A stretch of DNA of 64,000 bases from positions 124,001 to 188,000 of the forward strand of contig JANQRZ010000018.1 in the NCBI GenBank assembly GCA_028284265.1, in the 5' to 3' direction. A program made the translations under genes and the position numbers. The notes under the pieces are model-generated. The model saw only the letters and a program-made list of their open reading frames with translations, made no database searches and was not told where the DNA came from. This DNA comes from Rhodothermales bacterium. GTDB lineage: Bacteria; Bacteroidota; Rhodothermia; Rhodothermales; JANQRZ01. Each line of letters begins with the position of its first letter. The stretch's first letter is position 1. This document shows positions 1 through 64,000 of the stretch, piece by piece.

Positions 1-587
1 GTGCTCCCACCAGTACCATAGCGGTGCCACCCATCTTCCTCGCCGACCCTCTCGAAGCCTAGCACTCCGGTTAACAGGGCTTCTGTCGGTTCGAGCACCG
101 CCTCCCATAGCCGAACACTATGGACGCCACGAAGCTGGTGCTCCACTGGCACCGGACTGCCTTCCCATGCCACAAAAGGTCGATCCTCGTCCGTTTCGAC
201 GAGTGCAAGCCGAAGCCCGTGCGGGTCCTCGAACGTCACGACTTGTTGTCCAAAGCGTATCTCAACCTCGCCCGTGGCAACACTGTGCTCCGCAAGGCGC
301 TCCTGCCAATAGCCCATGCTCCCAACTGGAATGACGAACGGCACCTCGATGACCTGACCGACACCGGGACGGGCGGGGCGGGCGTTCGGAAAAGGAAAAA
401 ACGTCAGGTCCGTACCCGGCGTGCCCTCGGCATCGGCGTAGAAGAGGTGGTACACCTTGGGCGCGTCTTGGTTGATGGACTTTTTGACGAGGCGCATTCC
501 CATCGTCTTCGTATAGAAGTCGAGGTTCTCTTGGGCATCGCCGGAGATGACGGTGACGTGGTGAATGCCGTGGACGGTAGGTTTCAT
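1..587 (-). CDS. Ring-cleaving dioxygenase, glyoxalase/VOC fold (MhqO-like), 3' end outside window
   Basis: Partial gene entering from the left edge; about 195 N-terminal residues are visible, starting at the ATG at 587. The product begins MKPTVHGIHHVTVIS, the first beta strand of a vicinal-oxygen-chelate module with a likely metal-binding histidine in GIHHVT. A second module begins near residue 150 (QLRGVHSVRLWE). The family cleaves or conjugates hydroquinone- and catechol-type compounds. It lies 33 bp downstream of the hydroxylase gene, which itself overlaps an MhqD-like esterase gene. The esterase/dioxygenase pair recalls the B. subtilis mhq quinone-detoxification genes (inference from context). 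The substrate cannot be told from sequence. Confidence 0.8.
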   Translation of the reverse strand, partial: MKPTVHGIHHVTVISGDAQENLDFYTKTMGMRLVKKSINQDAPKVYHLFYADAEGTPGTDLTFFPFPNARPARPGVGQVIEVPFVIPVGSMGYWQERLAEHSVATGEVEIRFGQQVVTFEDPHGLRLALVETDEDRPFVAWEGSPVPVEHQLRGVHSVRLWEAVLEPTEALLTGVLGFERVGEEDGWHRYGTGGS

Positions 588-620
588 TTGCTCAGTGGCA
601 GAGTGACAGGTACGGCGTAG

Positions 621-1481
621 TTACATGGAGGTGTCGCCGGACGTTTCCGCTGACGACCGGCTTGCTTTTGTCGGACGGAGTGGCATACGCATCAGTCCAC
701 CGAGCGTCGCATCCTCAGGCTTGTCGAAAGCATCTAGGCCGAGCTCGATTTCTTCCAGGTGAGTCCTCAGACGGAAACTGCGGAAGAGCCGATCCCACCA
801 TGAGAAGAGCGAGCTATAATTGGAGTCGGTCTCTGGCTGGTAACGTGAATGGTGAACCTTGTGCATCGCAGGCGTCACGATCACGAGCCGGAGCACCCAG
901 TCGAGGCGCGGCGAGAGCGCAAGGTTTGCGTGGTGGAACTGCACGACCGCAAACATCAGCGTCTCGTAGAGCACCAGTTCCCACGCATACGCCCCGATCA
1001 ACACGATCAGCGGAATCCGCAGGGCCGACGAGAGCATAATCTCGCCGACATGGAAGCGGCTCGCGGTCGTCACGTCCATCTGGGCATCGGCGTGGTGGAC
1101 CCGGTGGAACCGCCAGAGGAATGGGGCGCGATGGTTCATCCGATGCCAGAGGTAGGTCCACACATCGAGCAAGAGCACCGCCCCCATCGCGTGCGCCCAT
1201 CCTGGCAGCCCGGCAGTATCGCGCAGCACGTTGAGCAGGCCGATCCCCTGCTCGTCCGCCCATACCGCCGTTGCTACCCACAGCCCCGCAAACACAACAG
1301 CGATGACTACGCTGTTCAATAGACCCAGCGCGAGATTGCGAATGAGGTGAAAACCGCGTTCCTTACGCTCCCGAAACAGGTCGAAGAACGGGTGCAGCCC
1401 TTCGAGAACTAGCAGCACAACGAGGCCAATGAGCGCCGCCCCAACTTGGGTGGTCTTTAACAGATCGAGGAGGGCCGCCAT
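621..1481 (-). CDS. Sterol desaturase / fatty acid hydroxylase family membrane protein
   Basis: A 286-residue integral membrane protein with hydrophobic segments near residues 10-30, 50-75, 95-115 and 155-185. It carries the histidine-box signature of the di-iron fatty acid hydroxylase superfamily: HRMNH (about 113), HRVHH (about 126) and HKVHH (about 207). Members hydroxylate or desaturate lipids and sterol- or carotenoid-like substrates in the membrane. The C-terminal tail after about residue 255 is polar and probably cytoplasmic. Its ATG overlaps the stop codon of the upstream esterase by one base (TGATG), so the two are likely translationally coupled. The exact substrate is unknown. Confidence 0.85.
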   Translation of the reverse strand: MAALLDLLKTTQVGAALIGLVVLLVLEGLHPFFDLFRERKERGFHLIRNLALGLLNSVVIAVVFAGLWVATAVWADEQGIGLLNVLRDTAGLPGWAHAMGAVLLLDVWTYLWHRMNHRAPFLWRFHRVHHADAQMDVTTASRFHVGEIMLSSALRIPLIVLIGAYAWELVLYETLMFAVVQFHHANLALSPRLDWVLRLVIVTPAMHKVHHSRYQPETDSNYSSLFSWWDRLFRSFRLRTHLEEIELGLDAFDKPEDATLGGLMRMPLRPTKASRSSAETSGDTSM

Positions 1482-2158
1482 CAGTCTGACGGCTGCAGGC
1501 GAGCGAGCAGGCGGCGGACGTGCTCGATCTCGTCGTCGTTGACGGTGTGCCCCATGCCGGGGTAGATCTGCATCGTCACCTCGCCGCCGAGCGCTAAGAG
1601 TGCTTCAGCGGAGCGTTCGACGCGCATGAGTGGAATGTGCGGGTCTTCATCGGAGCAGCCCAAGAAGATGGGCGTGCCATCAAGGTCGCCGTCGTAATCG
1701 AAGACCTTGTCGGCGGGCGGATCGACGGCTCGAAGTTGCTCGTTGCCGATCAGTCCACCACTCAGAGCGACCACGCCCCCATAGCGCCGAGGGTTGCGAG
1801 CCGCGTACTCACTGGCGAGGCACGCGCCCTGCGAGAAGCCCGCCAACACGACGCGCGACGGCGGGATGCCCTTCGCCGCAACCTCGTCCAGCACGCGCCC
1901 AACCGTCCGCATCGCCGAGGACAGCTTCGGTTCGTTCTGACTCAGCGGGGCAAGAAACGAATAGGGATACCACGAGCTTCCGGCGGCCTGGGGCGCGAGA
2001 TAGACGAGATCGTCTCGTTCAAACTCGGCGGCAAGCATCAGGATGTTCTGCGCCGAGGCCCCGCGTCCGTGCAGGAGAATTACGGCGGACTGTGCATCAT
2101 CAAGCGAAGCACCGGCTGCGAGAATGGGTTGGTCAGCGTGGGGATCAGGAGAGGGCAT
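1481..2158 (-). CDS. Phospholipase/carboxylesterase family alpha/beta hydrolase (MhqD-like)
   Basis: A 225-residue cytoplasmic alpha/beta hydrolase. Visible catalytic elements are the oxyanion-loop motif LLHGRG near residue 29, the nucleophile elbow GFSQGA (Ser near 110), an acidic residue in CSDEDPHIP near 170, and the histidine in GMGHTV near 204. Length matches the carboxylesterase/lysophospholipase family that includes B. subtilis MhqD. It is the first gene of a probable three-gene operon with the hydroxylase and the VOC dioxygenase. The physiological ester is unknown; thioester, phospholipid and quinone-derived substrates are all possible. Confidence 0.85.
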   Translation of the reverse strand: MPSPDPHADQPILAAGASLDDAQSAVILLHGRGASAQNILMLAAEFERDDLVYLAPQAAGSSWYPYSFLAPLSQNEPKLSSAMRTVGRVLDEVAAKGIPPSRVVLAGFSQGACLASEYAARNPRRYGGVVALSGGLIGNEQLRAVDPPADKVFDYDGDLDGTPIFLGCSDEDPHIPLMRVERSAEALLALGGEVTMQIYPGMGHTVNDDEIEHVRRLLARLQPSD

Positions 2159-2236
2159 CGCGTGCCGGAACTGATGGGAGGGGTGGCGGCTACTGAGAGA
2201 CGCCTACCCCCTCGCACCTTAATTCGTTCTCCTCCC

Positions 2237-2575
2237 ATGAGCAATGCCCGGATTACCCCGACCCAGATCGCTGTCGATCACGCTGCGCAGGACCTCCAAA
2301 TCGTGTGGGCTGACGCCCATTCGTCGGTCTATTCTTACGAAGGGCTGCGACGTGCGTGTCCGTGCGTCGAGTGCCGGGGCGGGCACGGCAAGATGGCAGA
2401 CCCCGTAGACCCCACCGTGTGGGACCTGCCGAGCCTCCAGACCTACGAACTCAAAGAGGTTCGCCCAGCAGGCAATTACGCCGTCCAGTTCGTCTGGGGC
2501 GATGGGCACGTCCACGGTGTCTGGTCGTGGACGTACCTCCGCTCGCTCCGCGATGACACAGAGGCCAAGCCCTAG
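2237..2575 (+). CDS. DUF971 domain protein
   Basis: A 112-residue protein from the ATG at 2237; the longer reading frame upstream lies antisense to the esterase and is not credible. It shows the DUF971 fold, also found at the N terminus of gamma-butyrobetaine hydroxylase: a paired-cysteine segment CPCVECRGG near residue 45, then YELKEVRPAGNYAVQFVWGDGH and a terminal WSWTYLR. The clustered cysteines could bind a metal or Fe-S cluster, and DUF971 proteins often occur near Fe-S assembly genes (family knowledge). It is divergent from the esterase operon and its last 4 bases overlap the convergent downstream gene. Confidence 0.8.
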   Translation: MSNARITPTQIAVDHAAQDLQIVWADAHSSVYSYEGLRRACPCVECRGGHGKMADPVDPTVWDLPSLQTYELKEVRPAGNYAVQFVWGDGHVHGVWSWTYLRSLRDDTEAKP

Positions 2576-3414
2576 TTAGGAGGACCGGCGTTCACCTTCA
2601 GGTCCGTCACGGTCATCTCGAACGTGAAGCCCTCGCCGCCGAGCATCTGCCGGAGTTGTTCGAGCCGGTCGCCCATCATGCGCTCCATCATGTTCCGCTG
2701 CGCCTCCGACAGCGACTTCATCTGCGCCTCGGCCTCTTCGAGTTGCTTCATGGCCTCCTCGCGCTCTTCAGGGTCCATCTGACCGTCCACACCCTGTACT
2801 TCCATCACCGTACGAAAGGGCGTCGTGAAGCCATCCACCGTGCGGTAGTCGAGGAACTGCGTCTCCATCGTGACAGGCGAGGTACGGCCCTCACGCGTCA
2901 TCGTGCCCTCCATCTTCATCTTGCGCGCCCGGTGGTCGTCGGTGCTGATATAGAAGGTGACCGTCTCGACCTCAAACTCTGCGTCACCCTGCTCGGGCAC
3001 CATATCGAGGTCATCGGCGACCTTGCTGAAATCGTCCACGACGATGGCATGCGTGCGCTCGCCGTCCACGTCCTCGGTTCCGGCATGGCGGGCGTGTTCG
3101 GCGATCCGGTCGAGCATGAGGTAGGGGTTCATGGTCTGCCCTTCATCCGATGCGCCGATTGCCTGGATGCCATTCGCCGTCACCATGTACGAGGTGTACG
3201 TGTAGTCGAGTGGGGCCGCACCATCGGCGCGTTCGGCATAAATCATCATCTCGGCTCCCATCGTCGACTGCGTGAGCGTGTAGTTGTCGACGCCTGCCAT
3301 ATCGGAGGCATACTGGCCGAGGGCGTCACTCAGCACACTCTGCGCAGACTGAGCTACGGCGCTCGGCGCGAGAACGAAGAGAAAGAGAGTGGAGAGAAGA
3401 GCTAGACGGCGCAT
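2572..3414 (-). CDS. Exported protein of unknown function, possibly LolA-like
   Basis: A 280-residue protein from the ATG at 3414, chosen because MRRLALLSTLFLFVLAPSAV followed by AQS is a clean signal peptide; a longer frame adds 14 unlikely residues. The mature part has repeated beta-type segments (YTLTQSTMGAEMMIY, VTFYISTDDHRARKMKMEG, PVTMETQFLDYRTVDG) reminiscent of periplasmic LolA/outer-membrane lipoprotein-sorting folds. These are followed by a charged helix near residues 220-255 (EEREEAMKQLEEAEAQMKSL) and a final strand. It sits 47 bp downstream of the OmpA-like gene on the same strand. The function is not recognised; LolA-like is a guess from layout. Confidence 0.7.
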   Translation of the reverse strand: MRRLALLSTLFLFVLAPSAVAQSAQSVLSDALGQYASDMAGVDNYTLTQSTMGAEMMIYAERADGAAPLDYTYTSYMVTANGIQAIGASDEGQTMNPYLMLDRIAEHARHAGTEDVDGERTHAIVVDDFSKVADDLDMVPEQGDAEFEVETVTFYISTDDHRARKMKMEGTMTREGRTSPVTMETQFLDYRTVDGFTTPFRTVMEVQGVDGQMDPEEREEAMKQLEEAEAQMKSLSEAQRNMMERMMGDRLEQLRQMLGGEGFTFEMTVTDLKVNAGPPN

Positions 3415-3461
3415 CGTATCAGAGGGCTGCGTGATGGGGGTAGTATTCAGGCACAACGGCC

Positions 3462-4808
3462 CTATAGTACGACGAGTTCGACACGGCGGTTGGTCTGTCG
3501 CCCTTCGGGTGTGCTGTTGTCGGCGGCAGGAACCGTTTGCCCCATCCCTGCTGATTCGAGGCGGCTCGCGTCGATGCTCTCGCGCTGAATGAGATAGTCG
3601 CGGACGGCGGCGGCGCGGCGCTCGGAGAGCTGCTGGTTGGCCTCGGCGGAGCCCGTGTTGTCGGTGTGGCCCTCGATGCGAAGGCGGAGATCGGCGTGCT
3701 GGTTGAGCGTGCGGACGAGGTCCTGCAGCGTCGGCGTAGACTCAGGCTTGATGGTGGCGCTGCCGGTGTCGAAGAGGATGCCATGCGTGGTAACGCGCCC
3801 GTCGGCCACGAGGCGGTCGTACAGAATCTCGCGCCCGCCCGCCGCGATACGGACGTTGTTGATGAACGAGGGGTTCGCTTCGAGTTCACCGTTGATGGCT
3901 ACGAGGACGCGGTCGGCGCGGCGGATATCGGCATTGGGGACGTTCGCAACGCGCTGCTCGCCGACGTACATCTTGGCATAGTCTCCATCCACGGTGATGC
4001 GGATCGGCGCGAAGTCTTTCGTGAAGGCATCGACCCGCACCATCGCCTCGCCGCCGGTCTCGCCGCGCCGGATACCCGTCTCGAACTGCTTCGAGACCGT
4101 AAACTCGGCCCCGTTGTGGCCGCGCAAATCGCTGTGGAAAACATCATAGTTGCGGGCTCCGTCGGCGAGCGGGCCGGTGCCCAGCGTGAGGTAGATCCAT
4201 GCCGCCGGGAAGTAAGCATCGAACTCGATGGTGAATCGCTCGGGCAGCGTTTCGGGGAGCGGAATAGCGAACGCCCCGGCACTGCTGAACCGGAGCGCTT
4301 GGTCTCCGCTCTGCAGACGCACGACCTCCATGATGCCCTCGTGGAAGTCGATCCGCCCCGGCACGTTGCCGGTGTAATCGTTCTCGAAGTCTTCGGCGTA
4401 GAGGACTCGATGACCGGGCACAAAGTCGTAGTTCGCCCACGCGCCCTCGCCGGGACGCATCGCGTCCGCAGGCTCGTCAGCGTCAGCAGGCGGCGCGGCG
4501 GGCGATCCGGTAGGCTGCTGATCGTCGGGGAGCGGTGTGCCCTCCTCGTCCACGTAGACGACCTCTTTGCCTTCCTCACGGGCTTGGCGGACACAGGCGT
4601 CGTCACCGATGACGCATCCGACTGCATCGTCGCCCAACTCAAACATGCCGGTCACGGCACGGTCAGCGCGGCGGGCCGTTTCGCGCTCAACGGCGCGCTC
4701 GGCCCCACGCTTGGCGGCCTCTCTGGCCTTCCTCCAGAACTGCGCCTCGGCAGGCTGGGCACCGATCAACAGGGTCAGGAAAAGCGTGGCAAGCAGACGG
4801 ATACACAT
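3462..4808 (-). CDS. OmpA family outer-membrane/peptidoglycan-binding protein
   Basis: A 448-residue exported protein with signal peptide MCIRLLATLFLTLLIGAQPAEA. Residues about 24-60 form an Arg/Ala-rich helix, followed by a Pro/Asp-rich linker. A beta-rich middle (about 125-330, starting YDFVPGHRVLYAEDFEND) resembles a concanavalin/laminin-like sandwich. The C terminus is a clear OmpA peptidoglycan-binding domain: ILFDTGSATIKPES, LRIEGHTDNTGS, LSERRAAAVRDYLI and a terminal TNRRVELVVL, including the diaminopimelate-contacting Asp and Arg of the family. It probably tethers the outer membrane to the wall. The gene is divergent from the NADH dehydrogenase gene across a 199-bp gap. Confidence 0.88.
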   Translation of the reverse strand: MCIRLLATLFLTLLIGAQPAEAQFWRKAREAAKRGAERAVERETARRADRAVTGMFELGDDAVGCVIGDDACVRQAREEGKEVVYVDEEGTPLPDDQQPTGSPAAPPADADEPADAMRPGEGAWANYDFVPGHRVLYAEDFENDYTGNVPGRIDFHEGIMEVVRLQSGDQALRFSSAGAFAIPLPETLPERFTIEFDAYFPAAWIYLTLGTGPLADGARNYDVFHSDLRGHNGAEFTVSKQFETGIRRGETGGEAMVRVDAFTKDFAPIRITVDGDYAKMYVGEQRVANVPNADIRRADRVLVAINGELEANPSFINNVRIAAGGREILYDRLVADGRVTTHGILFDTGSATIKPESTPTLQDLVRTLNQHADLRLRIEGHTDNTGSAEANQQLSERRAAAVRDYLIQRESIDASRLESAGMGQTVPAADNSTPEGRQTNRRVELVVL

Positions 4809-4964
4809 CGGATCGAGTCGGGGTAGTGGGCGGAGACAGAAGACGCAACGGAGGCGCTATGTGTATCACGACATTCAGGAAACGGAGAGGTCAGCACCGC
4901 CTCCTGTCTCGCCCCTCCCCTGAACACTGCGTGAAGGGAGCGGTGGCGTACAACCCTTCGTCAG

Positions 4965-4977
4965 TGGTACCGTACCA
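4965..4977. promoter_or_regulatory. Perfect palindrome in the ompA-like / ndh divergent gap
   Basis: The 13-bp sequence TGGTACCGTACCA is a perfect palindrome around a single central base. It lies in the 199-bp gap between the divergent OmpA-like and type II NADH dehydrogenase genes, 30 bp before the GTG at 5008. Its position would suit an operator, but no regulator is encoded nearby and one short palindrome can occur by chance. Confidence 0.25.
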
Positions 4978-5007
4978 TTCGCTACGTCCAACCAACCGGA
5001 CCGCCCC

Positions 5008-6348
5008 GTGGAGACTCCGCCTATCCGCTCCGTCGATGCCGCCCCTGCCGCCGATGGGATGAAGCCACGCCCCCGTGTTGTCGTCGTCGGCACCGGGCAC
5101 GCGGGCCTCGAAGCCGTCAAGGCGTTGCGGAAAGCACCGATGGACGTACTGCTCATCGATCGAAACAACTATCACAAGTTTCAGCCGCTGCTTTATCAGG
5201 TCGGCACCTCGGGCTTGCCGCCGGGTGATATCACCCAACCCGCCCGCCACATCTTCCAAGGCCAGGAGAACTTCGACTTCCTGCTCGGCAAGGTTGTCGG
5301 CGTGGACTTCGACAAGAAGCAAGTGTTGCTCAATACAGGACGGCCGGTTTGGTACGACTATCTCATCCTTGCCGCCGGAGCCTCAACCAACTACTTCGGC
5401 GTCGAGGGGGCGAAGCGCTATAGCTTTCCGCTCAAGAACGTCCCCGATGCCATCAACCTGCGGAGCCACGTCATCGGGCGGTTCGAGGCGGCCAACCGCC
5501 ATCCGGGTCTCATCGAAAAAGGCGTGCTCACGTTTGCGATTGTCGGCGGCGGCGCGACGGGCGTCGAGACCGCCGGGGCACTCGTTGAGTTGTTCGACCG
5601 GGTGTTCGAGCGCGACTTCCCCGGCCTCGATGTCCACCGGGCGCGAGTGGTGCTGATCGAGATGGGCAACGCGCTGATGGCGGGCTACAAACCCGACCTG
5701 CGCGCCTACACCGAGAAGGTGCTCAAGAAGCGGGGCGTCGAGGTCCGGCTGAACAGCGCCGTCGAGCGCGTCACACCGAAAGCGGTCTATCTCAAGGGTG
5801 GCGAGGTGATCGAGACGCACACGCTGATCTGGGCTGCGGGCGTCCGCGCTAACCCGCTGGCCGACGAATTGCACGTCGAGCAAACGAGCGGCTACCGCGT
5901 CGTCGTGGACGAACACTTGCGTCTACCCGACTACCCGGAGGTCTTCGTCGCGGGCGACATGAGCGGCGCGATGGACCCTGAGGGCGAACGCTATCCGCAG
6001 GTCGCACAGGTCGCAATCCAGCAGGGCATCCATGCCGCCGAGACCATCGTGCGCACCGAGCGCGGGCTACCGCCTGAGCCGTTCCGCTACCGCGACCTCG
6101 GCATGATGGCGACCATCGGTCGAAATGCGGCCATCGTCCAGTTTCCGAGCGGACGCGGACTGAAGGGCTTTATCGCGTGGCTGGCGTGGGCCGTGCTGCA
6201 CGTCGTCAAGCTGACCGGCTTCCGCAACCGGCTCGGCGTCCTCCTGAACTGGACGTACAGCTACTTTACCTACGACCGAGGTCCGCGCCTCATCCTGACG
6301 ACCTTCCCCGAAACCGATGAGATCACGGGAGAGCGTCAGCGAGACTGA
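5008..6348 (+). CDS. ndh: Type II NADH:quinone oxidoreductase (NDH-2), FAD-dependent
   Basis: A 446-residue flavoprotein if begun at the GTG at 5008; the ATG at 5059 (429 residues, MKPRPRVVVVG) is equally plausible. Two Rossmann motifs are visible: VVVVGTGHAGLEAVKAL near the N terminus for FAD and FAIVGGGATGVETAGAL near residue 170 for NADH. The FAD-contacting FVAGDMSG lies near 315 and the quinone-site motif AQVAIQQG just after. The C terminus has a hydrophobic/amphipathic membrane-binding part (GFIAWLAWAVLHVVKL, near 390). It would oxidise NADH and reduce menaquinone without pumping protons. The 3' end overlaps the convergent HMA gene by 13 bp. Confidence 0.9.
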   Translation: METPPIRSVDAAPAADGMKPRPRVVVVGTGHAGLEAVKALRKAPMDVLLIDRNNYHKFQPLLYQVGTSGLPPGDITQPARHIFQGQENFDFLLGKVVGVDFDKKQVLLNTGRPVWYDYLILAAGASTNYFGVEGAKRYSFPLKNVPDAINLRSHVIGRFEAANRHPGLIEKGVLTFAIVGGGATGVETAGALVELFDRVFERDFPGLDVHRARVVLIEMGNALMAGYKPDLRAYTEKVLKKRGVEVRLNSAVERVTPKAVYLKGGEVIETHTLIWAAGVRANPLADELHVEQTSGYRVVVDEHLRLPDYPEVFVAGDMSGAMDPEGERYPQVAQVAIQQGIHAAETIVRTERGLPPEPFRYRDLGMMATIGRNAAIVQFPSGRGLKGFIAWLAWAVLHVVKLTGFRNRLGVLLNWTYSYFTYDRGPRLILTTFPETDEITGERQRD

Positions 6349-6566
6349 GCGACGTGCTCGATGGACGTTAAGGCGTAGCCTGCCTCCTCAATGGCCTCGG
6401 AGAGGTCATCAGCCGAAAGGCCCGATCCGTAGCGCACCCGCGCCGCGCCGATGCGGACCTCTTCGACGTGGAGGCCATCTAGCTGCGCGAACGCCTCTTC
6501 GACCGCGGCTACGCAGTGGCGGCAGCTCATGCCTTCGATGTGGAGGTCCGACGTGATCGTGCTCAT
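6336..6566 (-). CDS. Heavy-metal-associated (HMA) domain protein, copper-chaperone type
   Basis: A 76-residue single-domain protein with the HMA fold. The metal-binding loop is GMSCRHC (residues about 12-18), with the MxCxxC signature binding Cu(I) or a similar soft metal, followed by the typical helix VAAVEEAFAQLDGLHVEEV and a second half SADDLSEAIEEAGY. Length equals that of CopZ-type chaperones. No P-type ATPase is encoded nearby, so the partner is unknown. The stop codon lies 13 bp inside the convergent ndh gene. Confidence 0.88.
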   Translation of the reverse strand: MSTITSDLHIEGMSCRHCVAAVEEAFAQLDGLHVEEVRIGAARVRYGSGLSADDLSEAIEEAGYALTSIEHVAQSR

Positions 6567-6622
6567 GGGGCGCGCAGGCTAGACGAAACGGAGTCCTGCT
6601 ACTCCAGCGATCAGCGCAGGTT

Positions 6623-6781
6623 CTAGGCACGCACCGTTCGGTACGCAGAGGGAGGCGCTTCGCCCGACTCGATGACGTGGGTGCGCGGAGACGGTTCGCT
6701 CAACATCTGATTCGTGGAAATCGTCGCGACGCCCAGCAGAACAAGGCCGAGCACGAGATACAGAAAATGGTGCCGCGTCAT
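6623..6781 (-). CDS. Small single-pass membrane protein, unknown
   Basis: A possible 52-residue protein from the ATG at 6781. It has a hydrophobic segment MTRHHFLYLVLGLVLLGVA near the N terminus (one transmembrane helix or uncleaved signal) and a short polar tail ending AYRTVRA. The frame continues upstream with no stop for 15 codons, but the ATG just before the hydrophobic stretch is the natural start. It lies 56 bp upstream of the HMA gene on the same strand. No family is recognised. Confidence 0.45.
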   Translation of the reverse strand: MTRHHFLYLVLGLVLLGVATISTNQMLSEPSPRTHVIESGEAPPSAYRTVRA

Positions 6782-7013
6782 GGATTCGTCCAGATAGCGA
6801 TGGATGCGTGCTGAGGCCACGTTCACACGCTATGCCGACCGGCGACAGAGCCACGACAGGGAACTGGAATACGGGAGGGAACTCCTGTATAGTCAGGAAA
6901 CGCTGCTCGAATACCATGCTGAGACTCATTCTCCCACCTGCTAACACGCCCGCAACGAACCTTTCGTTGGGCCGACCGTTGGCTAGAGCCGTCTGTTTCT
7001 CTCCGCTACGTTT
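6782..7013. other. Intergenic gap before nrnA
   Basis: A 232-bp gap between divergent genes. I see no RNA gene, repeat or terminator. TACGTTTA (7007-7014) resembles the Bacteroidota -7 box but runs into the nrnA ATG, so it is probably coincidental; the true promoters were not identified. Confidence 0.4.
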
Positions 7014-8075
7014 ATGGCTCATCCGGTCCTTTCCCAGCTCCTCGATGCCGAGCGCGTCGTCATCACGACGCACATCCGCCCGGACGGCGATGCCCTCGGC
7101 TCGCAGATCGCGCTGGGGCTGTTCCTGCGCAAACTCGGCAAGCACGTCACGCTCCTCAACGCGGACGCGCCGCCGCGCAACCTCGAATGGATGCTCGACC
7201 TCTCCGACGTGACAACGTTCACCGGGGCGCTTAAGCAACTCAAGAAGATCAACGAAGCCGACGCCCTTGTGATCGTGGACACGAACGGCGAGGAGCGTAT
7301 CGGCAAGCTCGGCCCGATCCTCCGCGACGCGACCGCGCCGAAGCTCCTGATCGACCACCATCCCGGCCCCGAGAACTGGTTCGACTACCAGCTTCTCCGC
7401 ACCGAGGCCTCGGCGGCGGGCGAGATCATCTACGACCTCATCGCCGAGCACGACGCCGACCTGATCGACGCAGACATCGCTACGGCACTCTACGCTGCCA
7501 TCATGACCGACACCGGCTCGTTCCGCTACGGCTCGACGACAGCCCGCGTCCACCAGGTCATCGCCGACTTGCTAGAGCGCGGCGGCATCGTCCCAGAGCC
7601 GGTCCACGTCGCCATCTTCGATACGCGGCTGCCGAGCAGCCTCCGCCTTCTCTCCCGTGCGCTCGACACGATCACGACGGTTTACGACGGTCAGCTTGCC
7701 TACATCGTCGTCTCGCTCGACGCGATGAACGGGGCCGGGGCACGGTCGGACGAAGCCGAGGGGCTTGTCAGCTATCCGCTCTCGCTCGAAGGCGTCCGGG
7801 CGGTCGTGATGTTCTTGGAGACGCCGTCGGGGATCAAGTGCTCATTCCGCTCGAAGGGCGACCTCGCCATCAACGGGTGGGCGCGCTCATTTGGCGGCGG
7901 CGGTCACCGCAACGCTGCCGGGGCTTATCTCCGCGACGAGCCGCTACGCGACGCCATCGACCGCGTAATCGCTGCTGCCCCGAAGCACCTCGACCTCGGC
8001 GAGGAGTACGAACTCAGCGACGAAATCTCCGACGACGACCTCGCGCTTCTCGCCTCGTTCCAAGGCAAACTCTGA
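7014..8075 (+). CDS. nrnA: DHH/DHHA1 phosphoesterase: nanoRNase / pAp phosphatase
   Basis: A 353-residue cytoplasmic enzyme with the full set of NrnA motifs. These are THIRPDGDALGS near residue 19, the IVDTNGEER segment near 86, the namesake DHH in LLIDHHPGPENW near 117, DTGSFRYGS near 165, and the DHHA1 motif GGGGHRNAAG near 294. It degrades short oligoribonucleotides and dephosphorylates 3'-phosphoadenosine 5'-phosphate using Mn ions held by the Asp/His motifs. Length matches the family. The C-terminal 30 residues are acidic (ELSDEISDDDLALL). The next gene follows after 6 bp on the same strand. Confidence 0.93.
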   Translation: MAHPVLSQLLDAERVVITTHIRPDGDALGSQIALGLFLRKLGKHVTLLNADAPPRNLEWMLDLSDVTTFTGALKQLKKINEADALVIVDTNGEERIGKLGPILRDATAPKLLIDHHPGPENWFDYQLLRTEASAAGEIIYDLIAEHDADLIDADIATALYAAIMTDTGSFRYGSTTARVHQVIADLLERGGIVPEPVHVAIFDTRLPSSLRLLSRALDTITTVYDGQLAYIVVSLDAMNGAGARSDEAEGLVSYPLSLEGVRAVVMFLETPSGIKCSFRSKGDLAINGWARSFGGGGHRNAAGAYLRDEPLRDAIDRVIAAAPKHLDLGEEYELSDEISDDDLALLASFQGKL

Positions 8076-8081
8076 TTCCCG

Positions 8082-10247
8082 ATGCTCCGCCTCTTCGCAC
8101 TCTGTCTCTTCTTCGCCGCTGCTGCCGCCGCGCAGCCCCTCGACTTCGAGCGGCAGATCACACCGTTCCAAGTGCTCGACGCTGAGGGCGATCCGTTTGA
8201 CCTCGCCTTTGCAGGCGCGTTCAACAACCCACGAACACAGTTGGCTGACCCCGATGGCGACGGTAACCTCGGCCTGTTCATCCTCGAAGAGCAAGGGCGG
8301 ATCAGCCACTACGAGCACACGGGCGACCTCGTCTTCGTGTGGCGCTCGGACCAGTACGCCGGGATCGACGCCGGGTCGTGGTTCCGGTTCGGCGACCTCG
8401 ACGGGGACGGCGACGAGGACTTGCTGACGCAGCGCCCCGCGGGGCAGGTTCGCTACTGGCAGAGCAGCGGCGGCAGCGACCCGAGTTTCACACCCGCCGC
8501 CGACCCGCTTCTCGCCGCCGGCGGCGACCCCGTCATGCCCGAGGACCCGAACGTGCCTGCTCTCGCCGATATCGATGGCGACACCGACCTTGACCTGTTC
8601 CTAGGCCGCGCCGACAGCGGCAAGATTCGCTGGTACCGCCACACTGGTGCCACCGGCGGCGTTCCGCAATACGAACTCGCCAGCGAGCAATTCCAAGACA
8701 TCGTCATCTTCGAGTCCAACCCGACGTGCGGCGAGGGGACCGAGCAGTCGCCGCTCTACATCACGCCGGGCACACCCTCGCCCGGCTCATCCCGCGGCTC
8801 GCTTCACGGCCAGAACGCCCTCACCTTCGCCGACCCCGACGGCGACGGCGATCCCGACCTGTTCTGGGGCGACTTCTTCACGCCGAGCCTCTACTTCTTC
8901 GAGAACACGGGCAACGCCTCAAACCCGGCGATGGAGTTCATCTCCGAGATGTACCCGCTCGACAACCCGCTCACAAGTGCAGGCTACAATGTCCCGACCT
9001 TCGGCGACCTCGACGGCGATGACGACCTCGACCTCGTGATCGGCATCGTCGGCGGGTTCTGTTCGACGACGGCTAACATCATCGAGAACCTCTACTACCT
9101 CGAAAACACGGGCACATCGACCGAGCCAGGCTATGAGGAGCAAACCAGTCGCCTCCTCGATGCCATCGACGTAGGCCGCACCAGCTACCCGGCGGTTCAA
9201 GACCTTGATGGGGATGGCGACCTCGACCTCCTCGTGGGCAGTGGCTTCAATCCGGGCGAGCCGCAACGGGCGAGCTTCTTCCGCTTCGAGAACACAGGCT
9301 CTGCGACAGACCCGCAGTTCCGCCTTGCCGAAGACGACTTTCTCAGCCTCAACGTGGACTTTGCCAACCACTACGCCCCGGCCTTCGGCGACCTCGATGG
9401 CGATGGGCAGCGCGACCTCCTCGTCGGCACCTTCGGCGGTCGGATGGCCTTCTTGCTCAACACGGGCGATGGGTTCCAACTGACCGTCGAGGCGCTGCAA
9501 GACCTCGATGTTGGCTCGACAGCCACGCCGACGCTCGGCGACCTCGACGGCGATGACGACCTCGACCTTCTTGTGGGCGAGTTCAGCGGGACGCTCAACT
9601 ACTTCCGCAACGACGGCTCGACGCAGGTGCCCAACTTCGTCGAAGCCGAACTTCCCGGCCTCGAGGGCCTCGACGTGGGTCGGTACAGCGCGCCGCACAT
9701 CGCAGACGTGGACGACGACGGCGACCTCGACCTATTTGTCGGGACTGAGAGCAGCGATATCCTCTTCTACCGAAACGTTGGCACACCAGAAGCTCCGAAC
9801 TTCGAGGCGCAAGCTTTCGACGTGGGTGCGCTCCGCTACAACACCTCGCCCACCGCTGCCGATATCGATGGCGACGGCGACCTCGACCTCCTCGCGGGCG
9901 ACCTCGCGGGCGGCTTGCTCTACCTCAGCAACCAGCGTATTACCTCATCAGGTGCCACGCCGCCTTCGGCACCGGGTCGGACGCGCATCTCGACCTTCCC
10001 CAACCCCTTCGGGGCCGACACCACCCTCCGCGTTGGCGCGAGCCGAGAGTCGATGACGCTCTCCCTGTTCGACACGGCAGGGCGTGAGGTGCGGCGGTGG
10101 TCGCTGCCTCCGCACACGACCGCGCAAACCATCGCGTGGGACGGCACGACGGCCTCTGGCGCACCCGCTCCGAGCGGCGTGTACGTCGCCCGACTCACCT
10201 CCGGCGACCGCCTGCTCGACACCCACAAGCTAACGCGACTGCAGTAG
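8082..10247 (+). CDS. Secreted FG-GAP/VCBS repeat beta-propeller protein with T9SS-like C-terminal domain
   Basis: A 721-residue exported protein with signal peptide MLRLFALCLFFAAAAAAQ. It contains ten calcium-loop motifs of the type GDLDGDGDEDL (also ADIDGDTDLDL, ADPDGDGDPDL, QDLDGDGDLDL, GDLDGDDDLDL) spread over residues about 60-620, the FG-GAP/VCBS propeller blades. The last 80 residues (STFPNPFGADTTLRV, then SLFDTAGREVRRW, GVYVARLTSG and a terminal HKLTRLQ) form a FlgD-Ig-like domain matching type A T9SS sorting domains. It is likely exported and surface-anchored or released through the SprA translocon encoded at 30-38 kb. Its ligand is unknown. Confidence 0.85.
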   Translation: MLRLFALCLFFAAAAAAQPLDFERQITPFQVLDAEGDPFDLAFAGAFNNPRTQLADPDGDGNLGLFILEEQGRISHYEHTGDLVFVWRSDQYAGIDAGSWFRFGDLDGDGDEDLLTQRPAGQVRYWQSSGGSDPSFTPAADPLLAAGGDPVMPEDPNVPALADIDGDTDLDLFLGRADSGKIRWYRHTGATGGVPQYELASEQFQDIVIFESNPTCGEGTEQSPLYITPGTPSPGSSRGSLHGQNALTFADPDGDGDPDLFWGDFFTPSLYFFENTGNASNPAMEFISEMYPLDNPLTSAGYNVPTFGDLDGDDDLDLVIGIVGGFCSTTANIIENLYYLENTGTSTEPGYEEQTSRLLDAIDVGRTSYPAVQDLDGDGDLDLLVGSGFNPGEPQRASFFRFENTGSATDPQFRLAEDDFLSLNVDFANHYAPAFGDLDGDGQRDLLVGTFGGRMAFLLNTGDGFQLTVEALQDLDVGSTATPTLGDLDGDDDLDLLVGEFSGTLNYFRNDGSTQVPNFVEAELPGLEGLDVGRYSAPHIADVDDDGDLDLFVGTESSDILFYRNVGTPEAPNFEAQAFDVGALRYNTSPTAADIDGDGDLDLLAGDLAGGLLYLSNQRITSSGATPPSAPGRTRISTFPNPFGADTTLRVGASRESMTLSLFDTAGREVRRWSLPPHTTAQTIAWDGTTASGAPAPSGVYVARLTSGDRLLDTHKLTRLQ

Positions 10248-10249
10248 CT

Positions 10250-10960
10250 CTACGCAGCGACACCTGCTTGGACGTGCTCAATGAGCGACCGGAAGACAAC
10301 CGCTCCGTCGGCGGAGCCGAGTAGCCCTTCGACACAGCGCTCCGGATGGGGCATCATCCCAAGCACGTTGCCCGCCTCGTTGACGATCCCGGCGATGTTG
10401 CGCGCCGAACCGTTCGGGTTGGCCGCGTCCGTGACCTCGCCCTCTTTGGTCGTGTAGCGGAAAACGATCTGCCCGTTGGCTTCGAGCCGGTCGAGCGTCT
10501 CGGCGTCGGCGTGGTAGTTGCCCTCACCGTGGGCGACGGGAATCATCAAGGTGTGCCCCTCCTCGGCAGCATTCGTAAACGGCGTCCCGGCGTTCTCGAC
10601 GCGGAGATAGACGTCCTTGCAGCCGAATCGGAGCGAGGCATTCCGCATGAGTGCGCCCGGCAGCAATCCGGCCTCGCACAGCACTTGGAATCCGTTGCAC
10701 ACGCCGAGCACGAGGCCGCCTTCTTTAGCAAACCGAATCACGTCTTTCATCACGGGCGAGAAGCGGGCGATGGCCCCGGAGCGGAGGTAGTCGCCGTAGG
10801 AAAACCCGCCGGGGACAATCACCACGTCGGCCTCGCCGACGGACTCCTCCTTGTGCCAGACGAATCGGGCGTCCTGCCCCATGACATGCTTCGCGGCGTG
10901 GTAGGCGTCGTGGTCGCAGTTGGAACCGGGAAAGACGAGAACGGCGAAGCGGACGGGCAT
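10250..10960 (-). CDS. purQ: Phosphoribosylformylglycinamidine synthase subunit PurQ (glutaminase)
   Basis: A 236-residue class I glutamine amidotransferase from the ATG at 10960 ([19 protein letters not shown]); a longer frame upstream adds 24 unlikely residues. The catalytic nucleophile is Cys88 in [10 protein letters not shown], and the His/Glu pair lies in MMPHPER near 207. [11 protein letters not shown] near residue 50 is diagnostic of PurQ. It supplies ammonia to PurL in step four of purine synthesis. purL and purS are not in the window. The gene is divergent from the DUF58 gene that opens the bat operon and ends 3 bp from the convergent propeller gene. Confidence 0.95.
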
Positions 10961-10966
10961 AACGAG

Positions 10967-10995
10967 TTGGGGCGAGGACGCAGAGGGTATCTTTG
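10967..10995 (+). promoter_or_regulatory. Bacteroidota-type promoter for the bat operon
   Basis: TTG at 10967-10969 and TATCTTTG at 10988-10995, spaced by 18 bp, match the Bacteroidota consensus TTG-N(17-23)-TAnnTTTG exactly at the -7 box. Transcription would start near 11002, leaving a 5' leader of about 57 nt before the GTG of the DUF58 gene. It is the best promoter match in the window. Confidence 0.55.
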
Positions 10996-11058
10996 CCAAA
11001 ATACGGAACGGCTGCCCCGCTTCGTTCGACATTCGTCGCCCACCACCTACGAACGCGC

Positions 11059-11934
11059 GTGATTCCCCGCGAACTGTTCAGCAAAATTCGCCACATCGAG
11101 ATCCGCACCAAGGGCCTCGTCAACGACGTATTCGGCGGCGAGTACCACTCGGCGTTCAAGGGACGCGGGATCGAGTTCTCCGAGGTCCGCCCCTACCAGA
11201 TCGGCGACGACGTGAGAACCATCGACTGGAACGTATCGGCGCGGACGGGCGAGACGTATGTGAAGCTCTATGAGGAAGAACGCGAGCAGACCCTCGTATT
11301 GGCGGTAGACGTGTCCGGCAGTGAGCGGTTCGGGACCGGCGGGGTCGAGAAGCGCGAGATGGCTGCCGAACTGTGCGCGGTCCTCGCCTTCAGCGCCGTT
11401 CGCAATAACGACAAGGTCGGACTGCTCCTGTTCTCGGACCAGGTCGAGCGGTTCGTCCCGCCGAAGAAGGGTCGTCGCCACGTCCTCCGCATCGTCCGCG
11501 ACGTGTTCGCCCACGAGCCGCAGGCGGCAGGCACCCGCATCACCGCCGCGCTTGACCACCTGCTGCACGTCCTCCGTCGCCGTGCCATCGTGGTCGTCAT
11601 CAGCGACTTCTTCGACCGCGACTACGAGCGGAAGCTGCGTGCCCTCTCGGCCCGGCACGATGTCGTCGCCGTTCACCTCCGCGACCCGCGCGAGGTTGAG
11701 TTGCCGAACGTCGGACTCTTAACGTTGCGCGACGCCGAGTCGGGACGGCCTGTGCTCGTAGACACAGGAAGCAGAGCAGCGCGCGAAGCGTTCGCCCAAC
11801 AGGCCGAGGCCCGACAGGCCGAGATCGAGGCAGCGCTACGCAGTGCCCGCGTGGACATGGTGCGTGTGCAAACGGACGAGGACTACGTCGAGCCACTCGT
11901 CGGGTTTTTCCGGCAGCGCAACCGGGCGGCGTGA
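11059..11934 (+). CDS. DUF58 domain protein, first gene of the bat operon
   Basis: A 291-residue protein from the GTG at 11059 (encoding the N terminus [20 protein letters not shown]). The upstream TTG at 10993 is rejected because it overlaps the -7 box. It shows the DUF58 signature: [20 protein letters not shown] and [20 protein letters not shown] near residues 30-65, followed by a vWA-like fold with [10 protein letters not shown] near 90. In Bacteroidota such proteins usually follow a MoxR AAA+ ATPase and precede batA; here no MoxR gene is present, since purQ lies upstream on the other strand. It is probably cytoplasmic or membrane-associated. The stop overlaps the next ATG (TGATG). Confidence 0.88.
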
Positions 11935-12869
11935 TGCGATACGTGATCTCGCTTGCCTGTCTGCTGGCTGCGCCTGCTTCAGCCCAGACCATCCGCCTCC
12001 ACGTCCTCACCGACAGCGTGACGGTCGGCGAGCGCTTCGAGGTGGCGGTTGCCGTGGAGCATGCACCGGGCGTACAAGTTGTTTTCCCCGAATCGCCAGT
12101 TGATCCGGTAGGTGCCCCACTCAAAGCCGGGGAGATCGAACTGCTCGACATCCGCCGTCTGCCGCCCGTTGAGCGCGGCGCGGCCCGCGTGGACAGCGCG
12201 GTGTTCGAGGCGGCGACGTTCGCTCTCGACTCGGCGCGCGTCGGGCCGGTGATGGTGCGCATCGTGCGCGGAGCCGATACGACTTTCGCGGCCTCGCCCT
12301 CGGCCCTCGTCGGGGTCCGCTCGCTCGTCCCCGCCGATGCGGAAGAACCGAAGGGCCTCGCACCACTCGCACCGTTTCCGCATGCGTGGGGGCCGTGGCT
12401 GATCGCGGCACTCCTCGTCCTCGCCCTGATCGGTGCCCTGTGGTGGTGGCTCCGCCAGCGTCGCAACCACCCTGCTCCGACCTCGACGCTACCACCAAAC
12501 GAAGAAGTGACGGTTCGCCTTGATGCGCTTGGCAACGCAGCGCCAAAGACGCCGGAGGCTGTGAAGCCATTCTACGTTGAGCTCTCCGACGCGCTGCGAA
12601 CCTACCTCGCCCGAACGCTCGGCGTCCCGGCGATGGAGCAGACGAGCCGCGAGTTGATGAGCACCCTGGCTGAGTATCAGGACGAGGTGCCCGAATCCGC
12701 CCACAAGCGCCTCGCCTCAGTGCTCCGCCTCGCCGACCTCGCCAAGTTCGCCGAGGTACAGCCGGACCCCAGCACGCACGAAACCGCACTCGCCCGAGCG
12801 CGTGAAGCCGTTGCTGCCATCGAAGGTGCGATGGCTCCCGAACCAGAACCCGCCGATGCCTCCGTTTAG
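11934..12869 (+). CDS. Exported single-pass membrane protein of the bat operon (BatD/DUF4381-like)
   Basis: A 311-residue protein. The N-terminal signal [18 protein letters not shown] is followed by a beta-sandwich domain (about 20-140; DSVTVGERFEVAVAVEHAPG), a single transmembrane helix near 148-170 (WLIAALLVLALIGALWWW), and a cytoplasmic helical domain (about 190-290) with the stretch VKPFYVELSDALRTYLARTLG typical of DUF4381/BatD C-terminal regions. Such proteins sit between DUF58 and vWA genes in Bacteroidota and are thought to be part of an inner-membrane complex. The start at 11934 shares a base with the DUF58 stop. The 3' end overlaps the sirtuin start by 14 bp. Confidence 0.78.
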   Translation: MRYVISLACLLAAPASAQTIRLHVLTDSVTVGERFEVAVAVEHAPGVQVVFPESPVDPVGAPLKAGEIELLDIRRLPPVERGAARVDSAVFEAATFALDSARVGPVMVRIVRGADTTFAASPSALVGVRSLVPADAEEPKGLAPLAPFPHAWGPWLIAALLVLALIGALWWWLRQRRNHPAPTSTLPPNEEVTVRLDALGNAAPKTPEAVKPFYVELSDALRTYLARTLGVPAMEQTSRELMSTLAEYQDEVPESAHKRLASVLRLADLAKFAEVQPDPSTHETALARAREAVAAIEGAMAPEPEPADASV

Positions 12870-13608
12870 CGAAACCCTCGTCGAACGCCTCGCTTGTGCC
12901 GAGCGAGTGGCGGTCCTCACCGGGGCCGGTATTTCTGCCGAGAGCGGCGTCCCGACCTTCCGTGATCCCGATGGCCTGTGGCAGCAGTTTCGTCCCGAGG
13001 AGCTAGCCAACATCGACGCTTTTCTGCGCAACCCGGTGCTCGTGCAGGGCTGGTACGCCCACCGCCGCGCCGTCGTCGAAGACGTGCAGCCCAACCCCGG
13101 CCACGATGCTCTCGCGGAGTTGGAACGCCTCGTGCCGCACTTCCTCCTCGCCACGCAAAACGTGGACGACCTCCACCGTCGCGCCGGAAGCGAACGCATC
13201 ATCGAGTTGCACGGCAACCTGACGCGGAGCTACTGCGCCGACTGCGACCGGCCTGCCTCGCGAGACGACCTCGCCGCCATCGACAACGGAGCCGAAGCGC
13301 GGTGCCGGTCATGCGCTGGCCTGCTCCGACCCGACGTGGTGTGGTTCGGCGAGATGCTGCCCGACGGCGCGATGGAGCGCGCTGCCGAGGCCGCTGCGCA
13401 GGCCGACGTATTCCTATCCGTCGGGACGAGGGCGGTGGTATACCCCGCCGCCGGACTACCGCTGATTGCGCGAGAAGCCGGGGCGTATGTCGTCGAGGTC
13501 AACGTCGAGCGGAGCGCGATTGCGAGCGAGATGAGCGAGGTCGTGCTCGGCCCATCGGGCGAGGTGCTGCCTGCGCTCCTCGATGCCGTTCGAGCGTTTA
13601 CTGAGTGA
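12856..13608 (+). CDS. cobB: NAD-dependent protein deacylase (sirtuin, CobB type)
   Basis: A 250-residue class III sirtuin from the ATG at 12856; upstream codons overlap the previous gene. The Rossmann NAD site GAGISAESGVPTFR lies at about 23-36, with TQNVDDLH at about 100-107, catalytic His119 in ELHGN, and a zinc ribbon of Cys127, Cys130, Cys150 and Cys153. Tyr67 and Arg70 (WYAHR) match the YxxR signature that lets SIRT5-like enzymes remove succinyl and malonyl groups. The product would deacylate lysines, consuming NAD. It sits inside the bat operon, overlapping the gene before it by 14 bp and abutting batA with no gap, so coexpression is nearly certain; the functional link is unknown. Confidence 0.93.
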   Translation: MPPFSETLVERLACAERVAVLTGAGISAESGVPTFRDPDGLWQQFRPEELANIDAFLRNPVLVQGWYAHRRAVVEDVQPNPGHDALAELERLVPHFLLATQNVDDLHRRAGSERIIELHGNLTRSYCADCDRPASRDDLAAIDNGAEARCRSCAGLLRPDVVWFGEMLPDGAMERAAEAAAQADVFLSVGTRAVVYPAAGLPLIAREAGAYVVEVNVERSAIASEMSEVVLGPSGEVLPALLDAVRAFTE

Positions 13609-14595
13609 ATGGTCTTCGCGCATCCATATTTCCTCCTGCTCCTTCTCGCTGTGCCCGCACTGGCATGGTGGGAGTGGCAACGCGCACGCCGCCGCCCGGC
13701 TAGCCTGTTCTTCTCTGACACCTCCGCCGCCGAGACCGTTGCGCCGACGTTGTGGGTCCGGCTGCGCCACCTCCCCGCTGTCCTCCGTCTCCTCGCTCTT
13801 ACCCTCGGCATCCTCGCATTCGCTCGACCCCAAGTCCGCGACATTGTCGTCGAGCGCACCGCCGAAGGCATCGACATCGTCATGGTGCTCGATCTCTCGA
13901 CCTCAATGAAGGCCGAGGACTTCCGGCCCAACCGCTTCGAGGCGGCGAAGGACGTGGCTGCGCGATTCGTGGACGGTCGTGTGTCCGACCGGATCGGGCT
14001 GATCGTCTTCGCGGCGCAGGCCTACACACAGGCCCCGCTGACGCTCGACTACGACTTTCTCAAAGAGATGCTGCGGAGCGTACAGATGGGTTTGATTGAA
14101 GACGGTACCGCGATTGGTACCGCGCTCGCTACCGCGACGGCTAGGCTGCGCGACAGTGAGGCTGAGAGCAAGGTCATCATCTTGCTCACTGACGGGCAGA
14201 ACAACCGGGGCGAGGTCGATCCCGCGACCGCCGCCGACGTGGCCGAGGCGCTCGGCGTCAAGATCTACGCCATCGGCGTCGGCTCCGAAGGGCGCGATGC
14301 CTTCGGGCGGCGCATCCCCGACCGCATGCGGCAGATTCTCCCGCAGTCGGCACAGATCGACGAGGAGATGCTCACGACGGTCGCAGAGAAGACCGGCGGG
14401 CGCTACTTCCGCGCCACTGACCGCGAAGCCCTCGCCGCGATCTACGACGAAATCTCTGACCTCGAAACGACCGAGGTGCAGGAGACGAGCTATCTCGACG
14501 TGGACGAGCGCTTCGCCCTCTTCCTCTGGCCCGCCTTCGGCCTGCTCCTCCTTGAAGTGCTGCTCTCGACCACCCGCCTGCGGAGGGTTCCATGA
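13609..14595 (+). CDS. batA: BatA: vWA-domain inner-membrane protein
   Basis: A 328-residue protein with two N-terminal transmembrane helices (about 5-22 and 55-75), a vWA domain (about 85-290), and a final transmembrane helix (about 302-322). The MIDAS metal site is intact: DLSTS near residue 95, the Thr in GTAIGTAL near 167, and LTDGQNN near 196. The layout and length match BatA of the Bacteroidota aerotolerance operon. The vWA domain should face the periplasm and bind a partner through a divalent metal. Its ATG immediately follows the sirtuin stop and its stop overlaps batB by 4 bases. Confidence 0.92.
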   Translation: MVFAHPYFLLLLLAVPALAWWEWQRARRRPASLFFSDTSAAETVAPTLWVRLRHLPAVLRLLALTLGILAFARPQVRDIVVERTAEGIDIVMVLDLSTSMKAEDFRPNRFEAAKDVAARFVDGRVSDRIGLIVFAAQAYTQAPLTLDYDFLKEMLRSVQMGLIEDGTAIGTALATATARLRDSEAESKVIILLTDGQNNRGEVDPATAADVAEALGVKIYAIGVGSEGRDAFGRRIPDRMRQILPQSAQIDEEMLTTVAEKTGGRYFRATDREALAAIYDEISDLETTEVQETSYLDVDERFALFLWPAFGLLLLEVLLSTTRLRRVP

Positions 14596-15605
14596 CGTGG
14601 GCGCATCCGACATGGCTGCTCGCACTCGTCGCCGTGCCCGTCGCGGTGGCGCTGTTCGCGTGGGCGGCAGCGCGGCGGCGCGAGGCGCTTCGTCGGTTTG
14701 CCGGGGCGAATACGTTTGCCGATGCGACGGCCCGACAACGGCGGTGGCAAGCCGCACTCGTGGTGGTTGCTCTCCTCGCCCTCGCGGTGGCACTCGCCGG
14801 GCCGCGCTACGGGACGCAGCTTCGCGAGGTCCAGCAGGATGGCCTCGATATCGTCATCGCGCTCGACATTTCGGAGTCGATGCATGCCGAGGACGTGGCT
14901 CCGAGCCGACTCGACAAAGCGAAATACGAGATCGACCAGTTGCTCGACGATCTCACCGGAAGCAGAGTCGGCCTCGTCGTGTTCGCAGGCGAAGCGTTTT
15001 TGCAATGCCCCCTGACGAGCGACTTCGGGGCCGTCCGCCTCTTCCTCGAAGCTGCCGAGCCGTCGCTCATCCCAACCCAGGGAACCGACTTCAACCAGGC
15101 GCTCCGCGTCGCGTCTCAAGCCTTCGACGTGGCCGATGGCAACCTCGATGGCGGCGAGGCCCGCGCCCGTGCGCTGCTCGTGATCTCCGACGGCGAGAAC
15201 CACGAAGGCGGCTTCCGCCCGACGCTCTCTCAACTCAGCGACGAAGGGGTTGCCGTCTTCGCTGCAGGCGTCGGGAGTGCCGAGGGCGCGCCGATCCCGG
15301 TGCTGCGGCAGAACCGGCGCGTCGGCTACAAGACCGACCGCACCGGCCAAACGGTCCAGAGCCAACTCGACGAGGACGCGCTCCGCGACCTCGTGGCAGG
15401 CGGCGCGTACTACCGCATCGACCGGGGCACGAGCGACCTCTCGGAAATAACCTCGGGCCTCGCCCGTTTAGACCGAGGCCCCGTCGCCAGTGAGCAGTTC
15501 GAGACGTTCGCCGAGCAGTACCAGTGGCCGCTCGCCTTTGCACTGCTGCTGCTCATCGTCGAGCGCTTCGTGACTATCCGCCGCCGTGAATCGGAACTGG
15601 CATGA
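14592..15605 (+). CDS. batB: BatB: vWA-domain inner-membrane protein
   Basis: A 337-residue paralogue of BatA with the same plan: N-terminal helices near 8-25 and 55-75, vWA domain about 85-300, and a C-terminal helix near 312-328 (WPLAFALLLLIVERF). MIDAS residues are DISES near 96, the Thr of QGTDFNQAL near 170, and VISDGENHEGG near 197. It starts in a 4-bp ATGA overlap with batA and ends in one with the next gene, implying coupled translation and fixed stoichiometry. BatA and BatB are known to form complexes in related organisms. Confidence 0.92.
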   Translation: MTWAHPTWLLALVAVPVAVALFAWAAARRREALRRFAGANTFADATARQRRWQAALVVVALLALAVALAGPRYGTQLREVQQDGLDIVIALDISESMHAEDVAPSRLDKAKYEIDQLLDDLTGSRVGLVVFAGEAFLQCPLTSDFGAVRLFLEAAEPSLIPTQGTDFNQALRVASQAFDVADGNLDGGEARARALLVISDGENHEGGFRPTLSQLSDEGVAVFAAGVGSAEGAPIPVLRQNRRVGYKTDRTGQTVQSQLDEDALRDLVAGGAYYRIDRGTSDLSEITSGLARLDRGPVASEQFETFAEQYQWPLAFALLLLIVERFVTIRRRESELA

Positions 15606-16246
15606 TCCTTCGCCTCCTCTTCATCGCGCTGTTCCTTTTCATCGTGCCCGCCGGGGCGGATGAAGGTCGCCGGGCGAACGCGCTGTACGGCGAGGACGAG
15701 TTCGAGTCGGCTGCCGCGCTCTACCGCGAGGGCCTCGACCGGAGCGAAGACGGGGCGACGCGCTCGGCGCTGCTCAACAACCTCGGCTGCGCGCTGTATG
15801 AGCAGGAGGAGTTCGGCGAAGCCCAGACGGCGTTCGAGGCGGCACTTGAGGCGGCGCTGACGCCTGAAGTCCAAGCGCGGGCAGCGTATAACGCGGGCAA
15901 CGCCATCGCCCAGCAGCAAAACCTTGAGGCCGCACTCGGGTTCTACCGGCGCGCCCTCCTCGCCAAGCCGGACCACTTCGACGCAAAGTTCAACTACGAA
16001 TACTTCAAGCGCCAGCTTCAAGACTCCTCGCAGCAGCCCGACTCTGAGACCATCCAGCCCTCGCCCTTCGCCCAGCAACTCAAAGCCCAAGCCGACTCGC
16101 TCGTCGCCGCGCAGCAGTACCGTGCCGCGCTCGAAACCATGCAACGCGGCTTCCTCACCGATTCGACCGTGCAGGCCTACGGCGAATTCCTAGGCCGCCT
16201 GAGTGCGGTCGTCGAGATCGACGAAGGACCGACAGAGCAACCATGA
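15602..16246 (+). CDS. Periplasmic TPR protein of the bat operon (BatC-like)
   Basis: A 214-residue exported protein with signal peptide MILRLLFIALFLFIVPAGA. Helical repeats of TPR type follow: ANALYGEDEFESAAALYREG, LLNNLGCALYEQEEFGEAQ and AYNAGNAIAQQQNLEAALGF at about 24-125, then a more polar C-terminal part. It lacks the conserved BatC C-terminal motif seen in the next gene, so it is an additional TPR component. ATGA overlaps join it to batB and to the following gene. Confidence 0.82.
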   Translation: MILRLLFIALFLFIVPAGADEGRRANALYGEDEFESAAALYREGLDRSEDGATRSALLNNLGCALYEQEEFGEAQTAFEAALEAALTPEVQARAAYNAGNAIAQQQNLEAALGFYRRALLAKPDHFDAKFNYEYFKRQLQDSSQQPDSETIQPSPFAQQLKAQADSLVAAQQYRAALETMQRGFLTDSTVQAYGEFLGRLSAVVEIDEGPTEQP

Positions 16247-16866
16247 TCCTTCTGCTCGCTACCCTCCTTTTTTTGATCGCCGCGCCTTCGGTCGTGGCAC
16301 AGTCGGCGACGGACTACTACCACGCCGCTGCCCAACTATACATCGGCGAGCAAAACCAGCAGGCGGAGGCCGCCGCCGAGGCAGGACTCGCGCTCGAACC
16401 GAACGATGCGAAGCTCCAAGCACTCCTAAAAAAGATCCGCGAGCAGCAAGAGCAGCAGCAGAGCGGGGGCGGTGAACAGCAGGAGCAAGAAGATGCCGAC
16501 GAGCAGCAAGACGGTGAGGGCGAGCAACAGCCGGACTCGAATGCCGAGAATGGCGACGAGCCGCAGGACGAAGCCGAGTCGGAAGGCGAGCAGCAACAGG
16601 CGGAGCAGCCCGGCAACGAGCAGCGGCCTGAAGACGAGCCGGTGCCCGACGAGCGCGAGGCCAACGCGGGCACCGAGGGCGATGCCCAGCCGGAGGAACC
16701 GCAGAACAGCGAGAGCACCGGCACCCCGTTCGAGGTGAAGCCCGGCGAGATGAGTCGCGACGAGGCCGAGCGTATCCTCCGCGCCATCCAGACCGACGAG
16801 TTGGAGTTACTCCGCGACGTGCAGCGCCGCCGCGCCCGCCCTCGCTACGTCGAAAAAGACTGGTGA
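16243..16866 (+). CDS. batC: BatC-like TPR protein with Gln/Glu-rich linker
   Basis: A 207-residue exported protein (signal MILLLATLLFLIAAPSVVAQ) with one or two TPR-like helices (about 22-70). A strikingly low-complexity Glu/Gln/Asp linker follows (about 65-160; GEQQEQEDADEQQDGEGEQ and similar). It ends in the conserved C-terminal element MSRDEAERILRAIQTDELEL with terminal YVEKDW, which is characteristic of BatC-type proteins. The acidic linker is probably disordered and could span periplasmic distance or bind cations. It is coupled by ATGA upstream and GTGA downstream. Confidence 0.82.
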   Translation: MILLLATLLFLIAAPSVVAQSATDYYHAAAQLYIGEQNQQAEAAAEAGLALEPNDAKLQALLKKIREQQEQQQSGGGEQQEQEDADEQQDGEGEQQPDSNAENGDEPQDEAESEGEQQQAEQPGNEQRPEDEPVPDEREANAGTEGDAQPEEPQNSESTGTPFEVKPGEMSRDEAERILRAIQTDELELLRDVQRRRARPRYVEKDW

Positions 16867-18713
16867 GTCGAATGGCGAATGACGAACGTCGAGTGCCGAG
16901 TGGGTGGCGCAGACTGATCGGGCTGATCGCCCTCGTCATGTGGCTCGCTCCGATGGCGGTGGCACAGGTCACGGTGCATGCCTACGTAGACAAGACCACA
17001 ATGGGCGATGGCGAGGTGCTTCTCTACACGGTCGAGGCCAGCGGCGACTTTCGCGACCTCGGCCGGATCACCAGCCCGAAGACGCGCGGCCTGACGGCGG
17101 TGCAGACTAGCCCGATCCAGAGTTGGGACGTGTCGATCCGCAACGGGCAAACACGGCAACGGCTCCGGCTCCAGTGGCAGTTCCGCCCGATGGGCACCGG
17201 CACCGTCTCACTCGGCGAGAGCACCCTCCGCCTCGATGGTCGAGCCTACACGACGGCTCCCATCACCGTGCAAGTCATCCCGCAGTCGCAGCGCCCCTCG
17301 TCCGCGCTGTGGTCGACCGGCCCGACCGCCTCGCCCCGGCCCGACCTAGACCAAGCGTCCGACATCTTCATCCGCGCCGAGCCGTCGTCGGACGTGGCGT
17401 GGCTTGGCGAGCAGGTCGTTGTGGACTACGTGCTCTATTTCGAGGCAGGCGTGCATCCGCGCAACAGCCGGATCGCCAGTGCATGGGACGCCGACGGGTT
17501 CTGGCGTGAGGAACTCAACCTCGACCGCTTCCTCGGCTCGCGCACGGTCGTCCTCGACGGACGCACCTTCGAGGCCGCGCCCATCAAGCGGCTCGCCATC
17601 TTCCCGACGCGCACCGGCACACTTGCCGTGGACTCGCTCGACATCGAGATCGACGTGCTTCGAGCGATGCGGTCCCGCGATCCGGGTAGCCTGTTCCGCA
17701 ACCCGTTTAGCTCCCGGTTCGAGCGCGAGACGCTGACCGCTCCGCGCGTGGCGGTCGAGGCGCGTCCGCCTCCGCCCGGTGCCCCACCCTCGTTCAATGG
17801 AGCCGTCGGTCAGTTCGGCCTCGCCGTGCAGGCCGACCGCCACAGCGTGGATGTAGGCGAGCCAATCCGGGTCACGGCGACGCTCTCAGGGACGGGCAAC
17901 ATCGCCACGCTCGAAGCACCGGACTGGCAGATACCGACGGCATTCGAGCAATACCCGGCCCGCGCCTCCGAGCGGATCAACCGGCACGCCGAGCGGCTGC
18001 GGGGCGAGAAAACCTTCACGTTTACGCTCGTCCCACGCTCCGGCGGCTCGTTCGTCCTGCCACCGCTCGAATGGAGCTATTTCGAGCCCGAGGCGGAGAC
18101 CTACCGCACGCTCCGCTCCGACTCGCTCCGGCTTCAGGTCGTTGGCCCTGCCGCTCCACTAGCTGAAGCCAGTCCGTCCGCATCCAGCGATGCCTTCATC
18201 GGGCCGCTCGAAACGGCGACGTGGCAGCGCGCGCGCGAGGCCGGGCCGCTATGGAATCAGCCATGGGTCTGGGTCGGCTTTGGACTTCCGGCGCTCGCGC
18301 TCCTCGGCCTTGTGGTCGTCCGTCGTCTCCGCGACCGGGACGATGACACAGCGGCGGCACGCAGCCTCCGCGCTTTCCCCGAAGCCCAGCGCGGCCTAGA
18401 GACTGCCGTCGCACACCTCGACGCGGGTGAGTCCCGAGTTTTCTACGCTGCTCTTGACCGCACCCTCCGCCTGTTCCTTACCGACCGCCTCGGTAGCCCC
18501 GCCCATAGCCTCGCCCTGCCCGACCTTGACACGCTACTCGCCGAACGCGGCGTGGCAAACGAAACCCGTGACGCTGCACTCCAACTCCTGCGAGAGAGCG
18601 ATGCCGGACCGTTCGCCCCACGGCCTCAGGCCCCACCCGCCGACATCTTAGACCGCGCAACCCGGCTGATGGCTGCCATCAATGACGAAGCCATCGCCGT
18701 CGAGACGGACTGA
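16863..18713 (+). CDS. batD: BatD: large periplasmic beta-domain protein with membrane anchor
   Basis: A 616-residue protein from the GTG at 16863, overlapping the batC stop; the ATG at 16872 is an alternative. The signal peptide region is LIGLIALVMWLAPMAVAQ. Tandem beta-sandwich domains typical of the BatD family fill about 37-430 (VTVHAYVDKTTMGDGEVLL, IFIRAEPSSDVAWLGEQVVV, AVQADRHSVDVGEPIRVT). A transmembrane helix lies near 465-485 (WVGFGLPALALLGLVVV), followed by a cytoplasmic helical domain to the end. BatD is the largest soluble part of the Bat complex; its role is linked to oxygen and stress tolerance in relatives, with unknown biochemistry. Confidence 0.9.
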   Translation: MSRMANDERRVPSGWRRLIGLIALVMWLAPMAVAQVTVHAYVDKTTMGDGEVLLYTVEASGDFRDLGRITSPKTRGLTAVQTSPIQSWDVSIRNGQTRQRLRLQWQFRPMGTGTVSLGESTLRLDGRAYTTAPITVQVIPQSQRPSSALWSTGPTASPRPDLDQASDIFIRAEPSSDVAWLGEQVVVDYVLYFEAGVHPRNSRIASAWDADGFWREELNLDRFLGSRTVVLDGRTFEAAPIKRLAIFPTRTGTLAVDSLDIEIDVLRAMRSRDPGSLFRNPFSSRFERETLTAPRVAVEARPPPPGAPPSFNGAVGQFGLAVQADRHSVDVGEPIRVTATLSGTGNIATLEAPDWQIPTAFEQYPARASERINRHAERLRGEKTFTFTLVPRSGGSFVLPPLEWSYFEPEAETYRTLRSDSLRLQVVGPAAPLAEASPSASSDAFIGPLETATWQRAREAGPLWNQPWVWVGFGLPALALLGLVVVRRLRDRDDDTAAARSLRAFPEAQRGLETAVAHLDAGESRVFYAALDRTLRLFLTDRLGSPAHSLALPDLDTLLAERGVANETRDAALQLLRESDAGPFAPRPQAPPADILDRATRLMAAINDEAIAVETD

Positions 18714-18717
18714 CCCG

Positions 18718-19449
18718 ATGCTGCTGCTCATCCTCCTCATGCTCGCCCCTCAAGCCGAGACACCTCGCGCCGAGGCCGAACGGCTCTTTGTGCTCGGAAA
18801 CACGCTCATGAGCGAGGGCGACGCGCGCGGGGCCGCCGCCGCCTACGAAGGTGTCCTCGACACCGGCTGGACAAGCCCTGAACTCGAACTCAATCTGAGT
18901 CGGGCGTATCTGGACGCCGACCAACTTGGACCAGCCGTGCTCCACGTCGAGCGGGCACAGCGCCTCGCCCCACGCCATGAAGCGGTAGCGCACAACCTCC
19001 GGCTGGTTCGTGAGCACGTCGGGGCAAGTGCAGCACCCCCATCGCCCAATGAAGCCGCAGCCCGCTGGCTCTCTACGCACGTCGGCGCAGGTGGCATGAT
19101 GGCGATGCTGCTTGTGGTCTACCTCGCCGTGCTCGGTCTCGTTGGTTTTCGACTCTGGAAAGGCGAGACACGACCGTGGCTGCGGCGTGCGCTCGTCGTG
19201 CTCGTCCCCATCGCGCTCGTCGCCGCCGCTGCGGCCTTACTTACGGCACGGTATGAGGCTGCGCCCCGCGCTGTGGTTCTGGTCGATGCCGAGGTGAGGG
19301 GTACGCCCTCCGACATGGCACCAACGGTCGAGGAAGTAGCGGAGGGTATGGTGCTTCCCATCACCGACGAGCGCGGCCTGTGGCGGGCGGTCCGCCTGCC
19401 CGATGGCGACGAGGGGTGGATCGAAGCCTCCGCACTAGAGGAGATTTAG
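18718..19449 (+). CDS. batE: BatE: TPR membrane protein with C-terminal SH3-like domain
   Basis: A 243-residue protein from the ATG at 18718, 4 bp after batD. A signal-like N terminus (MLLLILLMLAPQAET) is followed by TPR helices at about 18-95 (AERLFVLGNTLMSEGDARGA, LNLSRAYLDADQLGPAVLHV). Two transmembrane helices lie near 123-140 and 150-172, and a C-terminal SH3-like domain ends in LWRAVRLPDGDEGWIEASAL. This is the standard BatE architecture. It closes the nine-gene operon that starts at the DUF58 gene. Confidence 0.88.
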   Translation: MLLLILLMLAPQAETPRAEAERLFVLGNTLMSEGDARGAAAAYEGVLDTGWTSPELELNLSRAYLDADQLGPAVLHVERAQRLAPRHEAVAHNLRLVREHVGASAAPPSPNEAAARWLSTHVGAGGMMAMLLVVYLAVLGLVGFRLWKGETRPWLRRALVVLVPIALVAAAAALLTARYEAAPRAVVLVDAEVRGTPSDMAPTVEEVAEGMVLPITDERGLWRAVRLPDGDEGWIEASALEEI

Positions 19450-19461
19450 GGAGCGCGGTAG

Positions 19462-19469
19462 TACCTTGC
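19462..19469 (+). promoter_or_regulatory. Possible -7 box upstream of tdk
   Basis: TACCTTGC lies 25 bp before the tdk ATG and resembles the boxes upstream of dnaX (TATGTTGC) and the RamB-like gene (TATCTTGC). No convincing TTG element is present at the expected distance, so support is weak. Confidence 0.25.
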
Positions 19470-19493
19470 GGCTCCGCCTAGCCACCACCTCGC

Positions 19494-20141
19494 ATGGAAC
19501 CCCACGTCCTCCCCCCTACCGATGCCGAACGCCGAGGCTGGATCGAGGTCGTCTGCGGGAGCATGTTTAGCGGTAAAACGGAGGAGTTGATTCGTCGCCT
19601 CAAGCGTGCCCGGATTGCGCGGCAGCAGGTTGAGATCTTCAAGCCCGCTCTCGACAACCGCTATGCACAGACGGCCGTGGTCTCGCACGACGAGAACGCG
19701 ATTCCGTCGATTGTCGTCGATACCGCCGATCAGATGCTCCTGCTTGCGGGCAATGCCGCGGTGATCGGCGTCGACGAGGCCCAGTTTTTCGGGAATGAGA
19801 TCGTTCACGTCTGCGAAACCCTCGCCCGGCAGGGGCGGCGGGTGATCGTCGCGGGTCTCGACCAAGACTTCCGGGGCCGTCCGTTCGAGCCGATTCCCCA
19901 GCTCATGGCGGTGGCTGAGTTCGTGACCAAGCTGCACGCGATCTGTGTCGTCTGTGGTGCCCCAGCCAACCACTCGCAGCGCCTCATCGCTAGCGACGAC
20001 CGCGTGCTCGTCGGCGAAAAGGAAGCCTACGAGCCCCGCTGCCGCCTCCACTTCGAGCCGCCGGGAATGCCAGCGAAGACGGCTCCGAGTAAGGACCCCA
20101 AAAAGTCTCACAAGCAGCAGGCTGAAACGCGCGAGGCGTAG
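19494..20141 (+). CDS. tdk: Thymidine kinase (type II)
   Basis: A 215-residue enzyme. The P-loop GSMFSGKT is at residues 22-29, the catalytic acid and Mg site is in GVDEAQFF near 92, and the lasso/thymidine region is near 165-185. The structural zinc ligands are the paired cysteines CVVCG near 150 plus the Cys/His of CRLHF near 182. It phosphorylates thymidine to dTMP for nucleoside salvage. The tail after about 190 is Lys/Gln-rich and probably disordered. Length fits the tetrameric bacterial type. It follows the bat operon by 44 bp and may have its own promoter. Confidence 0.95.
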   Translation: MEPHVLPPTDAERRGWIEVVCGSMFSGKTEELIRRLKRARIARQQVEIFKPALDNRYAQTAVVSHDENAIPSIVVDTADQMLLLAGNAAVIGVDEAQFFGNEIVHVCETLARQGRRVIVAGLDQDFRGRPFEPIPQLMAVAEFVTKLHAICVVCGAPANHSQRLIASDDRVLVGEKEAYEPRCRLHFEPPGMPAKTAPSKDPKKSHKQQAETREA

Positions 20142-20182
20142 GTAAGCAACCCGGACTAGGCGTCTTGCGTCTTACGGATGCC

Positions 20183-20671
20183 ATGTCTTTCACCGCGTCG
20201 TTCCTATCTCTGATTGTCGGCCTCGCCTTGGTGGCGTTTGTGGCCGGGGTCGGCGCTCGTGTAGCGGTGGCCTTTACGCAGCGACGGCGACTGCGGGCTG
20301 AGGCTGCCGGACAGGCGCAGCGCGGATGGGGCGGCAAGGACCACGAGCGGGTTCGCAACAAGTACTTCGAGAAGGAGCGCCGCGCCCGCGCCGTCCGCGC
20401 CCGCCACCGGCATGCCCGTCCCGCGGCAGAACCCCCACCCGCTCCCGAGCCTCCCGGCCCTGTCAACCTCGACCGGCTCCACCGCGCTACGCTTGGCCTG
20501 ACTGGTGAGGTGACACCAGACGCCGTGCGGAAGGCGTACAAAGCGCGCGTCCGCGAGTACCACCCGGACCAAGTTGCGCGTCTCGGCATCAAGCTCCGCC
20601 GTCTCGCCGAGGATGAGACAAAGCGGATCAATGAGGCCTACACCTACTTCCGCAAGCGCCTCGGATTCTAG
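20183..20671 (+). CDS. Membrane-anchored J-domain protein
   Basis: A 162-residue protein from the ATG at 20183. One N-terminal transmembrane helix is visible (about 5-28; FLSLIVGLALVAFVAGVGA), then an Arg-rich and Pro-rich linker (about 35-95), and a C-terminal J domain (about 100-160). The J domain has the DnaK-stimulating HPD in YHPDQVARLG and the flanking helices VTPDAVRKAYKARVRE and ETKRINEAYTYFRK. It would recruit DnaK to the inner face of the membrane, as DjlA-type co-chaperones do. Clients are unknown. Confidence 0.85.
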   Translation: MSFTASFLSLIVGLALVAFVAGVGARVAVAFTQRRRLRAEAAGQAQRGWGGKDHERVRNKYFEKERRARAVRARHRHARPAAEPPPAPEPPGPVNLDRLHRATLGLTGEVTPDAVRKAYKARVREYHPDQVARLGIKLRRLAEDETKRINEAYTYFRKRLGF

Positions 20672-20855
20672 CGCCTGCTTACCGCGCATCTGACAGGTCG
20701 GTACGGCTTTTGAGTAAGGGCTGCATGAACCAGCCTAGCCCCATGAGCGCCTGTTTTTCGACGCTTACAAGGCAGGTGCTACGCCCTACCGGGCAGGTTC
20801 TCTACGTGTGATCCGCCGCACACGCGTGCTACACACAACCTAGCTACATGCCCTG

Positions 20856-21563
20856 ATGGACCACTACGAGCCGTTCAACCTCTCGGACCTCGCGGAGCCT
20901 TCCGAACCCGTCGAACCTGCTAGCCTCAACGAGCCGACGCCCTCTCCCCTGCCTGCTGTCAGCCCTGAAACGTCAGATACCCAGATCGGTTTTCCGGAGC
21001 TTCCCGACACGGTCGCGCTCAACGAACCGCTGGACGGCGTATCGTTCACGACGAACCCGCCGCCAGTGGCAGCGGCACCGAAAAAAGTGGTACGAACCGT
21101 AGCACCGGGCCTCGTGACGCGCGTGCTTGCCAAGATTATTGACGGAGCCGTGGCGGGCGTCCTCTACACCCTCTGCACCGTCTTTATCACTGATTGGTTC
21201 ATCGGCTTCCTCGCCGGAGGCATCGTGGCCTCGCTCTACTTCATCGTCTCCGATGGTGTGAATATGCGCCATATGCCACGGCGTTCGTTCGGGAAGAAAG
21301 TAATGGGCCTCGTCGTTGCCCGCATCGACAAGGAACCCATGAATGTGTGGACCTCGGCGCAGCGAAACTGGATGTTCGGCGTGCTCTATTTCGTGCAGGC
21401 GTTCACCTTCAACGCGCCTGCTGTCAGCATCCTCCTGACCCTCGCCGCAGTAGGCCTGATCGGGTATGAGGTGTACTGGGTCGTCGTCAACCCACGGGGC
21501 ATCCGCTGGGGTGATGATATCGCGGGCACCGAGGTTCGCCAACTGGTCACGGAGATCGTCTAG
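20856..21563 (+). CDS. RDD family membrane protein
   Basis: A 235-residue protein with a Pro/Glu-rich N-terminal region (about 1-75) that looks disordered and cytoplasmic. An RDD domain follows: LVTRVLAKIIDGAVAGVLYT with the Arg..Asp pattern, hydrophobic segments near 92-112, 115-132 and 175-205, and the conserved SFGKKVMGL motif near 147. RDD proteins are membrane proteins of mostly unknown, possibly transport, function. A 184-bp gap upstream, in which I see nothing notable, separates it from the J-domain gene. Confidence 0.82.
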   Translation: MDHYEPFNLSDLAEPSEPVEPASLNEPTPSPLPAVSPETSDTQIGFPELPDTVALNEPLDGVSFTTNPPPVAAAPKKVVRTVAPGLVTRVLAKIIDGAVAGVLYTLCTVFITDWFIGFLAGGIVASLYFIVSDGVNMRHMPRRSFGKKVMGLVVARIDKEPMNVWTSAQRNWMFGVLYFVQAFTFNAPAVSILLTLAAVGLIGYEVYWVVVNPRGIRWGDDIAGTEVRQLVTEIV

Positions 21564-21578
21564 GTAGCACTCGAAGGG

Positions 21579-21609
21579 TTGCGACCGAAGGAGCGCGGGA
21601 GTATGTTGC
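21579..21609 (+). promoter_or_regulatory. Putative Bacteroidota-type promoter of dnaX-ybaB-recR
   Basis: TTG at 21579-21581 and TATGTTGC at 21602-21609 are separated by 20 bp, close to the TTG/TAnnTTTG pattern. The dnaX ATG is 33 bp further on. A 6-bp hairpin (GCGGAG at 21608, CTCCGC at 21623) overlaps the predicted transcription start. Confidence 0.4.
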
Positions 21610-21642
21610 GGAGGTTCCCGATCTCCGCCGCACCGCCCGCTC

Positions 21643-23634
21643 ATGGCCGACGCCTCCCGCTACCTCGTCACCGCCCGTAAGTACCGCCCGCAGACGTTCG
21701 CCGACCTCGTCTCGCAAGAGCACGTCTCCGAGACGCTCCAGAACGCGCTGCTCCATGACCGCCTTGCCCACGCTTACCTCTTCAGCGGGCCTCGCGGGGT
21801 CGGCAAGACGACGGCGGCCCGGCTCTTGGCGAAGGCGATCAACTGCGAGACGCCGCTCGACAAACGCGACGGAGCCGAGCCGTGCCGGACGTGCGAGCGC
21901 TGCCAGAACTTCGAGGAAGGCCGCAGCCTTGACGTGACCGAAATCGACGCGGCCTCGAACAACGGCGTGGACGATATCCGCGACTTGCAGGAGCGGCTCC
22001 GCATCCCGCCGCAGGGTGCAAACCGGAAGGTGTACATCGTGGACGAGGTCCACATGCTCTCCAAGCCCGCGTTCAACGCGCTCCTCAAAACGCTCGAAGA
22101 GCCGCCGCCGCACGTCCTGTTCATCTTCGCTACGACCGAGCCGCACAAGGTTCTTCCGACGATCCTATCGCGCTGTCAGCGGTTCGATTTCCGCCGCATC
22201 ACCGTTCCGCAAACTGTCGACCGACTCGGCGAGATTTGCACCGCCGAGAGCATTGACGCGGACGACGCCAGCCTCCACCTGATCGCCCGAAAGGGGGACG
22301 GCGCGCTCCGCGATGCGCTCTCGATCTTCGACCAAGCGGTTTCGCTCTGCGGCACCACGCTCCGCTACGCCGAACTCGCCGAAGCCCTCGGCGTCGTCGA
22401 GACGGACCTGTTCTTCGACGTGACCGAGCGGGCGAAGGCGGGCGACCGGGCCGGGCTGCTTCAGCTTGTCGAAACACTCGTCGGGCGGGGCTACGACTTG
22501 CAGGAGTTCCTCGCCGGACTCGCCGAGCACCTGCGCGGCCTCTACGTCGCCGTCTCCACCGGAGCCGCCAACCTGATCGAGGCCGACGCTGCAACGCGAG
22601 ACCGCTACCTCGCTGCCGCCGCCAACCTCACCGAGCCGGACCTCCTCCGCGCACTCCTCGTGACGGATGAGGCTGAGCGCGAGATCAAGAATAGCCCCCA
22701 GCCGCGCCTCAAGCTTGAACTCGCGCTCCTCAAGCTCGCCAGCCTAGAGCGCATCGCCGACCTTCGTACGCTGATCCAGAAGCTGGAGCGACTCGAAGGC
22801 ATAATCGAGCGCGGCGAGGTCGTGACCGCTATGCCCGCTCCGACAGCCCCCACCCAGAGCGCCGAGCCGGAGCCTCCCCCTTACTCGCCCCAAGCACCAC
22901 CTCTGCCTGAGCCAACGATAGAGCTTACTCCCAAGCCAGAAGAACCAGTCATCCCCGACTCTGATCGGGGATCCACAGGTGATGCAAGCCCGGTGGATCC
23001 CCACCTGCGCAGGGACGACTTAGAAACCGATGAACCAGAAGGTTCTCAGATCACGGAGAGCTATACAAACCAAGAGCCGCCAGCACCGCCTCCGCCCTCG
23101 CCAGAGCCTGCTGTTGCTTCCACAGCAACGCTGGGCCTTGGATTGTTCGGGCCACCCGCGTTGCAACGAAGCAAGTCGTCAGGCGATGAGCCGTCCAACG
23201 CGCTCGGCGATGGCGCTGAGGGGCAGGCTGAAGCCGTCGGCGTGGCAGTAGGCATCGACGAGCACTTCGGCGTGTCGCTCCAGCGCGTGCGCGAGGTCTG
23301 GCCCCGCCTGATCGCTACCGTCAAGCGGGAACGACCGAGCGTCGCGGGTGTGCTCGCCCACGTCGAGCCGGTCGGCGTCGAGCATGGCGCGGTGCAGGTC
23401 GCCGTGCCGAGCGCGTTCGTGCAGCGCCTGCTCAAAAGCGAGGCAGACACGTTCACCGAGGCCCTCGCCGACGCGATGGGCGAAGACCCGCCCGTGCTCG
23501 TCTTCGTCGTCCAAACCCCCGACGAAACCACCGCCCCGGCGGACCCGTTCGAGCGCATCAAGCAACTCCGACACGAGAACCCGGTGATCCGCGCCATCTT
23601 CGAGCAGTTCGGCGGCGAGATCGTCTGGACCTGA
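21643..23634 (+). CDS. dnaX: DNA polymerase III gamma/tau subunit
   Basis: A 663-residue clamp-loader ATPase. Walker A GPRGVGKT lies at about 49-56, with zinc-module cysteines at 68, 81, 84 and 87 (CRTCERC). The Walker B region is VYIVDEVHML near 128, followed by sensor-1 FIFATTEPHKVLPTILSRCQ near 165. The collar domain runs to about 370. A Pro/Glu-rich linker (about 390-520) precedes a C-terminal tau-like domain (about 535-663; FGVSLQRVREVWPRLI). The linker carries a 72-bp palindromic repeat in frame (codons 436-459). I found no slippery A-run that would give a programmed gamma frameshift. The gene heads the conserved dnaX-ybaB-recR order. Confidence 0.95.
   Translation: MADASRYLVTARKYRPQTFADLVSQEHVSETLQNALLHDRLAHAYLFSGPRGVGKTTAARLLAKAINCETPLDKRDGAEPCRTCERCQNFEEGRSLDVTEIDAASNNGVDDIRDLQERLRIPPQGANRKVYIVDEVHMLSKPAFNALLKTLEEPPPHVLFIFATTEPHKVLPTILSRCQRFDFRRITVPQTVDRLGEICTAESIDADDASLHLIARKGDGALRDALSIFDQAVSLCGTTLRYAELAEALGVVETDLFFDVTERAKAGDRAGLLQLVETLVGRGYDLQEFLAGLAEHLRGLYVAVSTGAANLIEADAATRDRYLAAAANLTEPDLLRALLVTDEAEREIKNSPQPRLKLELALLKLASLERIADLRTLIQKLERLEGIIERGEVVTAMPAPTAPTQSAEPEPPPYSPQAPPLPEPTIELTPKPEEPVIPDSDRGSTGDASPVDPHLRRDDLETDEPEGSQITESYTNQEPPAPPPPSPEPAVASTATLGLGLFGPPALQRSKSSGDEPSNALGDGAEGQAEAVGVAVGIDEHFGVSLQRVREVWPRLIATVKRERPSVAGVLAHVEPVGVEHGAVQVAVPSAFVQRLLKSEADTFTEALADAMGEDPPVLVFVVQTPDETTAPADPFERIKQLRHENPVIRAIFEQFGGEIVWT
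22948..23019 (+). repeat. 72-bp palindromic repeat inserted in frame in dnaX
   Basis: The ends GTCATCCCCG and AGGGACGAC are near-inverted copies. Inside, GGGGATCCAC (22967-22976) and GTGGATCCCC (22993-23002) form a perfect 10-bp inverted repeat. The first base is the first base of codon 436 and the length is exactly 24 codons, so the frame is kept. It encodes VIPDSDRGSTGDASPVDPHL and four more residues. It resembles the GTCATTCCCGC...GCGGGAATGAC class of interspersed palindromes that I know from many bacterial genomes. Confidence 0.7.
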
Positions 23635-23663
23635 CCGCCTTTCAACTCTAGACCGATACGACA

Positions 23664-24002
23664 ATGGACCAGCCCAACATGGCCGACCTCTTCGGCAAAA
23701 TGGCCGAGATGCAGCAGAAGATGGCCGAGACGCAGGAAGCCCTCGGCAACCAGACCGCAACCGCCGAGGCAGGCGGCGGTATGGTAAAAGTCACCGCCGA
23801 CGGGCGGGGCCGCATCACGGCGATCAAGATGGAACAAGAGGTCGTCAACCCCGACGACCTCGAACTCCTCGAAGACCTCCTCGTGGCGGGCGTCAACAAG
23901 GCCCTCAGCGAGGCCGAGGCGCTGCGCGAGGCCGAGATGAAGAAAGCGGCTGGCTCGTTCCTCCCGCCCGGCATGGACCTCGGCGGGATGATGGGCGGCT
24001 GA
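23664..24002 (+). CDS. ybaB: YbaB/EbfC nucleoid-associated protein
   Basis: A 112-residue DNA-binding protein. A Met/Gln-rich N-terminal helix (MADLFGKMAEMQQKMAETQE) leads into the family core GMVKVTADGRGRITAIKM and NPDDLELLEDLLVAGVNKAL, and a Met/Gly-rich tail follows. YbaB dimers bind and compact DNA. The gene sits between dnaX and recR, its conserved location. The gap of 29 bp to dnaX suggests one transcript. Confidence 0.93.
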   Translation: MDQPNMADLFGKMAEMQQKMAETQEALGNQTATAEAGGGMVKVTADGRGRITAIKMEQEVVNPDDLELLEDLLVAGVNKALSEAEALREAEMKKAAGSFLPPGMDLGGMMGG

Positions 24003-24080
24003 TTCTGGCGTCTTAGCACATGACGCATCGGTGTCACTCGGGGGCACGATCTTTCCCGTTTGACACGCGACGCTTGCTCT

Positions 24081-24743
24081 ATGCATATCACTTCTGAATC
24101 GGTCGAAGCTCTCGTCGAGCAGTTCTCCAAGCTGCCGACGGTCGGACGCAAGACGGCGCAGCGGCTCGCGGCCTACGTGCTGAAGATGCCCCGCGAGGAG
24201 GTCGTCGAACTGGCCCGTGCGCTCGTCGCGGTGAAGGACCGCGTCAAGCAGTGCTCGGTCTGCTTCAACGTCACCGACACCGACCCGTGCCCGATCTGCG
24301 TCTCGCCCAAACGCACGCGCTCGGTCGTTTGCGTGGTCGAGGAACCGAACGACGTGCTCGCACTGGAGCGGACGAACGAGTACCGGGGGCTCTATCACGT
24401 CCTCGGCGGCGTGATCTCCCCGCTCGACGGGATTGGACCGGAAGACCTGAAGGTGCGCGAACTCGTCGCCCGCATCGCTGCCCCGAAGAAGCAAGCCCCA
24501 GAGAACGCGGACGGCGTCGCCGAGGACGCGGCGACCTATGAGCACGAGCCAGTGCAGGAGGTCATCCTCGCAATGAACCCGAACGTGGAGGGCGACACGA
24601 CGGCCTACTACATCTCGCAGCTGCTGGAGCCGCTCGGCGTCCGCGTCACCCGCATCGCCCGCGGCCTCCCCATCGGCGGCGACCTAGAATACGCCGACGA
24701 GGCTACGCTCACCCGTGCCCTCGAAGGTCGCTCGCAGGTGTAG
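24081..24743 (+). CDS. recR: Recombination protein RecR, with a Toprim-region insertion
   Basis: A 220-residue protein from the ATG at 24081; a TTG at 24060 in the same frame is rejected. It has the N-terminal HhH region ([16 protein letters not shown]), a zinc finger of Cys58, Cys61, Cys70 and Cys73, and a Toprim domain ([16 protein letters not shown] through [15 protein letters not shown]). Residues about 134-158 ([20 protein letters not shown]) are an extra charged loop of roughly 20 residues absent from the usual 200-residue RecR. RecR acts with RecF/RecO in loading RecA at gaps. It is the third gene of the dnaX-ybaB-recR set. Confidence 0.95.
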
Positions 24744-24751
24744 CTCTCGGC

Positions 24752-25606
24752 ATGAGCAAAGCACGCGCTGCACTCTTCGCTTTAGGCCTACTGACTACAC
24801 TAGCTGTAGCTGTTATCTATGCCGCTGGCAGTACACTGATCGCCCCCGCTCAGTCTGAACTAGGCCCACCTCCTCGCTCTCTTTCCGCAGCATCGAACCA
24901 CGTACCGAGTGAGTCTGGAAGCGACCTCGCCGTATGGTCATCAGAGGGTTCCTGTGGCTGTGGTGCCATTGTTCTCCTGCACGGCGTTCGATCAAATCGA
25001 ATGGCCCTTATCAAACGTGCAAGGATGCTCTTGCGTGAAGGATATTCTGTCGTGCTCTTTGACTTGCAGGCGCACGGTGAGAGTACGGGTGAACAAATCA
25101 CGTTCGGTTATCTTGAACGATATGATGCCATCGCCGCTGTTGAATTCGCGCGGCAGCTTTTTCCCGGCCAGCCCGTTGGCGTCATCGGCATCTCGCTCGG
25201 CGGGGCGGCAGCAACACTCGCGGGAGAGTCGCTTGATGCCGACGCTATTGTGCTTGAGGCAGTCTACACAGATATCGCCACGGCGACGGAAAACAGACTT
25301 GCGCTGAGTGGAATCCCCAAGGCCGTCGCTCCCCTCTTGCTCGTCCAACTCCGCTTTCGTCTGGGTATTTCGCCAGCAGACCTATCACCTGTCGAAGCAA
25401 TCAACACCATCGACAGCCCTCTCCTCTTCATCGCTGGGACAGAGGACAACCACACGACGGCGGCGGACTCACAACGGCTCTATGAGGCAGCAGGCGAACA
25501 GAAAGAGATATGGTGGGTCGAAGGAGCGGCACACACCGACTTCCATGCGTTTCAGCCTGAAGCCTACCAAGAGCGTGTTCTGTCCTTCTTTGCCGCGAAC
25601 CTTTAG
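24752..25606 (+). CDS. Membrane-anchored alpha/beta hydrolase
   Basis: A 284-residue protein with an N-terminal hydrophobic anchor (ALFALGLLTTLAVAVIYAAG) and a single alpha/beta hydrolase domain. The oxyanion motif is LLHGVRSN near 75, the nucleophile elbow GISLGG near 147, the acid GTEDNH near 230 and His in GAAHTDF near 261. The fold and FDLQAHGES motif resemble serine aminopeptidase/BAAT-type hydrolases. Codon use looks visibly less GC-rich at third positions than in the neighbouring recR and permease genes, a possible sign of transfer. The substrate is unknown. Confidence 0.82.
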   Translation: MSKARAALFALGLLTTLAVAVIYAAGSTLIAPAQSELGPPPRSLSAASNHVPSESGSDLAVWSSEGSCGCGAIVLLHGVRSNRMALIKRARMLLREGYSVVLFDLQAHGESTGEQITFGYLERYDAIAAVEFARQLFPGQPVGVIGISLGGAAATLAGESLDADAIVLEAVYTDIATATENRLALSGIPKAVAPLLLVQLRFRLGISPADLSPVEAINTIDSPLLFIAGTEDNHTTAADSQRLYEAAGEQKEIWWVEGAAHTDFHAFQPEAYQERVLSFFAANL

Positions 25607-25609
25607 CCC

Positions 25610-27244
25610 GTGCTGACGCGCCGCGCTGCTCTCCTGCTCGCCGTGCCGGTGGCGCTCGTGCTCCTCGGGTACGTGCTGTGGCCTGCGCTGCAAACGTTTA
25701 TCCTCGGCATCGGGCACCTCGGCGAGTTCTTCGGTGGGTGGCGGTCGGCGAACGTGCGGGCACTGGTCAACTCGGTCGGGATTTCGCTGGCGACGGTGGC
25801 CGGGGCGAGCGTGGTCGGGACGGGGCTGGCGTGGGGGCTGTGGCGCTACGGGATTCCGCTCCGCCGGGCGTTGCAAGCGGCGGCGGCGCTGCCGCTGGCG
25901 CTCCCGCCGCTCGTCGGCGTCCTCGCCTTCCTGTTCCTCTACGGCGAGACGGGCATCCTGCCGCGCGCGATCCGCGACCTGTTCGGACTGGCCGAGGTGC
26001 CGTTCGCGTTCAGCGGGATGTGGGCCGTGTGGCTCGTCCACGTCTACGCGTTCTACGTCTATTTCTTCCTCTTCGCCACCGCTGCGCTGCGCGACCTCGA
26101 CGCGAGCCTGCTCGAAGCGTCGGCGGACCTCGGGGCGAGTGGGTGGCGGGCGTTCCGACGGGTCGTGCTCCCGCTCCTCCAGCCCGCGCTCGTCGGCGCG
26201 TCGCTGCTGGTGTTCATGCTCTCGATGGCGAGCTTCACGGCCCCGCTCCTCTTCGCCGGGACCGAGCCGTTTCTGACGGTGCAGATCTACAACCTCAAGC
26301 TCAACGGCGACCTCGCCCTCTCTGCTGCCGTCTCGACCGTCCTCACGGCGATCTGCCTGCTGTTCCTCTTCCTCCTCGAAGCGAGACCGGGACGCAACCT
26401 CCTCGGCGCATCGAAGGGCACAGCGCGTCCGGTACAACCGCTCGGCGGACCAGCGGCGTGGATCGCGAGCGTCGGCGTTGGCGTCGTGCTTCTCTTCGTT
26501 GTCCTCCCGATCCTGACGGTCGGGCTGATTTCGTTCGCGGATGCGAGTAGCTGGACCGTCGAGATTCTTCCGCAGCGGTGGACGCTCGCCAACTACGCCT
26601 CCCTCTTCGCCGACCCCAAGTTCTTCGATCCAATTGCCAACAGCTTGCAGATGGCGACGCTGGCGACAGCGGTGAACGTCGTCTTCGGCGTGGCGGTGGC
26701 GGTGGTGGTGGCGCAGCGCGGGGTGCCAGGGCGATGGGTGATCCGCACGCTCGCCATCCTCCCGTTTGCCATCCCCGGCACCGTCATCGCGCTGAACCTC
26801 ATCGTGACCTTCTCGCAGCCGTCGCCGCTCTCCGCCAGACAGGTGCTCGTCGGGAGCTTCTGGATTCTGCCGCTGGCGTACTTCATCCGCCACATTCCCC
26901 TCGTGGTCCGCGCCACGACCGCCGCGCTCGAAGGCTTCGACGAACGCCTGACTGAAGCCTCTGCCGACCTCGGAGCCTCAACGTGGACGACGTTCCGGCG
27001 CGTGGTATGGCCCGCGATCCTGCCCGGCGTGGCAGCGGGGACGCTGCTCACCTTCGTCGCGGCGCTCGGCGAGTTCGTCTCGTCGATCATGCTCTACATC
27101 TTCGGCAACCGCCCGATCTCGGTCGAGATTCTGGCCCAGCTTCGGCTCTATGAGTTCGGCGCAGCGGCAGCGTACAGCGTGCTCCTCATGGTGCTCGTCG
27201 GCCTGTCGACGGTCGTGCTCCGGCTTGTCAGTTCGCGTGGATAA
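25610..27244 (+). CDS. ABC transporter permease, fused double-domain (FbpB/ThiP type)
   Basis: A 544-residue inner-membrane protein from the GTG at 25610, 3 bp after the hydrolase stop. It has two tandem BPD-transport permease halves with about 12 helices. Each half carries an EAA loop that contacts an ATPase: EASADLGASGWRAFRRVVLP near 180 and EASADLGASTWTTFRRVVWP near 450. This layout is typical of ferric-iron, thiamine or 2-aminoethylphosphonate importers. Neither a substrate-binding protein nor an ATPase gene is in the window, so the substrate stays open; iron is the commonest choice for the family. Confidence 0.87.
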   Translation: MLTRRAALLLAVPVALVLLGYVLWPALQTFILGIGHLGEFFGGWRSANVRALVNSVGISLATVAGASVVGTGLAWGLWRYGIPLRRALQAAAALPLALPPLVGVLAFLFLYGETGILPRAIRDLFGLAEVPFAFSGMWAVWLVHVYAFYVYFFLFATAALRDLDASLLEASADLGASGWRAFRRVVLPLLQPALVGASLLVFMLSMASFTAPLLFAGTEPFLTVQIYNLKLNGDLALSAAVSTVLTAICLLFLFLLEARPGRNLLGASKGTARPVQPLGGPAAWIASVGVGVVLLFVVLPILTVGLISFADASSWTVEILPQRWTLANYASLFADPKFFDPIANSLQMATLATAVNVVFGVAVAVVVAQRGVPGRWVIRTLAILPFAIPGTVIALNLIVTFSQPSPLSARQVLVGSFWILPLAYFIRHIPLVVRATTAALEGFDERLTEASADLGASTWTTFRRVVWPAILPGVAAGTLLTFVAALGEFVSSIMLYIFGNRPISVEILAQLRLYEFGAAAAYSVLLMVLVGLSTVVLRLVSSRG

Positions 27245-27317
27245 AATTGACACGGACCAAAACGAAAGCGTTCGTGCTGCGTACTATCTTCAACCTTGCA
27301 AACGCTTTCACGGCCCC

Positions 27318-28505
27318 ATGAAACTCACTGTCCTCGGCGCTGGCCCCATCGGGTCGGCGATTGCCTGCGATCTGGTCTCCCGTTCGGAGGTGACGCACGT
27401 TCAGGTGTGCGATGCGCGAAGCGGCACCTTGCGCGGACTCAAGGAGCGAATTCAAAGCCCGAAGCTGCGGACCGTGCGGGTGGACGTGCGCGATGAACGG
27501 GCACTCGCGCCGGTCATTACCGGAAGCAAGTGTGTGATCGGGAGCGGTGATGCCTCGCTCAACCCGAAGCTCGCGGCGCTCGCCATTGGTAGCGGTGCCC
27601 ACTTCTGCGACCTCGGCGGCGACGAGAAGGCGGTGCAGCAGGAGCTGGCGCTGCACGACACGGCGGCCCGTCGCTCCCGGTGGATCGTCCCCAACTGCGG
27701 CCTCGCGCCGGGCCTCGTCAACATCCTTGTGCTGCACGGGCTGGACCGCTTCGACGAGGTGGAGAGCGTCACGATGCGCGTCGGCAATATCCCGGTCGAG
27801 GCAGAGGCCCCGCTCTTTCACCGGCTCGGCTACGGAGCCGAGCGGCTCGTGATGAGCTACACGACGCCCGCTCCGGCTATCCACGACGGCAAGCTCGAAA
27901 CCGTCGAGCCGCTGACAGGCCTAGAGACCATCTCGTTCGAGGAGCCGTTCGGCGAGCTAGAGGCGTTCCACACCGCAGGCAAGCTCTCGACGCTGCCACT
28001 CGATCTGCAGGATCGCGTTCAGCGGTTGGACTACAAAACGCTACGCCACCCTGGCCATGCGGCGGCGATGCGCGCCGTCCTCGCCCTGGGCTTCGGCGAG
28101 GACAAGTCGATTGACGTGCGGACCCACCTGACCTACCGCGCGCTCCTCACCCGCCGTCTCCGCCAGCACGTCGGCGGCACACCGCACGACGCCGTGCTCG
28201 TCCGCATCCGCCTCGACGGCCAGATCAACGGCGAGGCACGGACGCTGACCTTCGAGCTGGTGGACCGCTACGACGACGCGACAGGCTTCACCGCGATGCA
28301 ACGCAGTACCAGTTTCCCCGCTGCCGCCATCGCCACGCTCCTCGCGACCGGTTCCATCCCCGGCGGCGGGGCCGCTCCGCCGGAACGCATCATTCCCGCC
28401 GAGCCATTCTTCGCTGACCTCGCCGCGCACGGTCTCGACATCCGCGAGTGCTGGGACGAAGGCGAGTTCATCCCCATCGCGCCCCCGGCCACAGCGGAGG
28501 CATAG
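27318..28505 (+). CDS. Saccharopine dehydrogenase family oxidoreductase
   Basis: A 395-residue enzyme from the ATG at 27318; the frame stays open upstream but overlaps the permease gene. The N-terminal NAD(P)-binding motif is KLTVLGAGPIGSAIACDL. PNCGLAPGLVNILVL near 130 and CDLGGDE near 95 are typical of saccharopine-dehydrogenase-like proteins. Members act on the C-N bond of saccharopine in lysine metabolism, or on carboxynorspermidine and related adducts; the exact reaction cannot be assigned. A 73-bp gap precedes the gene. Downstream it converges with the SDR gene. Confidence 0.85.
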   Translation: MKLTVLGAGPIGSAIACDLVSRSEVTHVQVCDARSGTLRGLKERIQSPKLRTVRVDVRDERALAPVITGSKCVIGSGDASLNPKLAALAIGSGAHFCDLGGDEKAVQQELALHDTAARRSRWIVPNCGLAPGLVNILVLHGLDRFDEVESVTMRVGNIPVEAEAPLFHRLGYGAERLVMSYTTPAPAIHDGKLETVEPLTGLETISFEEPFGELEAFHTAGKLSTLPLDLQDRVQRLDYKTLRHPGHAAAMRAVLALGFGEDKSIDVRTHLTYRALLTRRLRQHVGGTPHDAVLVRIRLDGQINGEARTLTFELVDRYDDATGFTAMQRSTSFPAAAIATLLATGSIPGGGAAPPERIIPAEPFFADLAAHGLDIRECWDEGEFIPIAPPATAEA

Positions 28506-28520
28506 AGCCTGAGACAAGAA

Positions 28521-28578
28521 AGAGAAGAGGGAAAAGAACGACGAGAAAGCAACGGCTCTCTTTGTCTACCTCTTCTCT
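28521..28578. terminator. Possible bidirectional terminator between convergent genes
   Basis: The 88-bp gap between the convergent saccharopine-dehydrogenase-like and SDR genes is a purine tract followed by a pyrimidine tract. AGAGAAGAGG (28521-28530) and CCTCTTCTCT (28569-28578) are perfectly complementary across a 38-nt loop. T-rich sequence follows on the plus strand (CTCTTTTCTC). It is a weak, long-loop hairpin. Confidence 0.3.
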
Positions 28579-28593
28579 CTCCTCCCTCTTTTC

Positions 28594-29259
28594 TCACTCG
28601 TAGGCGCGGAGCACCTCGCCGTTGTGCTTAACTCCTTCGTCGGAGCACAACATGGCGCACAACTCGGCGATACGCTCTGCCGACACGCCGTCGCCGTCTT
28701 CGCTCCCGAACAGAATCATCGACGGCGCGACGCCAGCAGCCGTGATGCCCTGGTCGCCATACTCGGCGGCGATGGCTTCGACGAGGCGGACGATGCCTGC
28801 CTTCGAGGCCGAGTACGCTGCCTGCTCGGCCACGCCGCGCTCCAGCCCCTGCTTCGAGGCAATTCCGACGAGACGCCCACCGCGCCCTTCCATTCGGCGC
28901 ACGGCCTCGCGGAAGCACAGGAACGCGGAGGTCAGGTTGACCCGCATCATCGTCTCCCAATCGTCCAGTGCCGTCTCGGCAAACGGCTGTCCGTTCCACA
29001 TCCCGACGGTGTGGACTAGCGCGTCCGGCGACCCAGTCTGTTCCGCAATCTGGTCCAACGCCTCTTTCACTGCGTCCTCGTCGCCGAGATCGGCTTTGAA
29101 GAGGTGCAGTCGGTCCGAGTTCTCGATAGAATCTGCCGAACGAGCGTCGAGTCCGGCCACCGTCGCCCCGTCATTGAGGAGGCGACGGGTGAGCACGCGA
29201 CCGAGCCGCCCGAAGGCTCCGGTGAGGACGACGGTTTTACCTGTGAGATCGATAGCCAT
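28594..29259 (-). CDS. Short-chain dehydrogenase/reductase (SDR)
   Basis: A 221-residue enzyme from the ATG at 29259; the track-extending TTG two codons earlier overlaps the previous stop. The cofactor motif is TGAFGRLGRVL near 12. The catalytic Tyr and Lys are in YSASK near 148, and the conserved Asn is in VNLTSAFLC near 108. A Ser of the active site (GIASKQG near 133) is also present. The usual NNAG is replaced by HTVGMW. The substrate is unknown. It starts 3 bp after the lipoprotein gene on the same strand, so the two are probably cotranscribed. Confidence 0.88.
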   Translation of the reverse strand: MAIDLTGKTVVLTGAFGRLGRVLTRRLLNDGATVAGLDARSADSIENSDRLHLFKADLGDEDAVKEALDQIAEQTGSPDALVHTVGMWNGQPFAETALDDWETMMRVNLTSAFLCFREAVRRMEGRGGRLVGIASKQGLERGVAEQAAYSASKAGIVRLVEAIAAEYGDQGITAAGVAPSMILFGSEDGDGVSAERIAELCAMLCSDEGVKHNGEVLRAYE

Positions 29260-29261
29260 GA

Positions 29262-29744
29262 TCAATCGCTGGAGGAGGTGTGGTCGTGGACGACCCGCCA
29301 GCCTTCGGGGCGCTTTTCGAGGAGGAGCGTGAACAGACCATTCGGCTCATCCTCGGCGCGCTGGAGGTGCCACCGGCCAAAGACGAGGCCCCATGTCGGC
29401 GAGAGGAGGCGCACGTCGAGGCTGTCGAAGCGGAGCGTACCCATCGCGGCGCGATCGGGATAACCGCGCTCGTAGCTGTCGAGCGCTGCCTGCCAGCCTT
29501 TGCGGACGTTGCCGCCCGAAGCGAAGCGGAGCGAGTCGCTCTGGAGATAGCCTTCCATGAACCCGCGCAGTGAGCCGTCATTCCACGCCGTCACCTGCGC
29601 GTCAAGCACCGCGCGAATGGAGTCGGCAGCGGCCTCAGGTAGCAGAGCCGGTTCCGGTTGGGGGTCTGGTGCGGTGCAAGCGTTCAGCGAGAGGCTAACC
29701 ACGACGAGCAGCAAGCCCAACGCGACCCGTTGGAAAGGAAACAT
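29262..29744 (-). CDS. Lipoprotein with SnoaL/DUF4440-like (NTF2-fold) domain
   Basis: A 160-residue lipoprotein from the ATG at 29744 (MFPFQRVALGLLLVVVSLSL followed by the lipobox NAC). A longer frame adds 25 residues before the signal and is rejected. The mature domain has ADSIRAVLDAQVTAWNDGSL, GFMEGYLQSDSLRFASGG and a final WRVVHDHTSS, which together resemble the cone-shaped NTF2/DUF4440 fold. It probably sits in the periplasm or on the outer membrane. No active-site assignment is possible. Confidence 0.75.
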   Translation of the reverse strand: MFPFQRVALGLLLVVVSLSLNACTAPDPQPEPALLPEAAADSIRAVLDAQVTAWNDGSLRGFMEGYLQSDSLRFASGGNVRKGWQAALDSYERGYPDRAAMGTLRFDSLDVRLLSPTWGLVFGRWHLQRAEDEPNGLFTLLLEKRPEGWRVVHDHTSSSD

Positions 29745-30069
29745 GAAGACAGAAGACGAAAGGGACGATATCGACGTTACTTCTCTGCCTTGGGCCTCGG
29801 CCCACCCAGTGCGGAGCAAAGAAGCGACAGGAAAGGTAACCGAAGCCGGACGGTCGCGGGTGCCGTTCTTACCTTGAAGTTGGCGCGTATCGGCATTACT
29901 TTCCGCCCCGGCTTCGGCATCCGCCCTCGCGGGCGTTGAGCTACCGTCAACTTCACTTCCTGCTCACCTACCGAATACGCCTAGACGCGCTTCTGCTACT
30001 TCACGATTCGACCGACTCCGCCCCGAGCCGCCATGCGGTCCGGGGTCGCTGCTCCCAGAGAACTCGCGC
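29745..30069. other. Divergent regulatory gap before sprA
   Basis: A 325-bp gap between the lipoprotein and sprA genes. Promoter-like boxes are TACTTTCC at 29897-29904 and TACCTTGA at 29870-29877 on the plus strand, and TACCTTTC on the minus strand at 29838-29831; none has a well-placed TTG partner. A 5-bp hairpin lies at about 29928-29941 (CGCCC/GGGCG). No RNA gene or long repeat is seen. Confidence 0.35.
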
Positions 30070-30075
30070 GTGCGT

Positions 30076-33000
30076 ATGCCCCGCTCGACCCGCCTGCCGG
30101 AGGGCCGCGCCCTGCTGCTGACGTTTGTCGGCGGCGTGGTGCTGGTCGGGCTGTGCCTGCTCACAGCCTACGATCCGTCCGAGGCAGCTCCCGGTGCGAG
30201 AGGAGACCTCGACCGGACCTCACTGTTCCGACGGGCCGTTCTCACGTCGCCCCCTTCGCCGTCTGACCTGCGAGACCGCCGGTCGTTCATCACCCGGCGT
30301 GATACGGATACGACGGCTATTGATCCGTTCGACTTCTTCGAGGACGACGCCCCCCTCGTTGACCCGTTCGAGGTGGACTCGCTCATCGAGGGCGACTCGC
30401 TGCTGACCGATTCGCTGGCGATTCTCACGGACACGACCGAAGCGCTCCCCGACACCGGATTTGCGGCCCGCCTGCTTCCACCGTTCCGCCGCGATCAATA
30501 CAGCGCATCCATTCTTCCGCGCCGCCGCCGTCCGCTCGGAGCCGGGCTAGGCACCTACTGGCAGCAGCGCGTCGAACTGGACTCCACCTCATCCGACTAT
30601 ACGATCACCGAGCGCGTCGGCGAGAATGATGTGCGCGTCCCGGTCCGCCTCGGCCTCGATGCCTACCGCGAGCAGCGGCTTCGCTTCGGGCTGGAGGAGA
30701 ACTACCGTGAGTTGGCCGCCCAGCGTGCCCGCCAGCAGCAGCGGCGCGGCGACCTCTCGCTCATCAACATCGACATTCCCGGTGGGCGCAACAGTGCCTT
30801 CGCGGGCATCTTCGGCTCCAACGAGGTCGACCTCCGCGTCAACGGGCAGGCGAATGTGGACGTCGGTTTCGCCTACCGGCAGAACGAGCAGCAGGAAGCC
30901 GCCACCGGCCAAGGTGGCCGGATCGATCCCGACTTCGGACAGGAACTCGGCCTCGGCATCACGGGCACGATCGGCGACAAGCTCCAGATCAACGTCAACT
31001 ACGACACCCAGAACGATTTCGACTTCCAGAACCAAGTCAAACTCACCTACACCGGCTACGAGGATGAAATCCTCCAGCGCATCGAGGCGGGCAACGTCTT
31101 TCTCCAGACGCCGAGCGACCTGATCCGGGGTGGGCAGCGTCTGTTCGGCATCCGCACCGACCTTCAGGTGGGCGGCCTCGGCGTGACGGTAGTGGCAAGC
31201 CAGCAGGACGCTGAGAGCGACGAATTGACCATCGAAGGCGGGAGCCAGACGACGACGTTCACCAAGCGCCCGACCGAGTACGAGAACAACGCCAACTTCT
31301 ACCTCGGCTACTACTTCCACAACCGCTGGGACGCCGCCCACGCCAACCCGCCCAACATCGTCCTCGGCCCCGGCTTCAACCAGTTACTCGACATCGAGGT
31401 CTACCTCTTCGAGCAGAGCAACCTCAACAACACCGGCAACGACGACGGCCTCGTCCGCGCCGTCGCGCTCGTCGACCTCGCCGAGCCGCAAGGGGTGCTG
31501 GCAGGCGGCCAGGCCTACCTCGCTGACCCCAACGGAGGCGACTTTTCCAACACGAACGCATTCGAGGTCTTGGCTCCGGGCATCGGTCAGTATACACCCC
31601 AGGACCTTGAAGACCTGCGCGAGGACACCGAGGGCAACATCGACATCGCCGACCGATTCGGGCTAACAAACGCAGACTTTTTCGCTTCCTCCTACCGCAG
31701 GCTGCGTGACGGGCAAGACTACTCGTGGAACCCACTCCTTGGCACCCTTAACCTCAAGCGCTCCCTCCAAGCCCAAGAAGCTCTCGCGGTTGCCTACCGC
31801 TACCAGACTGCGACGGGAGAAGTCATCGAGGTAGGTGATTTTGGCGAGGGCACTGGCGGCAACCAAGACGATCCGCCGATTATCCTGAAGCTGCTGCGCG
31901 GCCCGAACCCACTCCCGGAGAACGCCTCGTGGGACCTCACCATGCGCAACATCTACCGCGTCGGCGGCTCGTCCTTCAACGCGACTGACTTCGAGCTTCA
32001 GGTGCTCTACAATCCCGGCGGCATTACCTCCCAGCGGACCCTGCCCGGAGTAGACATCGGCCAACCGTCGCAAACGCTCCTCCAGACACTCGGCCTCGAC
32101 CGCGTCAACCAAGACGGTGCCCGCACACCGGATGACCTGTTCGACTTCCTGCAGCAATACACGGTGGACTCCGGCAATGGGCGCGTCATCTTCCCCTACC
32201 GCCAGCCCTTCGGCGAACATCTAGAGCGCGTGCTCCGAGGCCAGTTCGCGGAGCTAGGACAACCCGTCAGCGTAGCCTTCCAGGGTCTGAGCGAGGACGA
32301 GGCCGTAGACGAGTTCGTCTTCGACGAGCTCTACACGCAGAAGCCGGAAAACGCTGCCCGGGTGACGGACAAGAACGTCTACAACATCTCAGGCGAGTTC
32401 CGCGGCTCGGTGCAGGAGATTTATGATCTCGGTTTCGCACCGGTCGAGAACTCGGTACAGGTACGAAGCGGCGGGATCGAACTCGTTGAGGGATCGGACT
32501 ACAACGTCGATTACGTCACGGGGACCGTCACGATCACCAACCCGACCTACCTCACGAGCGGACGCGACGTGTCGATTTCGTTCGAGCGCAACCAGTTCGT
32601 GGCGATCCAGAGAAAGACACTTCTGGGGCTGCGCGCCGACTATACCTTCAACGACCGCTTCGGCATTGGGGCGACATGGATGCGCCTGTCGGAAAAGCCA
32701 CTGATCGACAAGTTCCGCCTCGGCGAAGAACCCATCGCCAACTCGATCTGGGGCTTCGATGCGGCCTACGCTGCCGAGCCACGCTGGATGACCCGCCTCG
32801 TGGACGCGCTCCCGCTCATCCAGACCCGTGCGCCGAGTTCGTTCGAATTCAAAGGCGAATTCGCCCAACTCAACCCCGGCCACCCCGAGACCTTCGCCTT
32901 TGAACAGTCGCGCAGCGATCTCCAAGAGATCAACCGTGACTTCAAGGAGGACGAACAGAACGGCTCGATCTCTTACATCGACGACTTCGAGGGAACGGAG

Positions 33001-36000
33001 AACTCGTTCAGCCTACTCCAGCCCGGCGCGTGGCGTCTCGCTGCCGCCCCCGAAGGCAACGATGACACGCCCGGCGCAGGACCGCTTGGCGCGCAGACCT
33101 ACCTGAGCGACTTACCCGGCGAAGACGCCATCACGTCGCCCTTGCTGCGGACCAGTTGGCGCGGTCGGTTCGCGTGGTACACGATCCTCGCGGCGACCTA
33201 TGAGAACGACGAACTCCAGCCCCTTGCCAACAACCCGGCCACGGGGCGCGTGCTCATCAACGAGGTCTTCCCGGACCGCGACCTGGAATCGGGCACTCCG
33301 CCCAACCTCCCGACGCTCGACCTCTACATGGACCCGGCGCAGCGGGGACCGTACAACTACAACGCCGCGCTCGGGACGCGCTTCGTCGAGAACCCGCAGG
33401 ACGTGTGGGGCGGCATGACCCAGCGCCTGCCCGAGGGCTACACCGACTTCGATGCTCGGAATAACATCGAATTCGTCGAGTTCATCTTCGCACCCTTCGG
33501 CGGCAAAAACGGCGACCAAGCCATCGACCCCAACGCCCGGCTCTATGTGGACCTCGGGCAGACGAGCGAGGACGTGATCCCGAACCGGCAGTACAACAAC
33601 GAGGACGGTCTCTTGTCGGTGACGAACGAAGATGCGTGGGGCCGTCCATCCGGCGGGCAGCAGGATGGCATCGTCAACATCAACGATCAGACGCGGCGCA
33701 CGGAAGACCTCGGCCTCGATGGCATCCCGTCACAGATCGCCGCGAGTGCGGCTGCCGACAACGGCACACCCTACAGCGTACCGACCGAGGCCGAAAAATT
33801 TGCTCCGTTCCTCGATAGCCTCGCTCTCACCGCCGATGCGGGCAGTCCCCTTGTCGCTCTCGCCCAACTCGACCCTTCGGCTGATGACTACCACTCGTTC
33901 CAAGAAAGCGGCTTCTTCAACAACAGCGCGCTCTTCCCCGGCGGAGCCACGTTGCAGGAACGCTTCAGCTACCTGTTCCCCGGCCTCGAACTGAACTCGC
34001 TCGAAGCCCAGCGCCAGATCGCCGAGAGCGGCGCCCCCGGTAACTCACGCTTCCCCGATTCCGAGGACCTCAACCTGAACCTCTCACTCGACCAAGCCGA
34101 GCGCTTCTTCCGATACGAAGTCCCGCTGTCGCCTGACCTCGTGGACGTGCCCTGTGCCGAAGGCCAGACGACGGGCTGCAACCCGTTCTACGTCACCACA
34201 ATCCTCAACGAGGACATCCAAGGCGCGCGCGAGTGGTACCTGATCCGCATCCCGGTCCGGTCCGACCTGAAAGATGCCGTGGGCGGCATTCAGGACTTTA
34301 GCCTCATCGAGACAATTCGTGTGTGGACGCAAGGCCACACCGACGCCGCTACGCTCCGCTTCGCCACGCTCGATCTCGTCGGGAGCCAGTGGCTCAAGTC
34401 GGATCAGGTCGGGTTCGACACGCCGCCGATCCTCACCGATGAGCCGGGAATGCCGAGCACGACCCAGTCGTTCATCGCGACGATCAATACGGAGGAAAAC
34501 CCAGACCAGTACGCGATCCCCAACGGGGCCGTCCGCTCATTCACGCGCGACCCCACGAGCAGCCGCCCGATCCAGTCGCGCGAGCAAGCCCTCGTGCTCC
34601 GGGTCGATGACCTCGGCGACGGACAGGCGCGGGCCATCTTCAAGCCCTACACCAACCGGCTCGACCTGACGAAGTACTCCAACCTGCGGACGTTCATCCA
34701 CGGCGAAGGCTTCGAGCGCGAGGACTCGGTGCGCGTCTTCCTGCGCCTCGGCTCAAACGAGACGCAGGACTACTACGAGATCGAGCAGCCGGTCTATCCC
34801 TACGAGATACCCGAGGGGATGTCGATCCGCGATGTCGACAGCGGCGCTGACAGCCTGTGGCAAACGAACGTACCCGTTGCCACGGGCAGCGGCACCGAGT
34901 TCATCGACCTCAACTCGATCAACATCGAGTTCGATGCGTTCAACAAGCTGAAGCTGGAGCGCGACCAAGCGGTGGACGCCAACAACCCGGTCTCCCTCGA
35001 CTCGGTCTATACGGCCCAGTCGATCCCACTCGACTTCGCACCACCGGGGGCTGTGATCCGTATTCGCGGCAACCCGTCGGTCAAGGACGTGTCGAACATC
35101 GTCCTCGGCGTGCGGAACGGACGCGACAAGTTCGCCCGACCGCTCAACGTGGAGATGTGGTACAACGAACTGCGCGTCAGCGGCTTCGACGAGCAGCCCG
35201 GCTGGAGCGCCTATGCCCGAACGACGGTCCGGCTCGCCGACTTCATCGACGTCAACGCCCGCTACGACCAGCAGACCGATGGCTTCGGCGATCTCGGTAG
35301 TGGGCTGGGTACGCGGACGTTCGAGGACTCGTGGGGCTACAGCGTCACGACCAACGTCAACGTCCACAAATTCCTCCCCGAGCGCTACGGCTGGCGTATC
35401 CCGGTCAACGTCTCAGTCCAGCGCGATGTCTCGACGCCCCGCTTCTCGCCGAGCCGAGGCGACATCACCGTCGCCCAAGAAATTGCACAGATCGAAGAGA
35501 GCAATGCGCTCACGCCCGAAGAGAAGGACCAAGAGATCCGCGAGATCAAGGCTGGAGCCGAGACGGTCAGCACGTCGCGCGTGATCCGTGTGCCAATCTC
35601 CAAGACCGGCAGCCGTAGCCCGTGGCTTCGCTACACGCTCGACGGCCTCTCGCTGACCTACTCGAACACGCTCCGCACCCAGCGCACCCCCGCCCAGCAG
35701 TTCAACGATACCGACCAGTGGAGCGGCACGGTCGCGTATCGCCTCGCCGTGCCCCGGCCCAAGACCGTGCGGCCGTTTTGGTTCCTCGGCGAGTTGCCGC
35801 TCGTCGGCGTACTCGGCGGGCTGCGGCTGAACGTCCTCCCCCAGAGTGTCCGCCTCTCTGCCGACGCCAGCCGCTCTGTCAATGCCAACCAAGACCGCCC
35901 GCGTCGCGGCTCGTTCAACACGATCACCGACAGCCTCGACCGGGCCGCCCGTATCGCCGTCGAGCGCGCCCGTCCGGACTTCATCTATCCGATCCGCGAG

Positions 36001-38232
36001 CAGCACTCGTTCAGCCACCGGCGCAACTTCGAGTTGCAGTACAACCCGTTCCAGTTCCTCAACCTCGGGTACCGCTCCGACGTGCGCCAAAGCCTCAACA
36101 GCGCCGGGGCCGACGAGACCTTCGCCACCCTCATTCAGGACTACCGGAACGGCGATGTCAACAACTTCCGCGTGCTCGACCTGAGTCGGGAGGAAGTCTT
36201 ACAGCAAGAGTTCGGCGGGCTTGCCGCGCCCCCGGACTCCGTCTCGCTCTTCCCCGTGAGTCGGCTCGATGTGATCCCGGCCACCCAAGTCTTCGGCGAT
36301 GTCATCAGCGGCGAGCGCAGCATCCTCACCGACGACTTTAACCAGAACACGACCGCCACCGTACAGTCGCCGATTGACCGGGTGGAAGCACTCGACTGGC
36401 TCCGGCTCCAGCCGCTGACCTATTCGAGCAGCTTCACCTGGCGGTTCACGCCCCTGCCCGGCGTGGACCCCCGCCTGCGCGCCGACACCGTCACGGTGGC
36501 GTCTGTGGCGAACCAAGCGTCGCTGCGCGGCGGCCTCAGCATCCGCTTCGGCGAGTTGTTTGAGAAGATCGGCCCCTACCGGCGACTGCGCGAAAGCCAA
36601 GAGGACGCCACCCGGGACCGGCAGACACGGAAGCAGGAGTTCGACCGGGCGCTTCAGGACTACCGGAACGCACAGGACCGGGTAGACATCGCTGAGAATG
36701 AACTGCGCGAGACGGAGGAGGCCCTGCTGGCCGAGGCAGACTCGGTGGTACTCGACTCCGTGGCAGTGGCAACCAATGAGCAGCGGCTCGCCACACTCCG
36801 CGAGAACCTCGCCAGCGCACAGGCCGCCGCTGACACTATCGCACGCCCCAGCCCACAACTTCCCATCCCCAACCCCCTTGACCTGCTGCGGCGCGGCTTC
36901 CTCGCCGTGACCGGCCCGCGAGACTTCACCTTCACCTACAACGGATCGTCCGGCGGTAGCTCGCAGGGCGTCCGCGATCCCGGCTATAGCTTCATCGACG
37001 GCCTCACCGGCGACGGCCCCGGTCTCGGCTACCGGCTCGGCTTCGACCGCCGCATCGGGGCTACCGAGCGCGACCGCTTCTTCGGCGACTCGCTCTCCAC
37101 GATCCAGGTACAGGACGACCTTCGCGACGATCACCAGTTCGGAGCACGTACCTCGCTTGAGTTCAGCCAAGCACTTCGCGTGGACCTGACGTGGGACCTC
37201 GGTTTGGACCGCCAGCAGACCTTCGCCTTCTCACGCGACAACCTCGGCAACCCGACCATCACCGAGCGCGGTGGTGGCAATGCTACGGTGCTTTCTCTCG
37301 GCGGCAGCTACGAGGACTTCTTCAACCTCCACCGCCAGCGGTACAGCGCCGCCGTCAACACCGACACCATCGCCGGGCCGGACGTGTCCGGGGACCTGCT
37401 GACCAACAACGCAGTCGTGGAAGACTTCCGCAGTGCGTTCGTGACGGGGCTAGGCTCGGTCGGGCGCGGTGGCTTCAACGTACTCCCGCTACCCAACTGG
37501 ACCGTCACCTATACTGGCATTGCCAACTTCCCGATCATCCGCGCCCTGACCCAATCAGCGACGCTGCGGCACGGCTATTCGGCGACCTACGATGTGGGCT
37601 TCCTCTCGAACCCGCAGGAGGGAACACTCAACGAGGAACGGCTCTCTCTGACCGATGCCAACGGCGTAACGAACACCGTCCGCTTCCTCTCGAACGCACC
37701 CTTCCTTGAAGCCAACTCTGTACGGGTGAGCGAACGCTTCCAGCCACTCATAGGTCTCAACCTCGGGTTTAAGGGCGGCTTCCAGACAGATTGGACGTGG
37801 AGTTCCAGCGAGAGCTACGCCCTCTCACCCGCCTCCGCCGAGGTCAATCAGACGCAGACGAAAGAGTTTTCGCTCCGGGTGAGCTTCAACAAGACCGGAC
37901 TGCGGCTGCCGTTCCTCCGGCGGCGGCGACTCAACAACAACCTGCGTCTCAGCCTCATCCTCTCCCGCGCCGACAACCTCACGCGCCGCTTTGAGCTTCG
38001 CTCGGACTTGGAGCAGGACATCTCGAACATTCGCACCGAGACCTTCCTCAACCCGCAGGGCGAGGTCACGACGCGCCTGTCCGTCGAGCCGCAGCTTACC
38101 TACACGCTCTCGAACCAGGTGACGGCTACGGCGTTTGTGCGCTACAACAAGTTCGACAGCGAGGGCAGTCGCAATCCTTCGACGACGACGCTAAACGGCG
38201 GCTTCACCTTCCGTGTGTCGTTCTCGAACTAG
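30076..38232 (+). CDS. sprA: SprA/Sov: giant outer-membrane translocon of the type IX secretion system
   Basis: A protein of about 2718 residues from the ATG at 30076 (a GTG two codons earlier is possible), longer than the usual 2300-2500. An N-terminal signal/anchor (LLLTFVGGVVLVGLCLLTA) precedes hundreds of residues of alternating aromatic/polar beta strands. Conserved SprA stretches include GSNEVDLRVNGQANVDVGF, DKLQINVNYDTQNDFDFQN, YIDDFEGTENSFSLLQPG and the terminal FRVSFSN barrel strand. The family forms a 36-strand pore that exports CTD-bearing cargo with help of PorV. A charged coiled-coil-like stretch at about 2170-2260 (RTRKQEFDRALQDYRNAQDR and onward) interrupts the barrel pattern. 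At least two CTD proteins and a PorV-like protein are encoded in the same window. Confidence 0.93.
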   Translation: MPRSTRLPEGRALLLTFVGGVVLVGLCLLTAYDPSEAAPGARGDLDRTSLFRRAVLTSPPSPSDLRDRRSFITRRDTDTTAIDPFDFFEDDAPLVDPFEVDSLIEGDSLLTDSLAILTDTTEALPDTGFAARLLPPFRRDQYSASILPRRRRPLGAGLGTYWQQRVELDSTSSDYTITERVGENDVRVPVRLGLDAYREQRLRFGLEENYRELAAQRARQQQRRGDLSLINIDIPGGRNSAFAGIFGSNEVDLRVNGQANVDVGFAYRQNEQQEAATGQGGRIDPDFGQELGLGITGTIGDKLQINVNYDTQNDFDFQNQVKLTYTGYEDEILQRIEAGNVFLQTPSDLIRGGQRLFGIRTDLQVGGLGVTVVASQQDAESDELTIEGGSQTTTFTKRPTEYENNANFYLGYYFHNRWDAAHANPPNIVLGPGFNQLLDIEVYLFEQSNLNNTGNDDGLVRAVALVDLAEPQGVLAGGQAYLADPNGGDFSNTNAFEVLAPGIGQYTPQDLEDLREDTEGNIDIADRFGLTNADFFASSYRRLRDGQDYSWNPLLGTLNLKRSLQAQEALAVAYRYQTATGEVIEVGDFGEGTGGNQDDPPIILKLLRGPNPLPENASWDLTMRNIYRVGGSSFNATDFELQVLYNPGGITSQRTLPGVDIGQPSQTLLQTLGLDRVNQDGARTPDDLFDFLQQYTVDSGNGRVIFPYRQPFGEHLERVLRGQFAELGQPVSVAFQGLSEDEAVDEFVFDELYTQKPENAARVTDKNVYNISGEFRGSVQEIYDLGFAPVENSVQVRSGGIELVEGSDYNVDYVTGTVTITNPTYLTSGRDVSISFERNQFVAIQRKTLLGLRADYTFNDRFGIGATWMRLSEKPLIDKFRLGEEPIANSIWGFDAAYAAEPRWMTRLVDALPLIQTRAPSSFEFKGEFAQLNPGHPETFAFEQSRSDLQEINRDFKEDEQNGSISYIDDFEGTENSFSLLQPGAWRLAAAPEGNDDTPGAGPLGAQTYLSDLPGEDAITSPLLRTSWRGRFAWYTILAATYENDELQPLANNPATGRVLINEVFPDRDLESGTPPNLPTLDLYMDPAQRGPYNYNAALGTRFVENPQDVWGGMTQRLPEGYTDFDARNNIEFVEFIFAPFGGKNGDQAIDPNARLYVDLGQTSEDVIPNRQYNNEDGLLSVTNEDAWGRPSGGQQDGIVNINDQTRRTEDLGLDGIPSQIAASAAADNGTPYSVPTEAEKFAPFLDSLALTADAGSPLVALAQLDPSADDYHSFQESGFFNNSALFPGGATLQERFSYLFPGLELNSLEAQRQIAESGAPGNSRFPDSEDLNLNLSLDQAERFFRYEVPLSPDLVDVPCAEGQTTGCNPFYVTTILNEDIQGAREWYLIRIPVRSDLKDAVGGIQDFSLIETIRVWTQGHTDAATLRFATLDLVGSQWLKSDQVGFDTPPILTDEPGMPSTTQSFIATINTEENPDQYAIPNGAVRSFTRDPTSSRPIQSREQALVLRVDDLGDGQARAIFKPYTNRLDLTKYSNLRTFIHGEGFEREDSVRVFLRLGSNETQDYYEIEQPVYPYEIPEGMSIRDVDSGADSLWQTNVPVATGSGTEFIDLNSINIEFDAFNKLKLERDQAVDANNPVSLDSVYTAQSIPLDFAPPGAVIRIRGNPSVKDVSNIVLGVRNGRDKFARPLNVEMWYNELRVSGFDEQPGWSAYARTTVRLADFIDVNARYDQQTDGFGDLGSGLGTRTFEDSWGYSVTTNVNVHKFLPERYGWRIPVNVSVQRDVSTPRFSPSRGDITVAQEIAQIEESNALTPEEKDQEIREIKAGAETVSTSRVIRVPISKTGSRSPWLRYTLDGLSLTYSNTLRTQRTPAQQFNDTDQWSGTVAYRLAVPRPKTVRPFWFLGELPLVGVLGGLRLNVLPQSVRLSADASRSVNANQDRPRRGSFNTITDSLDRAARIAVERARPDFIYPIREQHSFSHRRNFELQYNPFQFLNLGYRSDVRQSLNSAGADETFATLIQDYRNGDVNNFRVLDLSREEVLQQEFGGLAAPPDSVSLFPVSRLDVIPATQVFGDVISGERSILTDDFNQNTTATVQSPIDRVEALDWLRLQPLTYSSSFTWRFTPLPGVDPRLRADTVTVASVANQASLRGGLSIRFGELFEKIGPYRRLRESQEDATRDRQTRKQEFDRALQDYRNAQDRVDIAENELRETEEALLAEADSVVLDSVAVATNEQRLATLRENLASAQAAADTIARPSPQLPIPNPLDLLRRGFLAVTGPRDFTFTYNGSSGGSSQGVRDPGYSFIDGLTGDGPGLGYRLGFDRRIGATERDRFFGDSLSTIQVQDDLRDDHQFGARTSLEFSQALRVDLTWDLGLDRQQTFAFSRDNLGNPTITERGGGNATVLSLGGSYEDFFNLHRQRYSAAVNTDTIAGPDVSGDLLTNNAVVEDFRSAFVTGLGSVGRGGFNVLPLPNWTVTYTGIANFPIIRALTQSATLRHGYSATYDVGFLSNPQEGTLNEERLSLTDANGVTNTVRFLSNAPFLEANSVRVSERFQPLIGLNLGFKGGFQTDWTWSSSESYALSPASAEVNQTQTKEFSLRVSFNKTGLRLPFLRRRRLNNNLRLSLILSRADNLTRRFELRSDLEQDISNIRTETFLNPQGEVTTRLSVEPQLTYTLSNQVTATAFVRYNKFDSEGSRNPSTTTLNGGFTFRVSFSN

Positions 38233-38260
38233 AGCGCACTGCCTCCCGATAAGTACCGCC

Positions 38261-38680
38261 GTGGCAACCGAGATCATCCATCTTGACACGCATAGGGCAA
38301 GGCTGCTCGACAACGTGGCAGATGATGTATTCGATGAACAGGTCGATGCCCAAAGACTAGCCGCTTATCTGGATTCGTCAGACCATCTCATGGTCGTTGC
38401 CCTATCCAAAGAGAGAGTCGTCGGGCAGACGCTGGCTGTGATCCACCGTCATCCTGACAAGCCGACGGAGCTTTACATCGACGACCTCGGTGTGGCACCG
38501 GCTTTCCAGCGACAGGGAATCGCAACACGGATGCTCGACAAGGCCAGGCAACTCGGCATCGAGCGAGGGTGCGAAGAGGTCTGGGTAGCTACGGAGCCTG
38601 ACAATGAAGCAGCTCGGGCTGTCTATTCCTCCCTAGGGCTTGCCGAACGGAGCGCGGTCGTTTTCGAGGGCAACTTATGA
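38261..38680 (+). CDS. GNAT acetyltransferase, resembling AAC(3)-I
   Basis: A 139-residue protein from the GTG at 38261; upstream codons overlap sprA in another frame. The acetyl-CoA loop is [15 protein letters not shown] near 80-94. [20 protein letters not shown] near the N terminus and YIDDLGVAP resemble aminoglycoside 3-N-acetyltransferase I relatives. Antibiotic acetylation is only one possibility. Codon use is less GC-rich than in the flanking genes. Its stop overlaps the lipB start (ATGA). Confidence 0.78.
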
Positions 38681-39432
38681 GCACCCAGCCTGTTGCCGTC
38701 TGCCACCTCGGTCGGGTCGACTATGAGACGACGTGGGATCTCCAGCGCCGGATTCAGCAGCGTCTGATCGCGGCCAAACGTGCCGAGCCGACGGAGACGT
38801 TGCCGCACGTCCTCCTGCTCGTCGAGCACCCGCATGTCTTCACTCTCGGCAAGAGCGGCGACCGGGCGAACCTCCTCGCCGATGAGGCAGTGCTGGCGCG
38901 GCGCGAGGCCGAGTTCGTCCACGTAGACCGAGGCGGCGACATCACCTACCACGGCCCCGGTCAACTCGTCGCCTACCCAATCTTCGACCTCGACCGATTC
39001 TTTACGGATATCCACCGCTACCTCCGCACGCTCGAAGAAGCGGTCATCCAGACCTGCGCCGACTACGACCTCATCGCCGGACGCGTGGCGGGCCGAACCG
39101 GAGTATGGATCGATGCAGGCACCTCACAGGAGCGCAAGGTCTGCGCCTTCGGCGTCCGATGCAGCCGGTGGGTGACGATGCATGGCCTCGCGCTCAACCT
39201 CAACACCGATCTCTCGTACTTCAGCCACATCGTCCCGTGCGGGATCGCCGACCGGGGCGTCACCTCGCTCGCCCACGAACTTGGTCACCCCGTGAATGAA
39301 GAGGAGGCGACAGGCCGCTTGGTCGGACATCTCATGGATGCATTCGGGCTGGCTATGACCTCCTACGTCGGTGATGAGGTGCATCGCTTTTTCGAGAGCT
39401 TGGGCGTAACCTCGGGCGCGGCGGCGGTGTAA
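38677..39432 (+). CDS. lipB: Lipoyl(octanoyl) transferase
   Basis: A 251-residue LipB. The diagnostic [17 protein letters not shown] lies at about 85-101, Lys154 in KVCAFGVR, and the thioester-forming Cys188 in HIVPCGI. It moves octanoyl groups from acyl carrier protein to lipoyl domains of 2-oxoacid dehydrogenases and the glycine cleavage system. The lysine is followed by VCAFG where IAAIG is commoner. The gene starts within the stop codon of the GNAT gene, suggesting coupling. No lipA is in the window. Confidence 0.95.
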
Positions 39433-39481
39433 AATCTCTGTGCTCGCCGATTTCCGCTAGGCAAGCGGCCCCGGTTCGCCC

Positions 39482-39489
39482 TACCTTTC
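39482..39489 (+). promoter_or_regulatory. Possible -7 box upstream of the acidic hypothetical gene
   Basis: TACCTTTC lies 26 bp before the ATG at 39515, in an 82-bp gap after lipB. It fits the TA(T/C)CTT(T/G) form of other candidates in the window but has no clear TTG partner. Confidence 0.25.
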
Positions 39490-39514
39490 AGCCTTCACCT
39501 ACTGCCTATCCCCC

Positions 39515-39868
39515 ATGGCTTTCAGCATCGAACACTTCGCCCGCCAGCTTCTCATCGAAGCCCTCTTCTATGACGAGGAGTACGTCGCCCTCGGCAATGT
39601 CAGCCTGATCGACGGGGCCAATCAGAAAGAACTCTACCTCGCCTCGTTCGACCCCGAGCGTGACATCTTCCTGATCGAAGAGGCCGTCGAGTGGGAAGAC
39701 CTCGATGCCGACGAAGACGGCGAGATCGATTATGCCCTCGCGGTGGATGGCAAGGAATACGGGACCTACGAGACACCCGAAGACGCCGCCGACGCGCTGC
39801 TCGGCCTCGCCCGCGACCACAACCTCGTCCCGAGCTTCATGCTCCTCTTCGACGAGGAGACCGCGTAG
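39515..39868 (+). CDS. Acidic hypothetical protein
   Basis: A 117-residue, strongly acidic soluble protein (MAFSIEHFARQLLIEALFYD, then DLDADEDGEIDYALAVDGKE). It has alternating strand and helix patterns and no signal peptide. The DADEDGEID stretch could be a calcium-loop mimic but also occurs in plain acidic proteins. I do not recognise the family. The last 32 bp overlap the convergent DUF423 gene. Confidence 0.65.
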   Translation: MAFSIEHFARQLLIEALFYDEEYVALGNVSLIDGANQKELYLASFDPERDIFLIEEAVEWEDLDADEDGEIDYALAVDGKEYGTYETPEDAADALLGLARDHNLVPSFMLLFDEETA

Positions 39869-40235
39869 CCACCCCCCAGGCCAGCAGGCCCCACCCCGCG
39901 ATGAACGCGACACCGCCGATCGGCGTGATGGCCCCTAAGCCCGGTGTGTCGGTGAGTACGAGTGCGTAGAGGCTGCCGGAGAACAGCACGGTCCCAGCGA
40001 GGAACAACCACCCGGCTCTCCGAAGCCACCGGCTCGCGCTCCGCTCGATTAGTAGTCCAACGATGAACAGCGCCAGCGCGTGGACCACCTGGTAGCGTGC
40101 TGCGGTGTCGAACGTCGCCAGCCGCTCGGGCGGCACCATGTCGGTGAGGGCGTGCGCGCCGAAGGCTCCGGCTGCCACGGACAGCCCCGCTGAAATCGCT
40201 CCGGCGATGAGAAACAGGCGAGCAGTCCCGTCCAC
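39837..40235 (-). CDS. DUF423 family small membrane protein (YgdD-like)
   Basis: A 132-residue protein with four hydrophobic helices (about 5-24, 45-65, 72-92, 98-120). The family signature near the N terminus is SVAAGAFGAHAL, followed by FDTAARYQVVHALAL. DUF423 proteins are inner-membrane proteins of unknown function. The gene is the last of a minus-strand run with the lipoprotein and rsfS genes (2-bp gap upstream). Confidence 0.88.
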   Translation of the reverse strand: MDGTARLFLIAGAISAGLSVAAGAFGAHALTDMVPPERLATFDTAARYQVVHALALFIVGLLIERSASRWLRRAGWLFLAGTVLFSGSLYALVLTDTPGLGAITPIGGVAFIAGWGLLAWGVATRSPRRRGA

Positions 40236-40237
40236 GA

Positions 40238-40729
40238 CTACGACCCGTCGCGGGATGGCTGCACGGTGAACGGTTCGATGGTGTCGTTCAGTTTGAGCGT
40301 GTAATCGCCCGGTGCCAGCGCGCCTGTAAGCGTATAGTAGAACCGGTAGGGCCGCACCACTTGCGTGCAGACGGCCCCTTTCGGTCGGCGCATCTCGAAG
40401 ACGACCTCAATGAGATTGCCGCGGCGCTCTTGCCGGAGATCGTGCAGCACAGTACAGCCATCGGGAAGCGCGCCCTTGATAAACAACTCGACGGGCCGAC
40501 GCCCATCTTCTACTGGCCCCGTGCGGACCTCGATCTCGCTGAAATAGGCCGGGTAGTAGAAATACTCCTGCGCGGAGTCTGGCGGCGCGAGGAGCATCGT
40601 CTCGCGGTTCTCATCCTCCTCAGTGCGCGAACCAAACCCGGCATCGTCCTCTGTCACCTCGGACGAGCCGCTACACGCGCCGAGACTCACGAGCAGAACC
40701 AGACCGAGGAGCCACGCGCACGTCCTCAT
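40238..40729 (-). CDS. Lipoprotein of unknown function
   Basis: A 163-residue lipoprotein from the ATG at 40729, with signal MRTCAWLLGLVLLVSLGAC and the lipobox cysteine at 19. The mature part is beta-rich (EIEVRTGPVEDGRRPVELFI, CTVLHDLRQERRGNLIEVVF, PGDYTLKLND). It may have a GW- or immunoglobulin-like sandwich with two cysteines (in DGCTV and AVCTQ) that could pair. The start overlaps the rsfS stop by 4 bases. No family is recognised. Confidence 0.75.
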   Translation of the reverse strand: MRTCAWLLGLVLLVSLGACSGSSEVTEDDAGFGSRTEEDENRETMLLAPPDSAQEYFYYPAYFSEIEVRTGPVEDGRRPVELFIKGALPDGCTVLHDLRQERRGNLIEVVFEMRRPKGAVCTQVVRPYRFYYTLTGALAPGDYTLKLNDTIEPFTVQPSRDGS

Positions 40730-41151
40730 CCCTCGTCCTCCAAAAGCGCGACTGTCTCGGCATCGTCCGCGACGTGCTCGATGGGAGCGTCGCCCCACAG
40801 GCGTTCGAGGTCGTAGTAGGCACGCCGCTCACGGTCGAAGACATGGGCAACGACGTTGACATAATCGAGCACAACCCACTGGTTGTGCTGGGTACCTTCG
40901 CGCTTCCACGGGCGTTCTCCGGCCTCCTTGAGCTGCTCGCGCACCGCATCGGCAATCGCCTTCACTTGGAGGCTTGACTCGCCCGTACCGATGACGAAAT
41001 AGTCCGTCACGCCGGACACCTCGCGCACGTCGATCACCGTGACATCGACCGCCTTCTTGCTCTGCATCGCCTCGACGGCGAGCGCCGCAAGGTCACGAGC
41101 GGGGCGCTGTGAGGAACGTGGCGTCGAGCGAGAGGAAGACGTGGAAGTCAT
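40726..41151 (-). CDS. rsfS: Ribosomal silencing factor RsfS
   Basis: A 141-residue protein. After a Ser/Arg-rich N-terminal extension of about 18 residues, the RsfS/YbeB/Iojap fold follows: VDVTVIDVREVSGVTDYFVI near 35-54, SSLQVKAIADAVREQL, and WVVLDYVNVVAHVFDRERRA near 92-111. It binds ribosomal protein L14 and blocks subunit joining in starvation. It is the middle gene of a minus-strand run, 63 bp after the LytR_C gene. Confidence 0.93.
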   Translation of the reverse strand: MTSTSSSRSTPRSSQRPARDLAALAVEAMQSKKAVDVTVIDVREVSGVTDYFVIGTGESSLQVKAIADAVREQLKEAGERPWKREGTQHNQWVVLDYVNVVAHVFDRERRAYYDLERLWGDAPIEHVADDAETVALLEDEG

Positions 41152-41214
41152 AAGTGAGCAATTTGTGGGAGGACTATCTGGGGAACGTAGAACGGAGGGT
41201 AGAGAGGGCAGGAT

Positions 41215-41676
41215 TCACGGCAGGTCTTCGAAGGCACGAAGCGTTTCGTAGTCCCGGCCAATCACGACGGATGCATCGAGATAATAGCCATCGCCCGGCT
41301 CCGAGCGCACATAGGCGTCGTCGATACCGAGCACCGAAGCCACCCGCAGCGCTGCCTCCCGGTTCCCGACGCGGTCGATCACGAGCGAGTGTTCCTGCTC
41401 GAAATCGATGTAGTTGCCACTCCCAACCACATCGATGTGATGATCGCGGAGGAAACTGGTTGCCCGCCCTGCCACGCCCGACGCCCCGCAGCCGTTGAGG
41501 ACCTCAACTTGGATGATGTCTGCCGGTTGCCCACCCGCGTTGGCCCGACGGACTGGCTGCGTATCCGGGCTAAAGGTGCGCGTGGCGAAGGCGTAGACCA
41601 GCACGAGCACAAGCACACCCGCCACGGCGAGGCCGACGTTCAGGAAAAAACCGCTCCAGCGGCGGGCCTCAGACAT
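41215..41676 (-). CDS. LytR C-terminal domain protein, membrane-anchored
   Basis: A 153-residue protein with one N-terminal transmembrane helix (about 10-32; LNVGLAVAGVLVLVLVYAFA) and a LytR_C-type domain. The domain contains VEVLNGCGASGVAGRATSFL near 57-76, then HSLVIDRVGNREAALRVASV. The domain is usually fused to LytR-CpsA-Psr wall-polymer ligases; here it stands alone. Placement upstream of rsfS is common in Bacteroidota as far as I recall. The domain should face the periplasm. Confidence 0.8.
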   Translation of the reverse strand: MSEARRWSGFFLNVGLAVAGVLVLVLVYAFATRTFSPDTQPVRRANAGGQPADIIQVEVLNGCGASGVAGRATSFLRDHHIDVVGSGNYIDFEQEHSLVIDRVGNREAALRVASVLGIDDAYVRSEPGDGYYLDASVVIGRDYETLRAFEDLP

Positions 41677-41703
41677 ACACGCTCGGCGGGTGATAAACGC
41701 GAA

Positions 41704-41735
41704 CGCGGCACGCCCCCGTCAGGTGACGTGCCGCG
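41704..41735 (-). terminator. Hairpin terminator after the 41.8-42.3 kb envelope gene
   Basis: CGCGGCACG (41704-41712) and CGTGCCGCG (41727-41735) form a perfect 9-bp stem with a 14-nt loop in the 84-bp gap. On the minus strand it lies 26 bp after the stop of the preceding gene. The downstream sequence (TTCGCGTTTATC) is only moderately T-rich. Confidence 0.4.
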
Positions 41736-41760
41736 CCGGAATGAGAGGAGAGCAGGAGCA

Positions 41761-42324
41761 TCAGCGCGGCGAGGTTCGCCAGAAGAGGTCGTTGTAGTCA
41801 GACGCGCCGAAGCCCGCCCGGACCGACGTGCCGCCGTAGTACGGGCTGTAATAGCCGTAGGGGCTGGCGTAGCTGCCGAATGGACTCTGCTGCACGCTGA
41901 GTTGGATCATCGAGTTCTCCGTCGGACGATAGGCGATCTGCGCGTTGCGGAGGTAAATCTTGGCAGGCGTGTCGGGCGAGAACCCGAGGTTCTGCTGCAA
42001 CCCATTCGACCCGAACGGTGAATGCGCCACGCCGACATCCACGCGGGCCGCGAGTCGGTCCGTCGGCTGGAAGCGCAGGCTCGTTGTCAACACACCGAGG
42101 CCGAGGCTCTGCCCGCCGAAGCTGGAGAATGACATCTCGTAGGAGTTGCTGATCTTGAAGTGCTCGGGGTTGATCAGCGAGCCGAGTGAGAAGCCTGTCG
42201 GGGCTTCATAAACCGCCACCGGCGCGCTGCCCGCCTGCGGCAGATCAGCGCGAAGCTGGGCATGGGCAGGGGCGGCTAGATAGAGCAGGGCCGCGAGAAC
42301 GAGGACGGACGAGGCGTAGCGCAT
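41761..42324 (-). CDS. Exported hypothetical protein, probable outer-membrane beta protein
   Basis: A 187-residue protein from the ATG at 42324, chosen for the signal peptide MRYASSVLVLAALLYLAAPA with cleavage after AHA. The mature part alternates polar and hydrophobic residues in strand-length stretches (SFSSFGGQSLGLGVLTTSLR, LAARVDVGVAHSPFGS, AKIYLRNAQIAYRPTENSMI). It ends in a Tyr/Gly-rich tail (YASPYGYYSPYYGG). A small barrel or surface protein is likely. The family is not recognised. Confidence 0.72.
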   Translation of the reverse strand: MRYASSVLVLAALLYLAAPAHAQLRADLPQAGSAPVAVYEAPTGFSLGSLINPEHFKISNSYEMSFSSFGGQSLGLGVLTTSLRFQPTDRLAARVDVGVAHSPFGSNGLQQNLGFSPDTPAKIYLRNAQIAYRPTENSMIQLSVQQSPFGSYASPYGYYSPYYGGTSVRAGFGASDYNDLFWRTSPR

Positions 42325-42449
42325 CAGCGAAGCGATGGGGTTTGAAGCATGATAGAGCGTCCAGCAGGATTTGTCAATAACGAACGCTGCCCCCCTTTGT
42401 TCTGGTATGCGCCATACGAGGTGGTGCGAAAACGCTTGCCCCACCAAAC

Positions 42450-42484
42450 GCCGTAGGGGCAGGTTTGAAACCTGCCCCTACGGC
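42450..42484. repeat. 35-bp perfect palindrome 24 bp after aceA
   Basis: GCCGTAGGGGCAGGTTT and its exact complement flank one central base: two 17-base arms, with no mismatch. On the minus strand it lies 24 nt after the aceA stop and could act as a hairpin 3' end. The GTAGGGGCAGGTTT...AAACCTGCCCCTAC form recurs across unrelated bacteria in my memory, so it is probably a mobile-type repeat. Confidence 0.7.
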
Positions 42485-42507
42485 CAGTCCCTGCTAAACG
42501 GTTCGGC

Positions 42508-43824
42508 TTAGTGGAACTGCTCGGTTTCCGTCGAGCCTGCCATCGCGCAGGTCGAGGCATTGCCACCGGAGAGCACATTGCGGACAGTGTCGAAGTAGCC
42601 AGTGCCGACCTCACGCTGGTGGCGCGTCGCCGTGTAGCCCTCGATCTCGGCTGCGAACTCGGCTTCTTGAAGACGCGAGTAGGCGGCCATACCCTCGGCT
42701 TTGTAGCCTTTGGCGAGGGTAAACATGGAGTAGTTCAGCGCGTGGAACCCGGCCAGCGTGATGAACTGGAAGCTGTACCCCATCGCGCCCAGCTCGCGCT
42801 GGAACTTGGCAATCGTGGCATCATCCAGATGCTGCTTCCAGTTGAAACTCGGCGAGCAGTTGTAGGCGAGTTTCTGGTTCGGGAATTCCTTGTGCATCGC
42901 CTCGGCGAAGATGCGGGCCTGCTCCAAGTCGGGCTTGCCCGTTTCCATCCAGATCAGGTCGGCGTAGGGCGCGTAGGCGAGGCCACGGGCGATGCACGCC
43001 TCCATCCCATTCTTGACGTGGAAGAACCCCTCAGGGGTGCGACCTTCTTCGGTCTTGATGAACGGGCGGTCACGCTCGTCTACATCGCTCGTGATGAGCG
43101 TCGCGCTATCGGCGTCGGTGCGGGCGATGAGGACGGTCGGCACGTCCATCACGTCGGCGGCGAGACGCGCAGCGGTGAGGGTCTGGACGAACTGGCTCGT
43201 TGGGACGAGCACTTTGCCGCCGAGGTGGCCGCACTTTTTCTCGCTGGCAAGCTGGTCCTCGAAGTGAACGCCTGCCGCCCCAGCTTCGATCATCGCCTTC
43301 ATCAACTCATAGGCGTTGAGCGGGCCACCGAACCCCGCCTCGGCATCAGCGACGATAGGTGCCATCCAGTACGTGTCGTCGCCCTCCCCTTCCGCGTTGG
43401 CAATCTGGTCCGTGCGGAGCAGCGCGTTGTTGATCCGCTTGACGACGCTCGGGACAGAGTCCGCCGGGTAGAGGCTTTGGTCAGGGTACATCTGCCCTGC
43501 GAGGTTGGCGTCGGCGGCGACCTGCCAGCCCGAGAGGTAGATCGCCTTCAGCCCAGCCTTGACCTGCTGCACAGCCTGATTGCCGGTCAGCGCACCGAGG
43601 GCATTGACGTAGTCCTCGGTGTGGAGGAGATCCCACAGCCGGTTCGCCCCGCGCTCGGCGAGGGTGTGCTGAATCGGAAACGTGTTGCGGAGTTTGGCGA
43701 CGTCAGCCGCCGTGTAGCGCCGCTTCACATCCTGCCAGCGAGGGTCCGTAGCCCAGCGCTGGGCTAGGTCGTCCAGAGGCTGGGCGTGTCCGTTCAGGTG
43801 AAGGCCGTTCGATTCGATTTGCAT
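42508..43824 (-). CDS. aceA: Isocitrate lyase
   Basis: A 438-residue enzyme of the glyoxylate shunt, splitting isocitrate into glyoxylate and succinate. The active-site loop is [14 protein letters not shown] near 195-208 with the catalytic Cys, preceded by [11 protein letters not shown] and followed by NCSPSFNW near 318. Metal and substrate contacts [11 protein letters not shown] (near 237) and [12 protein letters not shown] (near 160) are intact. Length is typical of the short bacterial form. It follows aceB by 51 bp and likely shares its promoter and the RamB-like control. Confidence 0.96.
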
Positions 43825-43875
43825 GAGTCAGGAGGTCAAGGGTTCAGAAGGTCGATTACTTGCTCGGATGCCGTG

Positions 43876-45600
43876 CTAGAAGCAGCGGCCCGTCTCTTTG
43901 ACGCGCCGTTGCTGCTCGGCGTCGCCGACGAGGTCGGAGGTACAAGCGAGGAAGGGACGCATCACGTCTTCGGTGAAGACGAACTCGGCGTCGGCCGCTG
44001 CCTCGCAGTAGCGGTCGAGTTCCTTGTCGACGGCCTCGCTTGGTGCCGTTGCCATCGCCTCGCGGACCTCGCCGAGAATGTTGTACAGTTCCTCGGCGAA
44101 GACCTGCCGGACGAGGTCACGGGTGACTTCGGTGCCACTGTCGAGGACGACGTGCTGGTGCAGCCACTGCCACGTCTGGGCACGGGAGATTTCGAGCGTC
44201 GCGAGGTCTTCCATCAGCCCATCCCACGCCACGCAACCGATGTCTTGATTCCAACCTTTCATGTAGGCGATCCCAACGCGGACGTTCGTGCGGAGGCCCT
44301 GCATCGTGCGCGGGCCGCTGCCCTGCGGGAGCAGATCCGGCTGCATCTCGATGTCAGGGTCGATGCCGAGTTGGTTGTTCGCCCCATCGAGCTTGTCGAG
44401 GAAGGGGCGCATCGCGTGCTCGATGAAGTAGGGGTGCGAGACCCAGCAGCCGTCGTGCCCGATGCTTGCCTCGAACTCCTTGTCGGCGACCACCTTCGCG
44501 GTCTGCTCAGCGCGGGCCTCGGGCGTCCGGCCCGGCGTGAAGGCGGCCATCCCGCCCATCCCGAACGCACCGTGCTTGTGGCAGACTTTAATGAGGCGCT
44601 TCGCGTAGTTCGACATCCACGGGCGGTTCATCCCGATGCTCGCCCGGTCGGCCATCACGCGGTCCTCGTGCTCCTTGAGGACCTTGATGTCGGAGAAAAT
44701 CTTGTCCCACCGACCTCCGTTCAGACCGGCGGCATGCTCGCGGTATTCGTATAGAATCTCCTCCATCTGAAACGCTGCCGGAAGCGTCTCGATGAGGAAG
44801 GTTGCCTTGACCGTGCCCACAGGCAAGCCGAGGTACTCCTCCGTCAGCTCGAACAGACGGTTCCACCAGCGGGCTTCGAGGTAGTGCTCGCACTTGGGAA
44901 CGTAGTACTTCGGCGTCTTGCCCTTGGCGATGAGCGTCTTGGCCGTGTGGATCATGCACAGCGCGAAGTCGAGCAGCCCGCCCGACACCGGCTCGCCGTC
45001 CACGCGGAGGTTCGACTCGTCGAGGTGCAGGCCTCGTACGCGGACCATCATCAGCGGCATGTCGTCGGGGTCGAGGCGGTACTCCTTGACCACGTTGCCC
45101 TCGCTATCGCGCTTGGCAAAGTGCAGCGTGCCCTCCGCTGCGCCGATTACGTTCTCGACGCCCTGCATCACGTTCGCCCAACTCGGCTTCATCGAGTCCT
45201 CGAAGTCGAGCATCGCAGCGTCGGCGCGTTGGCCGTCGGCGGTGCGGGAAAGCATGTTGATGACCATCTTCGGATCACTCACCGGACCCGTGATTTCGAC
45301 GCGGCGCGTGAGAAGGTCGGCGGGCAAGTCGGCCACCTGCCAGTCGCTGCGGGCGTCCGGGTGCTCGTCGGCGGGGAGGTAACCGGGGAGCGCCCCTGCG
45401 TCCCACTGAGCCTGCCGGTCGCGTCGGGCGAAAAGAAGGCTCTGGCGCTCGCTTTCGAGCGCGCGGTGGAGCGCGGCGATCACTGGAAGCGCTTCCGGAG
45501 ACAGCACACGTTCAGCCTGCGCGGTGTGGGCCGCGGCGTTGATCGAGACGCCGTGCGTGAGGAGTTTTCTGGAGCTGGCAGCGAGGGGTTCGGCAATCAT
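43876..45600 (-). CDS. aceB: Malate synthase A
   Basis: A 574-residue enzyme from the ATG at 45600 (MIAEPLAASSRKLLT); the open frame beyond runs through the operator region and is rejected. Family features are LLTRRVEITGPVSDPKMVIN near 100, MLDFEDSMKPSWANVMQGVE near 132, MMVRVRGLHLDE near 185, TFLIETLPAAFQMEEILYEY near 265, and WDGLMEDLATLEISRAQTWQ near 480. It condenses glyoxylate with acetyl-CoA. It is the first gene of the aceB-aceA operon and is divergent from the RamB-like regulator. Confidence 0.96.
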   Translation of the reverse strand: MIAEPLAASSRKLLTHGVSINAAAHTAQAERVLSPEALPVIAALHRALESERQSLLFARRDRQAQWDAGALPGYLPADEHPDARSDWQVADLPADLLTRRVEITGPVSDPKMVINMLSRTADGQRADAAMLDFEDSMKPSWANVMQGVENVIGAAEGTLHFAKRDSEGNVVKEYRLDPDDMPLMMVRVRGLHLDESNLRVDGEPVSGGLLDFALCMIHTAKTLIAKGKTPKYYVPKCEHYLEARWWNRLFELTEEYLGLPVGTVKATFLIETLPAAFQMEEILYEYREHAAGLNGGRWDKIFSDIKVLKEHEDRVMADRASIGMNRPWMSNYAKRLIKVCHKHGAFGMGGMAAFTPGRTPEARAEQTAKVVADKEFEASIGHDGCWVSHPYFIEHAMRPFLDKLDGANNQLGIDPDIEMQPDLLPQGSGPRTMQGLRTNVRVGIAYMKGWNQDIGCVAWDGLMEDLATLEISRAQTWQWLHQHVVLDSGTEVTRDLVRQVFAEELYNILGEVREAMATAPSEAVDKELDRYCEAAADAEFVFTEDVMRPFLACTSDLVGDAEQQRRVKETGRCF

Positions 45601-45647
45601 CGGTTCGGTGTTAGATCGGGGACACAAGGAGTGAAGAGAATATGAAC

Positions 45648-45678
45648 AGCGAAACATCTTGTCAAGCGAAATTTCGCT
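45648..45678. promoter_or_regulatory. Candidate operator: 14-bp palindrome plus half-site
   Basis: AGCGAAATTTCGCT (45665-45678) is a perfect palindrome. A further half-site AGCGAAA lies 17 bp away at 45648-45654. Both sit in the 155-bp gap between aceB and its divergent RamB-like regulator gene. The form is like the TTTGCAAA core bound by corynebacterial RamB at aceA/aceB (family knowledge). Binding by the neighbouring regulator is inferred. Confidence 0.55.
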
Positions 45679-45713
45679 AACAGAGTATTTCACCTACTCA
45701 ACGCCCTTGCTTT

Positions 45714-45721
45714 TATCTTGC
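45714..45721 (+). promoter_or_regulatory. Putative -7 box of the RamB-like regulator gene
   Basis: TATCTTGC lies 34 bp before the ATG at 45756 and downstream of the palindromic operator. A TTG element at the standard distance is missing (TTC near 45689), so activity may be weak or autoregulated. Confidence 0.3.
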
Positions 45722-45755
45722 CTGCGCCCTGCCTCGACTCCTTCTCGTCCCCCCG

Positions 45756-47267
45756 ATGGAAACCAGCGTTGACAACCTCCGCCTCATTCTCGGGCTAAAG
45801 CTGAAGCGCCTCCGGCAGGACCGGGGCGCGTCACTGAAAGAGATCGCGGCAGCGGCGGGCGTCTCGGTGTCCTATCTCTCGGAAATCGAGAAAGGCAAGA
45901 AGTACCCCAAGGCTGACAAGCTGATCGACCTCGCCCGCGCCCTCGGCGTGGCCTACGACGACCTCGTCTCGCAGCGCGTGGATGAGCCACTGCAGGCACT
46001 CAAGCAGGCCATCGCCTCACCCTTCGTGCAGGAGTTTCCATTCCAGCTTTTCGGGGTCGGGACGGAGGATGTGCTGAGTCTGCTGGCGGACAGGCCGAAC
46101 GAGGCCGGGGCCCTCGTCAGCACCTTCGCCGAGGTGGCGCGCAACTACGACATGCGCGTCGAGCACTTCCTCCTCGCCGCCCTGCGGAGCTACCAGCAAC
46201 TCCACGCCAACCACTTCGAGCAGATCGAGGCCCGCGCCGAAACCGAGCGCGAGACACGCGGCTGGGACGCCGAACGGCCCATCTCGTCTGACACCCTCCG
46301 CGCGGTGCTCGAAGCGGAGCACGGCTATACCATCGACACCGAAACGCTCTCGGCCCACCCGGACCTACGCGCCTTTCGCTCCGTCTTTGTGGCCGATGCC
46401 GAAGGTGGACCGACGCTCTATGTCAACAGCCAACTCCTCCCCTCGCAACAGGCATTCGTCTTCGCACGCGAATTGGGCTACGAGCTCCTCGACGTGCCGG
46501 AACGGGCCACGACCTCCTCGTGGCTCGAAGTCACCTCGTTCGAGCAGGTTCTGAGCAACTTCGAGGTGTCGTACTTCGCCGGAGCGCTCCTCATCAGCCG
46601 GTCGGCGCTCATCCGTGACCTCGGCTTCTTCTTCGAGCAGGCGACGTGGGACGAGGCCGCCTTCCGCGCCGCGTTCGAGCGCTACGACGCGACGCCGGAG
46701 ATGTTTTTCTACCGCCTCACCCAGCTTATTCCCTCCGCGTTCGGGCTGCGAGAGATCTACTTTATGCGTTTCAGCAACCCGCGGGGAACCGACCGCTTCG
46801 ACCTGACGAAGGTGCTCAACATGAGCCGGGTGCCCGTCCCCCACGGCATCCGACGCGACGAACACTATTGCCGCCGCTGGCCCGCGGTCGGGGCACTCAA
46901 AGCACTCGCCGACCAGCAGCAAGCAGGCGGCGGCGATACCCCGACGGTTCAGGTCCAGCGCTCCCACTTCCTGAATGACGGGGCGACGTTTTTCGAGATC
47001 GCCCTCGCCCGCCCGCTTGCCCTCACCGAAGGCACCAACACCGCTGTTTCGCTCGGCTTCCTCGTGGACGACAGCGTCAAGCAAACCGTCCGCTTCTGGG
47101 ACGACCAGGCCGTGCCAAGCCTCGACGTGAACCTGACCTGCGAGCGGTGCCCGCTCTCACCCGACGATTGCCGCGTCCGCACGGCTCCACCGGCAGTCTT
47201 GGAGCGCACGATGGAGCAAGCGCGTCGCCGCAACGCCCTAGCCGACCTCGGCCTCCCGATGGACTAA
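45756..47267 (+). CDS. XRE-family regulator of the RamB / short-chain acyl type
   Basis: A 503-residue regulator. An N-terminal XRE helix-turn-helix occupies about 10-65 (LKEIAAAAGVSVSYLSEIEK). A middle IrrE/ImmA-like domain follows (about 195-270), in which the HExxH zinc motif is degenerate (FARELGYELL), as in RamB proteins. The C-terminal DUF2083-like part ends with a cysteine cluster CERCPLSPDDC near 466. RamB-type proteins control acetate, propionate and glyoxylate genes. Here it is divergent from aceBA with a palindrome between, so control of the glyoxylate shunt is a strong inference. No autocatalytic or protease activity is expected. Confidence 0.87.
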   Translation: METSVDNLRLILGLKLKRLRQDRGASLKEIAAAAGVSVSYLSEIEKGKKYPKADKLIDLARALGVAYDDLVSQRVDEPLQALKQAIASPFVQEFPFQLFGVGTEDVLSLLADRPNEAGALVSTFAEVARNYDMRVEHFLLAALRSYQQLHANHFEQIEARAETERETRGWDAERPISSDTLRAVLEAEHGYTIDTETLSAHPDLRAFRSVFVADAEGGPTLYVNSQLLPSQQAFVFARELGYELLDVPERATTSSWLEVTSFEQVLSNFEVSYFAGALLISRSALIRDLGFFFEQATWDEAAFRAAFERYDATPEMFFYRLTQLIPSAFGLREIYFMRFSNPRGTDRFDLTKVLNMSRVPVPHGIRRDEHYCRRWPAVGALKALADQQQAGGGDTPTVQVQRSHFLNDGATFFEIALARPLALTEGTNTAVSLGFLVDDSVKQTVRFWDDQAVPSLDVNLTCERCPLSPDDCRVRTAPPAVLERTMEQARRRNALADLGLPMD

Positions 47268-47270
47268 TCG

Positions 47271-48287
47271 CTACAGGTCGAGGTGGACGTTGACGAAGTG
47301 CATCACGCCGAGGCCGTAGGGTTCGAGTACGGCGGTGTAGTCGATCCGGGCGGCGATGTCGCCGAAGGGCTGGCGGACGGCGAACCCAGCGGCAGGTGAA
47401 GCCGCCTCGAAGTCACCCGCACCGAGCCGGTCCACACCGAGGCGGAGGCCGAACGGCTGGACGAGCCAGTATTCCCCGCCGAGGTGGAACCGCGTGTCGG
47501 TCAGCCGAACATTCTCATTGTCGGTAAAGATCGTCGGGATGCCGTTGATTTCGCTGACGCGCTCGGTCCGGCGCTCGGCGGTCTGGAACCGCGTCTCCAC
47601 TTCGGCGATGATCGTGCCACGTCCGGCGGCAACCTGATAGGCTCCGCCAAAGCGAACGCGGACGGGGAAGCGGTCGGTTGTCGTTGTGCCGCTCGCGCCG
47701 AAGGCATCGGACGTATCCCATCGGTACCGACCGAGGAGGTCGTCGATGGCGAGGCCGAAGGCGAGGTTCTCGGATACCTGTGCCGCGAGTCCGAACGAGA
47801 GCGCGATGCTCACAACAGGATCGACCGAATCAAAGAGGTCGGCGTGGTAAAACCGGAGGCCGAGGCCGCCAGAGACGCGCTCACTCATCCGCGCCCCGAA
47901 AGCGGCGAAGATGACATACTCATTCGTGGAGAGGTCGTCGGTGTGGTAGCCCGAGTTGTCCCGCCCGTCGATGTTCTCAACGCCCGCCCGGATCAGTCCG
48001 ACAGCGGCTCCGGCACGCGGGGGAAGCGGGAACGCGAACTGGAGGTGTTGCAGGCTTCGGTCGAACGAGAGAAAGCCTGCCGCTGCGTCGAGGCCCTGGC
48101 GCTGGATGCGCGGGGCGAGTGCGGGGTTGTAATACGGACTGGCCTCGGAGAACACGTCCGCCACCAGCCCGCCGCCCATCGCAATGCCTCGGGCACCGAA
48201 CCCGATGCGGGCATACGACCCGGCGTACTGCGCCGAGACCGGAACTGCCGCAAGCAGCAGAAGCAGGAGCGGAAGAAAACGTTTCAT
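47271..48287 (-). CDS. PorV/PorQ family outer-membrane barrel
   Basis: A 338-residue protein from the ATG at 48287 with signal MKRFLPLLLLLLAAVPVSAQ. The family signature GARGIAMGGGLVADVFSEAS followed by YYNPALAP is plain near residues 30-58. Beta-barrel strands then run to the end, with a terminal VNVHLDL. PorV carries T9SS cargo from the SprA pore to the attachment complex; PorQ/PorV-like paralogues often pair with a dedicated cargo protein. It lies 20 bp downstream of a CTD-bearing protein gene on the same strand, so it may serve that cargo. Confidence 0.85.
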   Translation of the reverse strand: MKRFLPLLLLLLAAVPVSAQYAGSYARIGFGARGIAMGGGLVADVFSEASPYYNPALAPRIQRQGLDAAAGFLSFDRSLQHLQFAFPLPPRAGAAVGLIRAGVENIDGRDNSGYHTDDLSTNEYVIFAAFGARMSERVSGGLGLRFYHADLFDSVDPVVSIALSFGLAAQVSENLAFGLAIDDLLGRYRWDTSDAFGASGTTTTDRFPVRVRFGGAYQVAAGRGTIIAEVETRFQTAERRTERVSEINGIPTIFTDNENVRLTDTRFHLGGEYWLVQPFGLRLGVDRLGAGDFEAASPAAGFAVRQPFGDIAARIDYTAVLEPYGLGVMHFVNVHLDL

Positions 48288-48307
48288 TCGTTGCGCACCG
48301 TAGCGTG

Positions 48308-49978
48308 TCATTCGAGCACCAGAATCTTGCCCCGCAGCGATTCGCCGCTGGCCTCTACCTCGTAGAAATAGACTCCGTTGGCGACCCGGTTGCCGTTGTC
48401 GTCGAAGCCGTCCCACACCTGCTCGTTTGGCGTGGCGTCGTTGATCGTACGGACGAGGTTCATCCCGAAGTCGAAGATGCGGATACGGGCCGTTGGGCGG
48501 TCGTAGCGGATGCGGACGAAGGTATCAGCGCTCGGCGAGAAGGGGTTGGGATAGGCATAGGCCTCGACGTCCGGCGTGCGGTCGGTCGACGTGGCGGGGT
48601 TCGTCGGCACGTCCACGCGGAAGACCGTCCACGTCATGCCACCGTCCTCGCTCTTGAGCAGCCCGTCGCCGGTCCCGACCCACAGCGCGGTGGGCGTCGT
48701 GGCGACAGCGAACACGCGGGCATCGCGGCTGACGAACCGGCCAGGCACGTCGCGGTCCTGAAAATCACGCACGCTACGCCACGTCTGGCCTTCATTCTCA
48801 GAGATAAACAGGCCGTCGTCGCCCGCTGCGTAGATGGTGCCGGGAGAGCAGCCGAAGGTCGCACCGTCCGGGCAGAAGGCGAAGTCGTAGAACCGCCGCC
48901 CGCCGACGAGCACCGGCTCGAACGTCTCGCCGCCATCACGGGTCACGACGAGGGCGAAGCGCTCCTCCGGTTCCGACGCCCGCCAGACGGCCAGCCAGAC
49001 CGGGTTGCGCGGGTTTTCCACCGTCCCGACCTCGAATGCGCTGTCGCCGACCGGCTGTTCTTCGAGCGCGATCACCCAGTCGCCCGGCAGGCCGCGACTC
49101 GTCCCGTCGAAGCTGGTACGGTGCCACGCTCGCTGGTCGAAGAGCGTGTCGACCGGCGTATTGGTACTATCGAGGAACACTAGATCGAACACGTCCTCGG
49201 GCCGCGAGCGGTTGACCCCCGCGACGGTCCCGGCCCACACGGTCCCGGTCTCGTCCACGAGCACCGAGAAACCAAGAAAGTTGAGCGCCTCCTCGATCTC
49301 ATTCACTTCGGGTGCGAAGGGAAAGAAGTAGGGCTGAATCGGCGTGATCGAATCGAGCGTGTCCGGCGGGAGGACGATGCGCTCGAAATCTTGGGCGTAG
49401 CGACCCGAGTCGGGCAGCCATTCGAGCCGCCGGATGCCGGAGGCGAACCCGGCTACCCACACGTCGCGGGTGACAGGGTCGAAGTCGATGTCAAACGGCG
49501 GGCTTTGCTGCGGGACGATGACGGGCAGCGCCGGAAGGATGGAAACGCCGTAGACTTGGAGCGTGTCTTCGGGCTGGTCGAGTTGGGGAAACTCGTAAGT
49601 CCATGTCTGGCCACCGTCCTCGGAGTGGGCGAACCCGGCGGCGCTCTGCGGGCGGCTCGCAATCGCAGGATCCTGAAAGCCCAACCCAATCCAGATGTTC
49701 GGACCTTCGATGTCAAGCGAATAAACAATCGCACTCGGTGCAATCGGCGGGGTCAGCACAGGATCGTCAACGAGGAACCACGAGTCGCCGCCATCGGCGG
49801 TGAAGGTGAGTTGCTGACCGGCCCAGAGCGTGTCGCCCTCGGCGTCGAGGTTGTCGACGATGTTGCGCTGCGGGCCACCGACCGGCAAGAGTTCTTGCAC
49901 CCGCTCCGCATCGAACTGCGCGAGAGCAGGCATGGCGAACGCTACCAGAAAGAAGAGAACGGAGAGAGGCCGAATCAT
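48308..49978 (-). CDS. Secreted beta-propeller protein with T9SS sorting domain
   Basis: A 556-residue exported protein with signal MIRPLSVLFFLVAFAMPALA. Several blades of a sialidase/VPS10/Ycf48-type propeller are visible (TADGGDSWFLVDD, SEDGGQTWTYEFP, TRDGGETFEPVLV, SENEGQTWRSV, SEDGGMTWTVF). A C-terminal FlgD-Ig/type A T9SS domain follows (AYPNPFSPSADTFVRIRYDR, then IFDFGMNLVRTI and GVYFYEVEASG, ending KILVLE). It should be exported by the SprA system and anchored at the surface. It overlaps the upstream lipoprotein gene by 4 bp and precedes a PorV-like gene, forming a compact cassette. Confidence 0.87.
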   Translation of the reverse strand: MIRPLSVLFFLVAFAMPALAQFDAERVQELLPVGGPQRNIVDNLDAEGDTLWAGQQLTFTADGGDSWFLVDDPVLTPPIAPSAIVYSLDIEGPNIWIGLGFQDPAIASRPQSAAGFAHSEDGGQTWTYEFPQLDQPEDTLQVYGVSILPALPVIVPQQSPPFDIDFDPVTRDVWVAGFASGIRRLEWLPDSGRYAQDFERIVLPPDTLDSITPIQPYFFPFAPEVNEIEEALNFLGFSVLVDETGTVWAGTVAGVNRSRPEDVFDLVFLDSTNTPVDTLFDQRAWHRTSFDGTSRGLPGDWVIALEEQPVGDSAFEVGTVENPRNPVWLAVWRASEPEERFALVVTRDGGETFEPVLVGGRRFYDFAFCPDGATFGCSPGTIYAAGDDGLFISENEGQTWRSVRDFQDRDVPGRFVSRDARVFAVATTPTALWVGTGDGLLKSEDGGMTWTVFRVDVPTNPATSTDRTPDVEAYAYPNPFSPSADTFVRIRYDRPTARIRIFDFGMNLVRTINDATPNEQVWDGFDDNGNRVANGVYFYEVEASGESLRGKILVLE

Positions 49979-50760
49979 TCGGAAACGGTGGGCGAGATCG
50001 GTTCGAGAATCGTAATCGTGAACGGCACGTCTTCGCTCACCAGCCCGTCGCGGTCGAAGGCGCGGAAGACGAAGGTCTGCGAGCCGGGCGTCGCCTCAGG
50101 CACGTCGAACGTAGCGGTGTAGCGCCCGTCGTCAGCCGTTTCATCGCCGGACGACTGCCCGTCGTCGAACAGTTCGAAGGTGCCGCCGCCCGAGCCGTCT
50201 ACCTCTACGCGGGCGATGTCCGACAACCCATCGGGGTCGGATACCACAGCGATGAGCACGAGCGTCCCCGGCGGCCGGAACTCCATCGGCGCATCGATAG
50301 CATCGACGACCGGCGGGCCGAGGCCCATCCCGGCTAGCTCGAACTGACCACGCACCTGATTGCTCAACAGTCCGTCATCATCCACGGCATAGACGAGCAC
50401 CGAGTAAAGGCCGCGCTGCCCCCGCCCGAGCAGGAGCGAGGTCGTGGCCTCGTAGCGCCCTCCTTCGGCGAGCGTCAGCATTCCCGAGGCAATGGTCCCC
50501 TCAAACTGCCCATCGACCGAAAACTGGACGCGGTAGATCTCGCCGTCCGGGTCGGTAGCAAGCACACTGATGGAGAGGTCAATCCCTGCCGAGTCGCCGG
50601 ACACGATGGCGTCGTCGAAAAAGACGCTGTCCGGGGAAAAGGCGAAGTCCGAGAGGTCGGGCGGACGCCCGCCGAGCGGCTGAGGGTCGGTGGCCGAGTC
50701 GCACCCGCTGAGCAGAGCGAGGGCGAGGCATGCGCCGAGGAGCAGACGGGAACCGTGCAT
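49975..50760 (-). CDS. Surface lipoprotein with immunoglobulin-like domains
   Basis: A 261-residue lipoprotein from the ATG at 50760 (MHGSRLLLGACLALALLSGC, lipobox LSGC). A longer frame of 52 residues upstream is rejected as non-coding. Two Ig-like or cadherin-like beta domains are visible: one with DLSISVLATDPDGEIYRVQF near 75 and one with VLIAVVSDPDGLSDIARVEV near 165. The second resembles choice-of-anchor or bacterial Ig modules and ends TFVFRAFDRDGLVSEDVPF. It is the first gene of the lipoprotein/propeller/PorV-like cassette. The binding partner is unknown. Confidence 0.78.
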   Translation of the reverse strand: MHGSRLLLGACLALALLSGCDSATDPQPLGGRPPDLSDFAFSPDSVFFDDAIVSGDSAGIDLSISVLATDPDGEIYRVQFSVDGQFEGTIASGMLTLAEGGRYEATTSLLLGRGQRGLYSVLVYAVDDDGLLSNQVRGQFELAGMGLGPPVVDAIDAPMEFRPPGTLVLIAVVSDPDGLSDIARVEVDGSGGGTFELFDDGQSSGDETADDGRYTATFDVPEATPGSQTFVFRAFDRDGLVSEDVPFTITILEPISPTVSE

Positions 50761-50946
50761 CGAGAGCGAGCGGGAGAGCAGAGGTTGGAGACCGCAGGAG
50801 GAGCGGCGGAAAGATAGCGTCTCTCGTAGCGAAGGGTTCGGGCGGCGCAGGGTCTGGTAGAAGAAGGTTGGGCTGAAAACGACCCCGAACCTACGCTTAG
50901 TATCGGGGCAGTGCAAGCGTAGGGCAATGGATGTGCCCTGCCGCGT

Positions 50947-51033
50947 ACCCCCTACACTTCTCGCTTACGCTCGTTGCATTGTCCCCCTTGAAGGGGGACA
51001 GGTTGCGGAGTGACAACGGAGCAACTAGGGGGT
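50947..51033. repeat. 87-bp nested palindromic repeat abutting the M50 protease stop
   Basis: The ends ACCCCCTA (50947-50954) and TAGGGGGT (51026-51033) are exact inverted copies. The centre GTCCCCCTTGAAGGGGGAC (50981-50999) is a palindrome around one base. The last base is also the last base of the minus-strand protease stop codon. The CCCCCTT...AAGGGGG type is familiar from Bacteroidota intergenic repeats. The 272-bp gap (50761-51032) holds nothing else I can name. Confidence 0.65.
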
Positions 51034-52283
51034 CACGCAATGTAGAGCGGCTTGAAGCTGAAGCACAGCACGAACAGCAGGAGCGCCAGAATTCCGAGCA
51101 CGCGGCGGCCCTTCGTCAGCGGCTCTGGGCGCATCACGGGCGGGTGGTCCACCTTGATGAGCACCAGAATCAGCAGGCACCAGAAGAACCAGCCCGTGTA
51201 GCCGATGGCCTCGGCTATCCCACCGATCCGCAGGGCGAGCGCTGCTGCCGCAATCATCCCGAATAGCCCGCCGACGCGGGCGCGCCAATCGCTGAACAGG
51301 CGACCGAAGAAGAAATAGAGGAGCGCCGCCGCGATCACCCATACACCGGCCCCACCGAGCGCTTCGGGATAGCCGTATCCGGTGGCGACATCCCGCAGGA
51401 GCGGTTCCATATCGAGCACCAGCCCGAGCGTGGCCGAGAACAGGAGGATGATCACGAATGCCCGCGCAATGATCCTGTGCCAGCGCGGCCCGACGAGCGC
51501 GTACAGAATGTGTCCCCCATCGAGTTGACCGACCGGCAGCATATTGAGCGCCGTGAAGAACAGCCCGAGCCACCCAGCAAAGAGCACTGGGTAGTGGTAC
51601 ATCTCGTACATCGGCGGGACGTTCGGGAAGAACTGCGTGAGCGCCCAGTAGAGCGGCGTCTGCCCAATCGTGAGGCGGCCCAGCCCGGTCACGTCCGGCA
51701 GCGGAAAGTCGGGGAACATCCCGAAACGATCCACGAAGACCTTGAGCGGCTCGTGCCCAGCGAGGTCGAAAACGTAACTCGGCGGCGGAAGCGTGGCGAG
51801 GGCATAGAGCAGCACCCCGAGCGCCACGACGAACCCGGCGAGCGGCCCTGCCGCCCCGACATCGAACAGTTGCCGCGTCGTCCGCAACGGCTCCCGAATC
51901 CGAATCACGGCCCCGAACGTCCCGATGTTGGGCGCGAGCATCGGAGCCGGGAATGGGATGTAGTATGGTAGCGACACGTCGAGATCGCTGCGCCGCGCGG
52001 CGATGTAGTGCCCAAACTCGTGGACTGTCAGAAAGAGCAGCAGCGGCACCGCATAGCGCAACCCGTCCCACACGAACATCCCCCAGCCAAACTGCTCGTA
52101 CAGCACCTCACGCCCGACGAGCACCCCACCCGCCCACGTCGTAGTCCCGACCGTCAGCAGGAAAAGGAGCAGATGCAGCCAGTAGCGGTCGCGCGGCGGC
52201 GGGGTCGTATCGACGAGCACGCTCTCCGTCTCGGACGGAAACGGGCGACGCACCGAGGGCGACAAAGAGGAAGATGGCTCCAA
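51033..52283 (-). CDS. Site-2 protease family (M50) membrane metalloprotease
   Basis: A 416-residue polytopic membrane protein with about 8-9 hydrophobic helices. The zinc ligands are in TVHEFGHYIAARR near 103, and the third ligand is the Asp in MLPVGQLDGGHILYAL near 255. It lacks an obvious PDZ domain. The family cuts membrane-embedded regulators such as anti-sigma factors, or acts on lipoprotein-type substrates; no target can be named. The stop codon touches a palindromic repeat. Gene order (M50 protease, then aminotransferase and coaD upstream) is on one strand, with gaps of 67-68 bp. Confidence 0.9.
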   Translation of the reverse strand: MEPSSSLSPSVRRPFPSETESVLVDTTPPPRDRYWLHLLLFLLTVGTTTWAGGVLVGREVLYEQFGWGMFVWDGLRYAVPLLLFLTVHEFGHYIAARRSDLDVSLPYYIPFPAPMLAPNIGTFGAVIRIREPLRTTRQLFDVGAAGPLAGFVVALGVLLYALATLPPPSYVFDLAGHEPLKVFVDRFGMFPDFPLPDVTGLGRLTIGQTPLYWALTQFFPNVPPMYEMYHYPVLFAGWLGLFFTALNMLPVGQLDGGHILYALVGPRWHRIIARAFVIILLFSATLGLVLDMEPLLRDVATGYGYPEALGGAGVWVIAAALLYFFFGRLFSDWRARVGGLFGMIAAAALALRIGGIAEAIGYTGWFFWCLLILVLIKVDHPPVMRPEPLTKGRRVLGILALLLFVLCFSFKPLYIA

Positions 52284-52350
52284 GGAATCGGCGGGGTGGG
52301 GCAGAAAACGGAGGCGAGCCTACGCCGGTCGGAGGGCGAAGTTGCCCGCC

Positions 52351-53565
52351 TCAGTGCAGCGCGGCCAAGCCCGTCTCGATCCGCTGCATCGCCGTCCGCA
52401 GGTCGCCCGACGAGGCGGCGTACGAGATCCGCACACCGGACGGGGCACCGAATGCATCGCCGGGAACGAGGGCCACGTCGTATTCCTCCAGCAGATAGAA
52501 ACACAGGTCCGTGCTCGTCTCAATCGCCCGCCCGCTCGGCGATGCCGTGCCGAGGTAGTGCGCGATATCGGGAAAGAGATAGAACGCGCCCTCCGGCTTC
52601 GGGCACTCGATGCCGGGGATTTTGGTGAGGGCGTCGAGGACGAACGCCCGGCGCTCGCGGAAGGCACGAACCATCTGACGCACCGGCTCCGGGTCCATCT
52701 CCAAGGCGGCGATGCCTGCCTGCTGGGTGATCGAACTCGGCGCGCTTGTGAGTTGGCTCTGCATCTTCGCGGCGGCACTCGCAATCCAACTCGGCGCGGC
52801 GAGGTAGCCCAGCCGCCAGCCCGTCATCGCATAGGCCTTCGAGAACCCGTTGACCGTCACCGTTCGCTCCTTCATCCCCGGCAGCGCCGCGAAGGAGACG
52901 TGCTCGGCGTCGTAGAGGACGTGCTCATAAATCTCGTCCGACACGACGACGACATCCTCGTAGCCACGCAATACCTCGGCGAAGGCTTCGAGTTCATCGC
53001 GGGCGTAGACCGCCCCGGTCGGATTCGACGGCGAGTTGAGCAGGAGGACGCGGGAACGATCCGTCAGCGCAGCCTCCAAGTCTTCGGGCTGCATTTTGTA
53101 GTCCCGCTCTGCCGAGGTCTCGACCACCACCGGCTCGGCCCCAGCGAGGCGCGCCATCTCGGGGTACGACACCCAGTACGGGGCTGGGATCACGACCTCA
53201 TCGCCCGGGCGACAGAGCACGAAGACCGATTGAGCGACGGACTGCTTGGCCCCGTTCGAGCAGACGATGTCGCTCGGCTCGTAGGTTAGCCCGTTGTCGT
53301 CGCGGAACTTTCGGGCGAGCGCCTCGCGTAGCTCTGGCGTACCGGGGTTGGCGGTGTAGTGCGTGTGGCCTTCCTCGATGGCGCGGATACCGGCGGCGCG
53401 GATCGGCTCCGGCGTGTCGAAGTCCGGCTCGCCTGCCGAGAGCGCGATAACGGGTCGCCCCTCGCGCTTGAGCGCCTTCGCACGGGCCGACATGGCGAGC
53501 GTCGCCGAGGGCTTCATGGCCTCGACACGGGGGTTCAGGTGGCGGTCCATCGTCGAGTGGTCCAT
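52351..53565 (-). CDS. Pyridoxal-phosphate aminotransferase, class I (aspartate type)
   Basis: A 404-residue enzyme from the ATG at 53565; the ATG at 53550 is as likely. The lysine that binds PLP is in NGFSKAYAMTGWRLGYLA near 240. Other class I features are IALSAGEPDFDTPEPI near 42, NSPSNPTGAVY near 175, and the carboxylate-binding Arg in SGVRISYAAS near 382. Bacterial aspartate or prephenate aminotransferases of the Thermus/Bacillus type fit best. It would transfer amino groups between aspartate/glutamate and 2-oxoacids. It starts 68 bp after coaD. Confidence 0.9.
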   Translation of the reverse strand: MDHSTMDRHLNPRVEAMKPSATLAMSARAKALKREGRPVIALSAGEPDFDTPEPIRAAGIRAIEEGHTHYTANPGTPELREALARKFRDDNGLTYEPSDIVCSNGAKQSVAQSVFVLCRPGDEVVIPAPYWVSYPEMARLAGAEPVVVETSAERDYKMQPEDLEAALTDRSRVLLLNSPSNPTGAVYARDELEAFAEVLRGYEDVVVVSDEIYEHVLYDAEHVSFAALPGMKERTVTVNGFSKAYAMTGWRLGYLAAPSWIASAAAKMQSQLTSAPSSITQQAGIAALEMDPEPVRQMVRAFRERRAFVLDALTKIPGIECPKPEGAFYLFPDIAHYLGTASPSGRAIETSTDLCFYLLEEYDVALVPGDAFGAPSGVRISYAASSGDLRTAMQRIETGLAALH

Positions 53566-53633
53566 GTCTGGGCGGGGTGAGAGAGCCAGCCCCGAAGGTA
53601 CGACGAGGCGAGCCAGCCTCGCACGTCTTCGCA

Positions 53634-54125
53634 TCAGCTTCGCGCTCGCAACCGGGCCAACACGGGGGGCGGCACGAAGGACGACACATCGCCCCCGAAG
53701 CGGTGGATTTCGCGGACCAGCGAGGCACTCGTGAAGGCGTTCTCCGGCTCTGGCGTCAGGAACAAAGTCACGATGTCCTCCGCCATGCGCCGGTTGGCGA
53801 CAGCCATCCGCATCTCGTAGTCGAAGTCCGAGACCTGCCGTAGCCCCCGCACGAGGGCGACCGCCCTACGCGCCTTCGCCCGGTCCACGATCAACCCGTC
53901 GAACGTTTCGATGCTGAGGCGTGCCCGCTCGTCCTCGGACCACTCCGCCGTAGACGCCTCGATCAACTCGATCCGCTCCTCGGCGCTGAAGAGACCGTGC
54001 TTGGCGACGTTGACGCCGACCGTCACCTCGACTCGGTCGAAAAGGCGAAGGGCACGGCGGAGCACGTCGAGGTGCCCGTTCGTGACGGGGTCGAAGGAGC
54101 CGGGATAGAGCGCGAGACGAGGCAT
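53634..54125 (-). CDS. coaD: Phosphopantetheine adenylyltransferase
   Basis: A 163-residue enzyme. The nucleotidyltransferase motif is PGSFDPVTNGHLDVL (TNGH is the HxGH type) near 8-22. It also has the conserved VRGLRQVSDFDYEMRMAVAN near 92-111 and the substrate loop FTSASLVREI near 132. It makes dephospho-CoA from 4'-phosphopantetheine and ATP, the fourth step in CoA synthesis. Length is exact for the family. It is the first gene of its minus-strand run. Confidence 0.96.
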   Translation of the reverse strand: MPRLALYPGSFDPVTNGHLDVLRRALRLFDRVEVTVGVNVAKHGLFSAEERIELIEASTAEWSEDERARLSIETFDGLIVDRAKARRAVALVRGLRQVSDFDYEMRMAVANRRMAEDIVTLFLTPEPENAFTSASLVREIHRFGGDVSSFVPPPVLARLRARS

Positions 54126-54156
54126 GGGCGGAAACGATTAATGAGGCGATCACCTT

Positions 54157-54303
54157 GCGTCACCCCGAGCGTAGTCGGGGAACCCGAAGGCTCGGCGAAG
54201 CCCATCTTTTCGGGGAAACGCTTCGCAACCTAGCAACACCGTGCCCGGAGAGATCTCTCCACTCGCTCCGGCACGCTGTGTCTGTGCTCAGTCGAGATGA
54301 CGC
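54157..54303. repeat. 147-bp imperfect palindromic repeat upstream of infC
   Basis: The ends GCGTCACCCCGA and TCGAGATGACGC are inverted copies with 10 of 12 matches. Between them lie CGAGCGTAGTCGGGGAACCC and AGAGATCTCTCCACTCGCTC. The pattern recalls the GTCATCCTGAGC...GAGATGAC interspersed repeats found in many genomes. It fills about half of the 356-bp gap between divergent coaD and infC. Confidence 0.6.
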
Positions 54304-54352
54304 CCTCTGAATGTCGCATCAAAGCAAGGACTGTGAAAATAGCAAATGCGCG

Positions 54353-54360
54353 TATCTTTA
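54353..54360 (+). promoter_or_regulatory. Putative -7 box of infC
   Basis: TATCTTTA, 122 bp before the infC start, matches the box found before rpmI. No TTG lies at the expected distance upstream (CTGTG near 54331 is the nearest). The implied leader of about 115 nt contains a 6-bp hairpin (CCGAGC 54430-54435, GCTCGG 54447-54452). Confidence 0.35.
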
Positions 54361-54481
54361 CCCACCCTTTACACGCGGGGATAGACCGAAGGAAACCTCA
54401 CCGTCAGCCCCGGCTTTACTTACTGTACGCCGAGCGATCACCCTGTGCTCGGATTTCGATTACCAACACGGAGATAACACC

Positions 54482-55036
54482 ATCGCCAGACGCTACTCCC
54501 GGCCGCAGCCCAAGCGCGGCCCCCAGACTCGCATCAACGACCAGATACGCTCCGACCGTGTCCGCGTCGTAGACCCCGAAGGCGAGCACGGCATCTACGA
54601 CACCTCTGCCGCCCTCGAACTCGCCCAGCGCCGGGGCCTCGACCTCGTCGAGGTGGCCCCCGACGCCGACCCGCCCGTAGCCAAGATTATGGACTACGGG
54701 AAGTACCGCTACGAGCAGCAGAAGAAGGAGAAGGAGCAGCGGAAGAAAGCCCACAAGGTCGAGCTGAAGGAGATCCGCTTCCGCCCCAACACGGACGACC
54801 ACGACTTCAACTTCAAGACGAAGCACGCCCGCGAGTTTCTCGAAGAGGGCAACCAGGTCAAGGCGTGGGTCCAGTTCCGGGGCCGCGACATCATCTACAA
54901 GGAGCGCGGGGCCGACCTCCTCGCCCGGTTCATAGAGACGCTCTCCGACATCTCGCGCGTCGAGCAGCTTCCCAAGATGGAAGGCCGCCGCATGACGGTA
55001 ATGCTCACGCCGGACAAGTCGGCGAAGAAGAACTGA
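54482..55036 (+). CDS. infC: Translation initiation factor IF-3, with non-canonical AUC start
   Basis: A 184-residue IF-3. The N-domain contains RINDQIRSDRVRVVDPEGEH, a Lys/Glu-rich linker (YEQQKKEKEQRKKAHK) follows, and the C-domain has EIRFRPNTDDHDFNFKTKHA and a terminal MTVMLTPDKSAKKN. No ATG, GTG or TTG lies in frame between implausible upstream codons and the domain. ATC at 54482-54484, 8 nt after GGAG (54470-54473), gives exactly the expected N terminus (ARRYSRPQP). IF-3 discriminates against AUU/AUC-type starts, so such a start allows autoregulation, as with E. coli infC (AUU). It heads the infC-rpmI-rplT region. Confidence 0.92.
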   Translation: MARRYSRPQPKRGPQTRINDQIRSDRVRVVDPEGEHGIYDTSAALELAQRRGLDLVEVAPDADPPVAKIMDYGKYRYEQQKKEKEQRKKAHKVELKEIRFRPNTDDHDFNFKTKHAREFLEEGNQVKAWVQFRGRDIIYKERGADLLARFIETLSDISRVEQLPKMEGRRMTVMLTPDKSAKKN

Positions 55037-55053
55037 GCCAGTACCGCCTGTGC

Positions 55054-55512
55054 ATGAGTTCTGAGCACCGATTTCTTGTCAAGACCTATCCTCGCAATCG
55101 CAGAGGTGACGCCTTTGCCCTCTGTGACATTCTAATCGAGGCGGGGCTTGAGGCATGGGTAAATGAACTGTCAGACGCCGAGACAGACTCAGATGAAGAA
55201 GCGGTCCAAGTAACGGTACCAGAGGAGCAGGCGGAGCAAGCAGGACAGGCGCTTCTTACTGTCATGGAGGGTGCTGACAATTTATCCTCTGTTCGCATTG
55301 ACGCAGAGATCCGCGGCTATACCGGACAGAATCTCTGCAAGATTGGCAAGCCCCTCGTATTCTGGGGAGCCGTATCACTACTTGGGATGCTTTCTTTCGG
55401 TTTTAGGACCGGATATGCCTTTGCTTTCGGAGGCATTCCACTTATTACTGGCACTTTGATGTGGCTAGCAGGGTCACGCCAGCTTGCCTCCTCGAAATCC
55501 GTCACTAAGTGA
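55054..55512 (+). CDS. DUF2007-like protein with two membrane helices, inserted after infC
   Basis: A 152-residue protein from the ATG at 55054, 17 bp after infC. The N-terminal part (FLVKTYPRNRRGDAFALCDI, then LIEAGLEAWVNELSD and EEAVQVTVPEEQAEQAGQAL) resembles the DUF2007 putative signal-transducing domain. Two hydrophobic segments follow near 103-120 and 122-142. Codon use is clearly less GC-rich than in infC or rpmI. The gene and the repeat after it separate infC from rpmI, which are usually adjacent, suggesting a later insertion. Confidence 0.7.
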   Translation: MSSEHRFLVKTYPRNRRGDAFALCDILIEAGLEAWVNELSDAETDSDEEAVQVTVPEEQAEQAGQALLTVMEGADNLSSVRIDAEIRGYTGQNLCKIGKPLVFWGAVSLLGMLSFGFRTGYAFAFGGIPLITGTLMWLAGSRQLASSKSVTK

Positions 55513-55530
55513 GCCAAGTGCCGCTACTCT

Positions 55531-55590
55531 GGGAGATTGCCACGTCGCCTACGGGACGAGTCCCTTCGGCTCCTCGCAATGACAGATAGG
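55531..55590. repeat. Interspersed palindromic repeat between the DUF2007-like gene and rpmI
   Basis: GGGAGATTGCCACGTCGCC ... GGCTCCTCGCAATGACAG, with an internal GGGACGAGTCCC palindrome (55553-55564). This matches the GTCATTGCGAGGAGC...GACGTGGCAATCTC repeat known from many Bacteroidota and other genomes (reverse strand). It lies in the 258-bp gap that also holds the rpmI promoter and attenuator. Confidence 0.6.
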
Positions 55591-55663
55591 AAAACTGCTC
55601 TTCTCCCTCCCGACCTTCCATTCTCCCCACGCCTCTTTTACTCCCCCTCTTCAAACTTCGGCG

Positions 55664-55694
55664 TTGCGGCGGTGGGCGCGTCCGCGTATCTTTA
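55664..55694 (+). promoter_or_regulatory. Putative promoter of rpmI-rplT
   Basis: TTG at 55664-55666 and TATCTTTA at 55687-55694, spaced by 20 bp, fit the Bacteroidota pattern. Transcription would start near 55700, placing the terminator-like hairpin at 55710 inside the leader. Confidence 0.45.
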
Positions 55695-55709
55695 TCGGTT
55701 CTGCACGAC

Positions 55710-55742
55710 GAGGCGATTCCCCGTGACTCGCCTCTCTTTTTT
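55710..55742 (+). terminator. Terminator-like hairpin in the rpmI leader (attenuator candidate)
   Basis: GAGGCGA (55710-55716) and TCGCCTC (55728-55734) form a perfect 7-bp stem with an 11-nt loop, followed at once by TCTTTTTT (55735-55742). The rpmI ATG is 28 nt downstream. With the promoter at 55664-55694 this would be a leader attenuator rather than an end of transcription. Ribosomal protein L20 autoregulates this operon in other phyla. Confidence 0.6.
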
Positions 55743-55770
55743 ACCCCCAGCAGCACGCTCGGAGCTTGTT

Positions 55771-55965
55771 ATGCCGAAGATGAAGACCAACAGCGGAGCC
55801 AAGAAGCGCTTCGGGCGGACCGCCAGCGGTCGGCTCAAGCGGAAGAAGGCTTTCGCCAAGCACATCCTTACGAAGAAGTCCCCCAAGCGGAAGCGCGATC
55901 TCCGCAAGGACACCCTCGTGCATAAGTCCGACGAGAAGCGCGTCAAGCGTCTCCTCGGCGGCTGA
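55771..55965 (+). CDS. rpmI: 50S ribosomal protein L35
   Basis: A 64-residue, highly basic ribosomal protein with the family pattern [20 protein letters not shown], then [20 protein letters not shown] and a terminal VKRLLGG. It starts at the ATG at 55771, 28 nt after an attenuator-like hairpin. rplT follows after 48 bp, so the two are one transcript. Confidence 0.97.
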
Positions 55966-56013
55966 GCATCGCTCACCCTCACTATCTCTTTCACGCCTTA
56001 ACGGAGCAACCAA

Positions 56014-56361
56014 ATGCCACGCGCACGCAACACCGTGGCTTCCCGTCGCCGTCGCCGCAAGATTCTCAAGCAGGCGAAAGGCTATTGGGGTCGCCGAGGC
56101 AACGTCTACACCGTTGCCAAGCACTCCGTCGAGAAGGCCATGCAGTACCAGTACCGGGACCGCCGCCAGCGTAAGCGGCAGTTCCGGCGCTTGTGGATCG
56201 CCCGCATCAACGCCGCCGCGCGGCTGAACGGGACCACGTACTCGCGCCTGATCGCCGACCTTCGGAAAGCGGACATCCCGCTCAACCGGAAAGTGCTGGC
56301 CGACCTCGCCATGCACGACGCGGAAGCGTTTACCAAAGTCGTCGAACGAGCCGCAGCCTAG
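56014..56361 (+). CDS. rplT: 50S ribosomal protein L20
   Basis: A 115-residue protein with the L20 signature [40 protein letters not shown] and [20 protein letters not shown]. It binds 23S rRNA early in assembly and represses its own operon in other bacteria. A fair Shine-Dalgarno GGAG lies at 56003-56006, 7 nt before the start. The transcript probably ends in part at the hairpin at 56388-56421. Confidence 0.97.
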
Positions 56362-56387
56362 CCTGCGATTTCCGTTCGACATCCTTT

Positions 56388-56421
56388 CCCGTCCAGCCCC
56401 AGGCTCGGCGGGAATCTTTTT
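56388..56421 (+). terminator. Terminator-like hairpin after rplT, 14 nt before pheS
   Basis: CCCGTC-c-AGCC (56388-56398) pairs with GGCT-c-GGCGGG (56402-56412) through a 3-nt loop, with one mismatch and one G-T pair. AATC and then TTTTT (56417-56421) follow. The stem is strong and the pheS ATG begins at 56436, so pheS must rely on readthrough or on conditional melting of this hairpin. Confidence 0.55.
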
Positions 56422-56435
56422 ATCTGCACGCTGCC

Positions 56436-57470
56436 ATGGATACGATGACTCTCCGAGACGAAATCGACGCCCTCAGCCAAGAGATCGAAGCTGCTGACCT
56501 GCCCAGCGCCGACGAGATCGAGGCGTTCCGCATCCGCACGCTCGGACGCAAGAGCGGGGCGATCACGGCGCTCTTCGGTCGCATCACCGAGGTCGAGCCG
56601 TCCGAGCGAGGCAAGACGGGGCAGGCGCTGAATGCGCTCAAGCAACAAGCTGAGGCCCGCATCGAGTTGGCCCAAGCCGCGCTCACGAGCAGCGACGGAG
56701 CCGAGCGGACGGACCTCGACCTGACGCTGCCCGGTCGGGTGCCCGCGCCGGTCGAGCCGGGCAGCCTCCACCCGCTCACCCAGACGCTCGAAGAGATCAA
56801 AGGCATCTTCCGCCACTTCGGGTTCGATGTGGCCGAGGGGCCGGAGATCGAGGACGACTGGCACAACTTCACCGCGCTCAACTTCCCGCCCGAGCACCCG
56901 GCACGCGACATGCAGGACACGCTGTTCGTCGAGCCGCCGCCGCCGGACGGGCGCGGAATCGTGATGCGGACCCACACCTCGCCCGCGCAGATTCGGATTA
57001 TGGAGCAGCAGGCCCCGCCGATCCGGGTGATCGTGCCGGGGCGCGTCTACCGCAACGAGGCGATCTCGTACAAGAGTTACTGCCTCTTCCACCAGATCGA
57101 GGGTCTCGTGGTGGACGAGCACGCGACCTTCGCCGACCTCAAGGAGATGCTGCACGTCTTCGCCCAGGCGCTCTTTGGTGATGATGTCAAGATGCGCTTC
57201 CGTCCGAGCTTCTTCCCCTTCACCGAGCCGTCGGCGGAGGTCGATATCTGGTGGGCCGATGAGACCATCGAGGGCGGCGGACGCTGGATGGAAATCCTCG
57301 GCTGCGGCATGGTCGATCCGAACGTCCTCGAAGCCGTCGACATCGACCCCGAGCGCTACACCGGCTACGCGTGGGGCATGGGCGTCGAGCGCATGGCGAT
57401 GCTGAAGTACGGCGTCGACGATATCCGCCTGTTCTACGAAAACGACACGCGGTTTTTAAAACAGTTTTAA
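56436..57470 (+). CDS. pheS: Phenylalanyl-tRNA synthetase alpha subunit
   Basis: A 344-residue class II synthetase subunit from the ATG at 56436; a longer open frame overlaps rplT. The N-terminal coiled coil ([18 protein letters not shown]) contacts tRNA. The catalytic core has [13 protein letters not shown] near 172, [12 protein letters not shown] near 215, [15 protein letters not shown] near 258, [15 protein letters not shown] near 283 and the motif-3 element [13 protein letters not shown] near 313. It pairs with PheT in an alpha2-beta2 enzyme. A hairpin-forming repeat separates it from pheT (72-bp gap). Confidence 0.97.
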
Positions 57471-57477
57471 GCTTTTG

Positions 57478-57536
57478 GCTATTGGCTTTTAGCTCTCAGC
57501 CCAGAAGCTAAAAGCCAATAGCTAACAGCCAATAGC
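57478..57536. repeat. Palindromic repeat between pheS and pheT
   Basis: GCTATTGGCTTTTAGCT (57478-57494) and AGCTAAAAGCCAATAGC (57506-57522) form a perfect 17-bp inverted repeat with an 11-nt loop. A direct partial copy GCTAACAGCCAATAGC follows at 57521-57536. The CTATTGGCTTTTAGCT motif occurs in intergenic repeats of several phyla as I recall. It lies in the leader of pheT, 6 bp before its ATG, and would fold in the pheST mRNA. Confidence 0.7.
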
Positions 57537-57542
57537 ATCCCT

Positions 57543-60026
57543 ATGAACATCTCCACCAACTGGCTCGCCGACTACGTCGAGCACGACCTCTCGCCCGACG
57601 CCCTCGCCGACGTGCTGACGATGCTCGGCCTGGAGGTCGAGTCCGTCGAAACGCACGGGCGCGACCTCACGGGCGTCGTCGTCGGACACGTCCTCGACAC
57701 GCGGCCACACCCGAACGCCGACCGGCTGACGCTCTGCGACGTAGACCTCGGCGGCGAGTCGCCGGTGCAGATCGTCTGCGGCGCACCGAACGTGGCGGCC
57801 GGGCAGAAGGTGCCAGTCGCGACGGTCGGCACGACGCTGATGCTGCCCTCGCGCAAGACGGGCGAGCTAGAGCCGGTCACGCTCAGCAAAGCCAAGCTGC
57901 GCGGCGAAGAGTCGAGCGGGATGATCTGCGCCGAAGACGAACTCGGCCTCGGTACCGACCATGACGGCATCATGGTGTTGGACGCCGATGCACCCGTTGG
58001 CCAGCCGTTCGCGCAGTACCTCGCCGAGCGCGGTCGGACGACCAGCGACTCGGTCCTCGACATCGCCATCACCCCGAACCGCCCCGATGCGGTGAGCCAC
58101 CTCGGCGTGGCGCGCGACGTGGCGGCAGTCGTGGACACTTTGCTCACACGACCCGAGATCGAGATTCCACAGCCCGGCGGTGAGGCGGCAGAAATGGTGC
58201 CGGTCGAGATCGAAGCGCCGGAGGTCTGCCACCGGTTCGTCGGGATGATCGTGCGCGGCGTGACGGTCGGCGAGTCGCCGGACTGGCTCAAGGTCCGGCT
58301 CGAAGCCATCGGCCTCCGCCCGCGCAACAACGTGGTCGATATCACCAACTACGTGATGATGGAATCGGGGCAGCCGCTCCACGCCTACGATCTCGACAAA
58401 GTCGCCGGGCCGCGCTTCGTCGTCCGCGAGGCCACCCCTGAGGAGAAGCTGACCACGCTCGACGACAAAGAGCGTACGCTTCCCACCGGGACCGTCGTCG
58501 TCGCCGACGCCGACGGGGCCTCCGGCATCGCAGGCGTGATGGGCGGAGCCGACTCCGAGATTTCCGAGTCCACCACGACCGTCTTCATCGAGGGCGCGTA
58601 TTGGGACCCGGTGACGATCCGCAAGACCGCAAAGGCGCTCGGGATGCAGACTGACGCCTCGTACCGCTTCGAGCGCGGCGTGGACACCGAGGGGCAGCCG
58701 TGGGCCGTCGCCCGCGCCGCGCACCTGACGGCAGAGTTGGGTGGCGGCGAGATCGTGCCCGGCCTGATCGATGCGCGCCCGGTCGTGCCGGAGCCGCGCG
58801 AGGTGACGCTCCGCCCATCGCGCCTCACCCGCATCCTCGGTACCGAGATTCCCGTCGACGAAGTCAAGCGCCTGCTCACAGCCATCGGCTTCGAGATCGG
58901 CGATGCCAGCGTGGACAACCCTGACGCCGGTTTGAACGTCGTCGTGCCGACGTTTCGCCCGGACATCGAGCGCGAGATCGACGCGATCGAGGAGGTCGCC
59001 CGGCTGTGGGGCTTCGACCGCGTACCGACGCCGGAAGCGACCGCTGTACCCTACGCCCCGCCGCACCCAGACCGAGCCGCGCAGCTTCGAGAGAGCGTGC
59101 GCAGCCACCTCGTCGGTTTGGGCTTCCGCGAGTTGTACACCAATAGCCTCATCCCTGCCCCCGTCGCCGAGGCGTTCGCCGACGCCGAACTCGTAGGCGT
59201 CGAGATGGAGTCGGTGGAGACGGTCAACGCGATCAGCCGAGAGATGAACGCGCTCCGCCCGAGCCTCCTCCCCGGCCTGCTCGGCGCGATGAGCTACAAC
59301 CAGAACCGCGACGCAGGCGCGCTCCGCTTCTTCGAGTTCGGGCACGTCTACGGCCGCGCCGACGATCCGGCGAACGCCATCGAGGGCTATCACGAGCACA
59401 CGTCGCTGATCCTCGGCATGAGCGGCCCGGCCCAGATGAGCGGAGGCGACCAGAACGAGCGCGGTACGGACTTCTTCGACCTCAAAGGCGTCGTCGAGCA
59501 TCTGCTCCGCTCGCTCGGCATTGCGAGCATCGAAGAAGTAGCCGGACTAGAAGCCAACGAGCGGACGGCCTACCGCCTATTCCTCGATTACAACGGCCAG
59601 CGCCTCGGCGTGATCGCCCGCACATCGGACGCGCTCGGCGACACGTCGGACCTGCAAGAGCCGGTCTACTTTGCAGAGCTAGACTGGGATACGCTCTCGG
59701 CGCTTCTGACCAGCCAGCCGCCGACACGCTACACGCCAATCTCCCGTGCCCCTGCCGTGGACCGCGACCTCGCGGTGATCGTCGGGAAAACCGCCCCCGT
59801 AGGCCCACTGCTCTCAGCGATCCGTGAGGCGGGCGGAGACCTCCTCCAAAGCGCCCGCGTATTCGACCTCTACGAAGGCGATCGCATCGAGGCCGACAAG
59901 AAAAGCATCGCTTTCGCTCTCCGGTTCGGGGCCGACAAGACGCTGACAGACAAAGTCATCGACAAGCGCGTTCGCGCCATCGTGGACCGCCTCGGACGCG
60001 ACCACGGCGCGCAGCTTCGGCAGTGA
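57543..60026 (+). CDS. pheT: Phenylalanyl-tRNA synthetase beta subunit
   Basis: An 827-residue subunit with the standard order. The EMAP-II-like tRNA-binding domain lies at about 40-155 (VVVGHVLDTRPHPNADRLTL, then VCGAPNVAAGQKVPVA). It is followed by the B3/B4 editing region (about 210-400; ITNYVMMESGQPLHAYDLDK, DASYRFERGVDTEG) and B5 (about 410-490). The catalytic-like core follows, and the C-terminal FDX-ACB anticodon-binding domain (about 730-827) has ISRAPAVDRDLAVIVGK. It edits mischarged Tyr-tRNAPhe and positions tRNA. It is cotranscribed with pheS. Confidence 0.97.
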   Translation: MNISTNWLADYVEHDLSPDALADVLTMLGLEVESVETHGRDLTGVVVGHVLDTRPHPNADRLTLCDVDLGGESPVQIVCGAPNVAAGQKVPVATVGTTLMLPSRKTGELEPVTLSKAKLRGEESSGMICAEDELGLGTDHDGIMVLDADAPVGQPFAQYLAERGRTTSDSVLDIAITPNRPDAVSHLGVARDVAAVVDTLLTRPEIEIPQPGGEAAEMVPVEIEAPEVCHRFVGMIVRGVTVGESPDWLKVRLEAIGLRPRNNVVDITNYVMMESGQPLHAYDLDKVAGPRFVVREATPEEKLTTLDDKERTLPTGTVVVADADGASGIAGVMGGADSEISESTTTVFIEGAYWDPVTIRKTAKALGMQTDASYRFERGVDTEGQPWAVARAAHLTAELGGGEIVPGLIDARPVVPEPREVTLRPSRLTRILGTEIPVDEVKRLLTAIGFEIGDASVDNPDAGLNVVVPTFRPDIEREIDAIEEVARLWGFDRVPTPEATAVPYAPPHPDRAAQLRESVRSHLVGLGFRELYTNSLIPAPVAEAFADAELVGVEMESVETVNAISREMNALRPSLLPGLLGAMSYNQNRDAGALRFFEFGHVYGRADDPANAIEGYHEHTSLILGMSGPAQMSGGDQNERGTDFFDLKGVVEHLLRSLGIASIEEVAGLEANERTAYRLFLDYNGQRLGVIARTSDALGDTSDLQEPVYFAELDWDTLSALLTSQPPTRYTPISRAPAVDRDLAVIVGKTAPVGPLLSAIREAGGDLLQSARVFDLYEGDRIEADKKSIAFALRFGADKTLTDKVIDKRVRAIVDRLGRDHGAQLRQ

Positions 60027-60074
60027 TGAGGCCGACACCAACCGTATATTCCGCAAGACCTTTTCCTGCTTCCC

Positions 60075-60383
60075 ATGAGCACGCCTCCTCCCCCTCCTGA
60101 CGCCTCAGGCCACGGCCTGCGCGCCCTCGAAACGCTGCGCGAGCGAATCGAACAGGCCGCCGCCGAACTCACCCGGCTCCGCGACGAAAACGCCCGGCTC
60201 GCGGACCGGGTCGAGGAGTTGGCCGAACTCACGGGCGATGCCGCTGGCGTCACCATCGAGGGCGAACCTGCCGCGCTACGCGAGCAGGTGGAAGGCTTCA
60301 TCGACGCCATCGACCGGATGCTCGCCGAGCCGTCGCCCGATGAGGCTGCGTCCGACAGTAGTCCCAACGGCTCTTCCGACTAA
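60075..60383 (+). CDS. Small coiled-coil protein between pheT and zapA
   Basis: A 102-residue soluble protein with a Pro-rich N terminus (MSTPPPPPDASGHG). A heptad-patterned coiled coil follows at about 18-50 (LETLRERIEQAAAELTRLRD, then ENARLADRVEELAELTG), then a short helix AALREQVEGFIDAIDRMLAE and a Ser/Asp tail. The position right before zapA and the coiled coil suggest a ZapB-like or ZapA-partner role; this is inference only. Confidence 0.75.
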   Translation: MSTPPPPPDASGHGLRALETLRERIEQAAAELTRLRDENARLADRVEELAELTGDAAGVTIEGEPAALREQVEGFIDAIDRMLAEPSPDEAASDSSPNGSSD

Positions 60384-60394
60384 TACACCCCGTC

Positions 60395-60685
60395 ATGCCC
60401 CAGACCTCCCTCCGTGTCGAAATTCTCGGGCACGAGTATCCACTACGCGTCGACGAAGCCGACGAAGCATTCACCCGCGAGGTCGCGGCCTACGTGGACG
60501 AGCGGATGCAGTCATTCCGCAACGACGTGCCGGGCGTCTCGGACATGACCCACGCCGTCCTGAGCGCGCTCGCGATTGCCGAGGAATTGCACCTCGCGTG
60601 GGGCGAACTGGAGCGCCTCCGTTCTGCCGTCAGCGCCGACGTGGAGACCCTCACGACACACCTCGACACCGCCCTCGCCGAGTAG
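60395..60685 (+). CDS. zapA: Cell division protein ZapA
   Basis: A 96-residue protein. The family start QTSLRVEILGHEYPLRVDEA is followed by EAFTREVAAYVDERMQSFRN and a C-terminal coiled coil (IAEELHLAWGELERLRSAVS). ZapA binds and bundles FtsZ at the division site. It is 11 bp after the coiled-coil gene and just upstream of the structured RNA region, the same zapA-RNA order as in E. coli (zapA-ssrS). Confidence 0.92.
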   Translation: MPQTSLRVEILGHEYPLRVDEADEAFTREVAAYVDERMQSFRNDVPGVSDMTHAVLSALAIAEELHLAWGELERLRSAVSADVETLTTHLDTALAE

Positions 60686-60746
60686 CGGCCTTTCAACGAA
60701 TCCAGAAGAAGTCGCTGGAACTCCGGCCCGCTGTTGCCAGATATAA

Positions 60747-61079
60747 GGGCCGTGCTTGCCACCCGCGCAGACCGGGCCTCCGGGGCGTGTTTGGGGCAGC
60801 ATCCCATCACCGGTCTGCAGCTCCTGTTATAGGAAGCCTTACACCGAGAAAAATGGGAGCCATCCTTCGGATCTGACCTCCAGGCCTCACGCCGACCTTG
60901 CGTCGGTGCCCCCAGCGCCTCGCGCTGGAACGGTGGAAGGAGCGAGGGTCTGAGCGGCACCCACCGTGTTATGAAGAGGCTTCTTCATACACCGCGCTGT
61001 AGGCTGGTGTCCTTTTCGGTGCAGCACCACGGGTGCCCGCGCCAGCGCCCCGGAGGCGGTTCCTTCCGGGGCGTTTTTG
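60747..61079 (+). ncRNA. ssrS: Structured non-coding RNA, 6S RNA candidate
   Basis: The 410-bp gap between zapA and rny has no credible ORF but dense secondary structure. Hairpins are GCCGAC/GTCGGT (about 60891-60907), CCAGCGC/GCGCTGG (60912-60928), TGAAGA/TCTTCA (60972-60987, extended by GTGT/ACAC) and the terminator at 61046-61078. A long-range stem CCGC-gc-AGACC (60763-60773) with GGTCT-ga-GCGG (60947-60957) closes a domain of about 200 nt. That domain contains GGAAGCCTT (60832-60840), similar to the GAAGCCTT of E. coli 6S RNA. The location after zapA is that of ssrS in gammaproteobacteria. The 5' end is a guess; tmRNA, RNase P and SRP RNA signatures are absent. Confidence 0.45.
61046..61078 (+). 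terminator. Intrinsic terminator between the ncRNA and rny
   Basis: CGCCCCGGA (61046-61054) and TCCGGGGCG (61065-61073) form a perfect 9-bp stem with a 10-nt loop, followed by TTTTT (61074-61078). It is the cleanest terminator in the window, yet it ends only 17 nt before the rny ATG, leaving no room for a separate promoter. Confidence 0.8.
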
Positions 61080-61095
61080 TACGTCCTTTCTCCTC

Positions 61096-62790
61096 ATGCT
61101 CCTCTCCCCTCTCCTGCTGGCCGCTGCTATCCTCGTCGCCCTCGGCGTCGGGGTTGTGCTGGGGCGATGGCTGTGGACGGGACAAGCCGGGCGACGGCTC
61201 GAGGAGGCCGCCCGCGAGGCCGAGGCGGTGATCGAGCAGGCGCAGCAGGAAGCCGACACCTTCCGGCAACAGCATGTCGTCGCAGCCCGCGAGACGTTGG
61301 AGACAGAACGACGACGCCTTGACGAACAGACGGCGGACCGGCAGGCCAAGCACCAGCGCATCCGCCAGAAGCTCGACGCGCGGCAGGAAAAGCTGGCGCG
61401 CCGGGCGAAGCGCAGCGCCAAACGCGAGGCCGCCGCCAAGAAAGCGCTCGATGCGGTCGAAGCCCTTCAGCTTGAAGCCGAGCGCCGCCGCGCCGAGGCA
61501 GAAGAACTCCGGGCGAGTGTGCAGAAACTCGCCGGAGCCGTTGGCAGCCGCCAGCAAGCATTGGCGTCACGCGAGCAGGACGTGGACGAACTCGAAGAAA
61601 CCCTCGCGGCAAAGCATGACCGGCTGGACCGACTCATCGGCGACCACATCCGCAAGCTCGAAAGCGTCACCGGCATCTCGAAGCAGGAAGCCCTCGAACG
61701 GCTCGTCGAGGAGCTAGAGAACGAAGCCAAGCTCGAAGCCGCCGCCGCCATCAAGGAAATCCGCGACGAAGCCCGGATGACCGCTAACCGCGAGGCGCGC
61801 AAAGTCGTCCTCACCGCGATCCAGCGCACCGCCGCCAACCACGCCGTCGAGCACACGGTCTCGCTCGTCCAGATTCAGAGCGACGACATGAAGGGCCGCA
61901 TCATCGGGCGCGAGGGCCGCAACATCCGGGCGTTCGAGGCCGCTACAGGCGTCGAGGTGATCGTAGACGAAACACCCGAAGCGGTGCTGCTGTCCGGCTT
62001 CGACCCGGTTCGACGTGAGATCGCCCGCCTCTCGATGGTCCGGCTGGTCCAGGACGGGCGCATCCACCCGGCTCGGATCGAAGAGGTCGTTGACAAAACG
62101 CGCGGCGAGATCGAAGACGAGGTCATCGAGGCAGGCGAAGAGGCCGCCATCAAACTTGGCCTTCATGGTCTCCATGCCGAACTGATCCGCCTCGTCGGGC
62201 GGATGAAGTACCGCTTCAGCTACGGCCAAAACCTGCTCGCCCACTCCATCGAGGTCGCCCAACTCGCCTCGCTCATGGCGGCGGAGCTCGACCTCGACCC
62301 GCGCAAGGCGCGCCGGGCCGGACTCCTGCACGACATCGGCAAGGTGGTTGAGGGCGAACTCGAAAGCCCGCACGCGATCGTCGGGATGGAACTGGCCCAG
62401 CGCTACAAGGAGCACCCCGAAGTCTGTAACGCGGTCGGTGCCCACCACGACGAGATCGAGATGACGACGCCCCTCGCCCCCATCGTGCAGGCCGCCGATG
62501 CCATCAGCGGGGCGCGGCCCGGTGCTCGCCGCGAAGGACTGGACCACTACATCCAGCGCATCAAAGCGCTCGAAGACCTCGCCGCCGACTTCGACGGTGT
62601 CCAGCGGACCTACGCCATCCAAGCCGGACGCGAAGTCCGCGTCATCGTCAACCACGACCTCGTGAGCGACGCACGAGCCGATCAGATGGCGCGCGACATC
62701 TCGAAAAAGATCGAGCATGACCTCCACTATCCCGGTCAGGTGAAGGTGACAGTGATCCGCGAAGTCCGCAGTATCGCCTACGCGAAATAG
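61096..62790 (+). CDS. rny: Ribonuclease Y
   Basis: A 564-residue membrane-anchored endoribonuclease from the ATG at 61096; an upstream GTG in frame lies before the terminator hairpin and is rejected. The N-terminal transmembrane helix is [18 protein letters not shown], followed by a long charged coiled coil (about 30-200). A KH domain contains [20 protein letters not shown] near 271, and an HD domain contains [17 protein letters not shown] near 410 with [10 protein letters not shown] near 448. It starts mRNA decay. The C-terminal tail binds partners in other species. Expression probably depends on readthrough of the preceding terminator. Confidence 0.96.
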
Positions 62791-62836
62791 GCGACGCGCA
62801 CAACGGTGGGCCGAGCGTGCTTCACGCGTAGCGTTC

Positions 62837-62850
62837 GGGGCGCACGCCCC
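62837..62850 (+). terminator. Short GC hairpin after rny
   Basis: GGGGCGCACGCCCC forms a stem of 5-6 bp with a tiny loop about 50 bp after the rny stop. No T-run follows (CCTGATG), so it is a weak terminator candidate. The rest of the 214-bp gap before the next gene shows nothing notable; TTGACA at 62923 lacks a properly spaced -10. Confidence 0.25.
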
Positions 62851-63004
62851 CCTGATGTAGCGGAGGCGACTCCATTGCCGCGCTAGCATCTCGCATGCTC
62901 TGAATTATTCTTCGTGGCGCTATTGACATATCCTATTATCAGGATTTCATTTACGAAGAGACTCCGCCAATCCTACGCTACTTCCCAAACATCCCGTCAG
63001 ACCT

Positions 63005-64000
63005 ATGACCCGGTGCGTCCTGCTTTTCCTGACCGTAGTGTTGGCTACACCCGTCTTCGCTCAGTACCGACCTGCTACCAAGGACCTCGTCGGCAAAGAC
63101 GGTGTCTTGGAGTACGCCCTCCCAACGATAGAACTTGACCGGAACGCGGTTCGGCTCCTCCGCCCCGGTGACGTTCCCGTCAGCATCCGTCAACCCCTCC
63201 GGTCAGGGACACCCTTTGACACCCTCGCCTACTGGGACACCGAGGATGACAGCCTCTTCTTTTCCCCTCTGAGGTCCGACGACGGGATCGTAGAAATCTT
63301 CCAACGCATCACGCCCGGCGTCGGGAATGGACCGTTTGGGTCCGTGCCACCCCCCGCACTCCCGGCGATGGCTGGCCAGGCCACCGATTTTCGTTTCTGC
63401 ATCGCGGGACCCAACCCGGTTTTGGGAGACCCGGACGACGCGCTCGTCTTCGTCAAGCAGAAAGTTGAAACCGGGGACGACCTCCTCATCGCCCCGCCGT
63501 TTCCGTTCGTGTTGGTTAGTATCCCGCTGAATGAGCTTGGGATCGGGGTACCCGGCGCTCGGTGCTTCACCCTAGACCTCGTTGGTCTCAACTTTTTCTT
63601 TGAGGCGGACGAGGAGTTCTTCGGGCGCTTCTTCCTCGACGAGCGCGCCGGGAGTACGCCGAACAACGCGCGGGTCCAGTTCCTGCTTGACGATGGCGAC
63701 GGCACGATCGTGGGGCCGGATGCTGCACAGCCCGGCTACTACAACCCGCCGCGCTCGGTCTATTTCGACGACCTAGCATCCGGATACTTCTCCTTCCCGG
63801 AGCGCAATAACATGATCTTCGAAGAGTATGTCGAGTACGACACCCTACCCACCGTAGATGTAGAACTCAACGCCGCCTGTGGGTTCGTTGACACCTGCCG
63901 TTTCAGCCCCGGCGACACGCTCGTCTACACCGGCTGTCTCAAGAACAACTCAGGATCACTCAAAGAGGTCAACATCACAGTCCAGGCCTTTCCGCCCAAC
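63005..64000 (+). CDS. Secreted protein, start of a larger gene, unknown function (runs off window)
   Basis: An open frame of 332 codons from the ATG at 63005 to the window edge. The signal peptide is MTRCVLLFLTVVLATPVFA with Gln20 as the probable new N terminus, as in other exported proteins here. The mature part is acidic and beta-rich, with segments such as GGTVLEY-like strands, DLVGLNFFFEADEEFFGRFF and VELNAACGFVDTC, the last with paired cysteines. Codon use is less uniformly GC-rich than neighbours. The C terminus is not visible, so a T9SS sorting domain can neither be shown nor excluded. Confidence 0.7.
   Translation, partial: MTRCVLLFLTVVLATPVFAQYRPATKDLVGKDGVLEYALPTIELDRNAVRLLRPGDVPVSIRQPLRSGTPFDTLAYWDTEDDSLFFSPLRSDDGIVEIFQRITPGVGNGPFGSVPPPALPAMAGQATDFRFCIAGPNPVLGDPDDALVFVKQKVETGDDLLIAPPFPFVLVSIPLNELGIGVPGARCFTLDLVGLNFFFEADEEFFGRFFLDERAGSTPNNARVQFLLDDGDGTIVGPDAAQPGYYNPPRSVYFDDLASGYFSFPERNNMIFEEYVEYDTLPTVDVELNAACGFVDTCRFSPGDTLVYTGCLKNNSGSLKEVNITVQAFPPN

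Follow-up and report, generated by a model that had tools for sequence, protein, structure and literature searches.

A MoxR ATPase gene is usually, if not universally, found alongside the bat operon. Additional genes in bat clusters are also not unheard of, since the cluster of Leptospira holds moxR and htpG as extras (PMC3557215). The function of the Bat proteins is still unsettled, as illustrated by a bat deletion in Leptospira that produced no oxidative-stress phenotype (PMC3557215). The enzyme family that concerns us here carries a short acyl-binding signature, YxxR, and desuccinylase activity is lost in PA1125 when this pair is mutated (PMC10652111).

The window, by which we mean the whole 64,000-nucleotide stretch of Rhodothermales DNA that was analysed, carries a bat operon whose core genes (DUF58, the vWA proteins BatA and BatB, TPR and BatD) form a single same-strand run. 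A gene for a predicted sirtuin lies within this run, which is composed of the following features.

11059-11934, + strand: DUF58 protein that opens the operon, predicted cytosolic; Pfam DUF58 289 bits, GTG start at 11059 taken from the sequence, no TM or hydrophobic segment found
11931-12869, + strand: DUF4381 protein with an exported N-terminal part, one TM helix (residues 156-174) and a C-terminal part predicted to be cytosolic; Pfam DUF4381 29.7 bits, hydropathy
12856-13608, + strand: predicted class III sirtuin, CobB-type NAD-dependent protein deacylase; Pfam/NCBIfam profiles, motifs, solved-structure match
13609-14595, + strand: batA (N-terminal BatA domain, vWA, TM); Pfam/NCBIfam profile matches
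14592-15605, + strand: batB (vWA); Pfam/NCBIfam profile matches
15602-16246, + strand: TPR protein, BatC-like; Pfam/NCBIfam profile matches
16243-16866, + strand: small exported Glu/Gln-rich protein, present in part of the order; no family match
16863-18713, + strand: batD; Pfam BatD 88.7 bits
18682-19449, + strand: TPR-SH3 protein, BatE-like

Because the DUF4381 reading frame ends at 12869 and the sirtuin starts at 12856, the two genes overlap by 14 bp (12856-12869). The first-pass annotation had described this overlap, which stands, and had called the upstream gene BatD-like, which does not: that gene encodes the DUF4381 protein, and BatD is encoded at 16863-18713. Its description of the sirtuin as abutting batA without a gap is borne out, as the TGA stop at 13606-13608 is followed directly (gap 0) by the batA ATG at 13609. 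Upstream of the DUF58 gene lies a divergent, purQ-like gene, as read from the sequence together with ortholog matches. No MoxR gene was found beside the window's bat operon, the clear MoxR matches being on other contigs of the genome, and a weak promoter and terminator scan returned no promoter-like sites in the stretch. An anti-phage system was also considered and rejected, since PADLOC matched none of four proteins of the run, namely the sirtuin, the DUF4381 protein, BatA and the protein at 16243.

The sirtuin reading frame opens with an ATG at 12856 and encodes 250 amino acids. It scores 182 bits against Pfam SIR2 and 287 bits against NCBIfam PRK00481.1-3 (NAD-dependent protein deacylase; cut-off 243), and its closest solved structure is Sir2-Af1, matched over nearly its full length with an E value of 8e-64. 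The sequence match to solved sirtuins is decisive for the family assignment. The motifs GAGIS, QNVD, HG (with the catalytic His) and FGE are present, as are two CxxC pairs and the YxxR acyl-binding pair, Y67 and R70, which is invariant or nearly so in an alignment of 129 sequences. Thus, the product is a complete CobB-type sirtuin with the YxxR signature, as had been proposed. It is the only SIR2 match in the window's genome. Among the three nearest relatives, dN/dS for the gene is low (about 0.13-0.23), which indicates purifying selection.

A single site is at odds with this conservation. Residue 192 (13429-13431) is Arg, encoded by AGG, such that the GTS of the NAD-binding core reads GTR, and it is the sole position at which the window's sirtuin deviates from a residue that is more than 90% conserved. 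Its location in the NAD-binding motif suggests that this copy may be impaired, weak or inactive. The reading that the enzyme of this genome is inactive or altered, which is compatible with any other account of the locus, is favoured by the Ser found at this position in 125 of 128 homologs and by the AGC (Ser) codon of relatives from the same genus and the same family. We nevertheless consider it rather unlikely, given that all remaining motifs are intact, that dN/dS is low, that two other homologs carry Gly or Ala at position 192, and that a single-base sequencing error could have produced the AGG codon. We interpret GTR as a change that arose late, in one genome, and that would weaken a claim of activity, not the claim of descent.

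The first-pass annotation left room for the sirtuin being present at this position in one strain only, and a survey of 114 genomes of the order refutes this possibility. With thresholds of E<=1e-60 for batA and E<=1e-50 for the sirtuin, batA was found in 104 of the 114 genomes and a sirtuin ortholog in 62; the lack of an ortholog at this threshold in the other 52 is to be read knowing that some genomes are incomplete. In 49 of the 62 sirtuin genomes, batA follows in the same orientation no more than 500 bp downstream, and in 3 more within 3 kb. The two genes are far apart on one contig in 3 others and on different contigs in 7. Contigs break beside batA in two genomes (G007 and G021), where a further sirtuin fragment is found, and these probably belong among the linked genomes. 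The median sirtuin-batA distance is 69 bp, measured between alignment ends rather than annotated gene ends. The sirtuin is kept in the bat operon across at least 12 families. This retention across the whole order argues that the link between sirtuin and bat is old and real, an order-wide variant of the operon as judged from gene order, and a strain-specific insertion can be rejected.

In a closer sample of 40 related genomes, all 40 with batA, most of the families sampled have the sirtuin at the DUF4381/batA junction. DUF4381 is followed by batA with no intervening sirtuin in 10 genomes, and the lineages with this arrangement are f14, f15, the sampled f5 genomes, G003 and G022; the region upstream of batA was unreadable in G038. 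The sirtuin does precede batA in f5 genomes G092 and G193. Four-bp stop/start overlaps join DUF4381 to the sirtuin in f2, f3 and f4, and the sirtuin to batA in f1 and f4. Two further f5 genomes (G030 and G184; loci L149 and L194) have the sirtuin alone, away from bat, and in G030 the gene next to it resembles, from its sequence, a metallo-beta-lactamase-type exonuclease gene.

The sirtuins of the order form one clade (support 88/97), from which a divergent second type in G066 falls apart. On a bat gene tree built from DUF58, DUF4381, BatA, BatB and BatD, the 12 sample genomes scored as sirtuin-less at the junction require 5 changes, 4 of which are forced by starred branches. Together, the single clade and these 4-5 changes read best as one insertion followed by several clean losses, with the proviso that change counts cannot distinguish gain from loss. 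The bat operon itself has also been split, once in f3 (G004, G018 and G037) and separately in f13 (G080), and in both cases DUF58, DUF4381 and the sirtuin stay together, the part from batA onward lying elsewhere (L119, L135, L156 and L189). In G055, the sirtuin remains by batA and DUF4381 is about 2.4 kb away.

The splits in two lineages that leave the sirtuin with DUF58 and DUF4381 make coexpression of the sirtuin with its bat neighbours well supported. Operon membership and likely coexpression, both predicted earlier, also agree with the conserved gene order and strand, the short median spacing, the recurrent 4-bp overlaps and the single clade. For the sirtuin itself, the analysis shows the gene, its family, its motifs, its conserved position, its single clade and purifying selection.

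Outside the order, no sirtuin adjoins batA among the matches listed for 296 phylum genomes, whose coordinates were compared by eye; the closest same-contig pairs among those matches are about 26 and 30 kb apart. For 80 named distant relatives, the flanking DNA examined (mostly 6 kb) contained no bat-type gene. A sirtuin next to bat as a widespread pattern is rejected on these counts (0 of 80, and none adjacent among the phylum matches listed). Other sirtuins were encountered along the way. Genomes of the same class (e.g., G082, G090, G093, G108, G110 and G137) recurrently have a different sirtuin of about 230 amino acids some 1.7-2 kb from a contig end, as though it neighboured a repeated element (an rRNA operon, for instance). 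Several genomes of the order have a second, longer sirtuin (about 300 amino acids) whose N-terminal part shows about 40% identity. Genomes of the order hold one or two sirtuins here, below the average of more than three that a review gives for Rhodothermia (PMC8603916).

The explanation we favour, with a probability of roughly 0.6, is a single old entry, retention in the bat operon and a mainly general deacylase role. A CobB-type class III sirtuin gene would have inserted once at the DUF4381/batA junction, in or near the order's common ancestor, and would since have been retained there and translated with its neighbours, as the overlaps suggest. The enzyme would be an NAD-dependent lysine deacylase of the cytosol with a broad range, its abundance coupled to that of the Bat membrane complex. 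As the genome's only sirtuin, it would have general deacylation as its main task. Against this account stand the 52 of 114 genomes with no ortholog at the threshold, the 10 genomes in which DUF4381 runs straight on to batA, the solitary copies of two f5 genomes and Arg192 in this genome. It is also conceivable, although we give it less than even odds, that the gene landed by chance in an expressed operon and is kept only because leaving would cost it expression, with no functional tie to Bat. The general character of the deacylase family, the several clean losses, the solitary copies of G030 and G184, and the location of the nearest phylum relatives away from bat (among the matches listed) would all fit such a history. 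Retention through at least 12 families is harder to accommodate, as is the persistence of the sirtuin with DUF58-DUF4381 after the operon splits.

The topology of the Bat proteins constrains any direct role of the enzyme. Simple hydropathy and flanking charges place the vWA domains of BatA and BatB probably on the periplasmic side, and DUF58 and the DUF4381 tail in the cytosol; Bat lysines are few, and the majority of them are probably periplasmic. If a Bat target exists, cytosolic DUF58 or the cytosolic tail of DUF4381 would be likeliest, not the BatA/BatB vWA domains. This topology, along with the many intact bat operons that have no sirtuin, argues against an obligate Bat role. Four lysines of DUF58 (K9, K34, K69 and K98, counted from the GTG start codon) are near-invariant whether or not a genome has the sirtuin, and no DUF58 lysine peculiar to sirtuin-bearing genomes was seen in the genomes compared. 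A lysine in the cytosolic tail of DUF4381 (about K212 in our numbering) occurs in 21 of 27 sirtuin-bearing genomes versus 4 of 11 sirtuin-less ones, a weak hint of a link in that the genomes are related.

These lysines, the conserved junction and the two lineages in which the sirtuin stays with DUF58-DUF4381 on operon breakage might point to a dedicated regulator that deacylates the cytosolic Bat parts and so couples Bat assembly to the NAD/acyl-CoA state. We regard this as unlikely, in that the DUF58 lysines are equally conserved without the sirtuin, bat operons persist sirtuin-less in several lineages, and no report tying sirtuins to Bat was found among the papers searched. The stronger proposal, that in one order the sirtuin is a built-in Bat partner whose action on DUF58 or the DUF4381 tail would link a periplasm-facing vWA assembly to the cell's NAD/acyl-CoA state, appears similarly unlikely, and NAD/acyl-lysine control of Bat, as first suggested, is a guess. 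Since some lineages retain the sirtuin and sister lineages have lost it, this conserved operon deacylase gene offers natural pairs in which effects of NAD-dependent deacylation on a DUF58/vWA system could be compared.

The locus resembles the bat operons of Bacteroides fragilis (batI) and Leptospira in carrying DUF58, vWA BatA/BatB, TPR, BatD and TPR genes in one run, and differs from them in having a sirtuin between DUF4381 and batA and no adjoining moxR. With CobB and the class III bacterial sirtuins (PRK00481; Sir2-Af1, SIRT5), the predicted enzyme shares a full catalytic domain, Zn-binding cysteines and YxxR, whereas its placement in a bat operon and the replacement of GTS by GTR set it apart.
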